From Synechococcus sp. MU1643 (GTDB lineage Bacteria > Cyanobacteriota > Cyanobacteriia > PCC-6307 > Cyanobiaceae), in contig NZ_VTKY01000005.1 of the NCBI RefSeq assembly GCF_020514095.1, forward strand, positions 1 through 64,000: a stretch of 64,000 nucleotides of DNA, given 5' to 3'. Each line of letters begins with the position of its first letter. Within the stretch, counting starts at the first letter, position 1. The notes under the pieces were generated by a model. That model ran no database searches and was not told the origin of the DNA. It was given only the letters and a program-made list of their open reading frames with translations. The translations under genes and the position numbers were made by a program. Below are positions 1 through 64,000 of the stretch, piece by piece.

Positions 1-230
1 ACAACACCGTGGGATCGCTCCCTCTTGGTTTCGTAAGTCGCCTCAGACACATCAAGACTTTCGCCTCAAGCGCTTCGGCTTGCACGCTCGCCTCTCGGCT
101 CCCGCGCAAGACAAAACCATAACACCACAACCTTCACCCACGCAATAGGCACGCCCCATGGAGATCTGAAGGGTTGCTTCCACTGGCGCAATCCATTGCC
201 AGAACTACGTTTCAGTTGGAGGTCACCGCG

Positions 231-1688
231 ATGCCGACGCGTTTCACCGAACAAAGCCAGCGTTTCCGCCCCAACTCAAATGAAGAGCAGGTGCTGCAAA
301 AAGCACGGGAACACTTCGAAGCCACGCTGATTGGCGTGCAGGGGGAACTCGCCGGCAGCGTTGCCGCGATGGAACATCGCCGCTCTGACGACGCCCTGAA
401 CTACGGCGAGATCTTCCTGCGGGACAACGTTCCCGTGATGATCTACCTGATGCTGCAAGGACGCTTCGCCATCGTGAAGCAGTTTTTGAGCGTCAGCCTT
501 CAGCTCCAAAGCACCAACGTTCAAACCCGCGGTGTCTTCCCCACCAGCTTTGTGGAGGAAGAAGGAGAGCTGGTTGCGGACTACGGCCAACGCTCGATTG
601 GTCGCATCACCTCAGTGGATGCAAGCCTCTGGTGGCCGATTCTCTGCTGGATCTACGTCAAACGCAGTGGAGACAACGACTTCGGTCGCAGTCCTGAAGT
701 GCAACGCGGTTTACAACTGCTGCTCGATCTGGTTCTTCACCCCAGCTTCGAAGGCACACCGGTGCTGTTCGTTCCCGACTGCGCCTTCATGATTGACCGT
801 CCCATGGACGTATGGGGTGCGCCATTGGAGGTGGAAGTGCTGCTCTTCGCAGCGCTTCGCAGTTGTGTTGGGCTGATGGAACTCTGCCAACGCCACGAGA
901 ACAGCGTTCTTCTGGGAGAACGCCTGCGCCTGAGCCGGCAGTGGACCCATGACTTGCGGCAGTTCTTGCTGAAGCACTACTGGGTGACCAGCAAAACGAT
1001 GCAAGTGCTTCGGCGACGACCAACGGAGCAATACGGCGAAAACCAGCACCACAACGAATTCAACGTTCAGCCACAGGTCATCCCCGACTGGTTGCAGGAC
1101 TGGCTGGAGAACCGTGGCGGTTACATGATCGGGAACATGCGCACCGGACGACCGGATTTTCGCTTCTACTCCTTAGGAAATTCCCTGGCATCCCTTTTCG
1201 GGTTGCTGACAGCGCCACAGCAACGGGCCCTATTCCGACTGGTGCTGCACAACCGTGATCACCTCATGGCCCAGATGCCGATGCGGATCTGTCATCCCCC
1301 CATGGAGGGCGTGGAGTGGGAGAACAAAACGGGCTCCGATCCCAAAAACTGGCCCTGGAGTTATCACAACGGAGGCCACTGGCCGAGCCTGCTCTGGTTT
1401 TTTGGAGCATCCATCCTTCTGCACGAACGGCTAAATCCCCAGGCCGACGTGTTGCTGATGGGAGAGATGAAAACGCTGTTGGACGAGTGCTATTGGAGCC
1501 ATCTCAACCAACTCCCACGTCAGCAATGGGCTGAATATTTCGACGGCCCCACGGGTACCTGGGTTGGACAGCAGTCACGCACGTATCAAACCTGGACCAT
1601 CGTTGGTTTTCTGCTGATGCACCACTTTCTCCACGTCAACCCAGACGATGTGCTGATGCTCAACCTCGACGAATCGATGGGTCAATGA
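231..1688 (+). CDS. Neutral/alkaline invertase (glycoside hydrolase family 100)
   Basis: This 485-residue protein matches the cyanobacterial and plant neutral invertases, which cleave sucrose to glucose and fructose in the cytoplasm. Seen: the family-typical stretch reading ALNYGEIFLRDNVPVMIYLM near residue 55 and the tryptophan-rich C-terminal part with ENKTGSDPKNWPWSYHNGG. The ATG at 231 is chosen over an upstream in-frame start because GGAGG lies 8 bases before it. The length is normal for GH100. No signal peptide is visible. It stands alone, convergent with petD. In marine Synechococcus it probably helps turn over sucrose used as a compatible solute (inference). Confidence 0.9.
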   Translation: MPTRFTEQSQRFRPNSNEEQVLQKAREHFEATLIGVQGELAGSVAAMEHRRSDDALNYGEIFLRDNVPVMIYLMLQGRFAIVKQFLSVSLQLQSTNVQTRGVFPTSFVEEEGELVADYGQRSIGRITSVDASLWWPILCWIYVKRSGDNDFGRSPEVQRGLQLLLDLVLHPSFEGTPVLFVPDCAFMIDRPMDVWGAPLEVEVLLFAALRSCVGLMELCQRHENSVLLGERLRLSRQWTHDLRQFLLKHYWVTSKTMQVLRRRPTEQYGENQHHNEFNVQPQVIPDWLQDWLENRGGYMIGNMRTGRPDFRFYSLGNSLASLFGLLTAPQQRALFRLVLHNRDHLMAQMPMRICHPPMEGVEWENKTGSDPKNWPWSYHNGGHWPSLLWFFGASILLHERLNPQADVLLMGEMKTLLDECYWSHLNQLPRQQWAEYFDGPTGTWVGQQSRTYQTWTIVGFLLMHHFLHVNPDDVLMLNLDESMGQ

Positions 1689-1708
1689 CGAATCACAGGA
1701 GCCATCGC

Positions 1709-1736
1709 ATAAAAAAACCCGGCTCAACGAGCCGGG
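1709..1736 (-). terminator. Intrinsic terminator of the petB-petD operon
   Basis: Read on the minus strand, CCCCGGCTC and GAGCCGGG form a stem followed by a run of seven T. It lies just past the petD stop codon. Confidence 0.85.
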
Positions 1737-1763
1737 GTATGTGAACTGAGCTCAAGCGAGCGA

Positions 1764-2246
1764 TCAGAACAGGCCAAGGGTCAGGGACTTGTCGATCGGA
1801 AGTGCCGCACCAATACCGAGATAGATGGTGACCAGTGTTCCGGTCAGGAACACTGTCATCGCAACGGGACGTCGAAAAGGATTCTGGAACTTGTTGAAGC
1901 TCTCGATGAAAGGAACAAGCATCAAACCCAAGGGGACCAGGGTTTGCAAAGCAATGCCCAGAAGCTTGTTGGGAACAACCCGCAGGATCTGGAAGACGGG
2001 ATAGAGGTACCACTCAGGAAGGATTTCCAGAGGGGTTGCGAAGGGATCAGCCTTGTCGGCGAGCATCGCTGGATCCAGTACGGCCAGACCAACCACACAG
2101 GCGATGGTGCCGAGGATCACCACCGGGAAGATATAGAGGAGATCGTTCGGCCAGGCAGGTTCACCGTAGTAGTTGTGACCCATGCCCTTAGCGAGCTTGG
2201 CCCGCATCTTGGGATCTGAGAGGTCAGGCTTCTTGAGAATGTGCAT
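1764..2246 (-). CDS. petD: Cytochrome b6f complex subunit IV
   Basis: 160 residues, the usual PetD length. The protein starts [20 protein letters not shown] and has the three expected membrane helices. The [13 protein letters not shown] motif (about residue 77) contributes to the quinol-oxidising Qo site. It works with cytochrome b6 in the thylakoid membrane, passing electrons from plastoquinol to plastocyanin or cytochrome c6. It lies 39 bp downstream of petB on the same strand, and the pair ends at a clear terminator. Confidence 0.97.
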
Positions 2247-2285
2247 CAGTTAGTCCAGGTGTTGAGGGAACAGTAGGAACGCAAA

Positions 2286-2942
2286 TCACAAGGGACCAGA
2301 AATGCCCTGCTTCCGGATCATCAGGAAGTGCATGAGCATGAACACCGCCAACAGCCAAGGCATCACGAAGGTGTGCAGGCTGTAGAAGCGAGTGAGGGTG
2401 GCTTGGCCAACGCTTTCGCCACCGCGAAGCAGTTCGACCATGAAGTCGCCAACCACAGGAATTGCGGCAGGCACGCCGGAAACGATTTTCACGGCCCAGT
2501 AACCAACCTGATCCCAGGGCAGGGAGTAACCGGTCACACCGAAGGACACCGTAATCACAGCCATGGTCACGCCAGTGACCCAGGTGAGCTCACGGGGACG
2601 CTTGAAGCCACCGGTGAGGTACACGCGGAACACGTGGAGGATGAGCATCAGCACCATCATTGATGCGCTCCAGCGATGGACGGAACGAATCAACCAACCA
2701 AAGCTGACGTCGGTCATCAGGTACTCGACCGACTTGTAAGCCTCAGCAACGGTGGGCTTGTAATAGAAGGTCATCGCGAACCCAGTCGCGAACTGGATCA
2801 GGAAGCACACCAACGTGATGCCCCCCAGGCAATAGAAAATGTTGACGTGGGGGGGCACGTACTTGGAACCAATGTCGTCAGCAATGTCCTGGATTTCCAG
2901 ACGTTCCTGGAACCAGTCGTAAACCGGTGATGAGTTCGCCAT
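2286..2942 (-). CDS. petB: Cytochrome b6
   Basis: 218 residues starting [18 protein letters not shown]. The ATG at 2942 is preferred over an in-frame start two codons upstream because it matches the family N-terminus. The four-helix b6 core is present, with haem-ligand histidines in the segments [18 protein letters not shown] and [17 protein letters not shown]. It is the haem-carrying membrane subunit of the b6f complex, co-transcribed with petD. It is divergent from the protease gene at 3010, leaving only about 67 bp for both promoters. Confidence 0.97.
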
Positions 2943-3009
2943 GCACAAGCGGGCTCGAGTTGCGAAAGTCTACTGAGCACGCTTCTGCCACTGAGGCGAA
3001 CCCACCGCG

Positions 3010-4287
3010 ATGTATCCAACTGTTAACGATCTTTCAGACTGGCTGCGGCGCAAGGGGTTTCGAACGCTCCGCCAACTCATCGCAGCTGCTCTTTGCTGCT
3101 TTTTGGTGCTGGGCAGCGCCTGCACAGTCGTTGCACTTAGCGACACACAACAGCTCGTGGTGGACAGCTGGCGGCTTGTGAACCAGGGTTTTTGGAACCC
3201 AGAGCAACTCGATGCGGTGCGTTGGAAGCGTCAACGGCAGAAGGCCATGGAACGCAGCATCGAGAGCAGTGACGATGCCTATTCAGCTATCGAAGCGATG
3301 CTGGCTCAGTTGGGCGACCCCTACACCCGGCTGCTTCGTCCAGAGGACTACACGGCGCTGAAGGACAGCACCAACGGAAGCCTCAGCGGTGTGGGCTTGC
3401 AACTGGGGCCGGATGAAAGCAGCAATGGCGTTGTAGTGATTTCGGCCCTCGAGGGCTCACCCGCCGGCGAGGCGGAGATTACCAGTGGGACTCAACTGCT
3501 TTCTGTTGATGGCCGTGCCGTTGTGGATCTTGGACTTGAGGGAACCGTGGCAGCGCTGCGGGGAGACGTGGGATCGCAGGTGGTGCTGACGCTGGACAAC
3601 GGCAGCGGAGAACCAAACGAGCTGACCCTGGAACGCCGCAGCGTGGATCTGAGACCGGTGCGCACACGGCGCTTACGCAGCGGCAGTCACACCCTTGGCT
3701 ATCTGCGGATCACCCAGTTCAGCGAAGGAGTCCCCGAACAGGTGAAAGAGGCACTCACAGAACTCCAGAACAAGGACATCGAAGGGTTGGTGCTCGACCT
3801 TCGCAATAACTCAGGCGGTTTGGTGAGCGCTGGATTGGCGGTCGCCGACAACTTCCTTTCCGGTGGCCCCATCGTTGAAACCCGCAACCGCGAGGGGATC
3901 AATGACACCATCCAGGCCAGTCTCCAGACGATCTACGACGGACCGATGGTCACCCTCGTGAATGGAGGAACGGCCAGTGCGAGTGAAATCCTTGCTGGAG
4001 CTCTTCAGGACAACGAACGCGCCACCCTGCTCGGAGGCCAAACGTTTGGGAAAGGGCTGATCCAAACGCTGACCAACCTCAGTGACGGCAGCGGCCTCGC
4101 CGTGACCGTTGCCGGGTATGTGACACCGAGTGGACGGGACATCCAAGGGGAAGGCATCGCACCCGATCGTGGGTTGTCAGATCCGGAACCCCTGAATCCC
4201 GGTGGTGATGGTGATCGCTGGCTCTCGGAAGCCGAACAATGGATGGAGGCCCTGCTGGAACAACCCGCTGACGACACCGAGGCATGA
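3010..4287 (+). CDS. ctpA: Carboxyl-terminal processing protease (CtpA/PRC family, S41)
   Basis: 425 residues. A hydrophobic segment at about residues 22-42 (LIAAALCCFLVLGSACTVVAL) looks like a signal peptide or anchor. It is followed by a PDZ domain (GVGLQLGPDESSNGVVVISALEGSPAGEA) and the tail-protease catalytic core with NGGTASASEILAGALQDN (nucleophile Ser) and FGKGLIQT (Lys). The family includes the lumenal enzyme that trims the D1 protein of photosystem II. Cyanobacteria carry up to three paralogues, so D1 as substrate is inference. The stop codon overlaps the start of the next gene, implying co-translation. Confidence 0.88.
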   Translation: MYPTVNDLSDWLRRKGFRTLRQLIAAALCCFLVLGSACTVVALSDTQQLVVDSWRLVNQGFWNPEQLDAVRWKRQRQKAMERSIESSDDAYSAIEAMLAQLGDPYTRLLRPEDYTALKDSTNGSLSGVGLQLGPDESSNGVVVISALEGSPAGEAEITSGTQLLSVDGRAVVDLGLEGTVAALRGDVGSQVVLTLDNGSGEPNELTLERRSVDLRPVRTRRLRSGSHTLGYLRITQFSEGVPEQVKEALTELQNKDIEGLVLDLRNNSGGLVSAGLAVADNFLSGGPIVETRNREGINDTIQASLQTIYDGPMVTLVNGGTASASEILAGALQDNERATLLGGQTFGKGLIQTLTNLSDGSGLAVTVAGYVTPSGRDIQGEGIAPDRGLSDPEPLNPGGDGDRWLSEAEQWMEALLEQPADDTEA

Positions 4288-5549
4288 GCCAGCGGACTTA
4301 TCACGACCCTCTGCACCGAGGCATTGGTCTTGACCGCCAAGCCCCAGCCGAGGGGATGGTGATGGACCTAGTGGACACGGCGCCGTTCCAACGCCTGCGT
4401 CGCATCCGCCAGCTGGGCCCGGCCTACCTCACCTTTCACAGCGCTGAATCCAGTCGATTCACCCACTCACTTGGTGTCTTTCATCTGGCGCGTCGTGCGT
4501 TTGAGCGGATGCTGCCTTTGGCACCAGAGCTGGAGACGTACCGGGGGCTGCTCTACGGGGCCGCTTTGCTCCATGACATCGGCCATGGCCCCCTCAGCCA
4601 CACCGGCGAAGAGATGTTTGGCCTGCGCCATGAAGCATGGTCAGCACGGGTGATTCGGCATCACCCACAGATCCGTGACTGTCTGGAGAGCCATGGAACC
4701 GGCACGGCTGAGGCGGTGGCGGACCTGCTGGAACATGGACGCAGCCCTCACCCGCTGATCAAACACTTGGTCAGCAGTCAGCTGGATTGCGACCGACTGG
4801 ATTACCTCCTGCGCGACAGCTACAGCACCGGAACGCGCTACGGGCAGCTGGATCTCGACCGCATCCTTGGAGCACTGACCCTGGCCCCTGACGGGGACAT
4901 GGCCATTCATCCCAAGGGTCTGATGGCTGTGGAGCACTACCTGGTGGTGAGGAACCTCATGTACAGGAGCGTCTACAACCACCGGCTGAATGTGGTGTGC
5001 AACTGGCTGCTGGAAAAACTGATCTTGACAGCACGACAACTGGGCCCTGAGCAGGTGTGGGCGGATGAGGTGATGGCCAGCTGGCTCTGGCAACCGAACC
5101 AGATCCGATTGGAGGACTTCCTCGCCAACGACGACCAACGCACCGGCTACCACCTCCAGCGCTGGCAAGCCGAAGCGCCAGCGGCCCTGGCTGAACTGAG
5201 TGGGCGTTTTCTGGATCGACGCCTGCTTAAAGCAACAGCCGTCGAGCATCTTTCTCCGGCTGATCAACTGCAATTGCTCGCGACAGCCAGGCGGTTGGCC
5301 GATCGTCATGGCCACGACCCTGAACTCTGCTGCGGATTGCGTCATCAACAGCTGCGCGGATACCACCCCTATCGAGGCGGCTTACGCCTCTGGGACGGGC
5401 AACAGCTCCAAGCCCTGGAGAAAGCCTCTCCTTTGGTCGCCAGTCTCGCGACCCCAGCGGCAACCTCCTGGCTGATTCACCCCCGTGACATCAGTATCGA
5501 GCTCAGGAAGGAGATGGACGTTGAATGGCCCCGAGCAGCAGCAGCGTGA
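4284..5549 (+). CDS. HD-domain metal-dependent phosphohydrolase (dNTPase-like)
   Basis: 421 residues. The HD signature is LLYGAALLHDIGHGPLSHTGEE at about residues 90-111, with an upstream histidine in SRFTHSLGVFHLARR and a later aspartate in SSQLDCDRLDYLLRDS. This arrangement is that of SAMHD1/dGTPase-type HD proteins. The substrate is not shown by sequence. The ATG overlaps the ctpA stop. It ends inside the leader region of minC, so the protease, HD protein and min genes may form one transcript. Confidence 0.8.
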   Translation: MSQRTYHDPLHRGIGLDRQAPAEGMVMDLVDTAPFQRLRRIRQLGPAYLTFHSAESSRFTHSLGVFHLARRAFERMLPLAPELETYRGLLYGAALLHDIGHGPLSHTGEEMFGLRHEAWSARVIRHHPQIRDCLESHGTGTAEAVADLLEHGRSPHPLIKHLVSSQLDCDRLDYLLRDSYSTGTRYGQLDLDRILGALTLAPDGDMAIHPKGLMAVEHYLVVRNLMYRSVYNHRLNVVCNWLLEKLILTARQLGPEQVWADEVMASWLWQPNQIRLEDFLANDDQRTGYHLQRWQAEAPAALAELSGRFLDRRLLKATAVEHLSPADQLQLLATARRLADRHGHDPELCCGLRHQQLRGYHPYRGGLRLWDGQQLQALEKASPLVASLATPAATSWLIHPRDISIELRKEMDVEWPRAAAA

Positions 5550-5556
5550 AGCAGCC

Positions 5557-6195
5557 ATGACATTGAGGCTTCCCGACCAGCGCCTTGATCACTGGAGGGA
5601 TCGTTTGCCTGATCTGCTGAGCAGGTGGTCCCAACCGATCGTTGATCTCGATTGCGGGGACTGGAACCTGAATTGCAACGACCTCGCGGATTTGTGCTCC
5701 GCCGTCACCGAGGCAGGCCATCAACTCGGACGAATCACCGGCCGGATTCCCGAGACCGTTGTAAGTGCTTCAGCCTTGGGACTGGATGCGAGCCGTTCCA
5801 ACACGCCTTCCAACCGTGAACTCCAGCCCAATCCTGTGAGGACGGCCCCTTCCGACCTGTTGTTTCACCACGGCACCCTGCGCTCCGGCGACCATCTCCA
5901 AAGCGAGCGCACCATCCTTCTCTACGGCGATGTGAATCCCGGAGCAAGGATCAGTTCAACTGCTGATGTCTTGGTGTGGGGTCGCCTGCGGGGCGTTGCC
6001 CACGCCGGATGCGAGGGGGCAACGACCGCGAAAATCGTTGCTCTGCAGCTGCGGCCACTGCAACTGAGGATTGCTGACGCTGTAGCCCGAGGCCCAGAGG
6101 ATCTGCCCCAGGCAGGTTTGGCCGAACAAGCCGAACTCAAAGATGGCGTGATCGCCATTGAACCCGCCGTCATCCAGAGCTTTCAAAAACGCTGA
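5557..6195 (+). CDS. minC: Septum site-determining protein MinC
   Basis: 212 residues. The C-terminal half carries the MinC beta-helix signature: HHGTLRSGDHLQSERTILLY, then GDVNPGARISSTADVLVWGRLRGVAHAG. MinC blocks FtsZ polymerisation away from mid-cell and binds MinD. The start is taken at the ATG at 5557, 8 bp after the preceding stop. An in-frame upstream extension would overlap the HD gene. It is first in a minC-minD-minE operon, the standard cyanobacterial order. Confidence 0.93.
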   Translation: MTLRLPDQRLDHWRDRLPDLLSRWSQPIVDLDCGDWNLNCNDLADLCSAVTEAGHQLGRITGRIPETVVSASALGLDASRSNTPSNRELQPNPVRTAPSDLLFHHGTLRSGDHLQSERTILLYGDVNPGARISSTADVLVWGRLRGVAHAGCEGATTAKIVALQLRPLQLRIADAVARGPEDLPQAGLAEQAELKDGVIAIEPAVIQSFQKR

Positions 6196-6251
6196 ACTCG
6201 TTGTCAGAGCTAAAAGCCAGATTATTCTGGCCGCACCAAAGCAGAACCCTG

Positions 6252-7064
6252 GTGTCGACGACCCGAACCATTCTCATCTGTTCTGGCAAGGGCGGTGTCG
6301 GAAAAACAACGACCACGGCAAACCTTGGTATCGCCCTTGCCCGCCAGGGCGCCAAGACTGTGGTTCTTGACGCGGACTTCGGTCTTAGGAACCTCGATCT
6401 GCTGCTGGGCCTGGAAAACCGCATCGTCTACACCGCCCAGGAGGTGCTTGCGGAGACCTGCCGGCTTGAGCAAGCCCTGGTGAAACACAAGCAAGAGCCC
6501 AATCTGGCCCTGCTCCCTGCAGGCAACCCTCGGATGCTCGAGTGGCTCAAGCCCAAGGACATGCAGGCCATCGTTGCTCTGCTGGAACGCCAGTTCGATT
6601 ACGTGTTGATCGACTGCCCTGCAGGCATCGAAGACGGATTCAAAAATGCCGCGGCCGCAGCCCGAGAAGCTGTGGTGATCACCACCCCGGAAGTGGCCGC
6701 CGTAAGGGACGCTGATCGAGTGATCGGGCTTCTGAACACCCAGGGTGTGCAACCGGTGCAGCTTGTGCTCAACAGGGTGCGCCCAAAGATGATGTCGAAC
6801 CAGGAAATGCTTTCGGTGGACGATGTCACCGACATTCTGGCGTTACCTCTTTTAGGGCTTGTTTTCGAAGACGAACAGGTAATCGTGAGCACCAACCGCG
6901 GTGAACCCTTGACCCTGAGTGATTCGTCTTCCCCAGCGGCTCAGGCCTACGGCAACATCGCTCAACGGCTTCAGGGCGAAGACATTCCTCTGATGGACCC
7001 CTCCCAGGCCCGCCGCGGCCTCCGCGCCAGGATGCGCAAGCTGATGCAAACCCGGATTTTCTGA
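6252..7064 (+). CDS. minD: Septum site-determining ATPase MinD
   Basis: 270 residues from a GTG at 6252, chosen because MinD proteins start a few residues before [17 protein letters not shown], the deviant Walker A motif. The switch region [12 protein letters not shown] and a C-terminal amphipathic helix ([14 protein letters not shown]) for membrane binding are visible. MinD recruits MinC to the membrane and its ATPase is stimulated by MinE. A longer TTG start at 6201 is possible. Confidence 0.96.
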
Positions 7065-7068
7065 GGCG

Positions 7069-7377
7069 ATGACAGTCAAGGAATTCATCGACAAACTCCT
7101 GCGCCGTCAGCCCGCCAGTGCAGAAACAGCCAAAGAGCGGCTCCAGTTGGTGCTGGCCCACGACCGCAGCGACCTCAATCCGGAGCTGCTCGAACAAATG
7201 CGCCGCGAGATCCTCGAAGTGGTGGCCCGCTACGTGGAAATCGACCTCGCGGAAGGTGATGTGAGCCTCGAGACGGAAGACCGCGTCACCGCCCTGGTGG
7301 CCAACCTGCCGATCCGTCGCCCGATCGCCCAACCAGCGAAGGTGGAACCCTCTGAGCAGCAACCTGCTCAAGCTTGA
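7069..7377 (+). CDS. minE: Cell division topological specificity factor MinE
   Basis: 102 residues with the MinE core: [20 protein letters not shown] (anti-MinCD helix), then [20 protein letters not shown]. It releases MinD from the membrane and sets division-site placement. It begins 4 bp after minD. The last bases overlap the TTG start of the next gene. Confidence 0.96.
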
Positions 7378-7628
7378 AACCTCGGATCCTGAATCTCCTC
7401 ACCCCCGCTGAACAGCGGGTGGTGATGTTGTTGCTCGAAGGCCTCAACAACCGAGCTATCTCCAAGCGATTGGTGATCAGTCATCGCACCCTTGAGTGTC
7501 ATATCAGCAGGGCACTCCGGAAGAGCGGTTGTCGCAATCGACTCGAGCTGGTGTTTGGGCTGATCAGGGATGGAGACCCCGCATTGAATCGCCAGGCAGC
7601 CGGTAAGATGCAATCCATGCCGGCTTAG
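7374..7628 (+). CDS. Small LuxR-type helix-turn-helix regulator
   Basis: 84 residues from a TTG that overlaps the minE stop (TTGA). It consists almost wholly of a LuxR/GerE helix-turn-helix: [26 protein letters not shown], then [17 protein letters not shown]. No receiver or sensor domain is present. Its last 10 bases run into tRNA-Thr, and the TAG stop lies inside the tRNA's D-arm side. Coupling to minE suggests co-expression with the division operon. The regulatory target is unknown. Confidence 0.75.
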
Positions 7629-7690
7629 CTCAGAGGTAGAGCAGCGCTTTTGTAAAGCGAAGGTCATCGGTTCAAATCCGTTAGCCGGCT
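7619..7690 (+). tRNA. tRNA-Thr (anticodon TGT)
   Basis: A full cloverleaf fits. The acceptor arms are GCCGGCT and AGCCGGC, the D-arm is GCTCAGAGGTAGAGC, the anticodon loop TTTGTAA reads TGT, and the T-arm contains GGTTCAAATCC. CCA is not encoded. Confidence 0.95.
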
Positions 7691-7699
7691 TGATCTGAA

Positions 7700-7873
7700 T
7701 CAGGACGACGGGCTGCGGTCGGATTCGCCCGCCAGCAGCCAGAAGAAGAACAACCCCAACAGCCAGGGGAGAAGATTCAGTTGAAGCGTCCAGGTGAAGA
7801 CAGCTTCCAGGGGCTCCAGCACCCAATGAAGCAAGGCCATCACAAGCAGACAGAGCCCAACAAGCGAGATCAC
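7700..7873 (-). CDS. Small hydrophobic membrane protein, coupled to sua5
   Basis: 57 codons from a GTG at 7873 that overlaps the sua5 stop codon (GTGA). The product is mostly hydrophobic (VISLVGLCLLVMALLHWV, then LNLLPWLLGLFFFWLLAG), giving two likely membrane helices, and ends in a short polar tail GESDRSPSS. I do not recognise a family. The start overlap and uninterrupted hydrophobic frame support a real gene. Function unknown. Confidence 0.6.
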   Translation of the reverse strand: MISLVGLCLLVMALLHWVLEPLEAVFTWTLQLNLLPWLLGLFFFWLLAGESDRSPSS

Positions 7874-8469
7874 TCGAGCACCTCAACCCCTGCCGGAATC
7901 ACAGCACCACGTCGCACCATGCGCCAGCGTCCGTCCTCGACCCAGACCAACACCGTGCTGGCCTGGCCCGAGGGTTGAGGCCAGGGCTGCGGACCCAGCT
8001 GAGCGACATCAGGGAAAACCAACGACGCCTCTGCTGCGGTCATGCTCGCAGGTTCTCCGGAACGATTGGCACTGGTCGTGGCCAACGGCCCGCTGATCTG
8101 AAGCAGAGCACGGGTCTGCTCACAGGCCGGAATGCGGCAGCCCAGCGTTGTGCCACCTGGATTGAGATATCGGCCAGCTCCGCCATCACGGGCAGGCACC
8201 ACCAGGGTGAGCGCTCCAGGCCAATTGCGCTCAGCCAAGGCTTCAACCTCCCGATGGCACGGAACCGCAACCTCGTGAAGCAAGTCGTTCACAGATGCCC
8301 CCATCAAGATGAGGGGCTTGTCCGCCGGTCGGCGTTTCAGGCGCCAGAGAGTCTGGGCTTGATCGGGAAGCACCGCCAGTCCCGGCAGGGTGTCGGTGGG
8401 AATGACGGCCGCTTCGCCGGCACGAAGCCGCAAGGCCAGATCGGTGGCGGCCAGAACCGGAGCGGGCAT
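7870..8469 (-). CDS. Threonylcarbamoyl-AMP synthase (Sua5/YrdC/YwlC family)
   Basis: 199 residues from the ATG at 8469. The YrdC-type fold is shown by AGEAAVIPTDTLPGLAV near the N-terminus, LKRRPADKPLILM, and the SGPLATTSANRSGEPA motif. The enzyme makes L-threonylcarbamoyladenylate for the t6A modification at position 37 of tRNAs reading ANN codons, which fits its position beside tRNA-Thr. It is shorter than full Sua5 and lacks that protein's C-terminal domain. It lies 28 bp after prmC on the same strand. Confidence 0.9.
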   Translation of the reverse strand: MPAPVLAATDLALRLRAGEAAVIPTDTLPGLAVLPDQAQTLWRLKRRPADKPLILMGASVNDLLHEVAVPCHREVEALAERNWPGALTLVVPARDGGAGRYLNPGGTTLGCRIPACEQTRALLQISGPLATTSANRSGEPASMTAAEASLVFPDVAQLGPQPWPQPSGQASTVLVWVEDGRWRMVRRGAVIPAGVEVLE

Positions 8470-8497
8470 GAATCCTTCCTTCATCGCAAGGGTTGCA

Positions 8498-9403
8498 TCA
8501 GCTTGATGCGGCAGGTTTGCGAGCAAGCGCAAAGCGAAGGGTCCCCTCAAGATCTGCGGCCGTGCTGACCTCCACCAAGCCGGCATCCCGCAGCAGCTGG
8601 ATCACCTGAGCGCTCTGGTCGTGATGGTGTTCGAGCAGAAGCCAGCCACCAGGCGACAGCCCTGTTGGTGCTCCATTCACCACGGCCCGGATGGCATCCA
8701 AGCCATCCGGGCCCCCACGTAACGCCATATGAGGTTCATGGTCACGAACCACAGCCTCAAGACCGTCAACCACAGCACCGGGGATGTACGGAGGATTGCT
8801 GACCACAAGATCCAGGCTCCCCCACCAAACCTTTAGAGGAGTCCACCACGAACCGAGGTGCAGCGAACAGTTGTGATGCGGGGCGCAACGCGCAAGGTTG
8901 CGTTCTGCCAGACGCAAGGCATCGGGACTGAGGTCGACGCCATGCCCCGGTGACGTCGGCCAGGCGCGGGCTAAACCCACAGCGATGGCCCCTGAGCCGG
9001 TGCCGAGGTCAGCCCAACAGGTGGGGGGAGTGGCGTTGAACTGGCCCAGGGCCAGATCCACCAGCAGTTCCGTTTCCTGCCGGGGAATCAATGCGGCAGG
9101 CGACGACTCAAGCAGCAAATCCCTCCAGGGACAGAGCCCCACCAAGTGCTGCAGGGGAACATCCCCGTAAAGATGCCGCTCCCACAGATCAGAAAGCGCC
9201 TCAAGGGACTGCTCTAGGGCGACGGTGCGCGTGGGGTCCAGCAACAGTCGTTGCAGGCTGGCCCAACGAACGCCACCGGCCAGATCAAGCAACCAATCGA
9301 GATCAGCTGCGGTGCCACCCCGGGCGAGTTGTTGACGCCTCCACTGCAACACGTCAGTGCCGGGCACGGTTTTGCAGTCTGTCAAGGCCGAGGCTTGCGC
9401 CAA
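8498..9403 (-). CDS. prmC: Peptide chain release factor N5-glutamine methyltransferase
   Basis: 301 residues. The N-terminal helical domain includes HLYGDVPLQHLVG and IPRQETELLVDL, followed by a class I SAM-binding fold (WADLGTGSGAIAVGLA) and the catalytic NPPY motif in DLVVSNPPYIP. It methylates the GGQ glutamine of RF1 and RF2. It overlaps the end of the decayed dprA by about 20 bp and precedes sua5. Confidence 0.93.
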   Translation of the reverse strand: MAQASALTDCKTVPGTDVLQWRRQQLARGGTAADLDWLLDLAGGVRWASLQRLLLDPTRTVALEQSLEALSDLWERHLYGDVPLQHLVGLCPWRDLLLESSPAALIPRQETELLVDLALGQFNATPPTCWADLGTGSGAIAVGLARAWPTSPGHGVDLSPDALRLAERNLARCAPHHNCSLHLGSWWTPLKVWWGSLDLVVSNPPYIPGAVVDGLEAVVRDHEPHMALRGGPDGLDAIRAVVNGAPTGLSPGGWLLLEHHHDQSAQVIQLLRDAGLVEVSTAADLEGTLRFALARKPAASS

Positions 9404-10461
9404 TGCAATCCAGACTCACACAGCAGTTCGCCCTGACACTCAAGGGCCAAAAGCTGGGGGGCCAGCTCAGCAGGGGAGCACTGCAAACGAAGCAACAGCT
9501 GATCAAAGGTCGCCCCCGAGCCGATGGCCTCCATCACGCGTTGATGTTTACCGCGTGAATCCTCTGGCTTCAGGGGGCCATCACCAAGAGAGGCAAACAA
9601 CTCCTCGGGGTGGATCAAGGCAGTCGCACCATCCCGAAGCAGGGCATTGCTGCCGCGACAGGACCAACGGCGGGCATCACCAGGAACCACCCACACCGGG
9701 CACTGCATCCGGCTCGCCCAGCGGGCCGAAATCAGTGCTCCGCTGCGTTACGGACACTCCACCACCACAAGCGCTTGGGCAAAGGCCACCAACCAACGAT
9801 TCCGCGCCGCGAAGTGCCCTGGATGCACGCGGCAACCGGACCGGTTTGGGCTCACCAACAGCCCTTGCCTGCCGACCTGCTACTGCAAAGATTGGTGGTG
9901 GGCTGGATAGACACGATCCAAGGGTGTCCCCAACACCGCGATGGGTGCACCGTTTCTGGCCAAACAGCAGCGATGGGCTGCAGCATCAATCCCTTCCGCA
10001 AGACCACTAAGGACGGGCCAACCTGCCTCGGCCAAAGCGCGGCCCAGTTCTTCAACCATCGCAAGGCCATGGTCCGAGGCGGAGCGGGTGCCCACCACCG
10101 CGATGGCGGTTCGGGCATTCAAATAACCAAGCAGCGCTCGATCCCCTTCGACGTACAACCCGGAAGGGGGTGAGTTCACACCGTCCAAGCTGCATGGCCA
10201 GGCAGAGTCACCCGGCAGAAGAGCACAGGCAGGAACATCAAAGACGGGCTAAGGCCCCCGCTCCCGCCGGTAACGATCCACGGCGTCCAGACAATGCGCC
10301 GGCCAAGCCAGCGCCTGGCCAAGGCGTTCCATCGGCCACCCCCAAAGCTGATCAGGGCCGATGGCTTGATCGCGGCAAAGTCTGCGCAGATCGGCCATGC
10401 GTGCGTTGCCCAAGCCAGGGCAACAGGTCCAGAGCCACCACCATCCCCGCACCAGCACCAA
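9382..10461 (-). pseudogene. dprA: dprA, DNA processing protein A, interrupted by three in-frame stop codons
   Basis: One continuous minus-strand frame encodes a DprA-like protein of about 360 codons. The N-terminal helical part is PGLGNARMADLRRLCRDQ, the Rossmann core contains VVGTRSASDHGLAMVEELGRALAEAG and SGLAEGIDAAAH, and GTPLDRVYPAHH and ISARWASRMQCPVWVVPGDA follow. It is broken by TAG at 10251-10249, TAG at 9882-9880 and TAA at 9750-9748. No frameshift is seen, and each stop is one substitution from a sense codon. DprA loads RecA on incoming DNA during transformation. The probable start is the TTG at 10461. It could also be read as sequencing error, but three independent errors are unlikely. 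Confidence 0.85.
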
Positions 10462-10507
10462 GCAAGCACATTTGTACTAAAACAGCGTCGGTGTCTCGGG
10501 GGTTGAC

Positions 10508-10912
10508 TCAAAGCGCTTGGCGCACCAGCTGATCCATTACCTCCTTCAGCTGCGCCGGCACGCGCCTGAGCACACGCCCCCCACGCACCATCACCAGATT
10601 CACCGACGCCTCCGCAACCACCGCGTCTCCGCAGACAAAGCGAGAAACCCATGGCCAGCGCACCCCCTGCTGACCAGGGCATCGGCTTTCAACACACACC
10701 TTGTCGCCGTGCCGGAGCGGCTGGCGGTAATCCAAGTGAAGGGACACCACCGGCATATCGACACCCATCGCATTCATGGCGGCATAGCCCAGGCCAGCAG
10801 CCTGGAGGGCCTCCACCCTGGCTTCCTCCAGCCACTGCACATAGGCCCCATGCCACATCACACCGGCGTAATCGGTGTGCTGCGGAAGCACACGCTTGGT
10901 CAGGGTGTACAT
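10508..10912 (-). CDS. Hotdog-fold acyl-CoA thioesterase (4HBT/YbgC family)
   Basis: 134 residues. The hotdog thioesterase motif is HTDYAGVMWHGAYVQWLEEAR with the catalytic Asp in the TDYAG loop. The rest matches the single-domain family (VVSLHLDYRQPLRHGDKV). In Synechocystis a member of this family hydrolyses 1,4-dihydroxy-2-naphthoyl-CoA in phylloquinone synthesis; the same role here is inference. It is divergent from the stress-protein gene at 10995. Confidence 0.8.
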   Translation of the reverse strand: MYTLTKRVLPQHTDYAGVMWHGAYVQWLEEARVEALQAAGLGYAAMNAMGVDMPVVSLHLDYRQPLRHGDKVCVESRCPGQQGVRWPWVSRFVCGDAVVAEASVNLVMVRGGRVLRRVPAQLKEVMDQLVRQAL

Positions 10913-10994
10913 GATCCTCGTAACGCTGTGACATCAGCTTGTCTCCACGGAGGAAACCACCCATAGGCTTTCGCAAAGGCTGCTTCATCTCCCT

Positions 10995-11843
10995 GTGTTC
11001 AGGAACCTTCTGATTGCCGACTCGGGCAAGGGTCACGTCGAAGAAATGATCCGGATGCTCCAGGACATTCCCAGCCTGAAAGCAGCAAAGATCAATTTGC
11101 TACACGTGGTCTCGGAACAGAGCAAGTCGCAATCCGACGGCCATCGCGACGAAGCAGAAAACCTCTTGAACAGCGCAATCACGCGCATGGGACTCAGCAC
11201 ATCAAGTGTGAGCACCTTGATTCGTGAGGGTGACACCAAGCAGACAGTTCTCAAGGTTGCCGATGAGGTTCAGGCAGACCTGATCGTGATGGGATCCCGC
11301 GGGCTGGGACGTCTTCAATCGATTCTGGCCAACAGCACCAGCCAATACGTCTTTCAATTGTCCACCCGGCCCATGCTGCTGGTGCGGGACGACCTCTACG
11401 TCAAGCATGTCAACCGCGTGATGGTGACGATCGACGGAACAGGCGTGGGGGACGACGCCCTTCGCACAGCCTGCGAACTGGTGCGTGAAATCCCCGGCGG
11501 AACCCTCACCGGTGTCCATGTTGTTCGCCAAGAATCAGCACCCTCACGAGGAGGCCGGACAAAAGCGGACGAGGTTCTCGACGCTGCTGTTCAGCGAGCA
11601 AGAGGCTTCGGCGTTGAGATGAAAGCCATTCATACCGAAGGGAAGGACATCGGTCGAAGTGTTTGCCTGGCTGCATCGGAGTGCAACGCCGACTTGGTGG
11701 TCATCGCCTCCCAAGACCGACGACCTCTCGTTGCCAGAGGGCTGGTGGATTTGGACAAGCTGCTGGGAGGATCAGTCAGCGACTACATCCGTGTGCACGC
11801 ACCAGCGCCTGTGCTGCTGGTGCGTGAGCCTGAACAAGGCTGA
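10995..11843 (+). CDS. Tandem universal stress protein (two UspA domains)
   Basis: 282 residues from a GTG. Two UspA folds are present. The first ends in the nucleotide-binding motif ADLIVMGSRGLGRLQSILANSTSQYV. The second runs from VNRVMVTIDGTGVGDDAL to ADLVVIASQDRRPLVARG and APAPVLLVREPEQG. The glycine-rich GSRGLG motif is well kept in the first domain and degenerate in the second. Such double-Usp proteins are cytoplasmic and linked to stress survival. The ligand is unknown. Confidence 0.85.
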   Translation: MFRNLLIADSGKGHVEEMIRMLQDIPSLKAAKINLLHVVSEQSKSQSDGHRDEAENLLNSAITRMGLSTSSVSTLIREGDTKQTVLKVADEVQADLIVMGSRGLGRLQSILANSTSQYVFQLSTRPMLLVRDDLYVKHVNRVMVTIDGTGVGDDALRTACELVREIPGGTLTGVHVVRQESAPSRGGRTKADEVLDAAVQRARGFGVEMKAIHTEGKDIGRSVCLAASECNADLVVIASQDRRPLVARGLVDLDKLLGGSVSDYIRVHAPAPVLLVREPEQG

Positions 11844-11844
11844 A

Positions 11845-11949
11845 TCAAGCCTCGCTGTTCTGCGTGCCGATGTAGAGCACGATCAGGAAGATCGCCGGAA
11901 CCAGAATGAACAGGAGACTGGCGACGAATCCGAGATCGTTGGTTTCCAT
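11845..11949 (-). CDS. psbM: Photosystem II reaction centre protein M
   Basis: 34 codons reading METNDLGFVASLLFILVPAI and ending QNSEA: a single transmembrane helix with the classic PsbM sequence. PsbM sits at the monomer-monomer interface of PSII in the thylakoid membrane. It is convergent with the stress-protein gene and lies near the ferredoxin and psbB. Confidence 0.95.
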   Translation of the reverse strand: METNDLGFVASLLFILVPAIFLIVLYIGTQNSEA

Positions 11950-12008
11950 GGCCGTTAGAGGGATCCAAGCGAAGGTATCACCGACAAGAGGTCTGAGGAG
12001 TGCCCCCC

Positions 12009-12485
12009 CTAGGCCTCGTCACCGGCGGTAGCAGCCTTGCCACCCGGGACATCCCCATCAGCCACATCCTGATCCTCCTCATCAAGCTCACTCACCGGAG
12101 GGGCTGGCCATGCCGTAGGCCCCGCCGGCAGCGGCGCCTGCCTGGCCGCAGCCAATCTCGAATCAGCATTGGCAAGCCTCACCTGAGGCCGGGTAAGGAC
12201 CAACACGGACTTCTCCACCAGGGCCTGACATGCCAAACGCCACTCCTCGGGTCGGCGGCGCAATTTGCTGTCTTCGACAGCGGTGCGTGCTGTCAACGCA
12301 TCGGCGTTGTCTTGATCAACTACGGAAACAAAGCAGGTGATGCATTGGCCACAGCCACCACAGTTGCCCAGCTGCCCCTTCAAGCCGTAGAGCTCGATGC
12401 CCTCGCGCCTGGCCACCTCACGCAAATTTTCGCCGGGATAACACTCCACATCACGCCCTTCGCGAACAAACCGGATAACGGGCAT
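12009..12485 (-). CDS. [2Fe-2S] ferredoxin, adrenodoxin-like spacing, extended C-terminus
   Basis: 158 residues from the ATG at 12485. Cluster ligands follow the C-x5-C-x2-C ... C spacing at Cys42, Cys48, Cys51 and Cys86 (motif NCGGCGQCITC, then RLACQ). An additional Cys45 lies inside the loop. After the ferredoxin fold (about residue 100) there is a Pro/Ala/acid-rich tail of about 55 residues that looks disordered. A ferredoxin gene next to psbB is common in cyanobacteria. Its electron partner is unknown. It is divergent from psbB. Confidence 0.85.
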   Translation of the reverse strand: MPVIRFVREGRDVECYPGENLREVARREGIELYGLKGQLGNCGGCGQCITCFVSVVDQDNADALTARTAVEDSKLRRRPEEWRLACQALVEKSVLVLTRPQVRLANADSRLAAARQAPLPAGPTAWPAPPVSELDEEDQDVADGDVPGGKAATAGDEA

Positions 12486-12667
12486 TAGCTCACAAGCAAC
12501 CAATCCCCATAATGAGCCGAAGCATTGCGTTTTGTGAACAGCACAGCCCTGACTTTCTTGTCACTGACCGTTGCGGGCAAGTCACTTTTTCCCCGCCCTA
12601 TGGACTGAAGCCCTTACGATCATCCATGTCTGACTGCTTATGCAGTCTTGTCCCCCGAACCTGACCC

Positions 12668-14227
12668 ATGGGATTGCCCTGGTATCGGGTGCACACCGTT
12701 GTCATTAATGACCCGGGCCGCCTTTTGGCTGTGCACCTCATGCATACAGCCCTAGTAGCCGGCTGGGCCGGCTCCATGGCTCTCTACGAGCTGGCCATTT
12801 TTGATCCGTCCGACCCTGTCCTGAACCCCATGTGGCGTCAGGGCATGTTTGTGATGCCCTTCATGTCCCGCCTTGGCGTGACCGGCAGCTGGGGTGGATG
12901 GAGCATCACAGGCGAAACGGGTGTTGACCCAGGTTTCTGGAGTTTCGAGGGCGTCGCTGCCGCTCACATTGTTTTCTCCGGCCTGATGATGCTGGCCGCC
13001 ATCTGGCATTGGACTTATTGGGACCTTGAAATCTGGCAGGACCCCCGCACGGGAGAACCCGCGCTCGACTTGCCGAAGATCTTCGGTATTCATTTGCTGC
13101 TTGCTGGTCTCGGCTGCTTCGGCTTCGGCGCTTTCCACCTGACTGGCGTCTTCGGGCCTGGCATGTGGATTTCTGACCCCTATGCGCTGACTGGTCACCT
13201 AGAGGCCGTTCAACCGTCTTGGGGACCTGAAGGCTTCAACCCCTTCAACCCAGGTGGCATCGTTGCCCACCACATCGCTGCTGGCATCGTCGGCATCATT
13301 GCCGGGATTTTCCACATCACCACACGTCCACCCGAGCGTCTCTACAAAGCGCTTCGGATGGGCAACATCGAAACGGTTCTTGCCAGCGCAATCGCAGCCG
13401 TATTCTTCGCCGCCTTCATCGTGGCCGGAACTATGTGGTACGGCTCTGCCGCAACCCCCGTCGAGCTGTTTGGCCCCACCCGTTATCAGTGGGATCAGAG
13501 CTATTTCAAAACTGAAATCAACCGTCGTGTGCAAACCGCGATGGATGATGGAGCAACTCAGGAAGAAGCCTTTGAGACCATCCCTGAGAAGCTCGCCTTC
13601 TACGACTACGTGGGCAATAGCCCTGCCAAGGGCGGCCTGTTCCGCGTGGGTCCGATGGTGAATGGCGATGGTTTGGCAACCGCTTGGGTTGGCCACATCG
13701 CATTCAGCGATAAGGATGGTCGCAATCTTGAAGTTCGTCGCCTACCGAACTTCTTCGAGAACTTCCCCGTCGTTCTGCAAGATGAACAAGGCATTGTTCG
13801 CGCAGACATTCCCTACCGTCGTGCGGAAGCCAAATTCTCCTTCGAACAACAGGGCGTGACCGCCAAGGTGTTTGGTGGTGCGCTGGACGGCCAAACCTTC
13901 ACCGACCCTGCCGACGTAAAGCGCCTCGCACGCAAAGCTCAGCTGGGTGAAGCCTTCGACTTCGACCGTGAGACCTACAACTCTGACGGTACGTTCCGCA
14001 GCTCGCCGCGTGGCTGGTTCACCTTCGGCCATGCCACCTTCGCGCTGCTGTTCTTCTTCGGCCACATCTGGCACGGTGCCCGCACCTTGTACCGCGACGT
14101 GTTCGCTGGCATTGATCCCGACCTCGGAGATCAAGTTGAGTTTGGCCTCTTCGCCAAGCTCGGTGACAAAACCACCCGTCGCCTGCCCGAGGGCTACGTT
14201 CCCCCTGCTGGAACACCCCTCAACTGA
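12668..14227 (+). CDS. psbB: Photosystem II CP47 chlorophyll-binding protein
   Basis: 519 residues starting [20 protein letters not shown]. It has six transmembrane helices with histidine chlorophyll ligands (for example [28 protein letters not shown] and [13 protein letters not shown]), the large lumenal loop E between helices 5 and 6, and the final helix [20 protein letters not shown]. It is the inner antenna of PSII in the thylakoid membrane. psbT follows 21 bp downstream. Confidence 0.98.
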
Positions 14228-14248
14228 TCGCCTTATAGGAACAACACG

Positions 14249-14344
14249 ATGGAAAGCTTCGCTTACGTCCTCATCCTTACCCTCGCGATTGCCACTCTCT
14301 TTTTCGCAATCGCCTTCCGCGATCCGCCGAAAATCGGTAAGTGA
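14249..14344 (+). CDS. psbT: Photosystem II reaction centre protein T
   Basis: 31 codons: [20 protein letters not shown], ending RDPPKIGK. One transmembrane helix, canonical PsbT. It is preceded by TAGGAACA as ribosome site and followed by an intrinsic terminator. It forms an operon with psbB. Confidence 0.97.
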
Positions 14345-14356
14345 TTTGATCCCCCA

Positions 14357-14381
14357 TAACCCCGCCTTGGCGGGGTTTTTT
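14357..14381 (+). terminator. Intrinsic terminator of psbB-psbT
   Basis: Stem AACCCCGCC and GGCGGGG with loop TT, followed by six T, placed 12 bp after the psbT stop. Confidence 0.9.
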
Positions 14382-14557
14382 CATGCTTTCGATCACCCAC
14401 CGTCGCAAGCCGGTCTCGCCCGCACGAGCAGATCACAGCAGTCTCAAGTCAGCAGCAGCCGTCGGCGGAATCCTCAAATGAGACTGATGTCTACGAGGCC
14501 CTTCTCAAGTCTCAAATCACTGTCTACAGTTGGTGCACCTTATTCATGCCCTCGGGG

Positions 14558-15040
14558 ATGCAGTGCCCCTCCTGCCAAAACACAGATAGTCGCGTTCTCG
14601 AATCCAGGGCAGCGGACGGTGGACGCAGCGTTAGACGACGGCGTGAATGCCTCAACTGTGAATTCCGCTTCACCACCTACGAACGGGTGGAAACCGTTCC
14701 AATCACGGTGATCAAACGCAACGGAAACCGAGAAATCTTCAGTCGCAGCAAGTTGCTGCATGGCTTGAATCGAGCTTGCGAAAAAACGGGCTTAGACAGC
14801 TCTCGGCTCGAATCCCTCGTGGAAGACCTCGAACTGCAACTCCAGCAACGCACCGGCAAGGAAGTGAGCAGCACTGAGATCGGTGAGTTCGTGCTGCATG
14901 ATCTCAAGCAAATCAGCGAAGTGGCTTACATCCGATTCGCATCCGTCTATCGCCAGTTCCGAGGCATTGATGACTTCGTGTCGACTCTGGAAATACTGAA
15001 TGCCGATCAGGAACAGAACCATTTGGCCACTGTGCGTTGA
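14558..15040 (+). CDS. nrdR: Transcriptional repressor NrdR
   Basis: 160 residues from the ATG at 14558. The N-terminal zinc ribbon is [18 protein letters not shown] with a second Cys pair in [18 protein letters not shown]. The ATP-cone domain follows ([20 protein letters not shown] and [13 protein letters not shown]). NrdR represses ribonucleotide reductase genes according to nucleotide state. An in-frame ATG four codons upstream is possible, but family members begin with MxCPxC. Confidence 0.95.
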
Positions 15041-15197
15041 ATCGGTGAGGTGAATCAGTGCTTTGAACCATCGCGCTGAATCGCTGCGCTGAAGGCGTCG
15101 GTCCGGTCTGTAAAGTCGGTAATTCTCCGTGAAACGTCGGCGGGCGTTCCATGCGATTTTCTCGAACTACCCACCTGAGGTAGACCGCCAGCCCCCC

Positions 15198-16289
15198 ATG
15201 TCTGCGACTCCGACAGAAGAACAGATCCAGGATCAAGTTCAGGACACGAACACCACAGAAGCCTCTGCAGAAACCTCCGCCGCCGAACAGGCGTTTGAGG
15301 TTGAGGACCTGAGCATTCCTGAAGACATCCCCACCGCGGATGATCCGAGCAGCCGCGCTGCCAGCCGCAACCTAGACGACGCCGGATTCACCGTGGATGA
15401 GTTCGCGGCTCTCCTCAGCAAGTACGACTACAACTTCAAGCCTGGCGACATCGTTAACGGAACGGTCTTCGCCCTGGAATCGAAGGGCGCCATGATCGAC
15501 ATCGGCGCCAAGACGGCTGCCTTCATGCCTCTGCAAGAGGTGTCGATCAACAGGGTCGAGGGCCTAAGCGACGTACTGGCCCCCGGCGAGATCCGTGAGT
15601 TCTTCATCATGAGTGAGGAGAACGAGGATGGTCAGCTGGCGCTGTCGATCCGTCGGATCGAATACCAGCGGGCATGGGAGCGTGTGCGCCAGCTCCAGAA
15701 GGAAGATGCCACCATCTACTCCGAGGTGTTTGCCACCAACCGTGGTGGTGCCCTGGTGCGCGTAGAAGGTCTGCGGGGCTTCATCCCCGGATCCCATATC
15801 AGCACCCGCAAGCCGAAGGAAGAACTGGTTGCCGACTTCCTGCCTCTGAAATTCCTCGAGGTGGACGAAGAGCGCAACCGCCTGGTGCTCAGCCACCGCC
15901 GCGCCCTGGTGGAGCGGAAGATGAATCGCCTGGAAGTTGGCGAAGTTGTGGTGGGTACCGTCCGCGGCATCAAGCCCTACGGAGCCTTCATCGACATCGG
16001 TGGTGTCAGCGGTCTGCTGCACATTTCCGAGATCAGCCATGAGCACATCGAGACCCCCCACTCGGTGCTGAACGTGAATGATCAGATGAAAGTGATGATT
16101 ATCGATCTGGATGCCGAGCGCGGCCGGATTTCTCTGTCCACGAAGGCTCTTGAGCCCGAACCCGGCGACATGCTCACCGACCCCCAAAAGGTGTTCGAGA
16201 AGGCCGAGGAAATGGCAGCTCGCTACAAGCAGATGCTGATGGAGCAGGCCGAAGAGGGCGAGGATCCGATCAACTCCATGATGATCTGA
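15198..16289 (+). CDS. rpsA: 30S ribosomal protein S1 (cyanobacterial short form)
   Basis: 363 residues from the ATG at 15198. An acidic N-terminal leader of about 70 residues is followed by three S1 RNA-binding domains: PGDIVNGTVFALESKGAMID, then the domain ending LRGFIPGSH, then VGEVVVGTVRGIKPYGAFID with LLHISEISHEHIETPHSV. Cyanobacterial and plastid S1 have three domains rather than the six of E. coli, so the length is normal. It helps mRNA binding to the small subunit. The leader is long (157 bp after nrdR). Confidence 0.93.
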   Translation: MSATPTEEQIQDQVQDTNTTEASAETSAAEQAFEVEDLSIPEDIPTADDPSSRAASRNLDDAGFTVDEFAALLSKYDYNFKPGDIVNGTVFALESKGAMIDIGAKTAAFMPLQEVSINRVEGLSDVLAPGEIREFFIMSEENEDGQLALSIRRIEYQRAWERVRQLQKEDATIYSEVFATNRGGALVRVEGLRGFIPGSHISTRKPKEELVADFLPLKFLEVDEERNRLVLSHRRALVERKMNRLEVGEVVVGTVRGIKPYGAFIDIGGVSGLLHISEISHEHIETPHSVLNVNDQMKVMIIDLDAERGRISLSTKALEPEPGDMLTDPQKVFEKAEEMAARYKQMLMEQAEEGEDPINSMMI

Positions 16290-16294
16290 GCTTG

Positions 16295-17068
16295 ATGGCC
16301 CAACTGCTGCTGAAGGGACATCCCATCGGCAATTTCCAAGGGGTGCTGTTCGATAAGGACGGCACCCTTTCCCATAGCGAGCCGCATCTGCTGGCCTTGG
16401 CAGACGCACGCATCAACAAAGCTATCGAGATTGCGCTGGAACACGCCCCGGCGCTGCAGGCCTTTGAACTAAGAGAAACCCTTTACAGAGCAACCGGGGT
16501 TGATAAAGGCATGCTCGATCCCGGCGGAACCCTGGCGGTTGCCTCACGGCAAGACAACATCGCCTCGACCGCAACGGTGTTGTGTCTGTTGGGCTGCTCA
16601 TGGCCCCAGGCTCTAGCCCTCGCCCATTCCTGCTTCGACGCAGTTGACCAGGACGGCCTGATCGACACAACTCCAAGCCCGTTGATCAACGGTTCAGGAC
16701 AACTGCTGCGGGATCTGCACGAGCAGGGCGTGACCGCTGCTGTGATCAGCAACGACACCCGATCCGGCATTGAAGACTTCCTGGCTCACCATCAGCTCAG
16801 CGCAGGCTTTGCCGGCATCTGGAGTGCTGACGACCATCCGCGCAAACCCGATCCACAAGCCGTCCTGGAGCTGTGCGACAGGATTGGCCTGCCACCCCAA
16901 AGATGTGCCTTGGTTGGTGATGCGGAAACCGACCTTCAGATGGCCCTGGAGGCCGGCATCGGCGGCGTGATCGGATTCACCGGTGGCTGGAGTCGTCCGC
17001 CGGAACTGCCATCAGCACAGCATCTGCTCCACGGCTGGGACGACCTCGCCCTCAGCACAGCCACGTAA
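16295..17068 (+). CDS. HAD-superfamily phosphatase
   Basis: 257 residues from the ATG at 16295 (an in-frame TTG sits just before). HAD motifs: [15 protein letters not shown] (nucleophile Asp), [23 protein letters not shown] (Lys), and [16 protein letters not shown] (metal-binding acids). The cap insertion between motifs I and II is the helical type seen in phosphoglycolate-phosphatase-like enzymes. The substrate is not determined. It is 5 bp after rpsA and 24 bp before metK, so probably one transcript. Confidence 0.85.
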
Positions 17069-17091
17069 AGTCGCGCCATCTGGAGCCCCGA

Positions 17092-18327
17092 ATGAGCCGA
17101 TACGTCTTTACATCCGAATCCGTCACGGAAGGGCATCCCGACAAGATCTGCGACCAGGTGAGCGACGCCGTTCTCGATGCTCTGCTTGCCCAGGATCCCG
17201 CCAGCCGCGTGGCCTGCGAGACCGTAGTGAATACCGGCCTCTGCATGATTACCGGTGAGGTGACCTCCAAAGCGCAGGTGGATTTCATCCACTTGGTGCG
17301 CAATGTGATCAAGGAGATCGGTTACAGCGGAGCCAGGGCCGGTGGCTTCGATGCCAACAGCTGTGCGGTGCTGGTGGCTCTCGACCAGCAGTCCCCCGAC
17401 ATCGCCCAGGGCGTTAACGAAGCGGACGACCACGCCGGTGATCCTCTGGATCTGGTGGGTGCCGGCGACCAGGGGATCATGTTCGGCTACGCCTGCAATG
17501 AGACTCCCGAGCTGATGCCGTTGCCGATCAGCCTGGCCCACCGGCTGTCGCGCCGCCTTGCTGAAGTGCGCCATAACGGAACCCTGGGCTACCTGCTTCC
17601 CGATGGCAAAACCCAGGTGAGCGTCGTCTATCAAAACGACAAGCCCGTCTCGATCGACACAATCCTGATCTCCACCCAGCACACCGCGGAAGTGGATGGG
17701 ATGGGTGATGAGCAGGGCATCCGCGAGCGCATCACCAAAGACCTCTGGACCCATGTAGTGGAGCCAGCGACTGCCGACCTGACCCTCAAGCCCTCCCGCG
17801 AGGCCACCAAGTATCTGGTGAACCCAACCGGCAAGTTCGTGGTGGGCGGCCCTCAGGGCGATGCCGGCCTCACCGGCCGCAAGATCATCGTGGACACCTA
17901 TGGCGGCTATGCCCGCCATGGCGGTGGTGCCTTCTCCGGCAAGGACCCCACCAAAGTGGACCGTTCGGCCGCCTATGCCGCGCGCTATGTGGCCAAGTGC
18001 CTCGTGGCCGCAGGGCTCGCCGAAAGGGCCGAAGTGCAGCTGAGCTACGCCATTGGCGTGGCCCAGCCCGTGTCGATCCTGGTGGAATCCTTCGGCACGA
18101 GTGCTCTGGCCAACGATGCCCTCACCGCCCTGGTGCAGGAGCACTTCGATCTGCGCCCCGGCGCCATCATCGAGACCTTCGATCTGCGCAACCTTCCCCA
18201 GCAACGGGGCGGTCGTTTCTATCAGGACACGGCCGCTTACGGCCATTTCGGACGCAACGACCTCAACGCCCCCTGGGAAAACGTGACAGCAAAAAGCCAG
18301 GAGTTGAAGCAGGTCGCCGCGGCCTGA
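17092..18327 (+). CDS. metK: S-adenosylmethionine synthetase
   Basis: 411 residues. It starts [20 protein letters not shown]. The family signatures [12 protein letters not shown] (read here as [18 protein letters not shown]) and [16 protein letters not shown] are both present. It makes SAM from methionine and ATP in the cytoplasm. It is slightly longer than bacterial averages, as in other cyanobacteria. There is no room upstream for a SAM riboswitch. Confidence 0.97.
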
Positions 18328-18331
18328 TGAC

Positions 18332-19570
18332 ATGACGGATTCGCCGCTGGTGCTCGGAATCGACCTGGGCACCAGCGGAATCCGCACAGCCGTTGTGACC
18401 GGCAATGGCGTGCTGCTCGACAGCAGATCCCAGGCCTACGCCGGAGACTTCTCCAACCCCAACAGCTGGCGCGAAGGCTGTGGGGACCTGATCAGGGCAA
18501 TCCCAGCACAACTGCGATCCCAGCTGAGGGCGCTCGCCGTGGATGGCACATCCGGCACGCTGCTGGCCTGTGATCGCGATGGTCGCCCATTGGGGGAGGC
18601 ACTTCCCTACTCCCAGAGCTGCCTTGAGCTGCAATCAGCACTGCAGCCGTTGGTGGATCCAGGCAGCCCTGCCGCCAGCTGCAGCGGCAGCCTGGCCCGG
18701 GCCTTGCGGCTTCTCAGCTGCCATGGAGAGGCGATTCTGCTGCGGCATCAGGCCGACTGGATAAGCGGATGGCTGCTGAACGATTGGCGCTGGGGGGAAG
18801 AAGGCAACAACCTGCGACTGGGTTGGGATCTGATCAGCAACAGCTGGCCAGACCGCTTTGCCGAACAGACATGGCGGCAGGCATTACCCGAAATCCGTCG
18901 GAGCGGCAGCATTCTCGGGACGATCGCACCGGATCAGGCCAAGGCCTTGGGCCTGGCGGACGATCTGATCATCGTGGCGGGAACTACCGATTCCAATGCC
19001 GCCGTGCTCGCCGCCAATCCCGGTCCTGGAGATGGGATCACCGTGCTGGGGACCACGCTAGTGATGAAGTGCTTCACCAAAACGCCCCTGCACGCCCCGG
19101 GGGTGACCAGCCATCGCGTGGGTGGACGCTGGCTCTGTGGAGGCGCCTCCAATGCAGGGGCCGGGGTGCTGCGGCGTTTCTACAGCGATGAGCAGCTCAG
19201 CGAACTGAGCCGCCAGATCAACCCCGACACCGACAGCGGACTCCGCCTGCGGCCATTCCCCTGCCCGGGGGAACGGTTCCCTGTAGATGATCCAGAGCTG
19301 CTACCGGTACTTGAACCACGGCCGGTGAGTGATGCCCTCTACCTGCATGGACTGCTCGAAGGTCTTGCCGAAATCGAAGCGCAGGGTTGGCAACGCCTGA
19401 ACGAGCTGGGTGCTTCCGCACCCCGGCGGATCATCAGCATCGGCGGTGGAGCGCGCAATCCCCAATGGAGACGGCTGCGAGAACGGCGTCTTGGCTGCGC
19501 TGTAACGAGTTGCCAAACACCCCCCGCTGCAGGGGTGGCGCGACTGGCCCAAAAGGCCCTGGTCGGGTAA
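18332..19570 (+). CDS. FGGY-family carbohydrate kinase (ribulose/xylulose-kinase-like)
   Basis: 412 residues, short for the family. Start VLGIDLGTSGIRTAVV is the ATPase phosphate-1 motif. The catalytic region is ADWISGWLLNDWRWGEEGNNLR, with VVAGTTDSNAAVLAANPG as phosphate-2 and IISIGGGARNPQW near the C-terminus. A similar short FGGY kinase of Synechococcus elongatus acts weakly on D-ribulose, which suggests but does not prove the substrate. It begins 4 bp after metK. Confidence 0.82.
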   Translation: MTDSPLVLGIDLGTSGIRTAVVTGNGVLLDSRSQAYAGDFSNPNSWREGCGDLIRAIPAQLRSQLRALAVDGTSGTLLACDRDGRPLGEALPYSQSCLELQSALQPLVDPGSPAASCSGSLARALRLLSCHGEAILLRHQADWISGWLLNDWRWGEEGNNLRLGWDLISNSWPDRFAEQTWRQALPEIRRSGSILGTIAPDQAKALGLADDLIIVAGTTDSNAAVLAANPGPGDGITVLGTTLVMKCFTKTPLHAPGVTSHRVGGRWLCGGASNAGAGVLRRFYSDEQLSELSRQINPDTDSGLRLRPFPCPGERFPVDDPELLPVLEPRPVSDALYLHGLLEGLAEIEAQGWQRLNELGASAPRRIISIGGGARNPQWRRLRERRLGCAVTSCQTPPAAGVARLAQKALVG

Positions 19571-19596
19571 GAATTCCAGCATCACGCCCAGCCCCC

Positions 19597-19710
19597 ATGC
19601 CCACCAATCTCCGCGATGTTCTGGCCATCGGCCTCTTCGTCGTGCTGGCCGGGTATGTGGGCTTCAGTGGCATCCGCCTCGGCCTTTTGTTGATCGAACG
19701 CTTCGCTTGA
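19597..19710 (+). CDS. Small single-helix membrane protein
   Basis: 37 codons: MPTNLRDVLAIGLFVVLAGY, ending IRLGLLLIERFA. One predicted transmembrane helix. No chlorophyll-binding ExxNGR motif, so it is not a high-light-inducible protein. It lies between the kinase and the DUF2470 gene on the same strand. No function recognised. Confidence 0.6.
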   Translation: MPTNLRDVLAIGLFVVLAGYVGFSGIRLGLLLIERFA

Positions 19711-19750
19711 GCCGATCACTGCAAAGATTGCATTCACCCGTTTGATCCCG

Positions 19751-20026
19751 ATGCCTGCAGACCCCCTCACTGATGCCGTCAGCACACGGATCTGCAAACA
19801 CATGAACGACGACCATGCCGAGGCGGTGCTTGCCTACGCCAAGCACTACGGCGGCGTCAGCAAACCCGCTGTAGCTCGCATGGTGTCTGTGAAAGCGGAA
19901 ACCATGGAACTGGAGGTGGATGGCGCGAGCGTCAGCATCGCCTTCGATCACACCCTCACCGACAGCGAAGACGCCCACCGCACCTTGGTGGCGATGCTGC
20001 GGGCGATGCCCAAAGAAGGCGCCTGA
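19751..20026 (+). CDS. DUF2470 / pyridoxamine-oxidase-fold domain protein
   Basis: 91 residues. The sequence STRICKHMNDDHAEAVLAYA is the DUF2470 signature; this domain is also the C-terminal part of some haem- or FMN-binding split-barrel proteins. Here it is a stand-alone domain. Related plant proteins with this domain affect haem and tetrapyrrole handling, but its role here is unknown. The ATG at 19751 is preferred over a TTG three codons upstream. Confidence 0.8.
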   Translation: MPADPLTDAVSTRICKHMNDDHAEAVLAYAKHYGGVSKPAVARMVSVKAETMELEVDGASVSIAFDHTLTDSEDAHRTLVAMLRAMPKEGA

Positions 20027-20080
20027 TCTCGGACCGATTCGGCCCAGCAGTGGAACCCTCGTCGCAACGATCGATCTGCT

Positions 20081-20719
20081 GTGCATCGCGCGCTCCTGGC
20101 CTTTGCCCAAACACTGCTGATCGAGCCCCGCTGCCCGATCTGTGATGGCCCCTGGGACAGCCCACTGCGGCCGACGGCTACCTGCAGCAAGTGCCTCAAC
20201 GCACTGGCTCTCCCTCTGAAAGGGCTCAAGCTGCCATTGCCTTGGTGCGCCCTCGGGCCTTACGCAGGCACTCTGCGTCAACTGCTGCTCCAGGTGCGTC
20301 AGCCGCGCCAAGGGAAAGCGCTTGCGGCCTTGGTTCAGCTGCTATCGGACCGTTGGCCACTGCCCGCAACAGCAGTGCTGGTACCGATTCCAAGCTGGAA
20401 AAAGCAACGATCCAACCCCCTGCCACAGCAGATCGCCATGGGCTTGGGCCGACCGACGGCAGCCCTGCTGCACCGCACCCATGCAGGGCTAAGCCAACAC
20501 CATCTGAACAAAACCCAACGCCAGACCAACCTGATCGGGGCGTTCCAGGCCATCCCCTTGGACACACAAGGAACACTCGGCTCGGTCTGGCTCGGGGACG
20601 ACATCCTCACAACCGGATCCACCGCTTTAGCTGGCCATGAGGCCCTTGAAAATGCTGGCCACCACGTGGCTGGATTGATCTGCCTGGGACGAACCCCCGC
20701 AAAAGAGCGCAGGCGGTGA
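20081..20719 (+). CDS. comF: ComF-family phosphoribosyltransferase-like protein
   Basis: 212 residues from a GTG. The N-terminal zinc-finger-like part has CPICDGPWDSPLRP and CSKC. The C-terminal PRTase fold carries VWLGDDILTTGSTALAG, the PRPP-binding loop. ComF is needed for natural transformation in other bacteria. It is intact here while dprA at 9382-10461 is broken. It ends 30 bp before tRNA-Phe. Confidence 0.85.
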   Translation: MHRALLAFAQTLLIEPRCPICDGPWDSPLRPTATCSKCLNALALPLKGLKLPLPWCALGPYAGTLRQLLLQVRQPRQGKALAALVQLLSDRWPLPATAVLVPIPSWKKQRSNPLPQQIAMGLGRPTAALLHRTHAGLSQHHLNKTQRQTNLIGAFQAIPLDTQGTLGSVWLGDDILTTGSTALAGHEALENAGHHVAGLICLGRTPAKERRR

Positions 20720-20749
20720 TTTAAGATTCAAGTGTCGCTTCGGCGGCGC

Positions 20750-20822
20750 GCCGGGATAGCTCAGTTGGTAGAGCAGGCGACTGAAAATCGCCGTGTCCCC
20801 AGTTCAAATCTGGGTCCTGGCA
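20750..20822 (+). tRNA. tRNA-Phe (anticodon GAA), integration target
   Basis: 73 nt. The acceptor arms are GCCGGGA and TCCTGGC, the anticodon stem-loop is GGCGA-CTGAAAA-TCGCC giving GAA, and the T-arm is CCCAGTTCAAATCTGGG. Its 3' end is repeated exactly at 31491-31517, so it is the attachment site of the downstream element and has been rebuilt intact by integration. Confidence 0.97.
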
Positions 20823-20823
20823 T
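20797..20823 (+). repeat. attL: 27-bp direct repeat, tRNA-Phe 3' end
   Basis: The run CCCCAGTTCAAATC followed by TGGGTCCTGGCAT is identical at 31491-31517. It covers the T-arm and acceptor end of the tRNA, the usual crossover region for tyrosine recombinases. Confidence 0.93.
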
Positions 20824-20836
20824 TTCTCGAAAACGC

Positions 20837-20888
20837 CTAAAAAGGCACGTGAAAGCACCATATCTGGTGTTATTACGTGCCTTTTTAG
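20837..20888 (+). terminator. Long hairpin after tRNA-Phe
   Basis: CTAAAAAGGCACGT (20837-20850) and ACGTGCCTTTTTAG (20875-20888) are perfectly complementary over 14 bp. A second small stem (CACCA / TGGTG) sits in the loop. The T-run inside the right arm suggests transcription termination of tRNA-Phe. It lies inside the element, so it was brought in by it. Confidence 0.7.
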
Positions 20889-20920
20889 CGCTTCAAGCAC
20901 CTAATTGAATTTTGTCAAAA

Positions 20921-20946
20921 CGGTAGGGGAGCAGTAGGGGAGCACG
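20921..20946 (+). repeat. Tandem 11-bp repeats, candidate integrase arm sites (left)
   Basis: GGTAGGGGAGC is followed directly by AGTAGGGGAGC about 100 bp inside the left attachment repeat. A closely similar pair (GGTATGGGAGC, GGTATGGGAGC) lies about 85 bp inside the right repeat at 31385-31409. Paired repeats at this distance from both att cores are what arm-binding sites of tyrosine integrases look like. Assignment is inference. Confidence 0.55.
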
Positions 20947-20995
20947 CCCTTTCGCTCAGTCGGGGAAAGGTCCCCAGATTCCCCCTACCCACGAG

Positions 20996-21508
20996 AAAAA
21001 AAGACTCCTGAGGTATTCCCACCCTCAGGGGTCAGTCCCCTCGATTACTCGACCCATTCACCTTCCTCCAGGCGTGCTCCTGCGAGGAGTAGGGGATCCG
21101 ACACTTTTGGTAGTGCGTGCCGATCAGGTTCGGATGCCCGCAGGCAATAAAAAAGGCGGCAGGGAGTGCCGCCAGAAACAAGGGGACGAACGCGTCGAAA
21201 GCACTGGGGTTACCAGCGGCACCATCCTCTTCAGGCAGTCAGTGGTGTGGTGGGTGCCGTTTACGAACTGCCAAAAAAAAGGAGCGGTCCCACCCGCTCC
21301 CCTCATGACGCATCCATCCCCCCCTTACGAGGGATGAACAGATATTCGCGACGCAACAGACGCGCCGCCATCCGTAGAAGCGCCCATTGAGAAGGGGGGC
21401 AAGCGGCACCCCCCTAAAGGTCATTGAGACCTGGTTACTGCTTCAGCGGTCTCTGACCTCATTCCCGTTCTAAGGCGCTTCAGAGCACCAGGGCATGAGC
21501 GGAACTAC
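20996..21508 (-). ncRNA. Hairpin-rich non-coding array, copy A (candidate minus-strand small RNAs)
   Basis: Over 500 bp without a credible gene. Read on the minus strand it holds three hairpins each followed by a run of T: 20996-21032, 21147-21173 (stem GGCGGCA/TGCCGCC) and 21273-21300 (stem GGAGCGG/CCGCTCC). Most of the block is repeated in the same order at 21848-22492. The strongest match is 21366-21508 against 22347-22492, which differs at few positions outside one loop. Two-copy conservation plus terminators suggest short structured transcripts about 120-240 nt long. Confidence 0.5.
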
Positions 21509-21511
21509 TGC

Positions 21512-21757
21512 TTAGTTTCCGCCGTTGCAGAAGCGAACTGCTGCAGCGTTGGTCTTGCCCTCAGCGATGACCTCTTGAACGCAACCGTTAAATGCTTTGC
21601 TCTCCTGCTTCAAAGCGCAGAGACCAAGCGCGATTGCTGCCAAGGAGATGGCGGAAACGACGGTGGCGGAGATTTGGATGACTCCATAGGCGAGCATCGC
21701 TTTGTTCTTGCCGCCGCACTTGCTGGAGTTTTCCTTGCTGGCGTTCTCTTCTGTCAT
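21512..21757 (-). CDS. Small membrane protein between the two array copies
   Basis: 81 residues. A polar Lys/Glu/Asn-rich N-terminus (MTEENASKENSSKCGGKNK) precedes a hydrophobic stretch MLAYGVIQISATVVSAISLA and a soluble tail with two cysteines. One or two membrane helices are likely. I recognise no family. It lies between the duplicated non-coding blocks and is transcribed toward copy A. It may be the only protein gene of the repeated segment. Confidence 0.55.
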   Translation of the reverse strand: MTEENASKENSSKCGGKNKAMLAYGVIQISATVVSAISLAAIALGLCALKQESKAFNGCVQEVIAEGKTNAAAVRFCNGGN

Positions 21758-21847
21758 GGATAAGAAATGACTTGGAAAACGCTATGGACTCTGAATGTGC
21801 CTTGAAGACACATTGCTGATGGGATAACCGCCCTACTGGGGTCCTCA

Positions 21848-22492
21848 ATAAAAACCCCTGGAGTGCCCACACCCCAGGGGTCCCGTCCTCTCGTTCTGAC
21901 GCCCCATCACCTTCCTCCTGGCGTTCTCCCGTGTGGAGTAGGAGAACCGTCAAAACAGGTAGTGGCGACCGTTCCGTGTTCGGTTGCCCACAGGCAATAA
22001 AAAAGGCGGCAGGGAATGCCGCCAACGAAGGGAGGTAATGCGTCGAACCAAGGGAGTAGGTCTGTAGACAGCATCACCGCTCCAAAGGCAAAGGCGAGAG
22101 CACTCTTTACGAAACGGCAAAAAAAAGAGGGGTCCCACCCCCTCCCAGTTCGACGCATTGCCCCTTCATCGAAGAAGCAACTGAAGGATCACTCAGGGTT
22201 CACCTACTGGTCGTCGCCATTACGACCAAACGAATACTGGGGTCAACAACCCAAGAAAAAGCAGAGGTCCCACCCTCTGCCTGTGTTCGACGCATTGCAC
22301 CCTCTTACGGAGGGTTGACCTAATACTCGCTATCCAAGCCTTTGCCGCCATCCGTAGAAGCGCCCATTGAGAAGGGGGGCGTTGCGCCCCCCCTGAAGAT
22401 CCTTGAGACCTGGTTGTGTAGTTCCTATCGGTCTCTGACCTCATTCCCGTTCTAAGGCGCCTCAGAGCACCAGGGCATGAGCGGAACTGCTC
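21848..22492 (-). ncRNA. Hairpin-rich non-coding array, copy B
   Basis: Imperfect duplicate of 20996-21508. Minus-strand terminator-like hairpins are at 21848-21881 (ACCCCTGG/CCAGGGGT), 21997-22024 (GGCGGCA/TGCCGCC, as in copy A), 22119-22146 (GAGGGG/CCCCTC) and 22256-22281 (GCAGAGG/CCTCTGC). The loop TCCCAC, often in GGTCCCACCC, and a neighbouring GACGCAT recur next to several of them. The 145-bp part at 22347-22492 is nearly identical to copy A. Confidence 0.5.
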
Positions 22493-23143
22493 ACCCGTTT
22501 GTATCCCAAAGGCACAAAAAAAGGAGCGGTATCCCTATCGCTCCTTCGGAAACTGAAAGTGCCGCTGGGCGGGACGACGCCCAGCGATGACCACCATCAC
22601 CGATGAGGAGGGACTGCCGTGGGTGCCGTGAGCGTTTTCCAAGAAAAGACCCAGGAGTGTTTGACCTCCTGGATTCCTCGCTCTCATGCGATACGACAGT
22701 TCTAACGCCACCTAATAAGCATTTGTGCTTACGGGTTACCGAACCGCTGAGGCGTCCAGTGCTCGCATCTGAAGAAATGAGAGCGCCAGGCAGGAACTAT
22801 GTGCTGCCACACACGACAAATCCCATTGAAACCAGGTTCTCCCTGGAAGTTCTTGCAGTTGACGCACCTAGAAGGCATTCAAAGAGGGTGACGATCTTCC
22901 AACTGTCTAATTCCAGAGAAAGCAACTCGTCAGACGCTGCTTCAAGGTTCTTCAGCAGAAATGCCCCAGTCAGGCGTCTTCAGAGGTTTCCAACCCTGCC
23001 TCTAAAGATGCCTACCCATGAAGAAGGGCGGGAGTTACCCGCCCCTTGGCACCTAACCCCGTCCTAATGAAGTGCGATTCCGTAGGTGTCGTGTTCTCTT
23101 TTTAGGGATTCAGGGAAGGCACGCCATCCGCAGAAAGACCTGA
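22493..23143. other. Gene-poor tail of the array
   Basis: About 650 bp with no protein gene I can support. Three more hairpins oriented for minus-strand termination occur: 22515-22543 (AGGAGCG/CGCTCCT), 22651-22672 (CCAGGAG/CTCCTGG) and 23021-23046 (GGGCGGG/CCCGCCC). The one at 22651 resembles the first hairpins of copies A and B, suggesting a worn third copy. Confidence 0.5.
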
Positions 23144-23389
23144 TCAGGGTTCGGCAGTTGCGCCCCAAAGCGGTCTCGTCTTCTTCCACCCCTGCGTCTG
23201 AAGAGACCTCCACAACTGCTCTGCGGCGTCTTTCCTCAGATATCGACGCTCCTTGAGCAGCGGCGGACCTACGGGCATCTGACGCCCTCGATCGATAAAG
23301 ACCTTCGGATCTTTTACCCAGGCGGAGTTGTCCCGGTGAAACCGCCAGACCCAATGGTCATTGGCATCGATCAACCATCCCTCTTGCAT
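23144..23389 (-). CDS. DUF1651 family protein
   Basis: 81 residues starting MQEGWLIDANDHWVWRFHRD. The domain pattern is WxxRFH, then FIDRGRQMPVGPPLLKERR, then a final AEQLWRSLQTQGWKKTRPLW, typical of DUF1651, a family abundant in marine Synechococcus and Prochlorococcus islands. The ATG at 23389 is chosen because GGAGGTG lies 7 bases upstream. The start overlaps the stop of the cysteine-rich gene before it. Function unknown. Confidence 0.75.
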   Translation of the reverse strand: MQEGWLIDANDHWVWRFHRDNSAWVKDPKVFIDRGRQMPVGPPLLKERRYLRKDAAEQLWRSLQTQGWKKTRPLWGATAEP

Positions 23390-23619
23390 CACGCCACCTC
23401 CGGGCACCAACCCATTTCCGTCTCCCTGCGGACCATCCAGTTGCGGCACCTCTTCGTCAGGTGCTCGCCATGGGGAACCTGACGACGCTGAAGACCACAG
23501 GTCAGCAACGTGTGGCAGTGCTGGTCACAGACATAGGAGAAGTGCTGGCACGTCATGCAGACACATGAGGACCTGGTCTGCTTCAGACCATCCACAAAGT
23601 CCCATTCCTCTTCCGACAT
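23389..23619 (-). CDS. Cysteine/histidine-rich small protein, coupled to the DUF1651 gene
   Basis: 76 residues. An acidic start MSEEEWDFVDGLKQ is followed by CVCMTCQHFSYVCDQHCHTL, LLTCGLQRRQVPHGEHLTKRC and GWCPEVA. The spaced Cys and His residues look like a small zinc-binding fold. Its stop overlaps the DUF1651 ATG (TGATG), so the two are translated together. I believe similar paired genes occur in other marine picocyanobacteria, but no function is known to me. Confidence 0.65.
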   Translation of the reverse strand: MSEEEWDFVDGLKQTRSSCVCMTCQHFSYVCDQHCHTLLTCGLQRRQVPHGEHLTKRCRNWMVRRETEMGWCPEVA

Positions 23620-23758
23620 CGAACCCTCCTTGCGAGTAGTTCATACGTTCTACTCCTGGTTCGCAGGGATTGGTCAAGGGCGAAAACGGAAGAAAGTGCC
23701 GCGGGTGGCGCTGAACGATGAGCACGAACAAGATGAGTGCGGGCAAAGTCCAGTCGTC

Positions 23759-24541
23759 GTGCGAACTTTCCGAGAAACACTCTTCCACTCGCTGAACTCT
23801 GAGGGCGAGCAAGGGAGGGCGACGAACGCCGTCAAGGCGATAGGTCTGCTGATCGCCTTGTCAATCGGTTTGGCGGTCATCGCGACAGAACCTGTTGTCA
23901 GATCATCACTGGGAGATTTACTCGTAAAACTTGATATTGCGGTCGCAATCGTCTTCCTGATCGAATACATCTTGCGACTCTGGGTTGCTCCACTTAGGGA
24001 CGGAGCAAGAAGAGGCATTCGAGGTGCCTGGGACTACGCCATTACGCCTCTGGCAATCCTGGATCTAATAGCAATCGCTCCAACCATCCTTGGTTTTATT
24101 ACTCCGGAACTCTATTTGCTTAGGATTATTCGGTTGGCACGAATAGGAAGAGTCGGTCGCTCAAAGCGCTTTCGTCACAGCATCAGGTATTTCAATAAAG
24201 CAATCACCGCCAAGAAAGAAGCGCTTCAGATTTCCGCTATTTACTCGGGAGTTGTCATCACTATCAGCAGCATATTGATGTTCTTGGTTGAAGGAGGAGT
24301 CCAGAAGGAGCAGTTCGGTTCAATACCCAGATGCCTTTGGTGGTCTGTTGTTACGGTGACAACAGTTGGATATGGCGACACTTATCCCATAACAGCACTG
24401 GGGAAACTTGTGGCAGCATTGACTGCCATATGCGGGATCGCAGTTATCGCAATCCCAATCGGTATTATCTCGGCAGGTTTCACTGAGTCCCTTGGATCGG
24501 AGAACTCTAGAGAAGATCTTGAAGCGCCTGCAAAGCGTTAA
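23759..24541 (+). CDS. Voltage-gated-type potassium channel (6TM)
   Basis: About 260 residues from a GTG at 23759; the frame is open upstream to 23555, but that part looks non-coding. S1 is AIGLLIALSIGLAVIATEP. An S4-like helix carries regularly spaced Arg (LLRIIRLARIGRVGRSKRFR), and the pore reads CLWWSVVTVTTVGYGDTYP with the TVGYGD selectivity filter, then S6. It probably passes K+ across the plasma membrane. It is cargo of the tRNA-Phe element and its N-terminal start is uncertain. Confidence 0.85.
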   Translation: MRTFRETLFHSLNSEGEQGRATNAVKAIGLLIALSIGLAVIATEPVVRSSLGDLLVKLDIAVAIVFLIEYILRLWVAPLRDGARRGIRGAWDYAITPLAILDLIAIAPTILGFITPELYLLRIIRLARIGRVGRSKRFRHSIRYFNKAITAKKEALQISAIYSGVVITISSILMFLVEGGVQKEQFGSIPRCLWWSVVTVTTVGYGDTYPITALGKLVAALTAICGIAVIAIPIGIISAGFTESLGSENSREDLEAPAKR

Positions 24542-24655
24542 AAAAACCTTCGATACCTTGGCATTGCTGAACATATATTTTTCGTAGATTCCCGACGCTG
24601 ATTTGAAGGTGATCTCGCCATATTCCATCACAGGGAACTGTCGATTTTCTGCAAA

Positions 24656-25633
24656 TCACTTATCTCTACTTCCGTCCTTATTCGATTTCTCCCAGACCTC
24701 TCCAACTCGCTTGCTATCAGGAGGCGTTGTGTCCGTCTCGATAAATCTGGTTACCTCGTAATCGACTTCCAGTTCTGAAATATCGAGAATGCCCATCCGG
24801 GATGGAGATTCAAACATCACGAAGAATCCCGGATACACATATATGTCTGCTCCGTTCCGATTGATGAAGCCCAGGGGAGTTTCAGGGGAAGTGATAGCTG
24901 GAAGGTCCTGACGCAGGCACTTTGCGATCGACCGCTCGACGCTCATCGAGGCGGCGGAGCGAGATTGCACTCGATCGACATCACTGCCTGAGGTGACATC
25001 CCAGATGCAGGCGCAACGGGTGAGTACATCGAAGGCGCCTTGAACCTTTTGATAGGCAGAACTGCAATCAGCGTCCATCTCCACCGCGAGCGAAACAGCA
25101 GATGCCGCAATGGATTCAGTCAACTCTTTCAAAGCATCCTGTCGCCCCCTGATTCCTGCCTGGATGCTCCTTTTGAGGGAGGGCACAAAGAAGTAGATCA
25201 GGCAGACCTTGGACAGGACCTCCCCAAGACGCAGGAGAGACAGAGACCCCTTGATGGACTCAGCATCTCTAATCAGTTCTTGCTTTTGGCGATTGGCATC
25301 GATGACTGCCTGCTGGAGTCCTTGAAGTCCTTCGCTGGTGACCTCCAGAGGGTCGGCGCTGATGAAGGAGTAATCAGGTGCCGCAACCTCAAATGCTTCA
25401 TCAGGAGCGAACTCTTGATCCGTGCCCTTATCTCGCGCACTACCGCCATAGTCACCAACCTTTTGCCTGCTGTAGACACCTGTTCCAGGCAGACCAAGAT
25501 TCCGATAAATGCCATCTGACCTGAATGTCAGGGAAGCACCCCTGACGCCTGTATTGGCGCTGATCCCGCTCTTACTGAGATTGATGTAGACGCCAGGAAT
25601 GACCTTGATGCGCTTACGGAACGCCAACGCCAT
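24656..25633 (-). CDS. DUF4236 domain protein with long helical C-terminus
   Basis: 325 residues. The N-terminus (about 1-55) is a DUF4236 domain: MALAFRKRIKVIPGVYINLS, GISANTGVRGASLTF and GLPGTGVYSR. The middle (about 100-175) is helical, with a possible hydrophobic segment EVLSKVCLIYFFVPSL. The C-terminal part is unknown. DUF4236 occurs widely in bacteria and phages without known function. It is divergent from the serine recombinase gene across a 161-bp control region. Confidence 0.75.
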   Translation of the reverse strand: MALAFRKRIKVIPGVYINLSKSGISANTGVRGASLTFRSDGIYRNLGLPGTGVYSRQKVGDYGGSARDKGTDQEFAPDEAFEVAAPDYSFISADPLEVTSEGLQGLQQAVIDANRQKQELIRDAESIKGSLSLLRLGEVLSKVCLIYFFVPSLKRSIQAGIRGRQDALKELTESIAASAVSLAVEMDADCSSAYQKVQGAFDVLTRCACIWDVTSGSDVDRVQSRSAASMSVERSIAKCLRQDLPAITSPETPLGFINRNGADIYVYPGFFVMFESPSRMGILDISELEVDYEVTRFIETDTTPPDSKRVGEVWEKSNKDGSRDK

Positions 25634-25691
25634 TGATCAGAGGTTCAACCTTGATCAAGTGTGGCGTCATTTCAGGGATGTCGAAACTAAC

Positions 25692-25790
25692 AAGTTCCGA
25701 CAGGTCAAAAAAATGATCACAACTGCGTTCTTATCCTGTCGAAACACACTGTCGGATTGTGCTATGATTTCAGAAGAGTTTCGGCAGGTC
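25692..25790 (+). promoter_or_regulatory. Promoter and inverted repeats upstream of the serine recombinase
   Basis: TATGAT at 25763-25768 preceded by TG fits an extended -10 box about 27 bp before the start codon. Around it are TTCCGACAGG (25694), CCTGTCGAAA (25736), ACTGTCGGAT (25749) and TTTCGGCAGG (25780): versions of one sequence in both orientations. These could be recombinase-binding or operator sites. Role inferred. Confidence 0.5.
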
Positions 25791-25794
25791 TCTT

Positions 25795-26370
25795 ATGGCG
25801 ATCTGGGGTTACTGGAGGACCAGCACCACCGAGCAGGACAGCGAACGGCAGCAGAAGTCGCTGAAGGAAGCAGGGTGCGATCGGATTTACGGGGACCAGA
25901 TCACTGGGACCTCCGCTTATGGAGATCGACCTGAACTGAGCAAGTGCCTGGATGGTCTCCGTGATGGCGACACCCTTGTGATCCACGAACTGGATCGTCT
26001 TGGGCGCTCAATGGTCGAAATGCTTGTTCAGGTCAATGGTCTGATCGAACGGGGAATTGCGATCAAGACCTTGGACGGACGCCTGGACACCGCCTCCATG
26101 CCTGAGGAGTTAGTCAAGTTGGTGGTGGGCGTGATGGGTTACGCCGCCGAGATGGAACTGAAGGGCATCAAGAAGCGCACTGCTGAAGGCAGAGAGGTCG
26201 CCAAGAACAGAGGAGTGAAGTTCGGCAGGAAGAGGAACTACACGCCACAACAGGCGGCAGCAGTGATGGAGATGCGGCAGCGGGGCGATGGATACGGAAC
26301 CATCGCTTCGGCAATGGGGATGACTGCCTCGATGGTTCGTCGGATCCTTCAGCAGCAGGAGGTGGCGTGA
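25795..26370 (+). CDS. Serine recombinase (resolvase/invertase family)
   Basis: 191 residues. The catalytic serine is Ser10 in WGYWRTSTTEQDSERQQ. It is followed by the resolvase core (GDTLVIHELDRLGRSMVEML, then RTAEGREVAKNRGVKFGRKR) and a C-terminal helix-turn-helix (YGTIASAMGMTASMVRRIL). The size is that of small resolvases and invertases, not of large serine integrases. It could resolve dimers, invert DNA or move the element. A decayed copy of its C-terminus lies at 27608-27714. Confidence 0.92.
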   Translation: MAIWGYWRTSTTEQDSERQQKSLKEAGCDRIYGDQITGTSAYGDRPELSKCLDGLRDGDTLVIHELDRLGRSMVEMLVQVNGLIERGIAIKTLDGRLDTASMPEELVKLVVGVMGYAAEMELKGIKKRTAEGREVAKNRGVKFGRKRNYTPQQAAAVMEMRQRGDGYGTIASAMGMTASMVRRILQQQEVA

Positions 26371-26684
26371 TGAGGACACTTCTCCTGTTGCTGCTTCTGC
26401 CTCTCATGCCTGCGAAGGCAGAGGAACGAGAGATCCAGTGCCCTGGTCTGACGACCTACGAAATGAGGTTCTGTGCCTTACAGAGTTGGGAACGGTCGAA
26501 CCAAGCACTGAAGGATCAACTACCCCAAGCGACCTTGGAGAAGTGGAAAGCAGCAACACAGGAGGTCTGTGCCGCTGCCTATGCCCCATACCGACAAGGG
26601 ACGATCTATCCCCAGATGGTTGTCGGATGCGATGACCGCCTGAACCGAGTTCTATTGGAAGAACTCAAGGGTCTTGGCGGATGA
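26370..26684 (+). CDS. Small exported protein, LprI/DUF1311-like
   Basis: 104 residues from an ATG overlapping the recombinase stop. GGAGG lies just upstream. A signal peptide MRTLLLLLLLPLMPAKAEE with an AKA cleavage site is followed by a short mature domain with four cysteines (IQCPGLTTYEMRFCALQSWE ... EVCAAAY ... VVGCDDRLNR). The Cys pattern and the YEMRFCA motif resemble DUF1311/LprI-type periplasmic proteins (weak match). Probably periplasmic. Confidence 0.65.
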   Translation: MRTLLLLLLLPLMPAKAEEREIQCPGLTTYEMRFCALQSWERSNQALKDQLPQATLEKWKAATQEVCAAAYAPYRQGTIYPQMVVGCDDRLNRVLLEELKGLGG

Positions 26685-26881
26685 AAGCAGTGCTCCTTGC
26701 ACTTCTACTAATCGGAGGACCAGCAATGTCATGCACCTGGAAATGGGAAATCACTCTCTATTCAGGCGGCAAGACCTGGAAGGAGGAGATCATCGCCAGC
26801 AATAGGCAAGACGCTGAAAGAGCAGCGATAGCTAGGAACCCTCACACCAAGATCATTAGTCGGAATCCTGTTTGCCGTTAG
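26681..26881 (+). CDS. Small exported protein
   Basis: 66 residues, start codon overlapping the previous stop (ATGA). Signal peptide MKAVLLALLLIGGPAMSC, possibly cleaved at the AMS-C site. The mature part is about 48 residues with two cysteines and a positive charge. I recognise no family. Translational coupling with its neighbour suggests a shared job. Confidence 0.6.
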   Translation: MKAVLLALLLIGGPAMSCTWKWEITLYSGGKTWKEEIIASNRQDAERAAIARNPHTKIISRNPVCR

Positions 26882-26897
26882 TCCTTCGGTGGAGCAA

Positions 26898-27077
26898 TCA
26901 CTCTTCCTCATCAAGGATTCCTTGTAGAGCAAACAACTTGTCCTGCTCCTCCTCCCCAACAATCACATGGACTGCTGTGCCACCCGGAAGGGAGTAGTCC
27001 TGAGTAAGAACAGCATCAGGATGGACTCCCAAAGAGACCTTCTGACCTTCCAAAAGCATGTAGCAATAAAGGGTCAT
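26898..27077 (-). CDS. Small acidic hypothetical protein
   Basis: 59 codons on the minus strand: MTLYCYMLLEGQKVSLGVHP, later DYSLPGGTAVHVIVGEEEQD, ending LDEEE. The sequence reads like a compact beta-rich fold with an acidic tail. No clear ribosome-binding site is visible and no family recognised. It is convergent with the exported protein gene at 26681. Confidence 0.5.
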   Translation of the reverse strand: MTLYCYMLLEGQKVSLGVHPDAVLTQDYSLPGGTAVHVIVGEEEQDKLFALQGILDEEE

Positions 27078-27403
27078 GCCTGGAAGGGAAGTTGCTTCAC
27101 ATGCTTGAGGGGAGTGGGGGAAGGAGCACTAAAAGCACAAACAACTTTACAGATTTTGGTTCAACTCGGCACACACAATCTCCTGCAGTCAAAATTTCTG
27201 AGCGGATATTTTTCAGAAAGTGGATCGGAATATCACTTTTGCCAAGCACTTCCTGTGCAGTTCAAAAGGATCTAACGATTAAGTACAAAGGAATTATCAT
27301 ATCTATCTCAAGGATCAGATCCATAGGTAAAACTCCCTTTATCCTGATTTACTTGCGTTCCTGTTCTCAGCAGATACTCTCCCGTGAAATCAGAAAGGCG
27401 TTT
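27078..27403. other. AT-rich non-coding stretch
   Basis: About 325 bp without a supported gene. Open frames here begin without ribosome sites and show no protein-like composition. Nothing else recognised. Confidence 0.5.
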
Positions 27404-27583
27404 ATGTCTGGAGGATCAGGGTTCAACCCCTCGCCTGAACAACTCCAAGCAATTATCGACACTGGAATCTGGTGGAATCACAAGGTCCAAGAACTCAGAG
27501 ATGCTGAGCGGTTCGAAGATGCGTACGCTCTACTTCAAGAGTTTGATGTAATTACATCTCGATCACTGGAAGGCGGTCATTAA
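27404..27583 (+). CDS. Small hypothetical protein
   Basis: 59 codons: MSGGSGFNPSPEQLQAIIDT, then GIWWNHKVQELRDAERFEDA, ending SLEGGH. Mostly helical and charged in the second half. The frame is open further upstream but the upstream part is AT-rich and not protein-like. It precedes the recombinase remnant. Confidence 0.5.
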   Translation: MSGGSGFNPSPEQLQAIIDTGIWWNHKVQELRDAERFEDAYALLQEFDVITSRSLEGGH

Positions 27584-27607
27584 AAAGGCACCACCGGAAA
27601 GGGAAGT

Positions 27608-27714
27608 AGCAGTTATGGAGATACGCAAGAGAGGAGGTGGATACGGAAAAATCGCATCGGCGATGGGGATGACAACATCGATGGTTCGTCGGATCATTTA
27701 GCAACAGGTGAAGG
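27608..27714 (+). pseudogene. Remnant of a serine recombinase C-terminus
   Basis: The frame reads VAVMEIRKRGGGYGKIASAM then GMTTSMVRRII, a stop, then QQ. This matches the last part of the recombinase at 25795-26370 (VMEMRQRGDGYGTIASAMGM, TASMVRRILQQQ). Only the helix-turn-helix end survives. It marks an old duplication or deletion inside the element. Confidence 0.75.
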
Positions 27715-27718
27715 TGCC

Positions 27719-27886
27719 GTGCTGAGAGTTCTGCTGGGTATTGCCATTGGCGTCTTCATCTACGCCAACCCAGAGGCAAGACAGATCACTGCTGATCTAC
27801 TCAGAGCAACAGGAGACGCGCTTGCCCCCGCCTTGGAGGAGAAAACGCTCGAAGATCGAATCAACGAAGTCTTGGTAGGCGACTGA
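27719..27886 (+). CDS. Small hypothetical protein with hydrophobic N-terminus
   Basis: 55 codons from a GTG: VLRVLLGIAIGVFIYANPEA, then RQITADLLRATGDALAPALE, ending NEVLVGD. An N-terminal membrane helix is followed by an amphipathic helix. It sits right behind the recombinase remnant, as exported proteins sit behind the intact recombinase, and 4 bp before the next small gene. Confidence 0.55.
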   Translation: MLRVLLGIAIGVFIYANPEARQITADLLRATGDALAPALEEKTLEDRINEVLVGD

Positions 27887-27890
27887 GGGG

Positions 27891-28070
27891 ATGGCAGGAG
27901 ATCAGTTCCGAGTGGAAGAACTGAACCCCTTTTTGGAATGGCACTTCCACACGACAGCAACGTCTTTGGAGGTCGCCTCTGAAGAAGCAAAGAGGATCGC
28001 CAAGATGATCGGAAGGAAAACCCGAGTGCTGAGCGAAGACGGAGAAGTCCTAACTGAGGTGAATCCATGA
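27891..28070 (+). CDS. Small soluble hypothetical protein
   Basis: 59 codons: MAGDQFRVEELNPFLEWHFH, then a helix TSLEVASEEAKRIAKMIGRK, ending LTEVNP. Four bases after the previous stop, with GAGGGG as ribosome site. No family recognised. Probably co-translated with its neighbours. Confidence 0.55.
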   Translation: MAGDQFRVEELNPFLEWHFHTTATSLEVASEEAKRIAKMIGRKTRVLSEDGEVLTEVNP

Positions 28071-28095
28071 GAATGCCGTCATTGAGGAGGGACTC

Positions 28096-28560
28096 ATGAG
28101 GGCATTAGTCCTTCTGCTGCTGTCAGCAATGCCTGCAAGCGCAGTCCCACTTCCCTTGGTCTGCGAAGTAACCAGTGAAGAGGTCCCCACCATCTCCATT
28201 CGCCTGGAAGAGCGAACGCCCACAGCACTCCGAGGAGTGCTAATCCAGGACGACAAACGACTTGGAATCTTTTTGTCCAGCAAACCCAAGCAATACCGCC
28301 AAACCACTTGGTCCTTCTTCACCCAGGACGCCGCTAATTCAGGAACTGCTCTGCTGTTTGAGAACGACCTCGTATGGAACCCGCACAAGCGAGTCCCCAA
28401 ACCTCAGGACGTCAATCGAGTGATTTTTGTTGGGTTGGATAATGCGCTCTTTTTTTGGCGAACAGAGGAGTTCGCTGCCAACCGAGAACTCCTTAGAGCA
28501 GCGGCGGGGTTCTGGACCATCTCTGCACAATGCCTCGGTGGTCGGATCGTGCGTAGTTGA
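28096..28560 (+). CDS. Exported hypothetical protein
   Basis: 154 residues with signal peptide MRALVLLLLSAMPASAVPLP (cleavage ASA). The mature domain has a beta-rich look and two cysteines (VCEVTSEEV and SAQCLGG), likely one disulfide. GAGGAGG lies just upstream of the start. Family not recognised. Third exported protein of the element. Confidence 0.65.
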   Translation: MRALVLLLLSAMPASAVPLPLVCEVTSEEVPTISIRLEERTPTALRGVLIQDDKRLGIFLSSKPKQYRQTTWSFFTQDAANSGTALLFENDLVWNPHKRVPKPQDVNRVIFVGLDNALFFWRTEEFAANRELLRAAAGFWTISAQCLGGRIVRS

Positions 28561-28882
28561 AACCACTCCCAATCAATTCGGTATCGCAGGAGCACTCAAT
28601 TCAGCATTTCTTCCATGAATCTTCGGGGAGCATTGGCACAACTGGGATCTCAACGTCCGTAGGTTGCCCAGATATTGCCTTATCCCTCATGTGCCCGCCT
28701 GACCTTTCCAGTCTCAAGTGGGGCGATGACGGTGATTTGTCCCCTCACGACACCCTGAACCTGGTGGAGAGATTGACCAGAGCAGAACAGGAGTCAAAAG
28801 GGTCAGACGGAACGACTCTGAACTCGAGTCCCCTGCCGCAGGATTCAGACTCCGCTGATATTCCCTGACACCCGAGGGACCA
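28561..28882. other. Stretch without a firm gene
   Basis: A frame starting at 28690 (MCPPDLSSLKWGDDGDLSPH, ending QDSDSADIP, 59 codons to 28868) is possible but has no good ribosome site and low complexity. Nothing else recognised. Confidence 0.35.
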
Positions 28883-29137
28883 ATGGACACAGCACAAACC
28901 GAAGAAACCATCCGCTCTCTCCTAACCGACTTGAAGGAGGACAAGGTTGAGTCACTCCTAGTTCAGTGCGCTGACTGGGGGATCAACGTGCGGATGTTCC
29001 TGAACGGAGACATCGTCGAACTGGATTTAATGAAGAACTACGAGGGATATGAAGTGACCTTTGTTGATGACAGAGACAAACAACCTGCTCAGATCGACGA
29101 ATTACCGGATCTAATCCAACTCCTTCAGGTCTCTTAA
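28883..29137 (+). CDS. Small acidic hypothetical protein
   Basis: 84 residues: MDTAQTEETIRSLLTDLKED, then KVESLLVQCADWGINVRMFL, ending DLIQLLQVS. Composition and continuous amphipathic pattern indicate a folded soluble protein. No family recognised. Confidence 0.6.
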   Translation: MDTAQTEETIRSLLTDLKEDKVESLLVQCADWGINVRMFLNGDIVELDLMKNYEGYEVTFVDDRDKQPAQIDELPDLIQLLQVS

Positions 29138-29314
29138 ATTCAATAGTTTCAGCAAAACAAAACCTCTCACCTCTTATTTTTAAAGACGATATTATAATTA
29201 ACGCGAATGCATTCCTCCACCAAGTCGTGCTGGGTTATCCGAAATTTCTTGGAGAGTTCCTTCAGCATCGTTTAATGAACGCTATCTATTAATACTTTTG
29301 TGGACATATCTGCC

Positions 29315-29464
29315 TCAAATCAACGACAAGATGGATTGCGGACGGCGATTCCAGAACTCTTTAATTGCCGTCTTATGGAGCTCAGAGCGATCAAGTCCCA
29401 GTTCAGAACAAAGTTTGCGCTCAATGGGGACCAAGATTGGTGCCTCTCTCTTAGTTAAGGTCAT
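29315..29464 (-). CDS. Small basic protein beside the integrase, possible DNA-binding factor
   Basis: 49 codons: MTLTKREAPILVPIERKLCS, then ELGLDRSELHKTAIKEFWNR, ending SILSL. The beta-strand then two-helix outline resembles ribbon-helix-helix regulators, but the match is weak. Its size and place upstream of the integrase on the same strand would suit an excisionase or repressor (inference). Confidence 0.4.
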   Translation of the reverse strand: MTLTKREAPILVPIERKLCSELGLDRSELHKTAIKEFWNRRPQSILSLI

Positions 29465-29896
29465 GCTAAATCTTTGAGTATTTGCTTTCCTTAGCATGTT
29501 TGACTGGGGGTTGTAAGGGGTTTAGTTGGCGGTTGATTTATTGGTACTTCCTAGTGGTGGTCTTGCTTTCTCGTCCTCTTGCGGCCTTAAGCGAAGAAGA
29601 CACCTATATTTTTTGGAACGATTAAATGCGATCCACTTTATGGATTGATCCCTTCGGGATCTGATTCTGTTGTTTTTCATCTTTTTAGAACCTAATTAGA
29701 CACACCCTTGCGATCAAAGGTCATAAACTTAGTTATGCATTTTAGGAGCTTGACTGACGTCTTGCGTAACAATTGAGATACAAAGAATGAAAGAACATAG
29801 AAATTCTTTATCAACCTCCACAAAGGCAATTTTACAGTTTAATTAACATCTAGTCAAGTTTTTATTGACGTCAGAGTTTAATAAAATTAATTGCAC
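29465..29896. other. AT-rich non-coding stretch downstream of the integrase gene
   Basis: About 430 bp, far richer in A and T than the rest of the window, with no supported gene. It lies past the 3' end of the integrase and before the small basic gene. Nothing specific recognised. Confidence 0.5.
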
Positions 29897-31324
29897 TTAA
29901 TTCTTCGCTCTGCTTATTAGTGACCACTTCCCTGGAGTGATTGCTGCCCGCGCCTTTGCTGCTGTCTTCTCACGCTGGATAAAGCGCAAATAACGCTCCT
30001 CCAGCATCTTTGGCGAAGTATGACCGTTGTCCGCAAAATCCCGGATGTATTGCGTGGTCCAGAGTTCTGGGTAGTCCTCCAAGGTCAAGCGGAACGCGGT
30101 ATGGCGACAGGTGGTCCAATCGATCCCTTTGGTCGAGATTCCTGCCTTCTCACACGCCTTCTTGAGAAGGAAGTTGATTGTCTCTCCAACGTTGCTCTCG
30201 TTTTCGCTGCCTTCCGTTCTCTTGATGTGGGGAAAGTTCAACCACCCCTGTGGTTTCCTCTTGAGAATGCGGCGGACGTTCTCCAACGCATCTGGTCGGT
30301 AGGCATAGGTGTCGTGCTTATCCCTGTCGCCCTTCGTTTTCTCAAGGAAACAGATGACTTGTGGTTCTCCCGCATCGGTCAGTTGCTCGCTAAACCATTC
30401 ACTTCTCAACCGAGGAGCATCCTCACTTCGGAGGTAATAGAACCACTCCATGTGGAGCGCGTCATACAAATCAACCCAGTTGCGTGAGTTCTGACGGTTC
30501 GTCGGGGTCCAAGGCAGTTCCCGGTATTCCTCCGCCGTCAGGGACTGGCGAGCAGAACCACCAGATAGTTCGGAGGCAATGCGAACCAATTGCTCCCACT
30601 CCTGATGGGTGAAGTGCCTCTTCTGACGCACGCTCTTTTTTATCGCCGGAAACTCAGGGCAGGACAGAGCGGGGAAATCTGCCTTCGCCTCTTTGAACAG
30701 GTTGCGGATAAGGGTCTTGTATTGCCTTCTGGTCTCTTCTCCTGAATTGCCCTTCGCTTCACAGTTCTCCCTGATGAGACGGAAGAACTCCAAAAAGTCG
30801 TTGCTCGTGATCGCCTGAATGCTTTTGACAGTCGCCCAGGGTTGAACGCCGATGCCTGTGGTCCCGTTCCAAAGATTCCGCTTGTCGCTCAACCAACGAC
30901 TTCGGTTGTTCCGTAGTTCCAGTTCCGCCTTGGCATACCAACGCTCCCAATAGACCGAAAGAGCGTGTTGCTTCTCCACTTCCCGCACTTGGGACTGTGA
31001 GAGGAGGTCCTGCCACTTCTTTTGAGAGGCAGCAACCGCGACCTTTGCTGCTTCCCAGGGGTCGGTGGTCCCGCAAGTCCCTTCTATATAGATGCGCTTT
31101 CCCCGCCCCCGATTGGTTTTGCCAGCAAACGGACGAGGGTCATCTGCTTTCTCCGGCAGGAAGCGCCACTGGAGGTTCTTGGTCTTTCTGCTGTTCGCGC
31201 TGGGGTTCTGACGGACGACCGATAGAGAGGTGTGGGGGATGTTCCCTTTGCCCCCCAAGTCGCGCACCACGTTGAGGGTGTGAAGGGTGCCGTCTATCCA
31301 TCCCTGTGGCAGCGACCGTCCCAT
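29897..31324 (-). CDS. Tyrosine recombinase (integrase) of the element
   Basis: 475 residues. Catalytic residues visible in order: Arg in YYLRSEDAPRLRSEWF, His-x-x-Arg in TCRHTAFRLTLEDYP, and the nucleophile Tyr in GHTSPKMLEERYLRFIQRE. The N-terminal part (about 1-160) includes an arm-binding-like basic region and a SAM-like core-binding domain. It starts about 170 bp from the right attachment repeat and reads inward. It is the obvious enzyme for insertion in tRNA-Phe. No frame damage is seen. Confidence 0.92.
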   Translation of the reverse strand: MGRSLPQGWIDGTLHTLNVVRDLGGKGNIPHTSLSVVRQNPSANSRKTKNLQWRFLPEKADDPRPFAGKTNRGRGKRIYIEGTCGTTDPWEAAKVAVAASQKKWQDLLSQSQVREVEKQHALSVYWERWYAKAELELRNNRSRWLSDKRNLWNGTTGIGVQPWATVKSIQAITSNDFLEFFRLIRENCEAKGNSGEETRRQYKTLIRNLFKEAKADFPALSCPEFPAIKKSVRQKRHFTHQEWEQLVRIASELSGGSARQSLTAEEYRELPWTPTNRQNSRNWVDLYDALHMEWFYYLRSEDAPRLRSEWFSEQLTDAGEPQVICFLEKTKGDRDKHDTYAYRPDALENVRRILKRKPQGWLNFPHIKRTEGSENESNVGETINFLLKKACEKAGISTKGIDWTTCRHTAFRLTLEDYPELWTTQYIRDFADNGHTSPKMLEERYLRFIQREKTAAKARAAITPGKWSLISRAKN

Positions 31325-31384
31325 AGAGTTCCCCTACCGAAACACCTTCCAGGAGTGGTTCGGACCTACCGCAAATCATCCCGA

Positions 31385-31409
31385 TGGTATGGGAGCGGTA
31401 TGGGAGCGG
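31385..31409 (+). repeat. Tandem 11-bp repeats, candidate integrase arm sites (right)
   Basis: GGTATGGGAGC occurs twice in direct succession between the integrase start and the right attachment repeat. It differs by one base from the left-end repeat GGTAGGGGAGC. Confidence 0.55.
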
Positions 31410-31490
31410 CCCGCAAAACTGTCCAAATAGGGCATTTTTGTATCGTCGCTATACAGATTGAGCGCTTGAAGGGGCAAATTGTCGCAACGC

Positions 31491-31517
31491 CCCCAGTTCA
31501 AATCTGGGTCCTGGCAT
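31491..31517 (+). repeat. attR: 27-bp copy of the tRNA-Phe 3' end
   Basis: Identical to 20797-20823. The anticodon and D arms are absent, so it is a tRNA remnant and not a functional gene. It marks the right boundary of the element. Confidence 0.93.
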
Positions 31518-31538
31518 CACATCGATGCCAAAACTGCC

Positions 31539-31778
31539 GTGTCATTCATCTCTCCAGATGCAGGCACCGATCGTGTTTTCGACAACGCCGACAGTTTTGC
31601 CATGGTGTTCGACCGCACCTGGAAGCGCCTAAGGGGCAGCAACAACCCTGAGCTCAGCCAGGAAGAGCATCTCGAAGCAGTGCTCGAGGCGATGGCCGAT
31701 CACCCCTTTCTGATCAGTTCCCCCGACATGGCACGCCAGGTGGCGGCCTTCCGGATTCGACTGCTGGAGCTGGCTTGA
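31539..31778 (+). CDS. Conserved hypothetical protein
   Basis: 79 codons from a GTG at 31539 just beyond attR: VSFISPDAGTDRVFDNADSF, later QEEHLEAVLEAMADHPFLIS, ending RIRLLELA. Helical and soluble. Likely the original neighbour of tRNA-Phe before insertion. No function recognised. Confidence 0.6.
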   Translation: MSFISPDAGTDRVFDNADSFAMVFDRTWKRLRGSNNPELSQEEHLEAVLEAMADHPFLISSPDMARQVAAFRIRLLELA

Positions 31779-32261
31779 TCAGGCGGAGAGCAGATCGATC
31801 TGAGGATCATCCACATATTCCGTGTCATCGCTGAGGGCCTCGTCAGTGAAGGTCTCGTCCTCGACTCGGTCGTCGTCCATCTCCATCTCAGGGGTTTCTG
31901 AGAACTCCTGATCGTCCGCTGCTGAATCCCCCTCGGCATGGGAATCAGCATGGAGCGCTACGACCTCGCCTGGGGTCAGACGGTCCCGAAGCATCCGCAC
32001 CTTCTCTTCGCTGGCCAGGAGCAGTTCACCGGCGTCATCACTGACCGCCGCGATCTCCGCTTCCACCAGCTGCTGGCCCTCAATGTCGGCCAACCGCGTT
32101 TCTAGTTCCATCAAACGATCCGCCAGGGTTTCCACCACTTCACTGAGGCTGAGCAGGTGGGTGCACAGCTGTTGCTCGAACGCGGTGCGCGGGGAGGTGA
32201 TGGTCACCGGGCTGGCCTCGTGTTGAGAAATTTCGCTGATGGTATCGATGCTGAGCTTCAT
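31779..32261 (-). CDS. Hypothetical acidic protein with coiled-coil segment
   Basis: 160 residues from the ATG at 32261. Residues about 30-65 (LLSLSEVVETLADRLMELET and onward) form a likely coiled coil. The C-terminal 70 residues are very rich in Asp and Glu. The stop abuts the preceding gene head to head. Family not recognised. Confidence 0.6.
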   Translation of the reverse strand: MKLSIDTISEISQHEASPVTITSPRTAFEQQLCTHLLSLSEVVETLADRLMELETRLADIEGQQLVEAEIAAVSDDAGELLLASEEKVRMLRDRLTPGEVVALHADSHAEGDSAADDQEFSETPEMEMDDDRVEDETFTDEALSDDTEYVDDPQIDLLSA

Positions 32262-32325
32262 GTCCACGGCCCTGGGAAAAGCCACGACTGGCCTACATTC
32301 CCCAGGGCTTTGAGCGATTGAAGAG

Positions 32326-32982
32326 ATGTCCAGGCTGAAGACAGGGCTGAAGGTCAGCGCCTGGGTCGCCGTCTTCATTGTTGCCGTCGTTTATTTGCAG
32401 AGATACGGCATTGCTCCGCTGCAAAGCGCCGTGAACGACATGGGCATCTGGGCCCCACTCGGCCTGTTCCTGCTGCGAGGGGGCAGCATCATCCTGCCGG
32501 CGCTGCCGAGTTCGGTGTATTCCCTGCTGGCCGGCTCGCTGCTGGGCTTCAAGGCGGGCTATCTCACAATCATTCTGTCGGACCTGGTGTTCTGCAGTGC
32601 GGCCTTCTTCATCGCCCGCCGCTGGGGACGCGGACCGGTGAGCCGTCTGGTGGGGGCCAGCGCAATGAAACGCATCGATGGCTTCAGCAAAAACCAGCTG
32701 GAAGGCAACTTCTTTTTGATGACCGGCCTGCTGATGACCGGACTGTTTGATTTTCTCAGCTATGCCATCGGGATCAGCCGCACCCACTGGCGTCTTTTTG
32801 CTCCAGCCCTGCTGATCAGCGTGCTGATCAGCGATTCGATCCTCGTGGCTGTCGGCGCAGGTGCCGCTCAAGGCGCCAGCCTCACCCTGGGATTGGCACT
32901 GCTTGCCATGTTTGCTCTTGCCACCATCACAGGTCTGCTGAAAAAAAAATCCTCAGAAGTGTCCTCCGACAACCACTCCTGA
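32326..32982 (+). CDS. TVP38/TMEM64 (DedA-like) membrane protein
   Basis: 218 residues with about five membrane helices. The SNARE-associated/VTT core is seen as LRGGSIILPALPSSVYSLLAGSL, the charged loop FIARRWGRGPVSRL, and FFLMTGLLMTGLFDFLSYAIGISR. This family sits in the inner or thylakoid membrane and is tied to lipid scrambling and membrane upkeep. Exact role here unknown. Confidence 0.8.
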   Translation: MSRLKTGLKVSAWVAVFIVAVVYLQRYGIAPLQSAVNDMGIWAPLGLFLLRGGSIILPALPSSVYSLLAGSLLGFKAGYLTIILSDLVFCSAAFFIARRWGRGPVSRLVGASAMKRIDGFSKNQLEGNFFLMTGLLMTGLFDFLSYAIGISRTHWRLFAPALLISVLISDSILVAVGAGAAQGASLTLGLALLAMFALATITGLLKKKSSEVSSDNHS

Positions 32983-33092
32983 CAGGGTCCTTCGGAGGAT
33001 GACATCCGATCCATGTCGATTCCCACGAACCGCTGTCGGGGTCGAGGAAATTCCTGGACACTGGTTACATTCGAGTTGATCGGCGTTTCTTG

Positions 33093-33518
33093 ATGAGCGC
33101 ACTGGCAGATCCGAGAATTGCTGTCCTGCAGAACCAGGCCGGCAGCAGCGGTGAGCTGGATCTACCGGTGGGAGAGGGCTGTTTTCGGATCAACCTCCGT
33201 GATGAAAACATCGCGCTCTGGCAGGAAACATTGGACCAACACACCACGGCGGACAACCTTCTACTGGCTTGCGAAGAAAGCAATGGGGATCTCAAGGACA
33301 CCCGCCTGACCTGGGTGGTGGGATCTGCCATCCGTACAGCGACAGCCTCAAGCCCAGACGCCGTCGGCTGGCTTTTGTCGCAGTTGGGGGTACCAACAGA
33401 TCTCACGGAAGCAGCCATCACCCGTTGCCCTGGGTTGGGGGACGACCTGGTGTGGGCCTTCTACCTGGAACGCCACGGCTGGCTGATCGCCACACCGGTG
33501 GCCAGCGTCAACCCTTGA
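33093..33518 (+). CDS. Conserved hypothetical protein at the start of the phycobilisome rod cluster
   Basis: 141 residues: MSALADPRIAVLQNQAGSSG, later GCFRINLRDENIALWQETLD and a final DDLVWAFYLERHGWLIATPV. No signal peptide or membrane segment. It is followed by a phycobiliprotein-like gene whose TTG start overlaps its stop, so the two are coupled. By position it may correspond to one of the unknown (unk) genes at the left end of Synechococcus rod regions. Function unknown. Confidence 0.7.
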   Translation: MSALADPRIAVLQNQAGSSGELDLPVGEGCFRINLRDENIALWQETLDQHTTADNLLLACEESNGDLKDTRLTWVVGSAIRTATASSPDAVGWLLSQLGVPTDLTEAAITRCPGLGDDLVWAFYLERHGWLIATPVASVNP

Positions 33519-34090
33519 ACTTCCAGAACATCGACTTCAAGACCCTGGTGCAGACCGCACAGGTTCAAGGGCTGAGCATCAACCAAGATTTGCCGCAGGC
33601 GACGCGCAACATTCTTGAGCGTGCGGATCAAGCCCAACGCCAGCTCACGACCGATGAGCTGGCCACGATCTGCCAGCTCTCCGGCATGGATGACTCGCTC
33701 CCCGGCAGCCTGATCCATCGGTCGGATCAACTGGTAAACCAAGCACGGGGACATCTGCTTGAAACCCAGCCGCATCTGGTGCAACCGGGCGGGGCTCTCT
33801 ACCCGCAGGACAGAGCAGATGCCTGCTGGCGCGACTGCTGGAATTTTCTACGCGTAATCAGCTACGCGGTGGCCTGCGACCAGAGCTGCTTTACAAACCC
33901 GAGCGGCATGGCCGCCCTTAGGGAGCTGTACAGACGAATGAACGTTCCCATCGAGGGGATGAACATCGCCCTCGGTCAGCTCAAAGAGAAGGCCCTAGAA
34001 GGGGTCTCGCGATCGAACGACCGTCAGTTGATCCGCGACTGCTTCCAGCACCTACACGCCGAGCTCAACAAATCTGCAGTTAAGAGCTGA
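33515..34090 (+). CDS. Phycobiliprotein-like protein (possible AplA-type) with conserved bilin cysteine
   Basis: 191 residues from a TTG overlapping the previous stop (TTGA). The second half follows the globin-like phycobiliprotein fold: DACWRDCWNFLRVISYAVAC aligns with [20 protein letters not shown] of beta-phycoerythrin, and LRELYRRMNVP with the GLxETYxALGVP segment. Cys104 matches the central bilin-binding cysteine (Cys82). It is clearly divergent from PC, PE and allophycocyanin subunits. It may be related to allophycocyanin-like AplA. Whether it binds bilin is unknown. Confidence 0.7.
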   Translation: MNFQNIDFKTLVQTAQVQGLSINQDLPQATRNILERADQAQRQLTTDELATICQLSGMDDSLPGSLIHRSDQLVNQARGHLLETQPHLVQPGGALYPQDRADACWRDCWNFLRVISYAVACDQSCFTNPSGMAALRELYRRMNVPIEGMNIALGQLKEKALEGVSRSNDRQLIRDCFQHLHAELNKSAVKS

Positions 34091-34161
34091 TAAGCGCCAC
34101 CACCAAAATTTTTTGATCAAGAGAGGATTACGCCCAAGTATTTCTACTCACGGAGCACCCC

Positions 34162-34920
34162 ATGGCCATCCCGCTTCTTGGGTACCCGCTCAACACCCAA
34201 AACGGTCGCGTTAGCAACCTGGCCGGCGACAACAGCACCATCAAGCCCCAAACGTATGCCTCCTCTGCAGCGGGCGATGACAGCGCCAGAACAGAGATGG
34301 ACAGCTTGATTGAACAGGCCTATCGCCAAGTTTTCTTCCATGCGATGCGCAGTGATCGCGAACCGTTCCTGGAATCACAGCTCCGGAGCGGCAACATCAC
34401 GGTTCGGGATTTCATCCGAGGTCTGCTGCTGTCGGAACGCTTCCAGCAGGGCTACTACCAGTGCAACTCGAATTACCGGATGGTGGATCAGGTGGTGGGA
34501 CGCGTGCTTGGGCGCCCGACCCATGGCGACGCCGAACGCCGGGCCTGGTCGATCGTGATCGGAGAGAAGGGCTTTACCGCCTTCGTCGACGCCCTGCTCG
34601 ACAGCCCTGAATACATGAACTGCTTCGGGTACGACCTGGTCCCTCAGCAACGTTCACGCGTTCTGCCCGGGCGGCCCCTTGGGGAAATCCCGATCTACCA
34701 ACAATTCCCGCGCTACGGAACCGACTGGCGCGACGCCCTTCAAGATCGGGCGCCTATCCATCAAGGTGCGCAGTTAGAGCGACTGGAGGTTGCTGCCACT
34801 TGGGTCAACGAGGAACCCCCTGCTTTGGCTCTCAAGCTCTGGCTCGGCCTTTTTGCCATCGGTGGATTCGAAATCGTGCGGGTGCTCCTTACCATCGTTG
34901 TCGCGATGCTGCGCAACTGA
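34162..34920 (+). CDS. cpcG2: Phycobilisome rod-core type linker with C-terminal membrane helix (CpcG2/CpcL type)
   Basis: 252 residues. The N-terminus MAIPLLGYPLNTQNGRV is typical of CpcG. A PBS-linker domain follows at about residues 45-175 (DSLIEQAYRQVFFHAMRSDR ... LLDSPEYMNCFGYDLVP). The last 31 residues contain a hydrophobic helix (ALALKLWLGLFAIGGFEIVR, VLLTIVVAML). In Synechocystis, linkers with such a tail (CpcL) anchor core-less rods in the thylakoid membrane to serve photosystem I. A similar job here is inference. A terminal hydrophobic helix separates it from ordinary CpcG1. Confidence 0.85.
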   Translation: MAIPLLGYPLNTQNGRVSNLAGDNSTIKPQTYASSAAGDDSARTEMDSLIEQAYRQVFFHAMRSDREPFLESQLRSGNITVRDFIRGLLLSERFQQGYYQCNSNYRMVDQVVGRVLGRPTHGDAERRAWSIVIGEKGFTAFVDALLDSPEYMNCFGYDLVPQQRSRVLPGRPLGEIPIYQQFPRYGTDWRDALQDRAPIHQGAQLERLEVAATWVNEEPPALALKLWLGLFAIGGFEIVRVLLTIVVAMLRN

Positions 34921-34921
34921 G

Positions 34922-35641
34922 ATGTCGATGCCCAAATCTGGGGCTCTAAATCTGCGTGAGTGGACAGCACCCGAAACGTGCGGAGCAACAAGCTCAGCCA
35001 CAAATCCAGTCGATGCTCGAGGGGCTGACTGGAGCGGTCAGGACTTGGGAGAACTCGACCTAAGAAACGCCAAGCTTTGTCGCTGTGATCTGCGCGGCAC
35101 AAACCTCAGCCAGTGCCAACTCGAAGGCGCTGATCTACGCCTGGCCCGTTACGACCAGACCACCCTGGTGCCTGAGGGCTTCGCGCTGAACACAAGCGGT
35201 GCCGTCGGCCCCGGGGCGAAGCTGAATGGGGCTTTTCTCAACAGCACAGATCTGCGCGGGATGGACCTCAGGGGGAGCATGTTGATGGGCGCCTATCTGA
35301 GTGGCTCAGACCTGAGTGGAGCTTTGCTCGATGGCGTTTCCTTAGCAGGCGCAGACCTGCGATCAGCCACGTTTCGCGGAGCCATGTGCCGGGGGACCCG
35401 ATTCGGAACCTGCGAGATGGACATGGCCGATCTTCGCGGCGCCAACCTTGAGGGGGCAGCTCTGGAAACCGTGACTTCGATTCGCGGGGCGGACTTTTCG
35501 CTCTGCACCGGGCTGGAGGATCAAATTGGTGCTCTTCTCAGTCGATCCGTCCAAGAACTCGACTGCTGGAATCCGATGACACGCTCCACGACAAGGGCGA
35601 GCCTTGAGTCCCTGATCAAGGGGCAAGGGCAGGGCGCCTAA
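34922..35641 (+). CDS. Pentapeptide-repeat protein in the rod cluster
   Basis: 239 residues; the ATG lies one base after the linker stop. From about residue 30 on, A(D/N)LxG-type repeats run through most of the protein (GADWSGQDLGELDLRNAKLC, LRGMDLRGSMLMGAYLSGSD, MADLRGANLEGAAL), which fold as a right-handed quadrilateral helix. Pentapeptide genes occur at this position in other Synechococcus rod regions (unk series). It might act as an assembly scaffold; no evidence beyond location. Confidence 0.85.
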   Translation: MSMPKSGALNLREWTAPETCGATSSATNPVDARGADWSGQDLGELDLRNAKLCRCDLRGTNLSQCQLEGADLRLARYDQTTLVPEGFALNTSGAVGPGAKLNGAFLNSTDLRGMDLRGSMLMGAYLSGSDLSGALLDGVSLAGADLRSATFRGAMCRGTRFGTCEMDMADLRGANLEGAALETVTSIRGADFSLCTGLEDQIGALLSRSVQELDCWNPMTRSTTRASLESLIKGQGQGA

Positions 35642-35813
35642 AGCGAGCCATTTGCATCCAAACTTTTCCTACAGAACCCGCCGAGATCCCCGTCACGGCA
35701 GAGGAATCAGTCCGTGACGCAACAGTCGGACACAATTGATTGAGGTTTATAAAGAATGCTCTTCGGGCGTGAGCTTCTGAAGGACTATTAGTCGAACCAC
35801 TGCGTGTGAATTC

Positions 35814-36698
35814 ATGCCTTTCGGTCCAGCCTCGCTTCTAGGGGTCGAACGCTTCTCTGAAGAGAGTGAAGCCCCTCTCGAGCTGATCCCAGGCGATGAG
35901 GACGCCAGGAAAGAACAGATCATCCGAGCCGTTTACAAGCAAGTGCTTGGTAACGCTTATGTGATGGACAGCGAGCGGCAGATCGTCGAAGAGTCGCAGT
36001 TCAAGCTCGGTGAAATCAGCGTCCGTGAACTTGTGGGTCGCATTGCCAAAAGCGACCTGTACCGCAGCCGCTTCTTTGATAATTGCGCGCGATACCGCTA
36101 CATCGAGCTGGCCTTCCGCCATCTTCTCGGTCGCGCACCTGCTGACTACGCGGAAATGCGTGAGCACGCCGATCGCCTAGATAGCCAAGGTTATGAGGCT
36201 GATATCGACAGCTTCCTGAACAGCGCGGAATACCAAAACACCTTCGGCGAATGGACGGTCCCCTATCAGCGGGGCTGGAAGACCGAAAGCTGTGCCACCT
36301 TGCAGGAATTCACCTGGAGCTTCCAGTTGCTGCGAGGCAACAGCAGCAGCAGCCTCAAGGGTGATCTGGCAGGCAATAGGAGCAAGCTGGGTGGTTCGGC
36401 ATATCTGAACCGAGCCATCGCAGTGGTTCCCCCATCCTCCAAAGAGACCGCTGGCTGGAGTTTCCGTCCCTCAACCAACCTTCAGGATGCACCCACACGT
36501 CTTGGGGTTGGTGCAGGCGATCAAGGCATCACGTATCGGGTCGAAGTCACGGCTTACAAAGCCAACAATGTGAGGCGGATTTCCCGCTACACCCGAAGCA
36601 ATCGCATCTTCTACGTGCCGTTCGACAAGCTCTCAGAGCAGTTCAAACGCATCCATAACGAAGGCGGCAAAATCGCCAGCATTACGCCGGTGACTTAA
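35814..36698 (+). CDS. cpeC: Phycoerythrin I-associated rod linker
   Basis: 294 residues. It has a PBS-linker domain at about 28-165 (IIRAVYKQVLGNAYVMDSER, RFFDNCARYRYIELAFRHLL, SAEYQNTFGEWTVPYQRGW) and a C-terminal CpcD-like domain at about 238-293 (YRVEVTAYKANN ... NRIFYVPFDKLSEQFKRI, GGKIASITPV). Domain order and length fit class I PE linkers. It precedes mpeD by 54 bp, as cpeC precedes the long linker gene in WH8102. It stacks PE hexamers in the rod. Confidence 0.85.
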   Translation: MPFGPASLLGVERFSEESEAPLELIPGDEDARKEQIIRAVYKQVLGNAYVMDSERQIVEESQFKLGEISVRELVGRIAKSDLYRSRFFDNCARYRYIELAFRHLLGRAPADYAEMREHADRLDSQGYEADIDSFLNSAEYQNTFGEWTVPYQRGWKTESCATLQEFTWSFQLLRGNSSSSLKGDLAGNRSKLGGSAYLNRAIAVVPPSSKETAGWSFRPSTNLQDAPTRLGVGAGDQGITYRVEVTAYKANNVRRISRYTRSNRIFYVPFDKLSEQFKRIHNEGGKIASITPVT

Positions 36699-36752
36699 GC
36701 CACATCCGAATTCCTCTCGACGCTCACGACCACCTCTCCCCTCACCACAACA

Positions 36753-38399
36753 ATGGCCAGCACGCAATCTTCCCTTGGTTTCGGCGCAACAAACAAGTGG
36801 AATGATCCCGTTCGCTTCCAGCGCAAGGGAGTAGACCAAACCGCTGCCCTCACCATTGGTGAGTTCCTGAAGCAATCGTGTGATCAGATGGCGATTGGGG
36901 TTGGTCCCCGGAGTCACGCTGACTGCCCCCATCGCGTCACAAGCGAGTGCTACAGCCCAGAAGATGTGGCGTCACTGGAAACGGTGATCAGTGCTTCATA
37001 TCGACAGGTTTTTGGCAACGCCCATGTGATGGATTTCGAGCGTTGCTCGGAATTGGAAGCTCAGCTTCGGGACGGTCGTTTGACCGTGCGCGAATTCGTT
37101 CGTGGTCTGGCCAAGTCCAGCTTCTACAAAGACCGTTTCTTCAGAAGCGTTGCCCCACAGCGGGGTGTCGAGCTGACGTTCAAGCACCTATTGGGCCGAG
37201 CACCTGAAACACAGGCCGAGATCTCAGCGAAAATCGCCCTGCAGGCAGAACACGGTCACGACGGCCTTGTCGACAGCATTGTCGACTCTGCGGAGTACCT
37301 CGAGGTCTTCGGAAGCGACGTGGTGCCCTATGCCCGTTCATGGTCTTCACCCGCTGACCTATCGACAGCTGCCTTCCCGATGCTGGCCGCACTTCAAAAA
37401 AGTTTTGCTGGCAGTGATAGTGCCCGCGGTGCAGGTCCGGCGCTAACGCGCAGCCTTGCCAATGGCGTGGCTCCCCGGATCAGCCTGCCAAGTCAGCCGG
37501 TTGGCTTGCGTCCATCGTCTGGAAGTTACACCTCCACGCAATTCAGCTCCAAGACACCTGGAATCACTTCAGGCAAAGACTCTGGACCCATGCGTGGGGA
37601 TGTGTATGTCACCTTCGGTCTTGGCCAGCGGGAGCAAGAGACCTACCAACGTTGTCCTGGTGATGGCCCCGATCAACTCGCAGCACTCATTCGTTCCACT
37701 TACAAGCAAGTGATGGGCAACCCCCATCTGATGGAGTTCGAACGGGTGGGTTCCGCGGAGAGCAAATTCATCGACGGCTACCTGAGCACACGTGAATTCG
37801 TTCGTGCCGTTGGCCTGTCAGCCGAATACAAGCGCCGCTTCTTCGAAACGAGTGCGCCCTATCGATTCATCGAGCTGAACTTTAAACATTTCCTGGGAAG
37901 AGCTCCACAGTCCCAAGCCGAAATCAGCGAGCACACCAAGATCCTCGCCGAAGGTGGCTACGAGGCTGAAATCTCCAGCTACGTCGATAGCGCCGAATAC
38001 CAGAACACCTTTGGTGAAGACACAGTTCCATACGCACGAATCCTCACCGAAAGCGGCCGTTCTCAGGTTGACTTCAACCGTCAACTGAGCCTGGCCGAAG
38101 GTTTTGCGGCGAGCGATACGGTCCTCGGCAGCTCCGCTTTGGTGAGTTCGGTGGCCACAGGCCTGGCTCCCAGCGGCTGGAGCAAAACCACCAGCCGGGC
38201 AAACCGCACCGGCACCCAATCAGGCGCACCCGATCCGACCAAGAAGCGTTTCCGCATTGTTGTTGCTTCTCAGGCAGCTCGTTCACGTCAACGGACAGCT
38301 GGTAACAGCTACGTCGTGTCCGGAAAGGACATGAGCAGCCAAATGAAGTACATCCATGCACGCGGAGGCAAGATCGTTTCCATCACTGAGGTGATGTAA
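36753..38399 (+). CDS. mpeD: Long double-domain phycoerythrin II linker
   Basis: 548 residues, exactly the length published for the WH8102 fusion linker MpeD. The first half is MpeC-like: LKQSCDQMAIGVGPRSHADC (Cys43 aligns with bilin-carrying Cys49 of MpeC), then a linker domain at about 70-200. The second half is CpeD-like: a linker domain at about 300-430 and a CpcD domain at about 490-548 ending GGKIVSITEVM. It joins PE-II to PE-I discs and probably carries one phycourobilin. Known of the family; not shown for this strain. Confidence 0.95.
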   Translation: MASTQSSLGFGATNKWNDPVRFQRKGVDQTAALTIGEFLKQSCDQMAIGVGPRSHADCPHRVTSECYSPEDVASLETVISASYRQVFGNAHVMDFERCSELEAQLRDGRLTVREFVRGLAKSSFYKDRFFRSVAPQRGVELTFKHLLGRAPETQAEISAKIALQAEHGHDGLVDSIVDSAEYLEVFGSDVVPYARSWSSPADLSTAAFPMLAALQKSFAGSDSARGAGPALTRSLANGVAPRISLPSQPVGLRPSSGSYTSTQFSSKTPGITSGKDSGPMRGDVYVTFGLGQREQETYQRCPGDGPDQLAALIRSTYKQVMGNPHLMEFERVGSAESKFIDGYLSTREFVRAVGLSAEYKRRFFETSAPYRFIELNFKHFLGRAPQSQAEISEHTKILAEGGYEAEISSYVDSAEYQNTFGEDTVPYARILTESGRSQVDFNRQLSLAEGFAASDTVLGSSALVSSVATGLAPSGWSKTTSRANRTGTQSGAPDPTKKRFRIVVASQAARSRQRTAGNSYVVSGKDMSSQMKYIHARGGKIVSITEVM

Positions 38400-38420
38400 A
38401 AGCATTCCATTGCTGCAACT

Positions 38421-38449
38421 GAGAGCTGCTTCATAAAGAAACAGCTCTC
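38421..38449 (+). promoter_or_regulatory. Hairpin between mpeD and cpeE
   Basis: GAGAGCTG (38421-38428) and CAGCTCTC (38442-38449) form a perfect 8-bp stem 22 bp after the mpeD stop. Only a short T-run follows (TTTT at 38460), so it may be a leaky terminator or an RNA stability element that sets the mpeD:cpeE ratio. Confidence 0.5.
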
Positions 38450-38475
38450 TCACATCACCTTTTAATCAGATCCCC

Positions 38476-39219
38476 ATGACTGAGCCAACAACTCTTTCCT
38501 CAGCTGCCAATGTCGACACAGCACATGCGGCAGATGTGATTCGCCAAGCCTACCGCCAGGTTTTTGGAAATCGACACTTGATGGAACTCGACGTGAACCC
38601 CTCCATTGAGGCGTTGTTCATCAATGGGGATTTGACAGTTCAAGGACTGGTAACGGCTCTCGCACAATCGGAAACCTATAAAAAGCTTTTTCTAGAAAGC
38701 AATAGCCCCTACCGGTTTGTTGAGCTGAACTTCAAACATCTTTTAGGCCGTCCTCCCCGTGACCAAGCTGAATTGATGAGCCACGTTCGGCTTTTGCAGG
38801 AAGAAGGGTATGAAACAGAAATGGCGAGTTACACCTACAGCGATGAATACCTATCTGCTTTTGGCATCGACCAAGTGCCATACAATCGTTCCACTCAGAC
38901 CGTAGTTGGAGGAAGCCCGCTCTTCTTCACACGGGCAAAAGCTTTGAATTCCGGTTATGCCGGATACGACAACGCAGAAACAGATTCCAAACTCTTGAAT
39001 AGTCTGTGTACTAACAGTTCACCAAAGGCACAAGATCTTAGAGGTGTTGGTAATGCAAGCTCCTTGGCCATCAACTGGACATCCCGCCGCCAAGTAGGCG
39101 CCAATCGCCGCGCTGTGCAGAAATCGGTGGTGACCCAAACATCCATGTCAGCCACGATCAAATCAATTCTTGCGCAGGGAGGTCAGATCCTTTCTATTGC
39201 GAAGGCTAACTCCTTTTGA
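38476..39219 (+). CDS. cpeE: Phycoerythrin I-associated linker
   Basis: 247 residues. One PBS-linker domain at about 20-155 (VIRQAYRQVFGNRHLMELDV, SPYRFVELNFKHLLGRPPRD, DEYLSAFGIDQVPYNR) and a shortened CpcD-like end (MSATIKSILAQGGQILSIAK). Order cpeC-mpeD-cpeE matches WH8102. The CpeE name rests on order and size. It links PE-I hexamers within the rod. Confidence 0.82.
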   Translation: MTEPTTLSSAANVDTAHAADVIRQAYRQVFGNRHLMELDVNPSIEALFINGDLTVQGLVTALAQSETYKKLFLESNSPYRFVELNFKHLLGRPPRDQAELMSHVRLLQEEGYETEMASYTYSDEYLSAFGIDQVPYNRSTQTVVGGSPLFFTRAKALNSGYAGYDNAETDSKLLNSLCTNSSPKAQDLRGVGNASSLAINWTSRRQVGANRRAVQKSVVTQTSMSATIKSILAQGGQILSIAKANSF

Positions 39220-39327
39220 TCATTCCGAAATTATCGATGGCTCATCAGTGATGATGGGTAGATAATCGAAATCCCAGTCATGGTGGCCATTAGGTCACCA
39301 AAGGTACGTCAAACAAACTCTCTAAAC

Positions 39328-39513
39328 ATGCCTATCCTGCGCCCACCCTCCAGCGAGCACCCAAACAGCAACACCACATTCCTCCAGTCAGTTGCGTCAA
39401 CACCCATGGCAATGTCCATGATGGTCGACTCGATGGTTAACATGATGCACATCAACCGTCCTTCACTGGATGAGCTCAACGCAGGAAACAGCACAAGTTC
39501 GCATGACGATTGA
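39328..39513 (+). CDS. Small hypothetical protein, Met/Pro/Ser-rich
   Basis: 61 codons: MPILRPPSSEHPNSNTTFLQ, then ASTPMAMSMMVDSMVNMMHI, ending NSTSSHDD. Low complexity except for the methionine-rich middle. The stop overlaps the cpeS start by 11 bp. An in-frame upstream ATG at 39280 is less likely. It may be one of the small unknown genes of the rod region. Function unknown. Confidence 0.5.
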   Translation: MPILRPPSSEHPNSNTTFLQSVASTPMAMSMMVDSMVNMMHINRPSLDELNAGNSTSSHDD

Positions 39514-40045
39514 GCAATTTGTTGCTCAAAGTTTAGGCAAATGGCGCTCAATGAGATCGGGGCATTCTCTAGCCTTCCAGCAGTTTGAAGAAGTTCTTAG
39601 CGAAGTTGTCATTGAAGAACTCAGCAAAGAGGATCCAGGAGTCAAACAACTGCTTGAGTCGTCTTTAGCGAAGGAACAAGATAAATGCTCAATTTCGTCA
39701 CCCTTCAAAATGAAATGGTGCGCTGAAAGTGACTGGGAACCCGACGACCCTTCAGAAGTATCATCAGGATCTTGCATTATTGTTCCACTCGCCAAAGATA
39801 AATCTTCGGGAACATTAATAAGAAGTGTTGGCTATGCAGAATCTGAGTCCGCAATCTCTGAATATAGTTTTCTAGACGATGGTACATTTACCCTCACGAC
39901 AGAGTATGAGCAATCAATTGCGGAAGAAAGAATTTGGTTTGTGTCGGAAAACGTCCGCTGCAGGTCATCAGTCTTGAGAACATCAGCAGGATCAGGCATA
40001 CTTCAAACTTCATTTGCCTCAGAAGTCCGGCGCATTAATGCATAG
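39503..40045 (+). CDS. cpeS: S-type bilin lyase
   Basis: 180 residues from the ATG at 39503 (MTIEQFVAQSLGKWRSMRSG HS follows the CpcS/CpeS start pattern, W-R-S-x-R-x-x-H). Beta-barrel (lipocalin-like) segments include VSSGSCIIVPLAKD, SEYSFLDDGTFTLTTEYEQS and EERIWFVSENVRCRSSVLRT. In marine picocyanobacteria CpeS attaches phycoerythrobilin to Cys82 of beta-PE. It is followed 9 bp later by cpeT, the usual pairing. Confidence 0.88.
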   Translation: MTIEQFVAQSLGKWRSMRSGHSLAFQQFEEVLSEVVIEELSKEDPGVKQLLESSLAKEQDKCSISSPFKMKWCAESDWEPDDPSEVSSGSCIIVPLAKDKSSGTLIRSVGYAESESAISEYSFLDDGTFTLTTEYEQSIAEERIWFVSENVRCRSSVLRTSAGSGILQTSFASEVRRINA

Positions 40046-40054
40046 ATCAAAAAG

Positions 40055-40669
40055 ATGAGCAAGAATTCAGCCTTTGCCGAGTTCGCCAAAACTCTCGCGG
40101 GCGTGTACGACAACATCGAACAGTCGCAAGAAAATCCCAAGGATTTTGCACGCATCAATATCTTCTTTCGACCATTGCCTTGGCATATTTTCAAAGGGCC
40201 TGGATTTTATTCTGAGCAGTGCTATGACTATGCCCCATGGGATCCCTATCGACAGGGAATTCATCGGGTAACAGCAAATAGAGATACATTTATAGTAGAG
40301 AACTATGGCTTCACAAACCCAAGAAGATTAGCGGGAGCTGGTCGGGATCCAGAAATCATGAATGCAATCGATACTGCAAGCCTAAAAGAACGGTGTGGAT
40401 GTGCGATGCACTTTCAAAGCCAAGGAGAAGGAAAGTACATTGGCAAAGTTGAACCAGGGAAAAAATGTTTGGTTCCAAGAGATGGGAAGATCACATATCT
40501 TGTCAGTGAAGTCGAAGTGGATCAAGACAATTGGATTAGTCGGGATCGTGGGTATGACCCCAAAACAGACGAACAGATTTGGGGCTCAGAACACGGTCTC
40601 CTAAAATTCAAGAGGATCAAGAGCTTCTCCAAAGAAATTAATGATGAGTGGCTAGATTCGAAAGCCTGA
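40055..40669 (+). CDS. cpeT: T-type bilin lyase
   Basis: 204 residues. Family marks: FAKTLAGVYDNIEQSQENPK, a proline/aromatic stretch FFRPLPWHIFKGPGFYSEQC, YDYAPWDPYRQGIHRV, and GCAMHFQSQGEGKYIGKVEP with conserved Cys. CpeT proteins attach phycoerythrobilin to Cys165 of beta-PE in freshwater cyanobacteria. The same site (or Cys159 of MpeB) is expected here. The next gene starts 1 bp after its stop. Confidence 0.9.
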   Translation: MSKNSAFAEFAKTLAGVYDNIEQSQENPKDFARINIFFRPLPWHIFKGPGFYSEQCYDYAPWDPYRQGIHRVTANRDTFIVENYGFTNPRRLAGAGRDPEIMNAIDTASLKERCGCAMHFQSQGEGKYIGKVEPGKKCLVPRDGKITYLVSEVEVDQDNWISRDRGYDPKTDEQIWGSEHGLLKFKRIKSFSKEINDEWLDSKA

Positions 40670-40670
40670 A

Positions 40671-40976
40671 ATGGAAGATATTAAAAAACAAATGAAATCC
40701 TGGATACGCTCACAGCATCTAATATGCGTTGGCACAGACTTTATCTTCGAAACAGTTGATCAAACTCAACTTGATAAGTTTGAAGCCTCTATGCAAGCAA
40801 TTGGGGGAAGAATTAGAACAGTCAAAGCAATTGGAAATTGGCCGATGGGACCAAGACGATCATTCAAAATACTGCAAGCAACAGCAAGCGTGCCCAGGCC
40901 AGGAGGAGAAGATCTTGTCACTTATTGGGCGAAAAAAGGCAGTAAAACGACAAGATACTCAGAAATCAATTCTTGA
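40671..40976 (+). CDS. Small protein with CpcD-like pattern, coupled to cpeT
   Basis: 101 residues. The segment FIFETVDQTQLDKFEASMQA followed by IGGRIRTVKAIG lines up with the CpcD linker ends in this window (FYVPFDKLSEQFKRIHNEGG, KIASITPV). No PBS-linker domain precedes it. This could be a stand-alone rod-capping small linker or simply a similar ferredoxin-like fold. Similarity is by eye and weak. It starts 1 bp after the cpeT stop. Confidence 0.55.
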   Translation: MEDIKKQMKSWIRSQHLICVGTDFIFETVDQTQLDKFEASMQAIGGRIRTVKAIGNWPMGPRRSFKILQATASVPRPGGEDLVTYWAKKGSKTTRYSEINS

Positions 40977-40984
40977 ATAGAAAT

Positions 40985-41218
40985 TTATTCTTCAAACCAG
41001 CCCATCCAGGTGTCTTGACTAAAATCAGTATGTTTACTCCATTTTCTCAAAATAGCAGAGGAATCAATATCAAAACCATTGGCAGCAGCGATCTCAATGA
41101 CTTGATCTTGATTAAGGGCAGCCTTAATTTGAGCTTTTAGATCTGGATTTTGACGAACTAAAGCAATAAAAGCCTCTAGGACTTGGTCTTGATTTGCACT
41201 AAGAGCGGAACCGGTCAT
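40985..41218 (-). CDS. Nif11-like small protein
   Basis: 77 residues. The Nif11 pattern is clear: DQVLEAFIALVRQNPDLKAQ, IKAALNQDQVIEIAAANGFD, then a Trp-rich end WSKHTDFSQDTWMGWFEE. There is no double-glycine cleavage motif or Cys/Ser/Thr core, so it does not look like a peptide-toxin precursor. It is the third of three minus-strand genes opposing the lyase operon. Role unknown. Confidence 0.7.
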   Translation of the reverse strand: MTGSALSANQDQVLEAFIALVRQNPDLKAQIKAALNQDQVIEIAAANGFDIDSSAILRKWSKHTDFSQDTWMGWFEE

Positions 41219-41279
41219 TAAAGGCCATCAAAATCACAAGAATAATTCTAAACGAAACTTCCATCAGCAGACCGTAAAA

Positions 41280-41561
41280 CTAGGCACCATCCATCAACAT
41301 GGCTCTCCATGGGGCGATTTTACGAAATGCCCATGACCAGTGATCGTTTGCGATGGCTTGGATCGCCAAGGCTTCAGATTCAGATAAACCAGCTGAATCT
41401 GATTCAACATACAGAAGCCAAGCTGTGATTGAAAAAACATAATCACAAGAAGCCGCAAAATCGACGATATCTTGATCTGTCTTGCAAGACTTCAATCCAG
41501 TTGCGACAGAATGGTCATAGATAACCGTCTGCACAAAATCATCAATGACAGAAACAGACAT
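41280..41561 (-). CDS. Nif11-related small protein
   Basis: 93 residues: VIDDFVQTVIYDHSVATGLK, then CKTDQDIVDFAASCDYVFSI, GLSESEALAIQAIA, and a Trp-rich end NDHWSWAFRKIAPWRAML. The helix-turn pattern and the F-A-x-x-x-x-Y-x-F motif resemble Nif11 domains, more weakly than its downstream neighbour. It is 2 bp after the next upstream gene, so co-transcribed. Confidence 0.6.
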   Translation of the reverse strand: MSVSVIDDFVQTVIYDHSVATGLKSCKTDQDIVDFAASCDYVFSITAWLLYVESDSAGLSESEALAIQAIANDHWSWAFRKIAPWRAMLMDGA

Positions 41562-41563
41562 CG

Positions 41564-41884
41564 TCAGCAGCTTTCAATCCAAAGTGCAAAATTTACCTTC
41601 GCACAAATCATCTGCAGCACCAAAGGCCCACCAGGACACCGTAATAACCGCCATGGAATATTTTTTTCTAAAGTACCTGAATCAATAGTAATTTTGGGGG
41701 GGCTCGTCGCCTGCTCATAAGGAATCAGTGCCGATCCAGTCAATAAAGGCTCAACGCGATTGACAATTAATTTTAATTGGTCCAAATCAACAACAAGGTT
41801 CAATTGATCTTGGACATCTGCTGACTTCTGGACAGCTTCAACAAATCTAGGAAGAGCCTGTTCGAGCTCGGGAGAGACTGGCAT
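41564..41884 (-). CDS. Hypothetical protein, first gene of the Nif11-like trio
   Basis: 106 residues. The start MPVSPELEQALPRFVEAVQK and SADVQDQLNLVVDLDQLKLI is Nif11-like; the second half (IPWRLLRCPGGPLVLQMICA) is not. It lies head to head with mpeY across about 250 bp. No function recognised. Confidence 0.5.
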   Translation of the reverse strand: MPVSPELEQALPRFVEAVQKSADVQDQLNLVVDLDQLKLIVNRVEPLLTGSALIPYEQATSPPKITIDSGTLEKNIPWRLLRCPGGPLVLQMICAKVNFALWIESC

Positions 41885-42072
41885 GATACAAAATTCCCTC
41901 TACTTACGATAACAGAGGATGAGAACGTATTCATAAAAGGGCAGGCAAATTAAAGAAGACAATCAACTAGTCATAAATCATCACTGATATTAAGACGTTG
42001 ATGCTATGGTCAAAGAGATAAAGGAATTTCAACGTCACTGCAGATTCAACAGAATCAGGTCAGCTGCTCTAA

Positions 42073-43329
<1,257 letters not shown>

Positions 43330-43444
43330 AAAGACGACCAGTAAATAAGATGAACTGTCGGACATTGGTTGACGACACGGCCTTACTGATTTCGCCTTTG
43401 TCAACTTGTGTGTCCTGACGTCCTCCTTCAGGAAGTCGACCTAG

Positions 43445-44047
<603 letters not shown>

Positions 44048-44075
44048 GCCAGGTATCGATTTTCTGCACACCTGA

Positions 44076-44591
<516 letters not shown>

Positions 44592-44625
44592 TCATCAGTC
44601 AAGCTGAGTGATTTTTTGATCTAAG

Positions 44626-44658
44626 CAAGGGGTGGGCCAAAAGCCCACCCCTTTTTGT
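44626..44658 (+). terminator. Intrinsic terminator of mpeB-mpeA
   Basis: AAGGGGTGGGC and GCCCACCCCTT form an 11-bp stem around loop CAAAA, followed by TTTT. Confidence 0.92.
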
Positions 44659-44916
44659 TTTCAAAATCAAAAAACAAGTTCTTGACTTTGAGAGTAAACA
44701 ATTCTGGAATAACCCAGGAAAATTGGGGCCAGCCAACAAACGATTTAGCCACAATTACAGACGCAACGTTTACTCAAAGTGACATTGAGTGAAATACGAG
44801 AGTCAAATTAATGCTCACATTTCACTAAAAATCTCTATAACGCCTACGAGTAACAAAATCTGTTGCTTTAAGCATGTAGGGAATAGTCACCACAATTCAC
44901 CTCCCCTCACTAAACC
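44659..44916. promoter_or_regulatory. AT-rich upstream region of mpeC
   Basis: With the mpeA terminator this makes a 325-bp gap. It is rich in A and T and contains TTGAC at 44692. mpeC is regulated separately from mpeBA in light acclimation in other strains, so its promoter should be here. I cannot pin a -10 box with confidence. Confidence 0.4.
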
Positions 44917-45786
44917 ATGCTCAGTACACAAACCAGCCCGGCTGGAATGGCTGCTGCTAGCCGCACCAAACCAGCGTCATACGCCATGCCAAGCAAAGCT
45001 GGCAAAAACACAGTCCATCGGACTGTTGCTGGTGCCATCGCTGAATTCAAGCGCAACACCTGTTCCCAGATGGGACTTGGTATTGGCCCAAGGCTTCACA
45101 GCGAATGTCCCTTTGCAGTGACATTCGACGAGTATCACCCATGCAGCAGTGAAGCACTCGAGCGCACGATCATTGCCGCCTACAGGCAGGTCTACGGAAA
45201 CCTGCCTCCTACTGAAAACGAGCGTTGCACCTCCCTTGAGGTGCGCTTGATGAACGGAGAAATTACAGTCCGGGACTTTGTTAACGGCCTGGCAAAGTCT
45301 CCTTTCTACAAGGAAAATTATTTCCATAGTGTCGCCCCCCAACGTGGGATTGAACTGAACTTCAAACACCTGCTTGGACGGGCACCACTCACTCAAGAGG
45401 AAGTTCAAAACAGCATCAAACTTCAAGCAGAAGAGGGATTTGATGCTCTGATCGACAGTCTCACAGATTGCGCAGAATATGCCGAGGTGTTTGGATCGGA
45501 CATCGTTCCTTACATGCGATCAGGCGATTCCTACGCAGGAATGATGACTAGCTCCTTCAACATGATGCGCGAGCTAGCCGGCACAAAAGTTGCCGTTAGT
45601 GACAACGCACAAGGACATCGGAGTCGCACCACGACGCAACTGGCTGCGGCAGCGATCAGCATGACGAAGCCGATCTTTAAGGGTGCACCAACACTGCCTC
45701 AACAAAAGTACGGCGGACATCAGCCTCCGAGGAGAACCGGCGCTGCTCCCTTCCGTCCCTTCGGCGTTAAGCCATTGCCATTTTGA
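44917..45786 (+). CDS. mpeC: Phycoerythrin II-associated linker
   Basis: 289 residues. FKRNTCSQMGLGIGPRLHSE carries Cys49, the known attachment site of one phycourobilin in MpeC. The PBS-linker domain is at about 75-215 (TIIAAYRQVYGNLPPTENER, YFHSVAPQRGIELNFKHLLG, CAEYAEVFGSDIVPYMRSGD). The C-terminal 75 residues are basic and Pro-rich, and no CpcD domain is present. It lies downstream of mpeBA and upstream of mpeU. It holds the outermost PE-II hexamer. Confidence 0.95.
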   Translation: MLSTQTSPAGMAAASRTKPASYAMPSKAGKNTVHRTVAGAIAEFKRNTCSQMGLGIGPRLHSECPFAVTFDEYHPCSSEALERTIIAAYRQVYGNLPPTENERCTSLEVRLMNGEITVRDFVNGLAKSPFYKENYFHSVAPQRGIELNFKHLLGRAPLTQEEVQNSIKLQAEEGFDALIDSLTDCAEYAEVFGSDIVPYMRSGDSYAGMMTSSFNMMRELAGTKVAVSDNAQGHRSRTTTQLAAAAISMTKPIFKGAPTLPQQKYGGHQPPRRTGAAPFRPFGVKPLPF

Positions 45787-45822
45787 TGAAGATGAATTAG
45801 GCACCAAAATGCCATCACATCT

Positions 45823-45850
45823 GCCCCCTTTCCAGTAAGGGGGTATTTTT
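45823..45850 (+). terminator. Intrinsic terminator of mpeC
   Basis: CCCCCTT and AAGGGGG pair around TCCAGT, followed by TATTTTT. It separates mpeC from mpeU. Confidence 0.85.
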
Positions 45851-45942
45851 GTGTCCGGCAGCGACACTGAAAAGCCCCACAAGCTGGTAGGTGCCTGATC
45901 AGAGTCGCTTAGATTGCGACTCAACGAAGTTGGACGTCCACC

Positions 45943-46848
45943 GTGCTCCAGGATTTCACCGATATCTCATCAATCAGCGAAAACCAACTCACGGAAGAAG
46001 AAGCTCTCCAACTCGCTGATGAGCTCAGTGCAAAATTGAGCGAAGGTGAGCTCCCAAGATCAGATGCAGAATCACTCGAGCGTATGGTCGCCGGACTCGG
46101 AGATGCGAGGGGAGCTTTAAGACTCACCTTTGCAAAAAGTCTTGGCGCAGTAGGTGACGAAGCGCTACCCATTCTTTGTAAAGCACTTCGCCAGCACCAA
46201 AATGTAATCGTAAGACGAGCATCAGCCAAAACACTCAATTTGATTGGCAACAAGGACGCGTTGCCATATCTGCTTGAAGCCTTTTTAGAAGATGATGACC
46301 CAGTTGTTCTCGGTTCATCTGCTGGAGCGATGGCAACCATTGGACCGGATGCCATGGATTCACTGCTTGGAATCCTTAAAAATCCTGACTGCACACCATT
46401 TCAGGTTGGCTTGATCAACCTTGCGCTAAGTTTCATCGGTGCCAAAGCACCGGAGGCATTGCTCGAGGCTGCGGATTCAGACGTAGCTGAAGTTCGTGTT
46501 GCTGCAATTTCAGCATTGGGAGATCAAATACAGAAGAGTGATGATCTGCGGGCACGAAACAGATTATTTCAAGCGCTCGACGACAGCTCAGCAGAGGTCA
46601 GAGCCGAAGCTGTAACCCTAATCGGAAAATCATGTGATGCCGAAGATGTTGAAAATATGCTAAGCAGAAAGCTGGTCGATCAAGACACTCAGGTACGCAA
46701 AAACACAGCAATGGCACTAATGAAACTCGAAGCATTTAATGCCATAGAAAGCATAGAAGCAGCAAAGTCAACAGAAAAAGACGAGTCGGTTCAAGCAGTA
46801 TTTAAAGTTGCTATCAACATACTAAGTAGAGATTTGCAGGAGAAATAG
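45943..46848 (+). CDS. mpeU: Bilin lyase(-isomerase) of the E/F type
   Basis: 301 residues from a GTG. HEAT-like repeats fill the protein (LRLTFAKSLGAVGDEALPIL, VRRASAKTLNLIGNKDALPY, VRVAAISALGDQIQKSDDLR, VRKNTAMALMKLEAFNAI). MpeU in another CA4 strain is needed for phycourobilin on a phycoerythrin. Size and place downstream of mpeC fit. It ends where the AT-rich chromatic-acclimation block begins. Confidence 0.88.
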   Translation: MLQDFTDISSISENQLTEEEALQLADELSAKLSEGELPRSDAESLERMVAGLGDARGALRLTFAKSLGAVGDEALPILCKALRQHQNVIVRRASAKTLNLIGNKDALPYLLEAFLEDDDPVVLGSSAGAMATIGPDAMDSLLGILKNPDCTPFQVGLINLALSFIGAKAPEALLEAADSDVAEVRVAAISALGDQIQKSDDLRARNRLFQALDDSSAEVRAEAVTLIGKSCDAEDVENMLSRKLVDQDTQVRKNTAMALMKLEAFNAIESIEAAKSTEKDESVQAVFKVAINILSRDLQEK

Positions 46849-47058
46849 GAAAGCGAATAGAGTATTTAGGGAAACAGCCTTAGAAGAATGCTCAGGCGAG
46901 CAAATCATACCTTCGCACTAACACAAAGACAAGAAAGAGCAGGAATTTTGATAGGAAGTGGACACCAAAAAGATAAAAAATAATGATTCAGAAAAACATT
47001 AAGCTTCTTACGCGCAATCAAGGAAAAACAATAGAGTATATAGATACGCATCAGAATT

Positions 47059-48090
47059 TTGCGAAAAAAACGATCGAGCAATTATATTTTTTCCGACACG
47101 CTCGAGATGGAAGAGTTTTGCAAGGCACATTTTGAAGAATATCACTCAACATCCAGCTTCGGATGCAATGTCACTCAGTTAAGCACCGGCCTTCTCGAAA
47201 CGAAGACCACTTGCTCACCAATTCAAGATGTGCATCTTGAAATTTTTAAATCGAACCAAACTCTGCTCTACGAGGAAGAAGCCAACACAAAATCAGTGTC
47301 ATTCTGCTGGCTAGACACATCACCGACAAACGATACGGAGACACAGTCAATCATTAGCGGCCACCAAATGACAAGAAATAGCATTGCTGGCTTCAATCGG
47401 ATAAACAAAACAGGAGGAAATATCTGGGACATTGTGGGAGCAAACGAAGAGCTTTGCTGCATGAGCCTGAAATGGAATAAATTACAAGAAAGAATCAACA
47501 AGTTGAATGCATTTAATGCCTATGCGAGGCTTGAAGAATGCATTGGAATTGACTCGCATGATCATGCAAGTGCTCAGCTCAAAAAACTATTTGATCGGCA
47601 TTTTAATGGCAAGCCATCAACGAAACCAAATTCGTTTTACGATCTAGCAATCATATTCCTAGACAACGAAAACAATGAATCAACCTATCATGCACATCGA
47701 TGCGATTCAACGGATCTAATAGAAGACATGGTTAAACTAATTCACGAAGATAGGGCTGGCATGCCACCAATAACACTTGACGAAATTACTGAATACTTGA
47801 ATTCAAAAACAGAGCCTCTCAATACTATATGCCAAAAAATCTTTAATATGGATGTAATTGAGCTTGTAAGAAGAGTACGACTGGAACAGACCCGCAAGGC
47901 TTTTTTAACTCCATATTCCTCAACAGGCCTCAAAGAGTTTACAAAGAAGAGAACAGCACTTTACTACGGTTTTAAAAACTGGAAAAAATTTGAAGCCTCC
48001 TACTCCACATATTTTGGAGAATCACCCAGCCAAACAATAGATCGATCCAATAAGAATTTATATTCATTTAGTGCATGGCAGGGAGAGTAA
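47059..48090 (+). CDS. fciA: AraC-family regulator of chromatic acclimation (FciA/FciB type), first gene
   Basis: 343 residues from a TTG. That start is kept because the segment IFSDTLEMEE before the next ATG (47107) aligns with the N-terminus of the neighbouring paralogue (YRDPLELSEE). The C-terminal AraC helix-turn-helix pair is VIELVRRVRLEQTRKAFLTP and YGFKNWKKFEASYSTYFGES PSQTI. In a related strain FciA activates and FciB represses the blue-light response. Which letter this copy carries is taken from order only. Confidence 0.75.
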   Translation: MRKKRSSNYIFSDTLEMEEFCKAHFEEYHSTSSFGCNVTQLSTGLLETKTTCSPIQDVHLEIFKSNQTLLYEEEANTKSVSFCWLDTSPTNDTETQSIISGHQMTRNSIAGFNRINKTGGNIWDIVGANEELCCMSLKWNKLQERINKLNAFNAYARLEECIGIDSHDHASAQLKKLFDRHFNGKPSTKPNSFYDLAIIFLDNENNESTYHAHRCDSTDLIEDMVKLIHEDRAGMPPITLDEITEYLNSKTEPLNTICQKIFNMDVIELVRRVRLEQTRKAFLTPYSSTGLKEFTKKRTALYYGFKNWKKFEASYSTYFGESPSQTIDRSNKNLYSFSAWQGE

Positions 48091-48093
48091 TAC

Positions 48094-49062
48094 ATGAAAA
48101 CATCTATTGAATATCGTGATCCACTGGAGCTCTCTGAAGAGCTTGCAAAACTCGGTCAGCTTACAAAAATAACGCAACTAGAGGGTGGCAGTGGTTTCTA
48201 TACTATGCAAGCAGCAAATACTAATAAAGTCGCACTTGCAGAAATATCTGCCAACAAAACATTATTGTACGAGGGGTGGGGCAATGGTATAACTATTGAT
48301 TTCAATTGGATTACGCCAAAAACGAATACTCAAGGGGCCTTTGGCTATTGTGATGGATTTAAGATGACAAGAAATAGCCTGGCTGGATTTGGCACGATTA
48401 ATTCAGTACCAGGAAATGCATGGGGAAAATACAACAATGAATGCACTAGCACTGGTTGCATGCTTGAAAAGCAGCTGCTATTTGAATTACTCGAAAATTG
48501 CAAAGCATATGATGGACTTGAACGACTCACGGGTGATCAGGGGATTTATTGCAATAATAAAGCTCTAAACCAACTTAAGAGATTAGCTGCCAGAGAAGTA
48601 TCTGCTGGAATTCAGTACCCAGAAAAATATTTTGATCTTGTAATCGCATGTCTAGAAGAACCAATGACTGAGGAAAATAGTCAAAATCCAAAGCATATCG
48701 ATCAATTAAGAGAAATCATTAATCTTGCACATAGTGAGAAGACCATGGGATCCCCTCTGTCATTGCTTGAAGTATGCAAGTATATAAATACAAGCCAAGC
48801 ATCATTATATCGTATATGCCAGGAATACTTTGGAATGGGAATCATTGAATTAATGACACAAATTAGACTTGAGGAATCCAGGAGAATTATGCTTAATCAA
48901 GACGCTCGTCAGAAATTAAATCTATATTCAATTCGAGATATTGCAATTAAATATGGGTTTAAACATCAAGGGAGATATGCACGGCGCTATTACACTGCCT
49001 TCGGAGAACTTCCAAGTCAGACCATAGAAAAGTCGAGAAGGTATAAATTACCCATAAAGTAA
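48094..49062 (+). CDS. fciB: AraC-family regulator of chromatic acclimation (FciA/FciB type), second gene
   Basis: 322 residues, 3 bp after its paralogue. N-terminal sensor-like domain (TLLYEGWGNGITIDFNWITP; compare TLLYEEEANTKSVSFCW in the first gene) and a motif shared by both, FKMTRNSLAGFGTIN / HQMTRNSIAGFNRIN. C-terminal AraC domain: MGIIELMTQIRLEESRRIML, IRDIAIKYGFKHQGRYARRY, GELPSQTIEKSRR. The two arose by duplication. The pair is co-transcribed and convergent with mpeZ. The B label is by order. Confidence 0.75.
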   Translation: MKTSIEYRDPLELSEELAKLGQLTKITQLEGGSGFYTMQAANTNKVALAEISANKTLLYEGWGNGITIDFNWITPKTNTQGAFGYCDGFKMTRNSLAGFGTINSVPGNAWGKYNNECTSTGCMLEKQLLFELLENCKAYDGLERLTGDQGIYCNNKALNQLKRLAAREVSAGIQYPEKYFDLVIACLEEPMTEENSQNPKHIDQLREIINLAHSEKTMGSPLSLLEVCKYINTSQASLYRICQEYFGMGIIELMTQIRLEESRRIMLNQDARQKLNLYSIRDIAIKYGFKHQGRYARRYYTAFGELPSQTIEKSRRYKLPIK

Positions 49063-49082
49063 ATGGCAAAGAGGAATGGTAT

Positions 49083-50276
49083 CTACAACTTACGTAAAAC
49101 CTCTGCACATGTCCATCGAAGGGGCTCCCAAGTAGATGTCATCAATAAATTCTCAATGTCAGCACGACATTCCAACAAACCCAAGTTTAAACATCCCCAA
49201 GTCGCTGCGATTTTTGATTTTGCATACTGCGGAGCTGGCTCCAATAATGATTCCTTCGTTATGAATGATAATTCTTTTACATCAAGCTGAGATACCAAAC
49301 AATTTACTTGATAGTGAACACCGTAATCGGAGCCATGATTCTCCCAGATGGATTTAATAGACTCTATAAGCCTGGATGCTGGCCAACTAAATAAAGATTT
49401 TGCAGCAAAATACTGATGCTCTTCATCTCTATGTCTCAGCAAGTTACAAACTTCTTGAAGATCACTTGGTGTATTAAGATCCTGGGTAAGAAATAAATTA
49501 CGAGAATCATCCTGCAACATTTGGTTAATCACAATTCTCTGAGATTCTGTTTTAATTTTAGGCGTAATCTTAAATGCACTTTTAGCTCTTAATGGCATTG
49601 AAACTGCTACTTTTGAAATAATCGGCAAAAGAGACGGATCACCAGCATCACCAATATCAATAACCGACGAACGTCGATAAATTACGTTGGTATCTTTGAG
49701 CTGATTTGCAAGGTGATGCAATTTACTCTTGTCACCTTCAACTCTTATTGAATAAGCTATTGATGCTCCTTTAACCAATAGGTTTTGATTGTTCTGTTGC
49801 TGGTGAATCATGCCATCACAGTCGTCCATCTCCAAGCGTGTAAAGCATTGAATTGCAACACGCTTAAGTATATCTGAGCCATCTTTAATGATCTTCAAAA
49901 GAGAAGATTTAAACTGTGTATCAAGTGGAATACCAAAATTAATTAGCGTGTCAACAGCATTAACAATAGTCTGCTCATCACGACTACGCATGGCATCATA
50001 AATGGTTGGCAGAGTACTAAGATCGCGGCGACGTCCTAGTGCTTCAATAGATTTACGGCGTGTAATAGCATCAAAGATATTGTCTCTATCCCCAGTAGCC
50101 GCTACGACTAAGGCATTCAGAGAATCTCGCGAAGAACAGGCTCCCAACCTTGTCGCCGCTATATACTTAACCCCAGGATTATTAAGGGTTCTAACATTTT
50201 TAGAAAGCAATTCAATTGCCTGCTGTTCATCCATCCACGAGAATAGATTATCAAATCTCTGCGAACTCGGCACCAT
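49083..50276 (-). CDS. mpeZ: Bilin lyase-isomerase of chromatic acclimation (MpeZ type)
   Basis: 397 residues, aligned end to end with MpeY at 42133: RFDNLFSWMDEQQAIELLSK, YIAATRLGACSSRDSLNALV, RRKSIEALGRRRDLSTLPTI, RRSSVIDIGDAGDPSLLPII, KSKIAATWGCLNLGLLECRA. In CA4-A strains MpeZ attaches phycoerythrobilin to Cys83 of MpeA and isomerises it to phycourobilin in blue light. The alternative is MpeW, a CA4-B enzyme. Position inside the rod region favours MpeZ. It overlaps no gene; the regulators point toward its 3' end. Confidence 0.82.
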   Translation of the reverse strand: MVPSSQRFDNLFSWMDEQQAIELLSKNVRTLNNPGVKYIAATRLGACSSRDSLNALVVAATGDRDNIFDAITRRKSIEALGRRRDLSTLPTIYDAMRSRDEQTIVNAVDTLINFGIPLDTQFKSSLLKIIKDGSDILKRVAIQCFTRLEMDDCDGMIHQQQNNQNLLVKGASIAYSIRVEGDKSKLHHLANQLKDTNVIYRRSSVIDIGDAGDPSLLPIISKVAVSMPLRAKSAFKITPKIKTESQRIVINQMLQDDSRNLFLTQDLNTPSDLQEVCNLLRHRDEEHQYFAAKSLFSWPASRLIESIKSIWENHGSDYGVHYQVNCLVSQLDVKELSFITKESLLEPAPQYAKSKIAATWGCLNLGLLECRADIENLLMTSTWEPLRWTCAEVLRKL

Positions 50277-50630
50277 GCAACATGCGTATATTCATTTTTA
50301 ACAGAAGAATTGATTGATCTGCCTAGCTTGGTAAGAAGTGACCTATCTACCCCAAAAATTGATAATTGGTGGATATCTAGCTTAAGAACAATAAACCACT
50401 GTAATAAATCAAGAATAGACAAGTAGTCATTGACTTAATTCAAATCAATGACGATTTATCCAATCATCGAATCGCGCCAGGTTCAATTCTTTGTCCACAT
50501 AGGATCAGCACAAGAGAAGCACGGTGCCATACAAAGTTCTTGATGGCGTGATGAACCCTAAATAAGTCAAACAACTCTGATAAGAAGCGGATAGTTGCTG
50601 ATAAAATATGGATATGATGCTGATTCCTTC
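50277..50630. promoter_or_regulatory. Divergent control region between mpeZ and the small Nif11-like gene
   Basis: 354 bp, AT-rich, no gene supported. It must hold the promoters for mpeZ (minus) and the gene at 50631 (plus), and so probably binding sites for the AraC-type regulators. No clear repeat pair or -10 box picked by eye. Confidence 0.45.
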
Positions 50631-50975
50631 ATGTCACGCGCTGAATTCATACGCTTTCTTCAGGTTCTAGAAAAAGACTTAACATTTAGATCGCTTTTCC
50701 AAGAAGCGGAGCCCGAGGAAATCCTCAGACTTGCAAATGAACATGGATTTGTCTTTTCGGATGAAATAAAGGGTCGTTTCCTGAATCGGTGGGCAGGAGT
50801 TTACTTCTGCCCATTTGCTAATGATGTTGGGAGACTATGCCCCAAGATGGTGCCAGAAGGATTCAGCACACTGCTTCATTATTCACAGACGACTTGCACT
50901 AAAGAGGACCAGGTAGAACGTTTTGATTTTCGTGCTGGAGGCTATTACGAAGGGGTAAAAACAGTAAATCGATAG
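50631..50975 (+). CDS. Nif11-like protein of the acclimation island (Unk10 candidate)
   Basis: 114 residues from the ATG at 50631 (the frame is open to a TTG at 50595). The first 60 residues are Nif11-like: MSRAEFIRFLQVLEKDLTFR, SLFQEAEPEEILRLANEHGF, VFSDEIKGRFLNRW. The second half has three Cys and many aromatic residues. By gene content it should correspond to the small unknown gene (unk10) that accompanies mpeZ in CA4 islands. Function unknown. Confidence 0.7.
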   Translation: MSRAEFIRFLQVLEKDLTFRSLFQEAEPEEILRLANEHGFVFSDEIKGRFLNRWAGVYFCPFANDVGRLCPKMVPEGFSTLLHYSQTTCTKEDQVERFDFRAGGYYEGVKTVNR

Positions 50976-50985
50976 AGAAAATAGG

Positions 50986-51624
50986 CTATCTCTTTGTGTT
51001 TAATAGATTCTGAAGTCGTGCCAACGCAGATTGAGCTGCCTCCTGAATCAAAGGATCGGTATTATTGTTCTGCAGTGACCGTAAAGCATCTTCTGCTAAA
51101 GGATTGGGAATATCGGCAAGAGCCTGAGATGCACTAAAAATTAAAGCAACATTTTCACTGCTAAGAGAACTTGCCAGAATCATTATTGCCTCTTCAGACT
51201 TAAATTGTTGCTTACCGATCTGACCAAGACACATCAGTGCACCCTGCACGACAACCATATCGGAATCATCTATCCCTTGTTCCAGCATTTCCATGACTGA
51301 ATCAGGAAACGGCTGATCTGGGAAGTTTTTGAACACCTGCACAAAGGCCTTAGGGCAGCAACGCCTTGCAGTTTGATTCTCTGTTGTTGCATAAAGTTCG
51401 ATCAAGGGATCAAACGCAGAGCTCCCAAAAAAACCAACACCTTTAACAGCCGCTCTGTAGACCTTAGGATCATGATGACAGAAGAGATCCAATAATCTTG
51501 GCAACGCCTCTTCCCGATAGTTCTCAGAAAGAATCAAGCAAGCTTCTTCTTGAATCCTAGGGTTGGGATGCATTAGATCTTCAAACAATGCATCAACTGA
51601 AGGAATGTTTGAATCGGCGCTCAT
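50986..51624 (-). CDS. cpeZ: HEAT-repeat bilin lyase subunit or chaperone CpeZ
   Basis: 212 residues of HEAT repeats (LFEDLMHPNPRIQEEACLIL, VYRAAVKGVGFFGSSAFDPL, VVQGALMCLGQIGKQQFKSE, ENVALIFSASQALADIPNPL). CpeZ works with CpeY in phycoerythrobilin attachment to alpha-PE-I, and in Fremyella it also acts as a PE chaperone. It follows cpeY by 73 bp on the same strand. Convergent with the island's last gene, 10 bp apart. Confidence 0.9.
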   Translation of the reverse strand: MSADSNIPSVDALFEDLMHPNPRIQEEACLILSENYREEALPRLLDLFCHHDPKVYRAAVKGVGFFGSSAFDPLIELYATTENQTARRCCPKAFVQVFKNFPDQPFPDSVMEMLEQGIDDSDMVVVQGALMCLGQIGKQQFKSEEAIMILASSLSSENVALIFSASQALADIPNPLAEDALRSLQNNNTDPLIQEAAQSALARLQNLLNTKR

Positions 51625-51697
51625 TTAAAAGCCTAAATCATTATTGCTCAATATTAGCATTTCAAGTCATGGGGCATGAAGAATTACCACTTAGTTC

Positions 51698-53023
51698 TCA
51701 ACCACAATCCTGAATGCTCTGTGCTTTTAGTTGAAGCAAACTGTCGCCATCAGATTCGACAAGCTGTTGTAGTTGACATTGATATCGAAGTTGAAGATAC
51801 TCGGTTTGATCAGATTGGATCAAGAGGAGGCCTGCATAACGCATATCCCAACTAAGGTTATTCTCTAAAGACAAACAATTATCAAGAAACCAATCGTATT
51901 GGCCAGGAAATAGCTTGGCGAATGACAGCAAAGCAGCTGGGGGTGATTTTCTAAATTGAGGCCGCTTATCTGTAATCGCATCTGAGAGAATATTGCGAAT
52001 ATGATGCAATGCCTCGTCTGTCCAACCTTCAACAAGGCCAAATAATCTCATCAAAAAATAGTGTGCACCATAGTCATTGTGAGCTTTATCGTGCCAGCAA
52101 TTCTCAATAGCATTCCAAATCTCTTGGGAATCACATTTTATTAGTGCCTGCATGGCAAGATAGCAACGACTAAAATCGGGATGGAATAAGCCGTCAATCA
52201 GTAGCTCCGTAGGCAAAGGTTCGCCGTAATGATGGAGGACAGTGATCAAACGAGGATCGTCAAACAAAATTTGATCCACCGCTGATAGTGCATCATTATT
52301 GGAGAGTTTGTTTGACGGGTTATTCAAAAGAGATCTCACAGCTCGCATGCGAAATGCAGGCGATATTGGTGCTTGCATCAAATCAGACAAAAGCTCAACA
52401 GCATTCGCATCGATCACATCCTGCACAGCCGATTGGCGATCCATTTGATTGGAGCCATACAAATGATCTGAAAGATCAGCCAGATGGGATTGATCTCCAG
52501 ATAGATGAATCATGGCAGCGATGGCGGCACCGCGGACCGAAATCTTCTCATGGGCTATGTGAACAGAAATAGTCGAAATTGCTGATTTAACAGAAAGCTT
52601 TGAAAGACTTTGAATTAAGACTCTTTGATTCTGGCTAGCATCATCCAACAAATTAATCATATGTTGGTGCACTTCAGGATCTTGACAATTCAAACGAGAC
52701 AATGCCCAAGCAGCATTCTCAACCATATACACATCAGAGCTGCCTAAAAAGCTAGCAATTTTGGGCGTAGCCTCTGCAACCCCTAATCGCGCAAGAACTT
52801 CTACAGCTTTTCGTTGGGCAAGACCTACTGGTACATCTTCGGAGCACTTATCTAGAAAAGCTAATAACGCTTGGCTTGTTATCGGGCCAGGAAAATTAAT
52901 CAAATGAGAAACAGCCATATAATAATCACTCTCACTCTCAAGAATATCAACTTCTTTAGACAAGATATCAACTGCTCTCTGTTGATCCAAACCAGCATGA
53001 ATATTATCGAAAAGACCAGTCAT
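51698..53023 (-). CDS. cpeY: Alpha-phycoerythrin I bilin lyase CpeY
   Basis: 441 residues of HEAT-like repeats, longer than MpeY and MpeZ. Marks: LFDNIHAGLDQQRAVDILSK at the start, RKAVEVLARLGVAEATPKIA, VENAAWALSRLNCQDPEVHQ, RQSAVQDVIDANAVELLSDL. CpeY attaches phycoerythrobilin to Cys82 of CpeA, usually needing CpeZ. It shares the LFDN...L..(Q/E)QA family start with MpeY and MpeZ. Confidence 0.92.
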   Translation of the reverse strand: MTGLFDNIHAGLDQQRAVDILSKEVDILESESDYYMAVSHLINFPGPITSQALLAFLDKCSEDVPVGLAQRKAVEVLARLGVAEATPKIASFLGSSDVYMVENAAWALSRLNCQDPEVHQHMINLLDDASQNQRVLIQSLSKLSVKSAISTISVHIAHEKISVRGAAIAAMIHLSGDQSHLADLSDHLYGSNQMDRQSAVQDVIDANAVELLSDLMQAPISPAFRMRAVRSLLNNPSNKLSNNDALSAVDQILFDDPRLITVLHHYGEPLPTELLIDGLFHPDFSRCYLAMQALIKCDSQEIWNAIENCWHDKAHNDYGAHYFLMRLFGLVEGWTDEALHHIRNILSDAITDKRPQFRKSPPAALLSFAKLFPGQYDWFLDNCLSLENNLSWDMRYAGLLLIQSDQTEYLQLRYQCQLQQLVESDGDSLLQLKAQSIQDCG

Positions 53024-53157
53024 CAGTAATGGTCAACATTCGAATGATTCTACTTGAGGTGCGTAATTCAATGGGGCTTGTCGGGATAAGAAAGTAATAG
53101 CAAGCTTGCCATCAGTCGACACCGGAGGCAAAATTCCTCTAAGCCACTACAAAAAAT

Positions 53158-53514
53158 ATGGGACCTTTCCCAGGACGATTGATCCATGTTTCCACTGGTG
53201 TGATGGACGGGTGCAGGCCCTCAACTTCCCACACAGTGTCCGTTGACACCCGGTTCATGGCGCAATGGATGAAATCTTTTAGAAGTTGCAATACACCGAT
53301 AACATCTGTTGGCTGGAGCGCAGCAGATCAGCCTTCGATACAAGCACCTAAAAAGCGACCTTCTACATCCAAGGTTCAGAAACTAGTAGAGAAATTAACA
53401 CCCCAAAAAGACAATATTCCTAACAAGAAAGAAAAAGCTGATTCCGAAAAGCCAGAGGCAAACAAGCGTAAAAGCACCTCTAGCCGCCGTAGGAATCGAC
53501 GGAAACAAGCCTGA
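53158..53514 (+). CDS. Hypothetical protein with Lys/Arg-rich C-terminus
   Basis: 118 residues. The N-terminal half (HTVSVDTRFMAQWMKSFRSC, ITSVGWSAADQP) could fold; the C-terminal half is low-complexity and basic, ending TSSRRRNRRKQA. It lies on the strand opposite to its neighbours. Basic tails like this can bind nucleic acid or acidic phycobiliproteins (speculation). A shorter start at the internal Met is possible. Confidence 0.5.
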   Translation: MGPFPGRLIHVSTGVMDGCRPSTSHTVSVDTRFMAQWMKSFRSCNTPITSVGWSAADQPSIQAPKKRPSTSKVQKLVEKLTPQKDNIPNKKEKADSEKPEANKRKSTSSRRRNRRKQA

Positions 53515-53531
53515 TAAAAATCTATGAGGCT

Positions 53532-53957
53532 CTACGATGAGACTTCAAAAATCGCATCTTCGGATCGCCCAGCTTTAAGAGCCTGCCAGTTGATCGCTTG
53601 AAGAAACATGGTTTTATCAGGCGTTTCAACCAAATCAACACCCCAATATCCCTCCTGGAGTGGAGCTCCAGGAGAAGCTTGGGAGTCTTTCCTTCCACCC
53701 AATGCCAGGACAAAGTGGTTCATTTCGTGTCCGAGTTGACGACGGTACTCAGACCAAGTTTGCACTAAATTAACAGCCATATCTTGCGGCGACAAATCAG
53801 ATGATATTGAGAGCTTCCAATGGGGGTGATTAAGAACTTCTGTTGAAGAAATATTTTTTGAAAGAGATTTGAGCTCTTGAGCAAGCAGTTCAAAATCTAA
53901 TGCAGGGACGAAATCTGATTGAACCTGTAAGTTATGAGATAGAACAAACGTCGTCAT
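53532..53957 (-). CDS. Hypothetical protein downstream of cpeA
   Basis: 141 residues: MTTFVLSHNLQVQSDFVPAL, FELLAQELKSLSKNISSTEV, later AVNLVQTWSEYRRQLGHEMN, and WGVDLVETPDKTMFLQAINW. Soluble, mixed alpha/beta by composition. It may be one of the conserved unknown genes of the rod region. No function recognised. Confidence 0.65.
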   Translation of the reverse strand: MTTFVLSHNLQVQSDFVPALDFELLAQELKSLSKNISSTEVLNHPHWKLSISSDLSPQDMAVNLVQTWSEYRRQLGHEMNHFVLALGGRKDSQASPGAPLQEGYWGVDLVETPDKTMFLQAINWQALKAGRSEDAIFEVSS

Positions 53958-54040
53958 TGAAAAACTGCACCTCTACATAATCTAATGGAATTTCAGCTTG
54001 TCTGTGATGGGGGAGCATTGGTCTTCCATCTCGCTGACAC

Positions 54041-54069
54041 AAAAAAAGGGGGGAGCAACTGCTCCCCCC
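54041..54069 (-). terminator. Intrinsic terminator of cpeB-cpeA
   Basis: On the minus strand GGGGGGAGCA and TGCTCCCCCC pair, followed by seven T. It is 22 bp after the cpeA stop. Confidence 0.93.
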
Positions 54070-54091
54070 TTTCTCTAAAATCTTAAAAAGA

Positions 54092-54595
<504 letters not shown>

Positions 54596-54647
54596 TTAGG
54601 TAAGAGGTGCTGAGAAGGTAAGGAGAGAAGACTTGATCGTCCGCAGA

Positions 54648-55512
<865 letters not shown>

Positions 55513-55746
55513 ATGGACAACGCAGCGTCCGATTTACCTACCCTCGAGGAGTTGCAAGAGTCCATCGATGAATTAGCCGCCTACAGGGAAAGACTTTTTC
55601 AAGATGTAGTTGGTTTGGGCAAAAAACTGCGCTTATCTCAGAAGAAAATTGACGCCACTGTTGCAGCACATCCAGAGCTTCAAAGACTCGACGAAGTGAT
55701 GTCACAGCTTGTTGCACAGAGGAATGCACAGCAGAGTCAGTCTTGA
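55513..55746 (+). CDS. Small coiled-coil protein
   Basis: 77 residues, nearly all helical: MDNAASDLPTLEELQESIDE, LAAYRERLFQDVVGLGKKLR, LSQKKIDATVAAHPELQRLD. It lies between the cpeBA promoter region and an S-type lyase, and may be a conserved unknown gene of this cluster. Function unknown. Confidence 0.7.
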   Translation: MDNAASDLPTLEELQESIDELAAYRERLFQDVVGLGKKLRLSQKKIDATVAAHPELQRLDEVMSQLVAQRNAQQSQS

Positions 55747-55809
55747 AGAGGCAAAATAATACTTTTCCGGTTCGCCTGTATTAATTAATTTTCTTCAAAG
55801 CGCAAATCA

Positions 55810-57946
<2,137 letters not shown>

Positions 57947-58082
57947 GCATTATGAACAGCTTTCGGGTGGCTCCCGAGCTGTTGGCCAGAATCGCGGGCG
58001 ACGGGATGAAGGCAATAGCCTTCGACCATCCCTTTCAAGTCTGAGATTCCCGCTCCAGACGTAGTTCACAGGAACAACAACC

Positions 58083-58601
58083 ATGTTCGACGCCTTCACC
58101 AAGGTTGTCGCCCAGGCCGATGCCCGGGGACAATTCATCAGCACCAGCGAGATCGACGCCCTCGCTGCCATGGTTTCCGACAGCAACAAGCGTCTGGATG
58201 CCGTTAACCGCATCTCCAGCAACGCCTCCAGCATCGTTGCTTCGGCCGCTCGTCAGCTGTTTGCCCAACAGCCTTCTTTGATTTCCCCTGGCGGTAACGC
58301 TTACACCTCCCGTCGGATGGCTGCTTGCCTGCGCGACATGGAAATCATCCTGCGTTACGTCACCTACTCCGCTTTCACAGGTGATTCTTCCGTGATGGAA
58401 GACCGCTGCCTGAATGGCCTGCGCGAGACCTACTTGGCCCTTGGCACTCCCGGTGCTTCGGTTGCTGCTGGAGTCAACCTGATGAAGGAAACCGCTCTGG
58501 CACTCGTCAACGACAAAGCTGGCATCTCAGCTGGTGACTGCGCCTCCCTGAGCAGCGAAATCGGCACCTACTTCGACAAAGCCGCAGCTTCCGTCGCCTG
58601 A
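58083..58601 (+). CDS. rpcB: R-phycocyanin beta subunit
   Basis: 172 residues starting [20 protein letters not shown]. Bilin cysteines at Cys82 (MAACLRDME) and Cys153 (AGDCASL). It is followed 37 bp later by rpcA. The name rpc (R-phycocyanin) is used because separate rpcE/rpcF genes follow. It sits in the rod hexamer next to the allophycocyanin core. Confidence 0.96.
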
Positions 58602-58638
58602 TCGACGCGTTGATTCGACGTCTTACTTCTCCTAACCA

Positions 58639-59127
58639 ATGAAAACCCCTCTCACCGAAGCTGTTGCAGCAGCTGATTCTCAGGGACGTTTCCTGAGCAA
58701 CACCGAGGTTCAAGCTGCCTCCGGTCGTTTCAATCGCGCCAAGGCCAGCCTAGAAGCTGCCAAAGCTCTGACCAGCAAGGCTGATTCCCTGGTGAACGGA
58801 GCGGCTCAAGCCGTTTATACCAAGTTCCCCTACACCACCCAGATGGCTGGGCCGAACTACTCAGCCACCCCCGAAGGCAAAGCCAAGTGCTCCCGTGACG
58901 TGGGCTACTACCTGCGCATGATCACCTACTGCCTGGTCGCTGGTGGTACCGGCCCCATGGACGACTACCTGATCGCCGGTCTGGACGAGATCAACCGCAC
59001 TTTCGAGCTCTCCCCCTCCTGGTATGTGGAAGCTCTGAAGCACATCAAGGCCAACCACGGCCTCAGCGGCGACGCTGCTACGGAAGCCAACAGCTACATC
59101 GACTACGCCATCAACGCCCTGATCTGA
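58639..59127 (+). CDS. rpcA: R-phycocyanin alpha subunit
   Basis: 162 residues starting [20 protein letters not shown]. Single bilin cysteine Cys84 in [13 protein letters not shown]-terminus [11 protein letters not shown]. With RpcE/RpcF the expected group at Cys84 is phycoerythrobilin, while strains with the fused RpcG carry phycourobilin there. A terminator follows directly. Confidence 0.96.
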
Positions 59128-59148
59128 TCAGTTGACGTTGCGTTCCCA

Positions 59149-59172
59149 GCCCCCCTCGGGGGGCTTTTTTTA
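59149..59172 (+). terminator. Intrinsic terminator of rpcB-rpcA
   Basis: AGCCCCCC and GGGGGGCT pair around TC, followed by seven T. It separates the subunit genes from the lyase genes. Confidence 0.93.
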
Positions 59173-59201
59173 TTGTTCTTTTTCGGCCCCATCAGAGCGC
59201 T

Positions 59202-59795
59202 GTGATCACCCCCAACGTTCGGCGTTTTCTCAACCTGCTCTGCGGGGAATACAGCAACCAGCAGCAAGCCTTCGACAACCCTCCGCTTTATGCCCACATC
59301 TTTCTGAGGTATCGCCCGCTCATACAGCTACGTCCGGGGTCGATCCTGCTAGAGCAGACCTATGCCGTTGATCCGAAGCATCCTTACCGGTTGCGCATGA
59401 TCCGCGCTGAAGGACAGGCCTCCGGCGCCATCAAGCTTTGGAATCACATCTTCCGAGACCCGGAACGCTTCTCCGGAGCCACGTTTGATCCGCAACTACG
59501 CCTTGCCATTCAGGACAGTGACCTGATCAGCGTGGATCAGTGCCACTACCAAGTGCTCGAACAGCCAGACGGATACCACGGTGCCATGGAACCCGGCTGC
59601 AAGTGCATCGTGCAACGGAATGGCCAAGACACCGTGCTGGTGAGCAGCTTTCACTTGGAGGGAGACTCCCTCTCGACCCTTGATCGCGGCCATGACCCGG
59701 AAACGAATGAGCGCTGCTGGGGCTCGGTGGCAGGCCCATTCCGGTTCAAGCGAACCCAAAGCTGGACGGCCGACATGGCATCAGCCTGGGTGTGA
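59202..59795 (+). CDS. rpcT: T-type bilin lyase (CpcT/RpcT)
   Basis: 197 residues from a GTG. CpcT/CpeT family marks: FLNLLCGEYSNQQQAFDNPP, HIFLRYRPLIQLRPGSILLE, then CHYQVLEQPDGYHGAMEPGC and DRGHDPETNERCWGSVAGPF; compare DRGYDPKTDEQIWGSEHGLL in CpeT. Family members attach bilin to Cys153 of beta-phycocyanin. Position beside rpcBA suits that. Overlaps rpcE by 4 bp. Confidence 0.88.
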   Translation: MITPNVRRFLNLLCGEYSNQQQAFDNPPLYAHIFLRYRPLIQLRPGSILLEQTYAVDPKHPYRLRMIRAEGQASGAIKLWNHIFRDPERFSGATFDPQLRLAIQDSDLISVDQCHYQVLEQPDGYHGAMEPGCKCIVQRNGQDTVLVSSFHLEGDSLSTLDRGHDPETNERCWGSVAGPFRFKRTQSWTADMASAWV

Positions 59796-60568
59796 TGGAA
59801 CCGCTGAGTGAAACGCAGGTGATCAAGGACCTCCGCCAGACGGAGGACCCTTCGGCGCAGTACTACGCCGCCTGGTGGCTGGGGAAGATGCGCTGCCAGC
59901 ACCCTGAGGCCATCCCTCTTCTGCTCAGAGCTCTCGCGGCACTGGATGCCACGCCGATTGATCCAGAGCAACGCGGTGTCGCACTCAACGCGATCCGTGC
60001 TCTAGGTCTGCTCAGGGACACGAGAGCAGAAAAACCTCTTCTTGCGCTGCTGCACTCCAACGACTACACCGTGCGGGAGGAGGTGGTCCGCACGCTTGGT
60101 GCCATGGGCAGCTGTGAGGCTGTTGAGGGCATCCGCGCTTTGCTGGCCAGTGGATTGGAGGGAGCAGGAGCTGAGCAGCCCTCATCCCCCTTGCTCAACG
60201 AACCCTGTGAAGCGCTGCTGGAAGCCCTCGGTGACATTGGTGATGGCAGCAGCAGCAACCTCGCCGTAATTCAGCCGTTCACAGAACACCCTCGGCCGTT
60301 GATCCGTTCAGCGGCCTGCCGAGCGCTGCTCCAGCTGACTGGTCTTGATCAGTGGGGTTTGGAACTGAAAAAGCTGCTGAACCATCCAGAACCGTTAGTG
60401 CGCCGGGGCGCGCTGCTCGACCTCGGCGCTACCGGCTGGATCGCCGCCGTTGCCTCGATCCGCTCGGCTGCCGTGGAACCCAGCCTCAAGCTGGTTGCAC
60501 TCCGGGCATTGGCGGAACGTAACGACGAACCCAATGACGTCCTCCATGCAATGGATGGGCTGCTCTGA
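59792..60568 (+). CDS. rpcE: Alpha-phycocyanin bilin lyase subunit E
   Basis: 258 residues of HEAT-like repeats. Typical CpcE motifs: DPSAQYYAAWWLGKMRCQHP, GVALNAIRALGLLRDTRAEK, VREEVVRTLGAMGSCEAVEG, RRGALLDLGATGWIAAVASI. With RpcF it forms the E/F heterodimer that attaches bilin to Cys84 of RpcA. Its stop overlaps the rpcF start. Confidence 0.93.
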   Translation: MMEPLSETQVIKDLRQTEDPSAQYYAAWWLGKMRCQHPEAIPLLLRALAALDATPIDPEQRGVALNAIRALGLLRDTRAEKPLLALLHSNDYTVREEVVRTLGAMGSCEAVEGIRALLASGLEGAGAEQPSSPLLNEPCEALLEALGDIGDGSSSNLAVIQPFTEHPRPLIRSAACRALLQLTGLDQWGLELKKLLNHPEPLVRRGALLDLGATGWIAAVASIRSAAVEPSLKLVALRALAERNDEPNDVLHAMDGLL

Positions 60569-61200
60569 TGACAACCACAGCCTTGGACAAGGCGCTTCAA
60601 ACGCTCGAGCGGGCCACAAGTACCCCTGAGCTGGTCAAAGCAACGCAAGCCCTTTGTGAACTCAACGACCTTCAAGCCGCCAAGCCGCTTGTGAAGGTGC
60701 TGGGGTTCAACAATCCAGCAGTGGCAGCCGTGGCGACACAGGGGCTGATTCAACTGGGACGGGACATCGTTCCAACGCTGTTGGTGAGCCTGGATGCCCG
60801 CAATTACGGCGCACGGGCATGGGTGGTGAGGGTAATCGCCGCCTTGCGGGATCCACGGGGTCTTGACCTCCTCGAGCATGCCCTTCAGACCGACATCGCT
60901 CCGAGCGTGCGGCGCTCAGCAACCCGCGGCTTGGCGGACTTGGAGCTCAGTGAAGAGGCAGAGCAAGATCAGCTTGAGCGTTGTTTCAAGGGACTGCTCA
61001 AAGCAGTGCAAGACGACGAGTGGGTGGTGCGTTACGCAGCGGCCTACGGACTCGAGCAGCGCTTAAACAGCCCGGCTGTATTAGCGCACCTGGCCGAACA
61101 AGGCCGAGCCGCCCTGAACCAGCTCGCGTCCGATGCGGAGGGTGCCAGGGTGGTACAGCTGCGGGCTCTGAAAGCCCTCCAACGCCTCAGTGCCGGATGA
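60568..61200 (+). CDS. rpcF: Alpha-phycocyanin bilin lyase subunit F
   Basis: 210 residues, CpcF/RpcF type: ELVKATQALCELNDLQAAKP, AVAAVATQGLIQLGRDIVPT, ARAWVVRVIAALRDPRGLDL, WVVRYAAAYGLEQRL. Partner of RpcE. As it is a separate gene and not the fused lyase-isomerase RpcG, phycoerythrobilin is expected on RpcA. The next gene's ATG overlaps its stop. Confidence 0.93.
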   Translation: MTTTALDKALQTLERATSTPELVKATQALCELNDLQAAKPLVKVLGFNNPAVAAVATQGLIQLGRDIVPTLLVSLDARNYGARAWVVRVIAALRDPRGLDLLEHALQTDIAPSVRRSATRGLADLELSEEAEQDQLERCFKGLLKAVQDDEWVVRYAAAYGLEQRLNSPAVLAHLAEQGRAALNQLASDAEGARVVQLRALKALQRLSAG

Positions 61201-61676
61201 CCCAGAAACTGTTGTTCGTCTGCCTCGGCAATATCTGCCGCTCACCAGCGGCCGAAGGCGTCTTCCTGCATCTGCTTCAAGAGCGTGGCCTCAGTGATCA
61301 GTTCGTGGTGGATTCCGCCGGAACAGGCGGATGGCATGTGGGTAATCCGGCGGACCGACGCATGCAGGCTGCAGCCAACCGTCGCGGCATTGAGCTGCCT
61401 AGCCGCGCACGACAGATCAGCCTCGACGATTTCTCGAGTTTCGATCTGGTGCTGACCATGGACGACGACAATCTCACGGCCGTCCAAGGACTGGCTCGCG
61501 AAGCAGGGCCTCGAGCAACGGCCAGCATCAAGCCAATGCTCAGCTATGCACGGGGATTCTCCGAAACGGAGGTGCCTGATCCCTATTACGGGGGCGAGGC
61601 GGGCTTCGAGCATGTGCTCGATCTGCTGGAGGACGCCTGCGCCAACCTGGTCGACGAACTCAGCCCGCCGGCGTAG
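61197..61676 (+). CDS. Low-molecular-weight protein tyrosine phosphatase
   Basis: 159 residues. The active-site loop is LLFVCLGNICRSPAAEGVF (CxxxxxR-S). The general acid Asp is in EVPDPYYGG. The start codon overlaps the rpcF stop, so it is tied to the lyase operon, and such a gene closes the rod region in other marine Synechococcus. Substrate unknown. Its 3' end overlaps the convergent panC-cmk gene by 17 bp. Confidence 0.92.
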   Translation: MTQKLLFVCLGNICRSPAAEGVFLHLLQERGLSDQFVVDSAGTGGWHVGNPADRRMQAAANRRGIELPSRARQISLDDFSSFDLVLTMDDDNLTAVQGLAREAGPRATASIKPMLSYARGFSETEVPDPYYGGEAGFEHVLDLLEDACANLVDELSPPA

Positions 61677-63102
61677 GCCAGGCTTCTTCGGCCACCCGAG
61701 AGCGGAACTGCCCCACCAGGGCATCGATCACAGCCTCAATGCTCATGCCATCGGTCACGAGCTCCACCGCATCCCCCGCCTGCACCAGAGGAGCCTCCTC
61801 ACGCGTGCTGTCGAGGTGATCCCGTTCGGCGATCTGTGCTTCGAGCTCAGATCGCTCAGGCACCGGGAAGCCCCGCTGCTCCAGATCAAGAGCCCGGCGC
61901 CGGGCCCGCTCACCCACCGTCGCCGTAAGGAACACCTTCAGATCAGCATCCGGGAAAACAGCGGTGCCAATGTCGCGGCCCTCTGCCACCAAGCCACCCT
62001 TTGCACCCATTGCTTTCTGTTGAGCGGTCAGCGCTTGCCTGACGCAACGGTGCGCGGCCACAGCCGAAACCGAGGCTGTGACGTCCGGCGAGCGAATCGC
62101 GTCGCTCACGTCCTGCCCGTTCACCAACACCTGCTGGCCGCCACCAGGCAGCGACCGCAGCTGAAGGTCGAGATCCTTCAACAGCGGTGCTATGGACGCA
62201 GCATCCTGGGGGGCCACACCGTTCTGTTGCACCAACCAGGTCACCGACCGGTACATCGCGCCGGTGTCGAGGTAGACCAGCCCCATCTGCTCAGCAAAGG
62301 CCCGGGTGACGGTGCTTTTGCCAGCACCGGCAGGGCCATCAATTGCAACAAGAGGCTGGCGGGTCATCAGAAAGACGTGATCGATCAATCGGGTCCTGCC
62401 GCAACGCACCGCCGCTGCCAACAGTGAGATGGCCGTTTCAGACCCACAGGGCTGAAGTGTGTACGGGTCGACCCTCTCTACATACTCCACCTCAAGGCCT
62501 GCTTCACCGAGGCTCTGGCGCACTGAGGTTTCGGGATCGGTGGGATCGGCACAGCACAACGCCGACGGCAGAGCAGTGGCTTGAGCCCTATCAGCAAAGG
62601 AGAGGTACTGGTTGCGGGAGCTCAAGGCAAGACCATCAAGTTCACGAACGGTGGGAACGGCCCGGACTGCTACGTCCATATCGAGATCGGCCACCAGCCG
62701 GCGCAGGATCACCAGCTGCTGCCAGTCCTTTTCACCCAGCCAAAGGCAAGACGGCTCCACCAGCTGCAGCAGCCGAGCCACGACCGTGACCACACCATCG
62801 AAGTGACCTGGACGGGAGGCTCCACAAAGCTGGGTCTGCAGGTCTGCCGGTGCTGAGCGCGATACCGCTGACTGGACCCCACTTGGATAGATGGCATCGA
62901 TACTCGGGGCCCAGAGGGCATGAGCGCCAGAGCGTTCGGCTAAAACCCGATCCGCTTCGAGCGTTCGCGGGTAGCGATCAAAATCTTCAGCTGGCCCGAA
63001 TTGGAGTGGGTTGACGAACACACTCACCAGTACAGGCCCATGTGCCGCAGCGAGGCGAATTAGTTCACCGTGGCCCTGATGAAGCCCCCCCATGGTGGGC
63101 AC
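61660..63102 (-). CDS. panC-cmk: Bifunctional pantothenate synthetase / cytidylate kinase
   Basis: At least 480 residues. The N-terminal half is PanC (VPTMGGLHQGHGELIRLAAA, VFVNPLQFGPAEDFDRYPRT, SRNQYLSF). The C-terminal half is cytidylate kinase (AIDGPAGAGKSTVTRAFAEQ with the P-loop, LDTGAMYRSVTWLV, GRDIGTAVFPDADLKVFLTA). The fusion is normal for cyanobacteria. GTG at 63102 is inside the conserved PanC start. The frame stays open upstream with PanC-like residues (ELESFRVNLSGPLQFVPTMG), but only ATT (63168) or CTG (63162) could start it, so the true protein is probably about 20 residues longer. Confidence 0.93.
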   Translation of the reverse strand: MPTMGGLHQGHGELIRLAAAHGPVLVSVFVNPLQFGPAEDFDRYPRTLEADRVLAERSGAHALWAPSIDAIYPSGVQSAVSRSAPADLQTQLCGASRPGHFDGVVTVVARLLQLVEPSCLWLGEKDWQQLVILRRLVADLDMDVAVRAVPTVRELDGLALSSRNQYLSFADRAQATALPSALCCADPTDPETSVRQSLGEAGLEVEYVERVDPYTLQPCGSETAISLLAAAVRCGRTRLIDHVFLMTRQPLVAIDGPAGAGKSTVTRAFAEQMGLVYLDTGAMYRSVTWLVQQNGVAPQDAASIAPLLKDLDLQLRSLPGGGQQVLVNGQDVSDAIRSPDVTASVSAVAAHRCVRQALTAQQKAMGAKGGLVAEGRDIGTAVFPDADLKVFLTATVGERARRRALDLEQRGFPVPERSELEAQIAERDHLDSTREEAPLVQAGDAVELVTDGMSIEAVIDALVGQFRSRVAEEAWPTPAG

Positions 63103-63173
63103 AAATTGCAGGGGTCCACTGAGGTTGACCCGGAAGCTCTCCAGCTCGGGCTGGGTGGACAGAACAATGCAGC

Positions 63174-63713
63174 TCAGCGCAGCACCTCAAGCTTGACCTG
63201 GGCGATTCCAGAGGCAATCAAACCCAGATCAGAGGCAGCGCCATGGCCAAGGTCGATCACTCGGTGATCAATGAAAGGTCCGCGGTCGTTGATACGAATC
63301 ACGGCCGTACGCCCATTCCAGAGGTTGGTTACGCGCACATTCGTTCCAAAAGGAAGCGTGCGGTGAGCCGCCGTCATCGTGCCGGGCTTGTAGACCTCAC
63401 CATTAGCGGTGCGGTTGCCATAAAAACCGGGGCCATACCAACTGGCCTCGCCAGTGATGACCTTCACAACTTCAGGCAAGACCTTCAACTTCGGTTTGGG
63501 AAGTTCGGCAGCTGGAGGTGCAACGACCGGCTTGCCCTCCGCAGGGAAGAGCGTTGCCTGGAGCTCGGAAGCCTGTGGCTCAGCGATCAGATCAAGGACG
63601 TCAATGGGCTCTGTTCCGTTGACCGAGAGGAAATCGCTGGCCACCACCGGTAAGAGTGCCGCACTCCCTGTGATTGCTCCGGAGAGCGTGGTAATCGTCA
63701 AAAGGACTCGCAT
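63174..63713 (-). CDS. rlpA: Septal ring lytic transglycosylase RlpA family protein
   Basis: 179 residues from the ATG at 63713 (another in-frame ATG lies 13 codons upstream). Signal-like N-terminus MRVLLTITTLSGAITGSAAL. A Pro/Lys-rich linker leads to the double-psi beta-barrel: GEASWYGPGFYGNRTANGEV, AAHRTLPFGTNVRVTNLWNG, VIRINDRGPFIDHRVIDLGH with the catalytic Asp in NDRGPF. No SPOR domain. Acts on peptidoglycan outside the plasma membrane. It ends 6-8 bp before the PanC frame opens. Confidence 0.88.
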   Translation of the reverse strand: MRVLLTITTLSGAITGSAALLPVVASDFLSVNGTEPIDVLDLIAEPQASELQATLFPAEGKPVVAPPAAELPKPKLKVLPEVVKVITGEASWYGPGFYGNRTANGEVYKPGTMTAAHRTLPFGTNVRVTNLWNGRTAVIRINDRGPFIDHRVIDLGHGAASDLGLIASGIAQVKLEVLR

Positions 63714-64000
63714 ACAGAGCGGCGTGACCAAGACATGGAGCAGAACTCGCAACTCCAGAGACGCAACGAGCCCTAATAGAAGTTAAATGAAAAACAAAAA
63801 AATCTGCTCTTGAAAGAAAACTGGCCTCCATTGACCTGACCGGCACTGACACACAAACCCGCTGCTACGCGCAATCCCTGCACCGGCTGGCAGATCAACG
63901 CCAGAACGCAAGCTCCCGTACATAAGCCACAAGTAAACATCGGATAAGCACAACCAATCAGATGCTGTGACGACAAGCCAAGGAGCACAGGCTCCGCGGC

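Follow-up and report, generated by a model that had tools for sequence, protein, structure and literature searches.

An array of predicted small RNAs and putative complementary decoys on a tRNA-Phe-bounded mobile element of Synechococcus sp. MU1643

The window, a 64,000-nt stretch of DNA from Synechococcus sp. MU1643, contains an element of about 10.7 kb that is bounded by a repeat of the 3' end of tRNA-Phe and that carries a dense array of hairpins at its tRNA-proximal end (Table 1). The boundary repeat and an integrase-like gene at the far end, which matches a PHROG integrase family and no Pfam family at a threshold of 0.1, support the proposal of the initial annotation that the array belongs to a mobile element and sits at its tRNA-proximal end. 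Resolvase, ion-channel, and DUF1651 genes lie between the array and the integrase-like gene. The DUF1651 gene (23144-23449, minus strand) is located upstream of the array, and homologues are present in many array-bearing stretches (L059, L061, L063, L064, L067, L072, L073, and L075). The element also contains a 129-nt direct repeat (26259-26387 and 27608-27736, 77% identical). Inside the array lies a small gene for a protein of 81 amino acids, in which we recognized one long hydrophobic stretch by reading and for which Pfam and NCBIfam gave no family match; in this genome and in many related ones it occurs both as an array copy and at a separate place (L005:13781-14011). The element adjoins the phycobilisome rod gene cluster (33000-61000) with its phycoerythrin and phycocyanin subunit genes, which are the predicted targets of the RNAs described below. 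A cyanobacterial ribosomal protein S1 leader RNA (RF03151) is found at 15106-15191 on the plus strand.

Among 20 array stretches scanned elsewhere, four arrays are located by tRNA-Phe, and three of these four stretches contain integrase homologues. One array lies 72 nt from tRNA-Ser and one about 200 nt from tRNA-Cys; in two stretches a tRNA is several kb distant, and the remaining twelve contain no tRNA. A phage origin was rejected, as no similar DNA was found in a phage collection of 50,697 records; a search of viral contigs for one seed-terminator pattern gave zero exact matches. On the basis of sequence only, an interpretation as integron attC-like sites or as transposon ends was likewise weighed and set aside.

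On the minus strand of positions 20990-22700, eight of eight T-runs of at least five nucleotides are placed directly 3' of a hairpin (-9.3 to -20.8 kcal/mol), compared to no such T-run on the plus strand and a mean of 0.3 (maximum 2) in 40 mononucleotide shuffles. A ninth hairpin (22674-22649, tail CTTTTCTTGG) has a broken T-run and was detected in a looser terminator scan. Over 20700-24000, this looser scan returned 13 terminator-like sites, a count that includes overlapping versions of one hairpin, with 12 of them on the minus strand (shuffles, 3.3 ± 1.8). The block 20996-21508 recurs as 21848-22492 with 421 of 495 aligned bases identical in 663 alignment columns, so that the alignment contains large gaps. 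The shared pieces appear in the same order in both, and within the 145-bp segment (21366-21508 and 22347-22492) 129 of 139 aligned bases are identical. The loop GTGGGA (minus strand) is common to three hairpins (22282, 22146, and 21295), where it lies beside a GACGCAT motif. The minus-strand terminator array, the block duplication with unchanged hairpin order, and the shared loop, all of which had been described before, were thus recovered.

Table 1 Features of the element and of the predicted target genes (positions refer to the window).
Feature	Position	Strand	Basis or remark
tRNA-Phe 3' end, one boundary repeat	20788..20823	+	89% over 36 nt with 31482-31517
e unit of block 2, strong terminator at end	20997..21159	-	profile match
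d-type unit 2 (putative decoy), terminator behind anti-seed UUCGACGCGUUCGUCCCC	21149..21230	-	d model, E 1.2e-27 in own genome; duplex energies
Seed-type unit of second copy (b'), seed AUGCGUCAUG	21275..21339	-	covariance model, 52.5 bits
81-aa small gene inside array	21512..21757	-	homologue elsewhere in own genome
e unit of block 1, strong terminator at end	21846..22009	-	profile match
d-type unit 1 (putative decoy), terminator behind anti-seed GGUUCGACGCAUUACC	21999..22083	-	d model, E 2.7e-16 in own genome; duplex energies
c-type sRNA of unit 1, predicted 60-nt RNA (5' hairpin, unpaired AAUGCGUCGAAC, terminator)	22119..22178	-	covariance model, 22120-22184, E 2.9e-21 in own genome
Putative activator box GTC-GTAATGGC-GAC upstream of c-type RNA	22213..22226	-	the same 14-bp pattern precedes most c-type copies, both standalone and in arrays
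Second seed-type unit of block (b)	22256..22321	-	covariance model, 42.6 bits
a unit upstream of block 1	22500..22697	-	matches in other genus genomes (query 4-201)
Integrase-like gene, far end of element	29897..31324	-	PHROG integrase family, E 3.9e-8
Other boundary repeat	31482..31517	+	copy of tRNA-Phe 3' end
Predicted target site TCGACGCAT	43515..43523	+	codons 2-5 of phycoerythrin beta gene cpeB (43511-44047)
Predicted target site TCGACGCAT	55190..55198	-	codons 2-5 of second phycoerythrin beta gene (54648-55202)
Phycocyanin beta gene	58083..58601	+	8-nt match UUCGACGC at the start; ranked first among targets of unit b

The array comprises three units of a family that we refer to as c-type. 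Its members share a layout of a 5' hairpin, an unpaired AUGCGUCGA, and a terminator, with a predicted length of about 56-70 nt, so that the sRNA-like unit, at about 60 nt, is much shorter than the 120-240 nt assumed in the initial annotation. From a set of 65 units, 31 c-type units were aligned as hairpin, ATGCGTC, and terminator; because units had been chosen by a motif pattern, the invariance of ATGCGTC in this alignment is partly due to selection. The terminator stem shows compensatory changes in five of its six pairs. Rfam 15 at gathering scores matched nothing over the units in the window and no unit at the 20 other loci, where the only matches, window included, were tRNA, cyano-S1, and Glutamine-II; in a permissive Rfam scan of 20740-23820, matches within the array stayed far below gathering scores. 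No description of the c-type family was found in the open-licence literature, as covered by titles and the openings of abstracts. Within the searches made, the family therefore looks new. The sequence supports the proposal of a small-RNA family whose paralogues each have a terminator and which lacks an Rfam match. Unlike in that proposal, the array is a mixture of seed RNAs and units that carry the complement of the seed.

With the covariance model, 109 of 300 family genomes gave a match at an E-value of 0.01 or better. Best E-values below 1e-7 were restricted to three genera, namely that of the window, g34, and g24. Chance may account for many of the weaker matches. Among the genomes listed, 23 of the window's genus match and one (G029) does not, the list covering all but 171 genomes, which have no match. 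At the same cutoff, the own genome has 12 matches, G002 and G004 have 14 each, and G028 has 15. Judged from these sequences, the c-type family is genome-wide with many copies outside islands, a good part of them behind NtcA-type boxes. The earlier view of a small-RNA family at island ends is hence supported regarding the family, but not regarding its restriction to islands.

DNA similar to the array is present at three other places in the own genome, of which one is the small gene and two are RNA units, and DNA matching the array occurs in 21 of the 34 genus genomes, in some of them solely via the small gene. The matches are modular, with seed-type (b, c), anti-seed (d), e, and a units in varied combinations. 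A standalone c-d-e unit, whole or partial, is located 9-12 kb from a homologue of the 81-amino-acid gene in six genomes, and because of this proximity the small gene and the RNA unit seem to have entered the island from a single chromosomal region. One c-type unit (L161:1024-1094) was detected on a contig labelled as a Crocinitomicaceae MAG, which is probably a misassigned Synechococcus contig. In two genomes, an S1-type sRNA adjoins an open reading frame that, from reading the protein alone, we take to be a putative agmatinase of the SpeB type (L217:1-663 and L225:1-492). Glutamine-II riboswitches were observed about 0.5 and 0.9 kb from c-type sRNAs (L006:4709-4781, minus strand, with the sRNA at L006:4181-4247, and L199:2426-2484, plus strand, with the sRNA at L199:1501-1565), which provides another nitrogen-linked neighbour.

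The promoter position was inspected at 53 c-type loci, mostly outside arrays. We found 18 matches to the perfect NtcA box GTA-N8-TAC, compared to 0-1 in ten control windows and a mean of 0.58 (maximum 4) in shuffles. The relaxed box GT[AG]-N8-TAC gave 32 matches, again with 0-1 in the control windows. These counts are not independent, since the 53 loci include orthologues. These were kept, whereas the weak second match in L161 and several loci that duplicated a site were excluded. In 19 of the 53 loci, no box was recognized by the patterns used. Perfect boxes occur in several promoters that are otherwise unlike each other, for example GTATCAACACTTAC, which belongs to a chromosomal copy, GTAATTGTTACTAC, GTACTCATCCCTAC, and GTATCCATACCTAC. 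According to published descriptions, the box of NtcA-activated promoters is centred at -41.5 (PMC6316151, PMC8136909). With this spacing, the start predicted at 34 of 34 loci with the box or a close variant is no more than 3 nt away from the 5' hairpin, and the resulting RNAs are 56-70 nt long. The agreement of start and hairpin is not built in, because the covariance model has no pairs in the 5' hairpin. The putative NtcA link of the chromosomal copies is thus well supported by these sequence data. At the box position of array and standalone c-units, we mostly found GTC-GTNATGGC-GAC, which is not the NtcA consensus. The box of the array is GTCGTNATGGCGAC, and from the GTC-N8-GAC box of the window a 60-nt RNA (22178-22119) is predicted.

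A candidate target of the exposed seed was found in the adjoining rod gene cluster. The two genes with the site at codons 2-5 were identified as phycoerythrin beta genes by NCBIfam, and by our own reading the second of them is mpeB. In the own genome, TCGACGCAT occurs at nine sites, four in these RNAs, two at the phycoerythrin beta starts, and three elsewhere; it is not enriched elsewhere, with five sites outside these RNAs vs ten for a backwards control. A search of six genomes recovered the start sites of cpeB and mpeB in all six, which account for 12 of 95 matches (backwards control, 51). When phycoerythrin beta genes were instead collected by a protein motif in six genomes, three of them additional, 12 of 12 had the site, so that overall nine genomes carry the seed complement at codons 2-5 in each of the two genes. 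Given the amino acids and the codon usage, the exact codons CTC GAC GCA have a chance of about 1.5% per gene. In ten phycoerythrin beta genes from five genomes, one per near-identical group available, 101 codons could be compared. Sixteen of these do not vary, and the longest run without variation is codons 2-4. Taken singly, cpeB or mpeB contain other invariant runs that equal or exceed the start in length, and in rpcB codons 2-7 do not vary either. As the site also encodes the conserved peptide LDAF, a general constraint on gene starts could explain its conservation.

The predicted pairing extends to a second block, in which GGGG upstream of the seed faces CUCCC in the mRNA. We ranked 435 gene starts by pairing with the unpaired segments of the RNAs, since duplex scores of the full-length sRNAs were uninformative. 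This ranking excluded three open reading frames of the array. It included cpeB as a manual addition, since this gene had been displaced by an overlapping open reading frame of greater length. The two phycoerythrin beta genes rank between 1 and 11 for the segments of S1, c, b2, S5, and S2. For unit b, rpcB is ranked first and the two phycoerythrin beta genes 16 and 17, and for c_L006, c_L005, and S4 the latter are not favoured (ranks 60-167). From these sequence comparisons, we predict that c-type RNAs target phycoerythrin beta mRNAs. In strain WH7803, cpeB and cpeA transcripts and the pigment are described as lowered, by about 16%, upon nitrogen starvation (PMC9430850), a response that fits the idea of phycoerythrin repression without testing it.

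The d-units carry a terminator behind the anti-seed, whose commonest form, UUCGACGC(A/G)UUCGUCCCC, is near the phycoerythrin start CUCGACGCAUUCUCCCG. There are several d subtypes that have little in common beyond anti-seed and terminator. The d model gave 36 matches in 16 of 34 genus genomes. The anti-seed is present in 26 distinct d-units, 22 of which were included in the d analysis; three further rows lack it by the pattern used, one of them being partial. Of 20 d loci inspected, 16 are preceded by a c-type unit whose end is about 45 nt away. Six of eight own-genome pairings of seed RNAs with d-units are predicted to be stronger than the duplex with cpeB or mpeB, the exceptions being b2 with d1 and S1 with d2, which are weaker than with cpeB. 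Seed and anti-seed are conserved in sequence, and inspection by eye revealed no compensatory changes between them. The covariation that the initial annotation had put forward as a test is therefore found within the terminator stem but not between these two elements. A promoter of the d-units was not recognized, and in the standalone copy of the own genome the anti-seed is lost. Because of these three observations, d could also be part of a longer c-d transcript. Overall, we predict from sequence and duplex energies that the d-units are probably decoys for the seed RNAs.

Our best explanation, to which we assign a probability of about one half, is that the c-type RNAs are nitrogen-stress sRNAs that would repress phycoerythrin, and that the array consists of element-borne copies of them together with decoys. 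Marine Synechococcus would have a trans-acting sRNA family with multiple copies, of which the array would represent those on a mobile element, accompanied by complementary decoy RNAs. Each c-type RNA would expose its AUGCGUCGA seed between a 5' hairpin and an intrinsic terminator, and should accumulate in nitrogen shortage because many chromosomal copies lie behind NtcA-type promoters. By pairing of the seed with codons 2-5 of the cpeB and mpeB mRNAs, and in some copies also with rpcB, translation would be blocked and nitrogen spared from the antenna. The d-units would titrate the seed RNAs because they have the same layout with a near copy of the target site. The element would thereby bring in an extra dose of the regulator along with its decoy, possibly to its own benefit.

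Several parts of this proposal resemble known systems. NsiR4, an NtcA-activated sRNA of other cyanobacteria, is likewise short, has its NtcA box centred at -41.5, and acts post-transcriptionally in nitrogen economy; compared by its description only, it differs from the c-type RNAs in being reported as absent from alpha-cyanobacteria and in targeting gifA (PMC6316151), and a further target described for it is pirA (PMC9196836). ApcZ and PsrR1 are described as cyanobacterial sRNAs that act on photosynthetic genes, and ApcZ is stated to accumulate at nitrogen starvation and to have a putative NtcA site at -41.5; by the same description they are set apart from the c-type as other RNAs with other targets, ApcZ acting on ocp (PMC8136909). 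Yfr1 and Yfr2 are presented as two sRNAs with nearly complementary motifs, one of which interferes with the other (PMC6778093). In contrast to these, the seed and anti-seed units found here adjoin each other in repeated arrays. The motifs of Yfr1 and Yfr2 also differ from those of c and d. The anti-sRNAs AgvB and AsxR of E. coli prophages are described as element-borne decoys acting on core-genome sRNAs (PMC7873438), as we propose for d. They concern another organism and other RNAs, however, and here the element brings the regulator too, with decoy action being predicted. The layout and promoter may thus be compared to NsiR4, the seed and anti-seed to Yfr1/Yfr2, and the element-borne decoys to AgvB/AsxR, and membership in none of these is claimed. 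Cyano-2 RNA (RF01702) is multi-copy in the same genus, like the c-type, but is a separate family with a different structure and no match to the array; Cyano-1 and Cyano-2, both present in the genus, were accordingly rejected as identities. Cyano-2 matches (loci L173-L180; G002, G004, G000, and G008) number six in G002 and seven in G004, and one of those in G008 lies about 1 kb from an array.

A different target would leave much of the above in place. The c-type RNAs could be nitrogen-controlled sRNAs that mainly act on other mRNAs, with the phycoerythrin match being a by-product of a conserved coding motif, the array a family expansion, and the pairing of d serving another purpose. We regard this as rather unlikely, although what was found for promoter and family does not depend on the target, several segments pair better with the starts of other genes, the site encodes a conserved peptide, and other gene stretches are just as invariant. 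What speaks for phycoerythrin instead is that the exact CTC GAC GCA, at its low chance per gene, is found in both genes in nine genomes and that the pairing continues into the second block. It is still less likely, in our view, that c and d form one longer RNA, in which the c hairpin is read through, seed and anti-seed pair intramolecularly over about 100 nt, and the inner T-runs are not all terminators. The frequent position of a c-type end just upstream of d, the inverted repeats that seed and anti-seed form in the window, and the unrecognized d promoter would agree with such a transcript. On the other hand, box, hairpin, and terminator are found together in many solitary c-type copies, the c hairpin followed by eight T is a canonical terminator, and compensatory changes between seed and anti-seed are absent.

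The same inverted repeats, AAUGCGUCGAAC and its complement about 100 nt apart, together with the spread of modular pieces over islands, could also indicate that the repeats act as DNA, for example as ends of a small mobile unit or as protein-binding inverted repeats of the element, and not mainly as RNA genes. Since single-motif copies without a second repeat keep box, hairpin, and terminator at fixed distances and the terminator pairing is conserved, we consider this highly improbable. A membership of the units in the known abundant RNA Yfr103 appears just as improbable. Yfr103 is likewise described as a multi-copy structured RNA of marine Synechococcus, with seven paralogues of 290-328 nt in CC9605 (PMC5069720), and was the first candidate identity; judged by this description only, it was set aside on length, as 56-70 nt are predicted here, and on distribution, as in our searches d occurs in 16 of 34 genus genomes and the standalone c-d-e unit within the genus only, whereas Yfr103 is reported for RCC307 and Prochlorococcus MIT9313. 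Being multi-copy, Cyano-2 is a possible identity for Yfr103.

Taking the repression of phycoerythrin by nitrogen-stress sRNAs as the preferred reading, we tentatively extend it as follows. Marine Synechococcus may possess its own multi-copy, NtcA-driven sRNA family that turns off phycoerythrin synthesis by masking codons 2-5 of cpeB and mpeB, as a counterpart of NsiR4, which is reported to be missing there, and tRNA-integrated elements may have captured and amplified this family together with decoys that mimic the phycoerythrin start, thereby tuning the pigment response of the host to nitrogen shortage. Marine Synechococcus invests much of its nitrogen in phycoerythrin, and the passages of a published account that deal with the decrease of this pigment at nitrogen starvation name no mechanism (PMC9430850). 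Promoter box, exposed seed, and conserved target site agree with each other and lead to a directly testable question. If the proposal is true, an element that carries copies of a host sRNA as well as their decoys would represent an unusual route to host metabolism.
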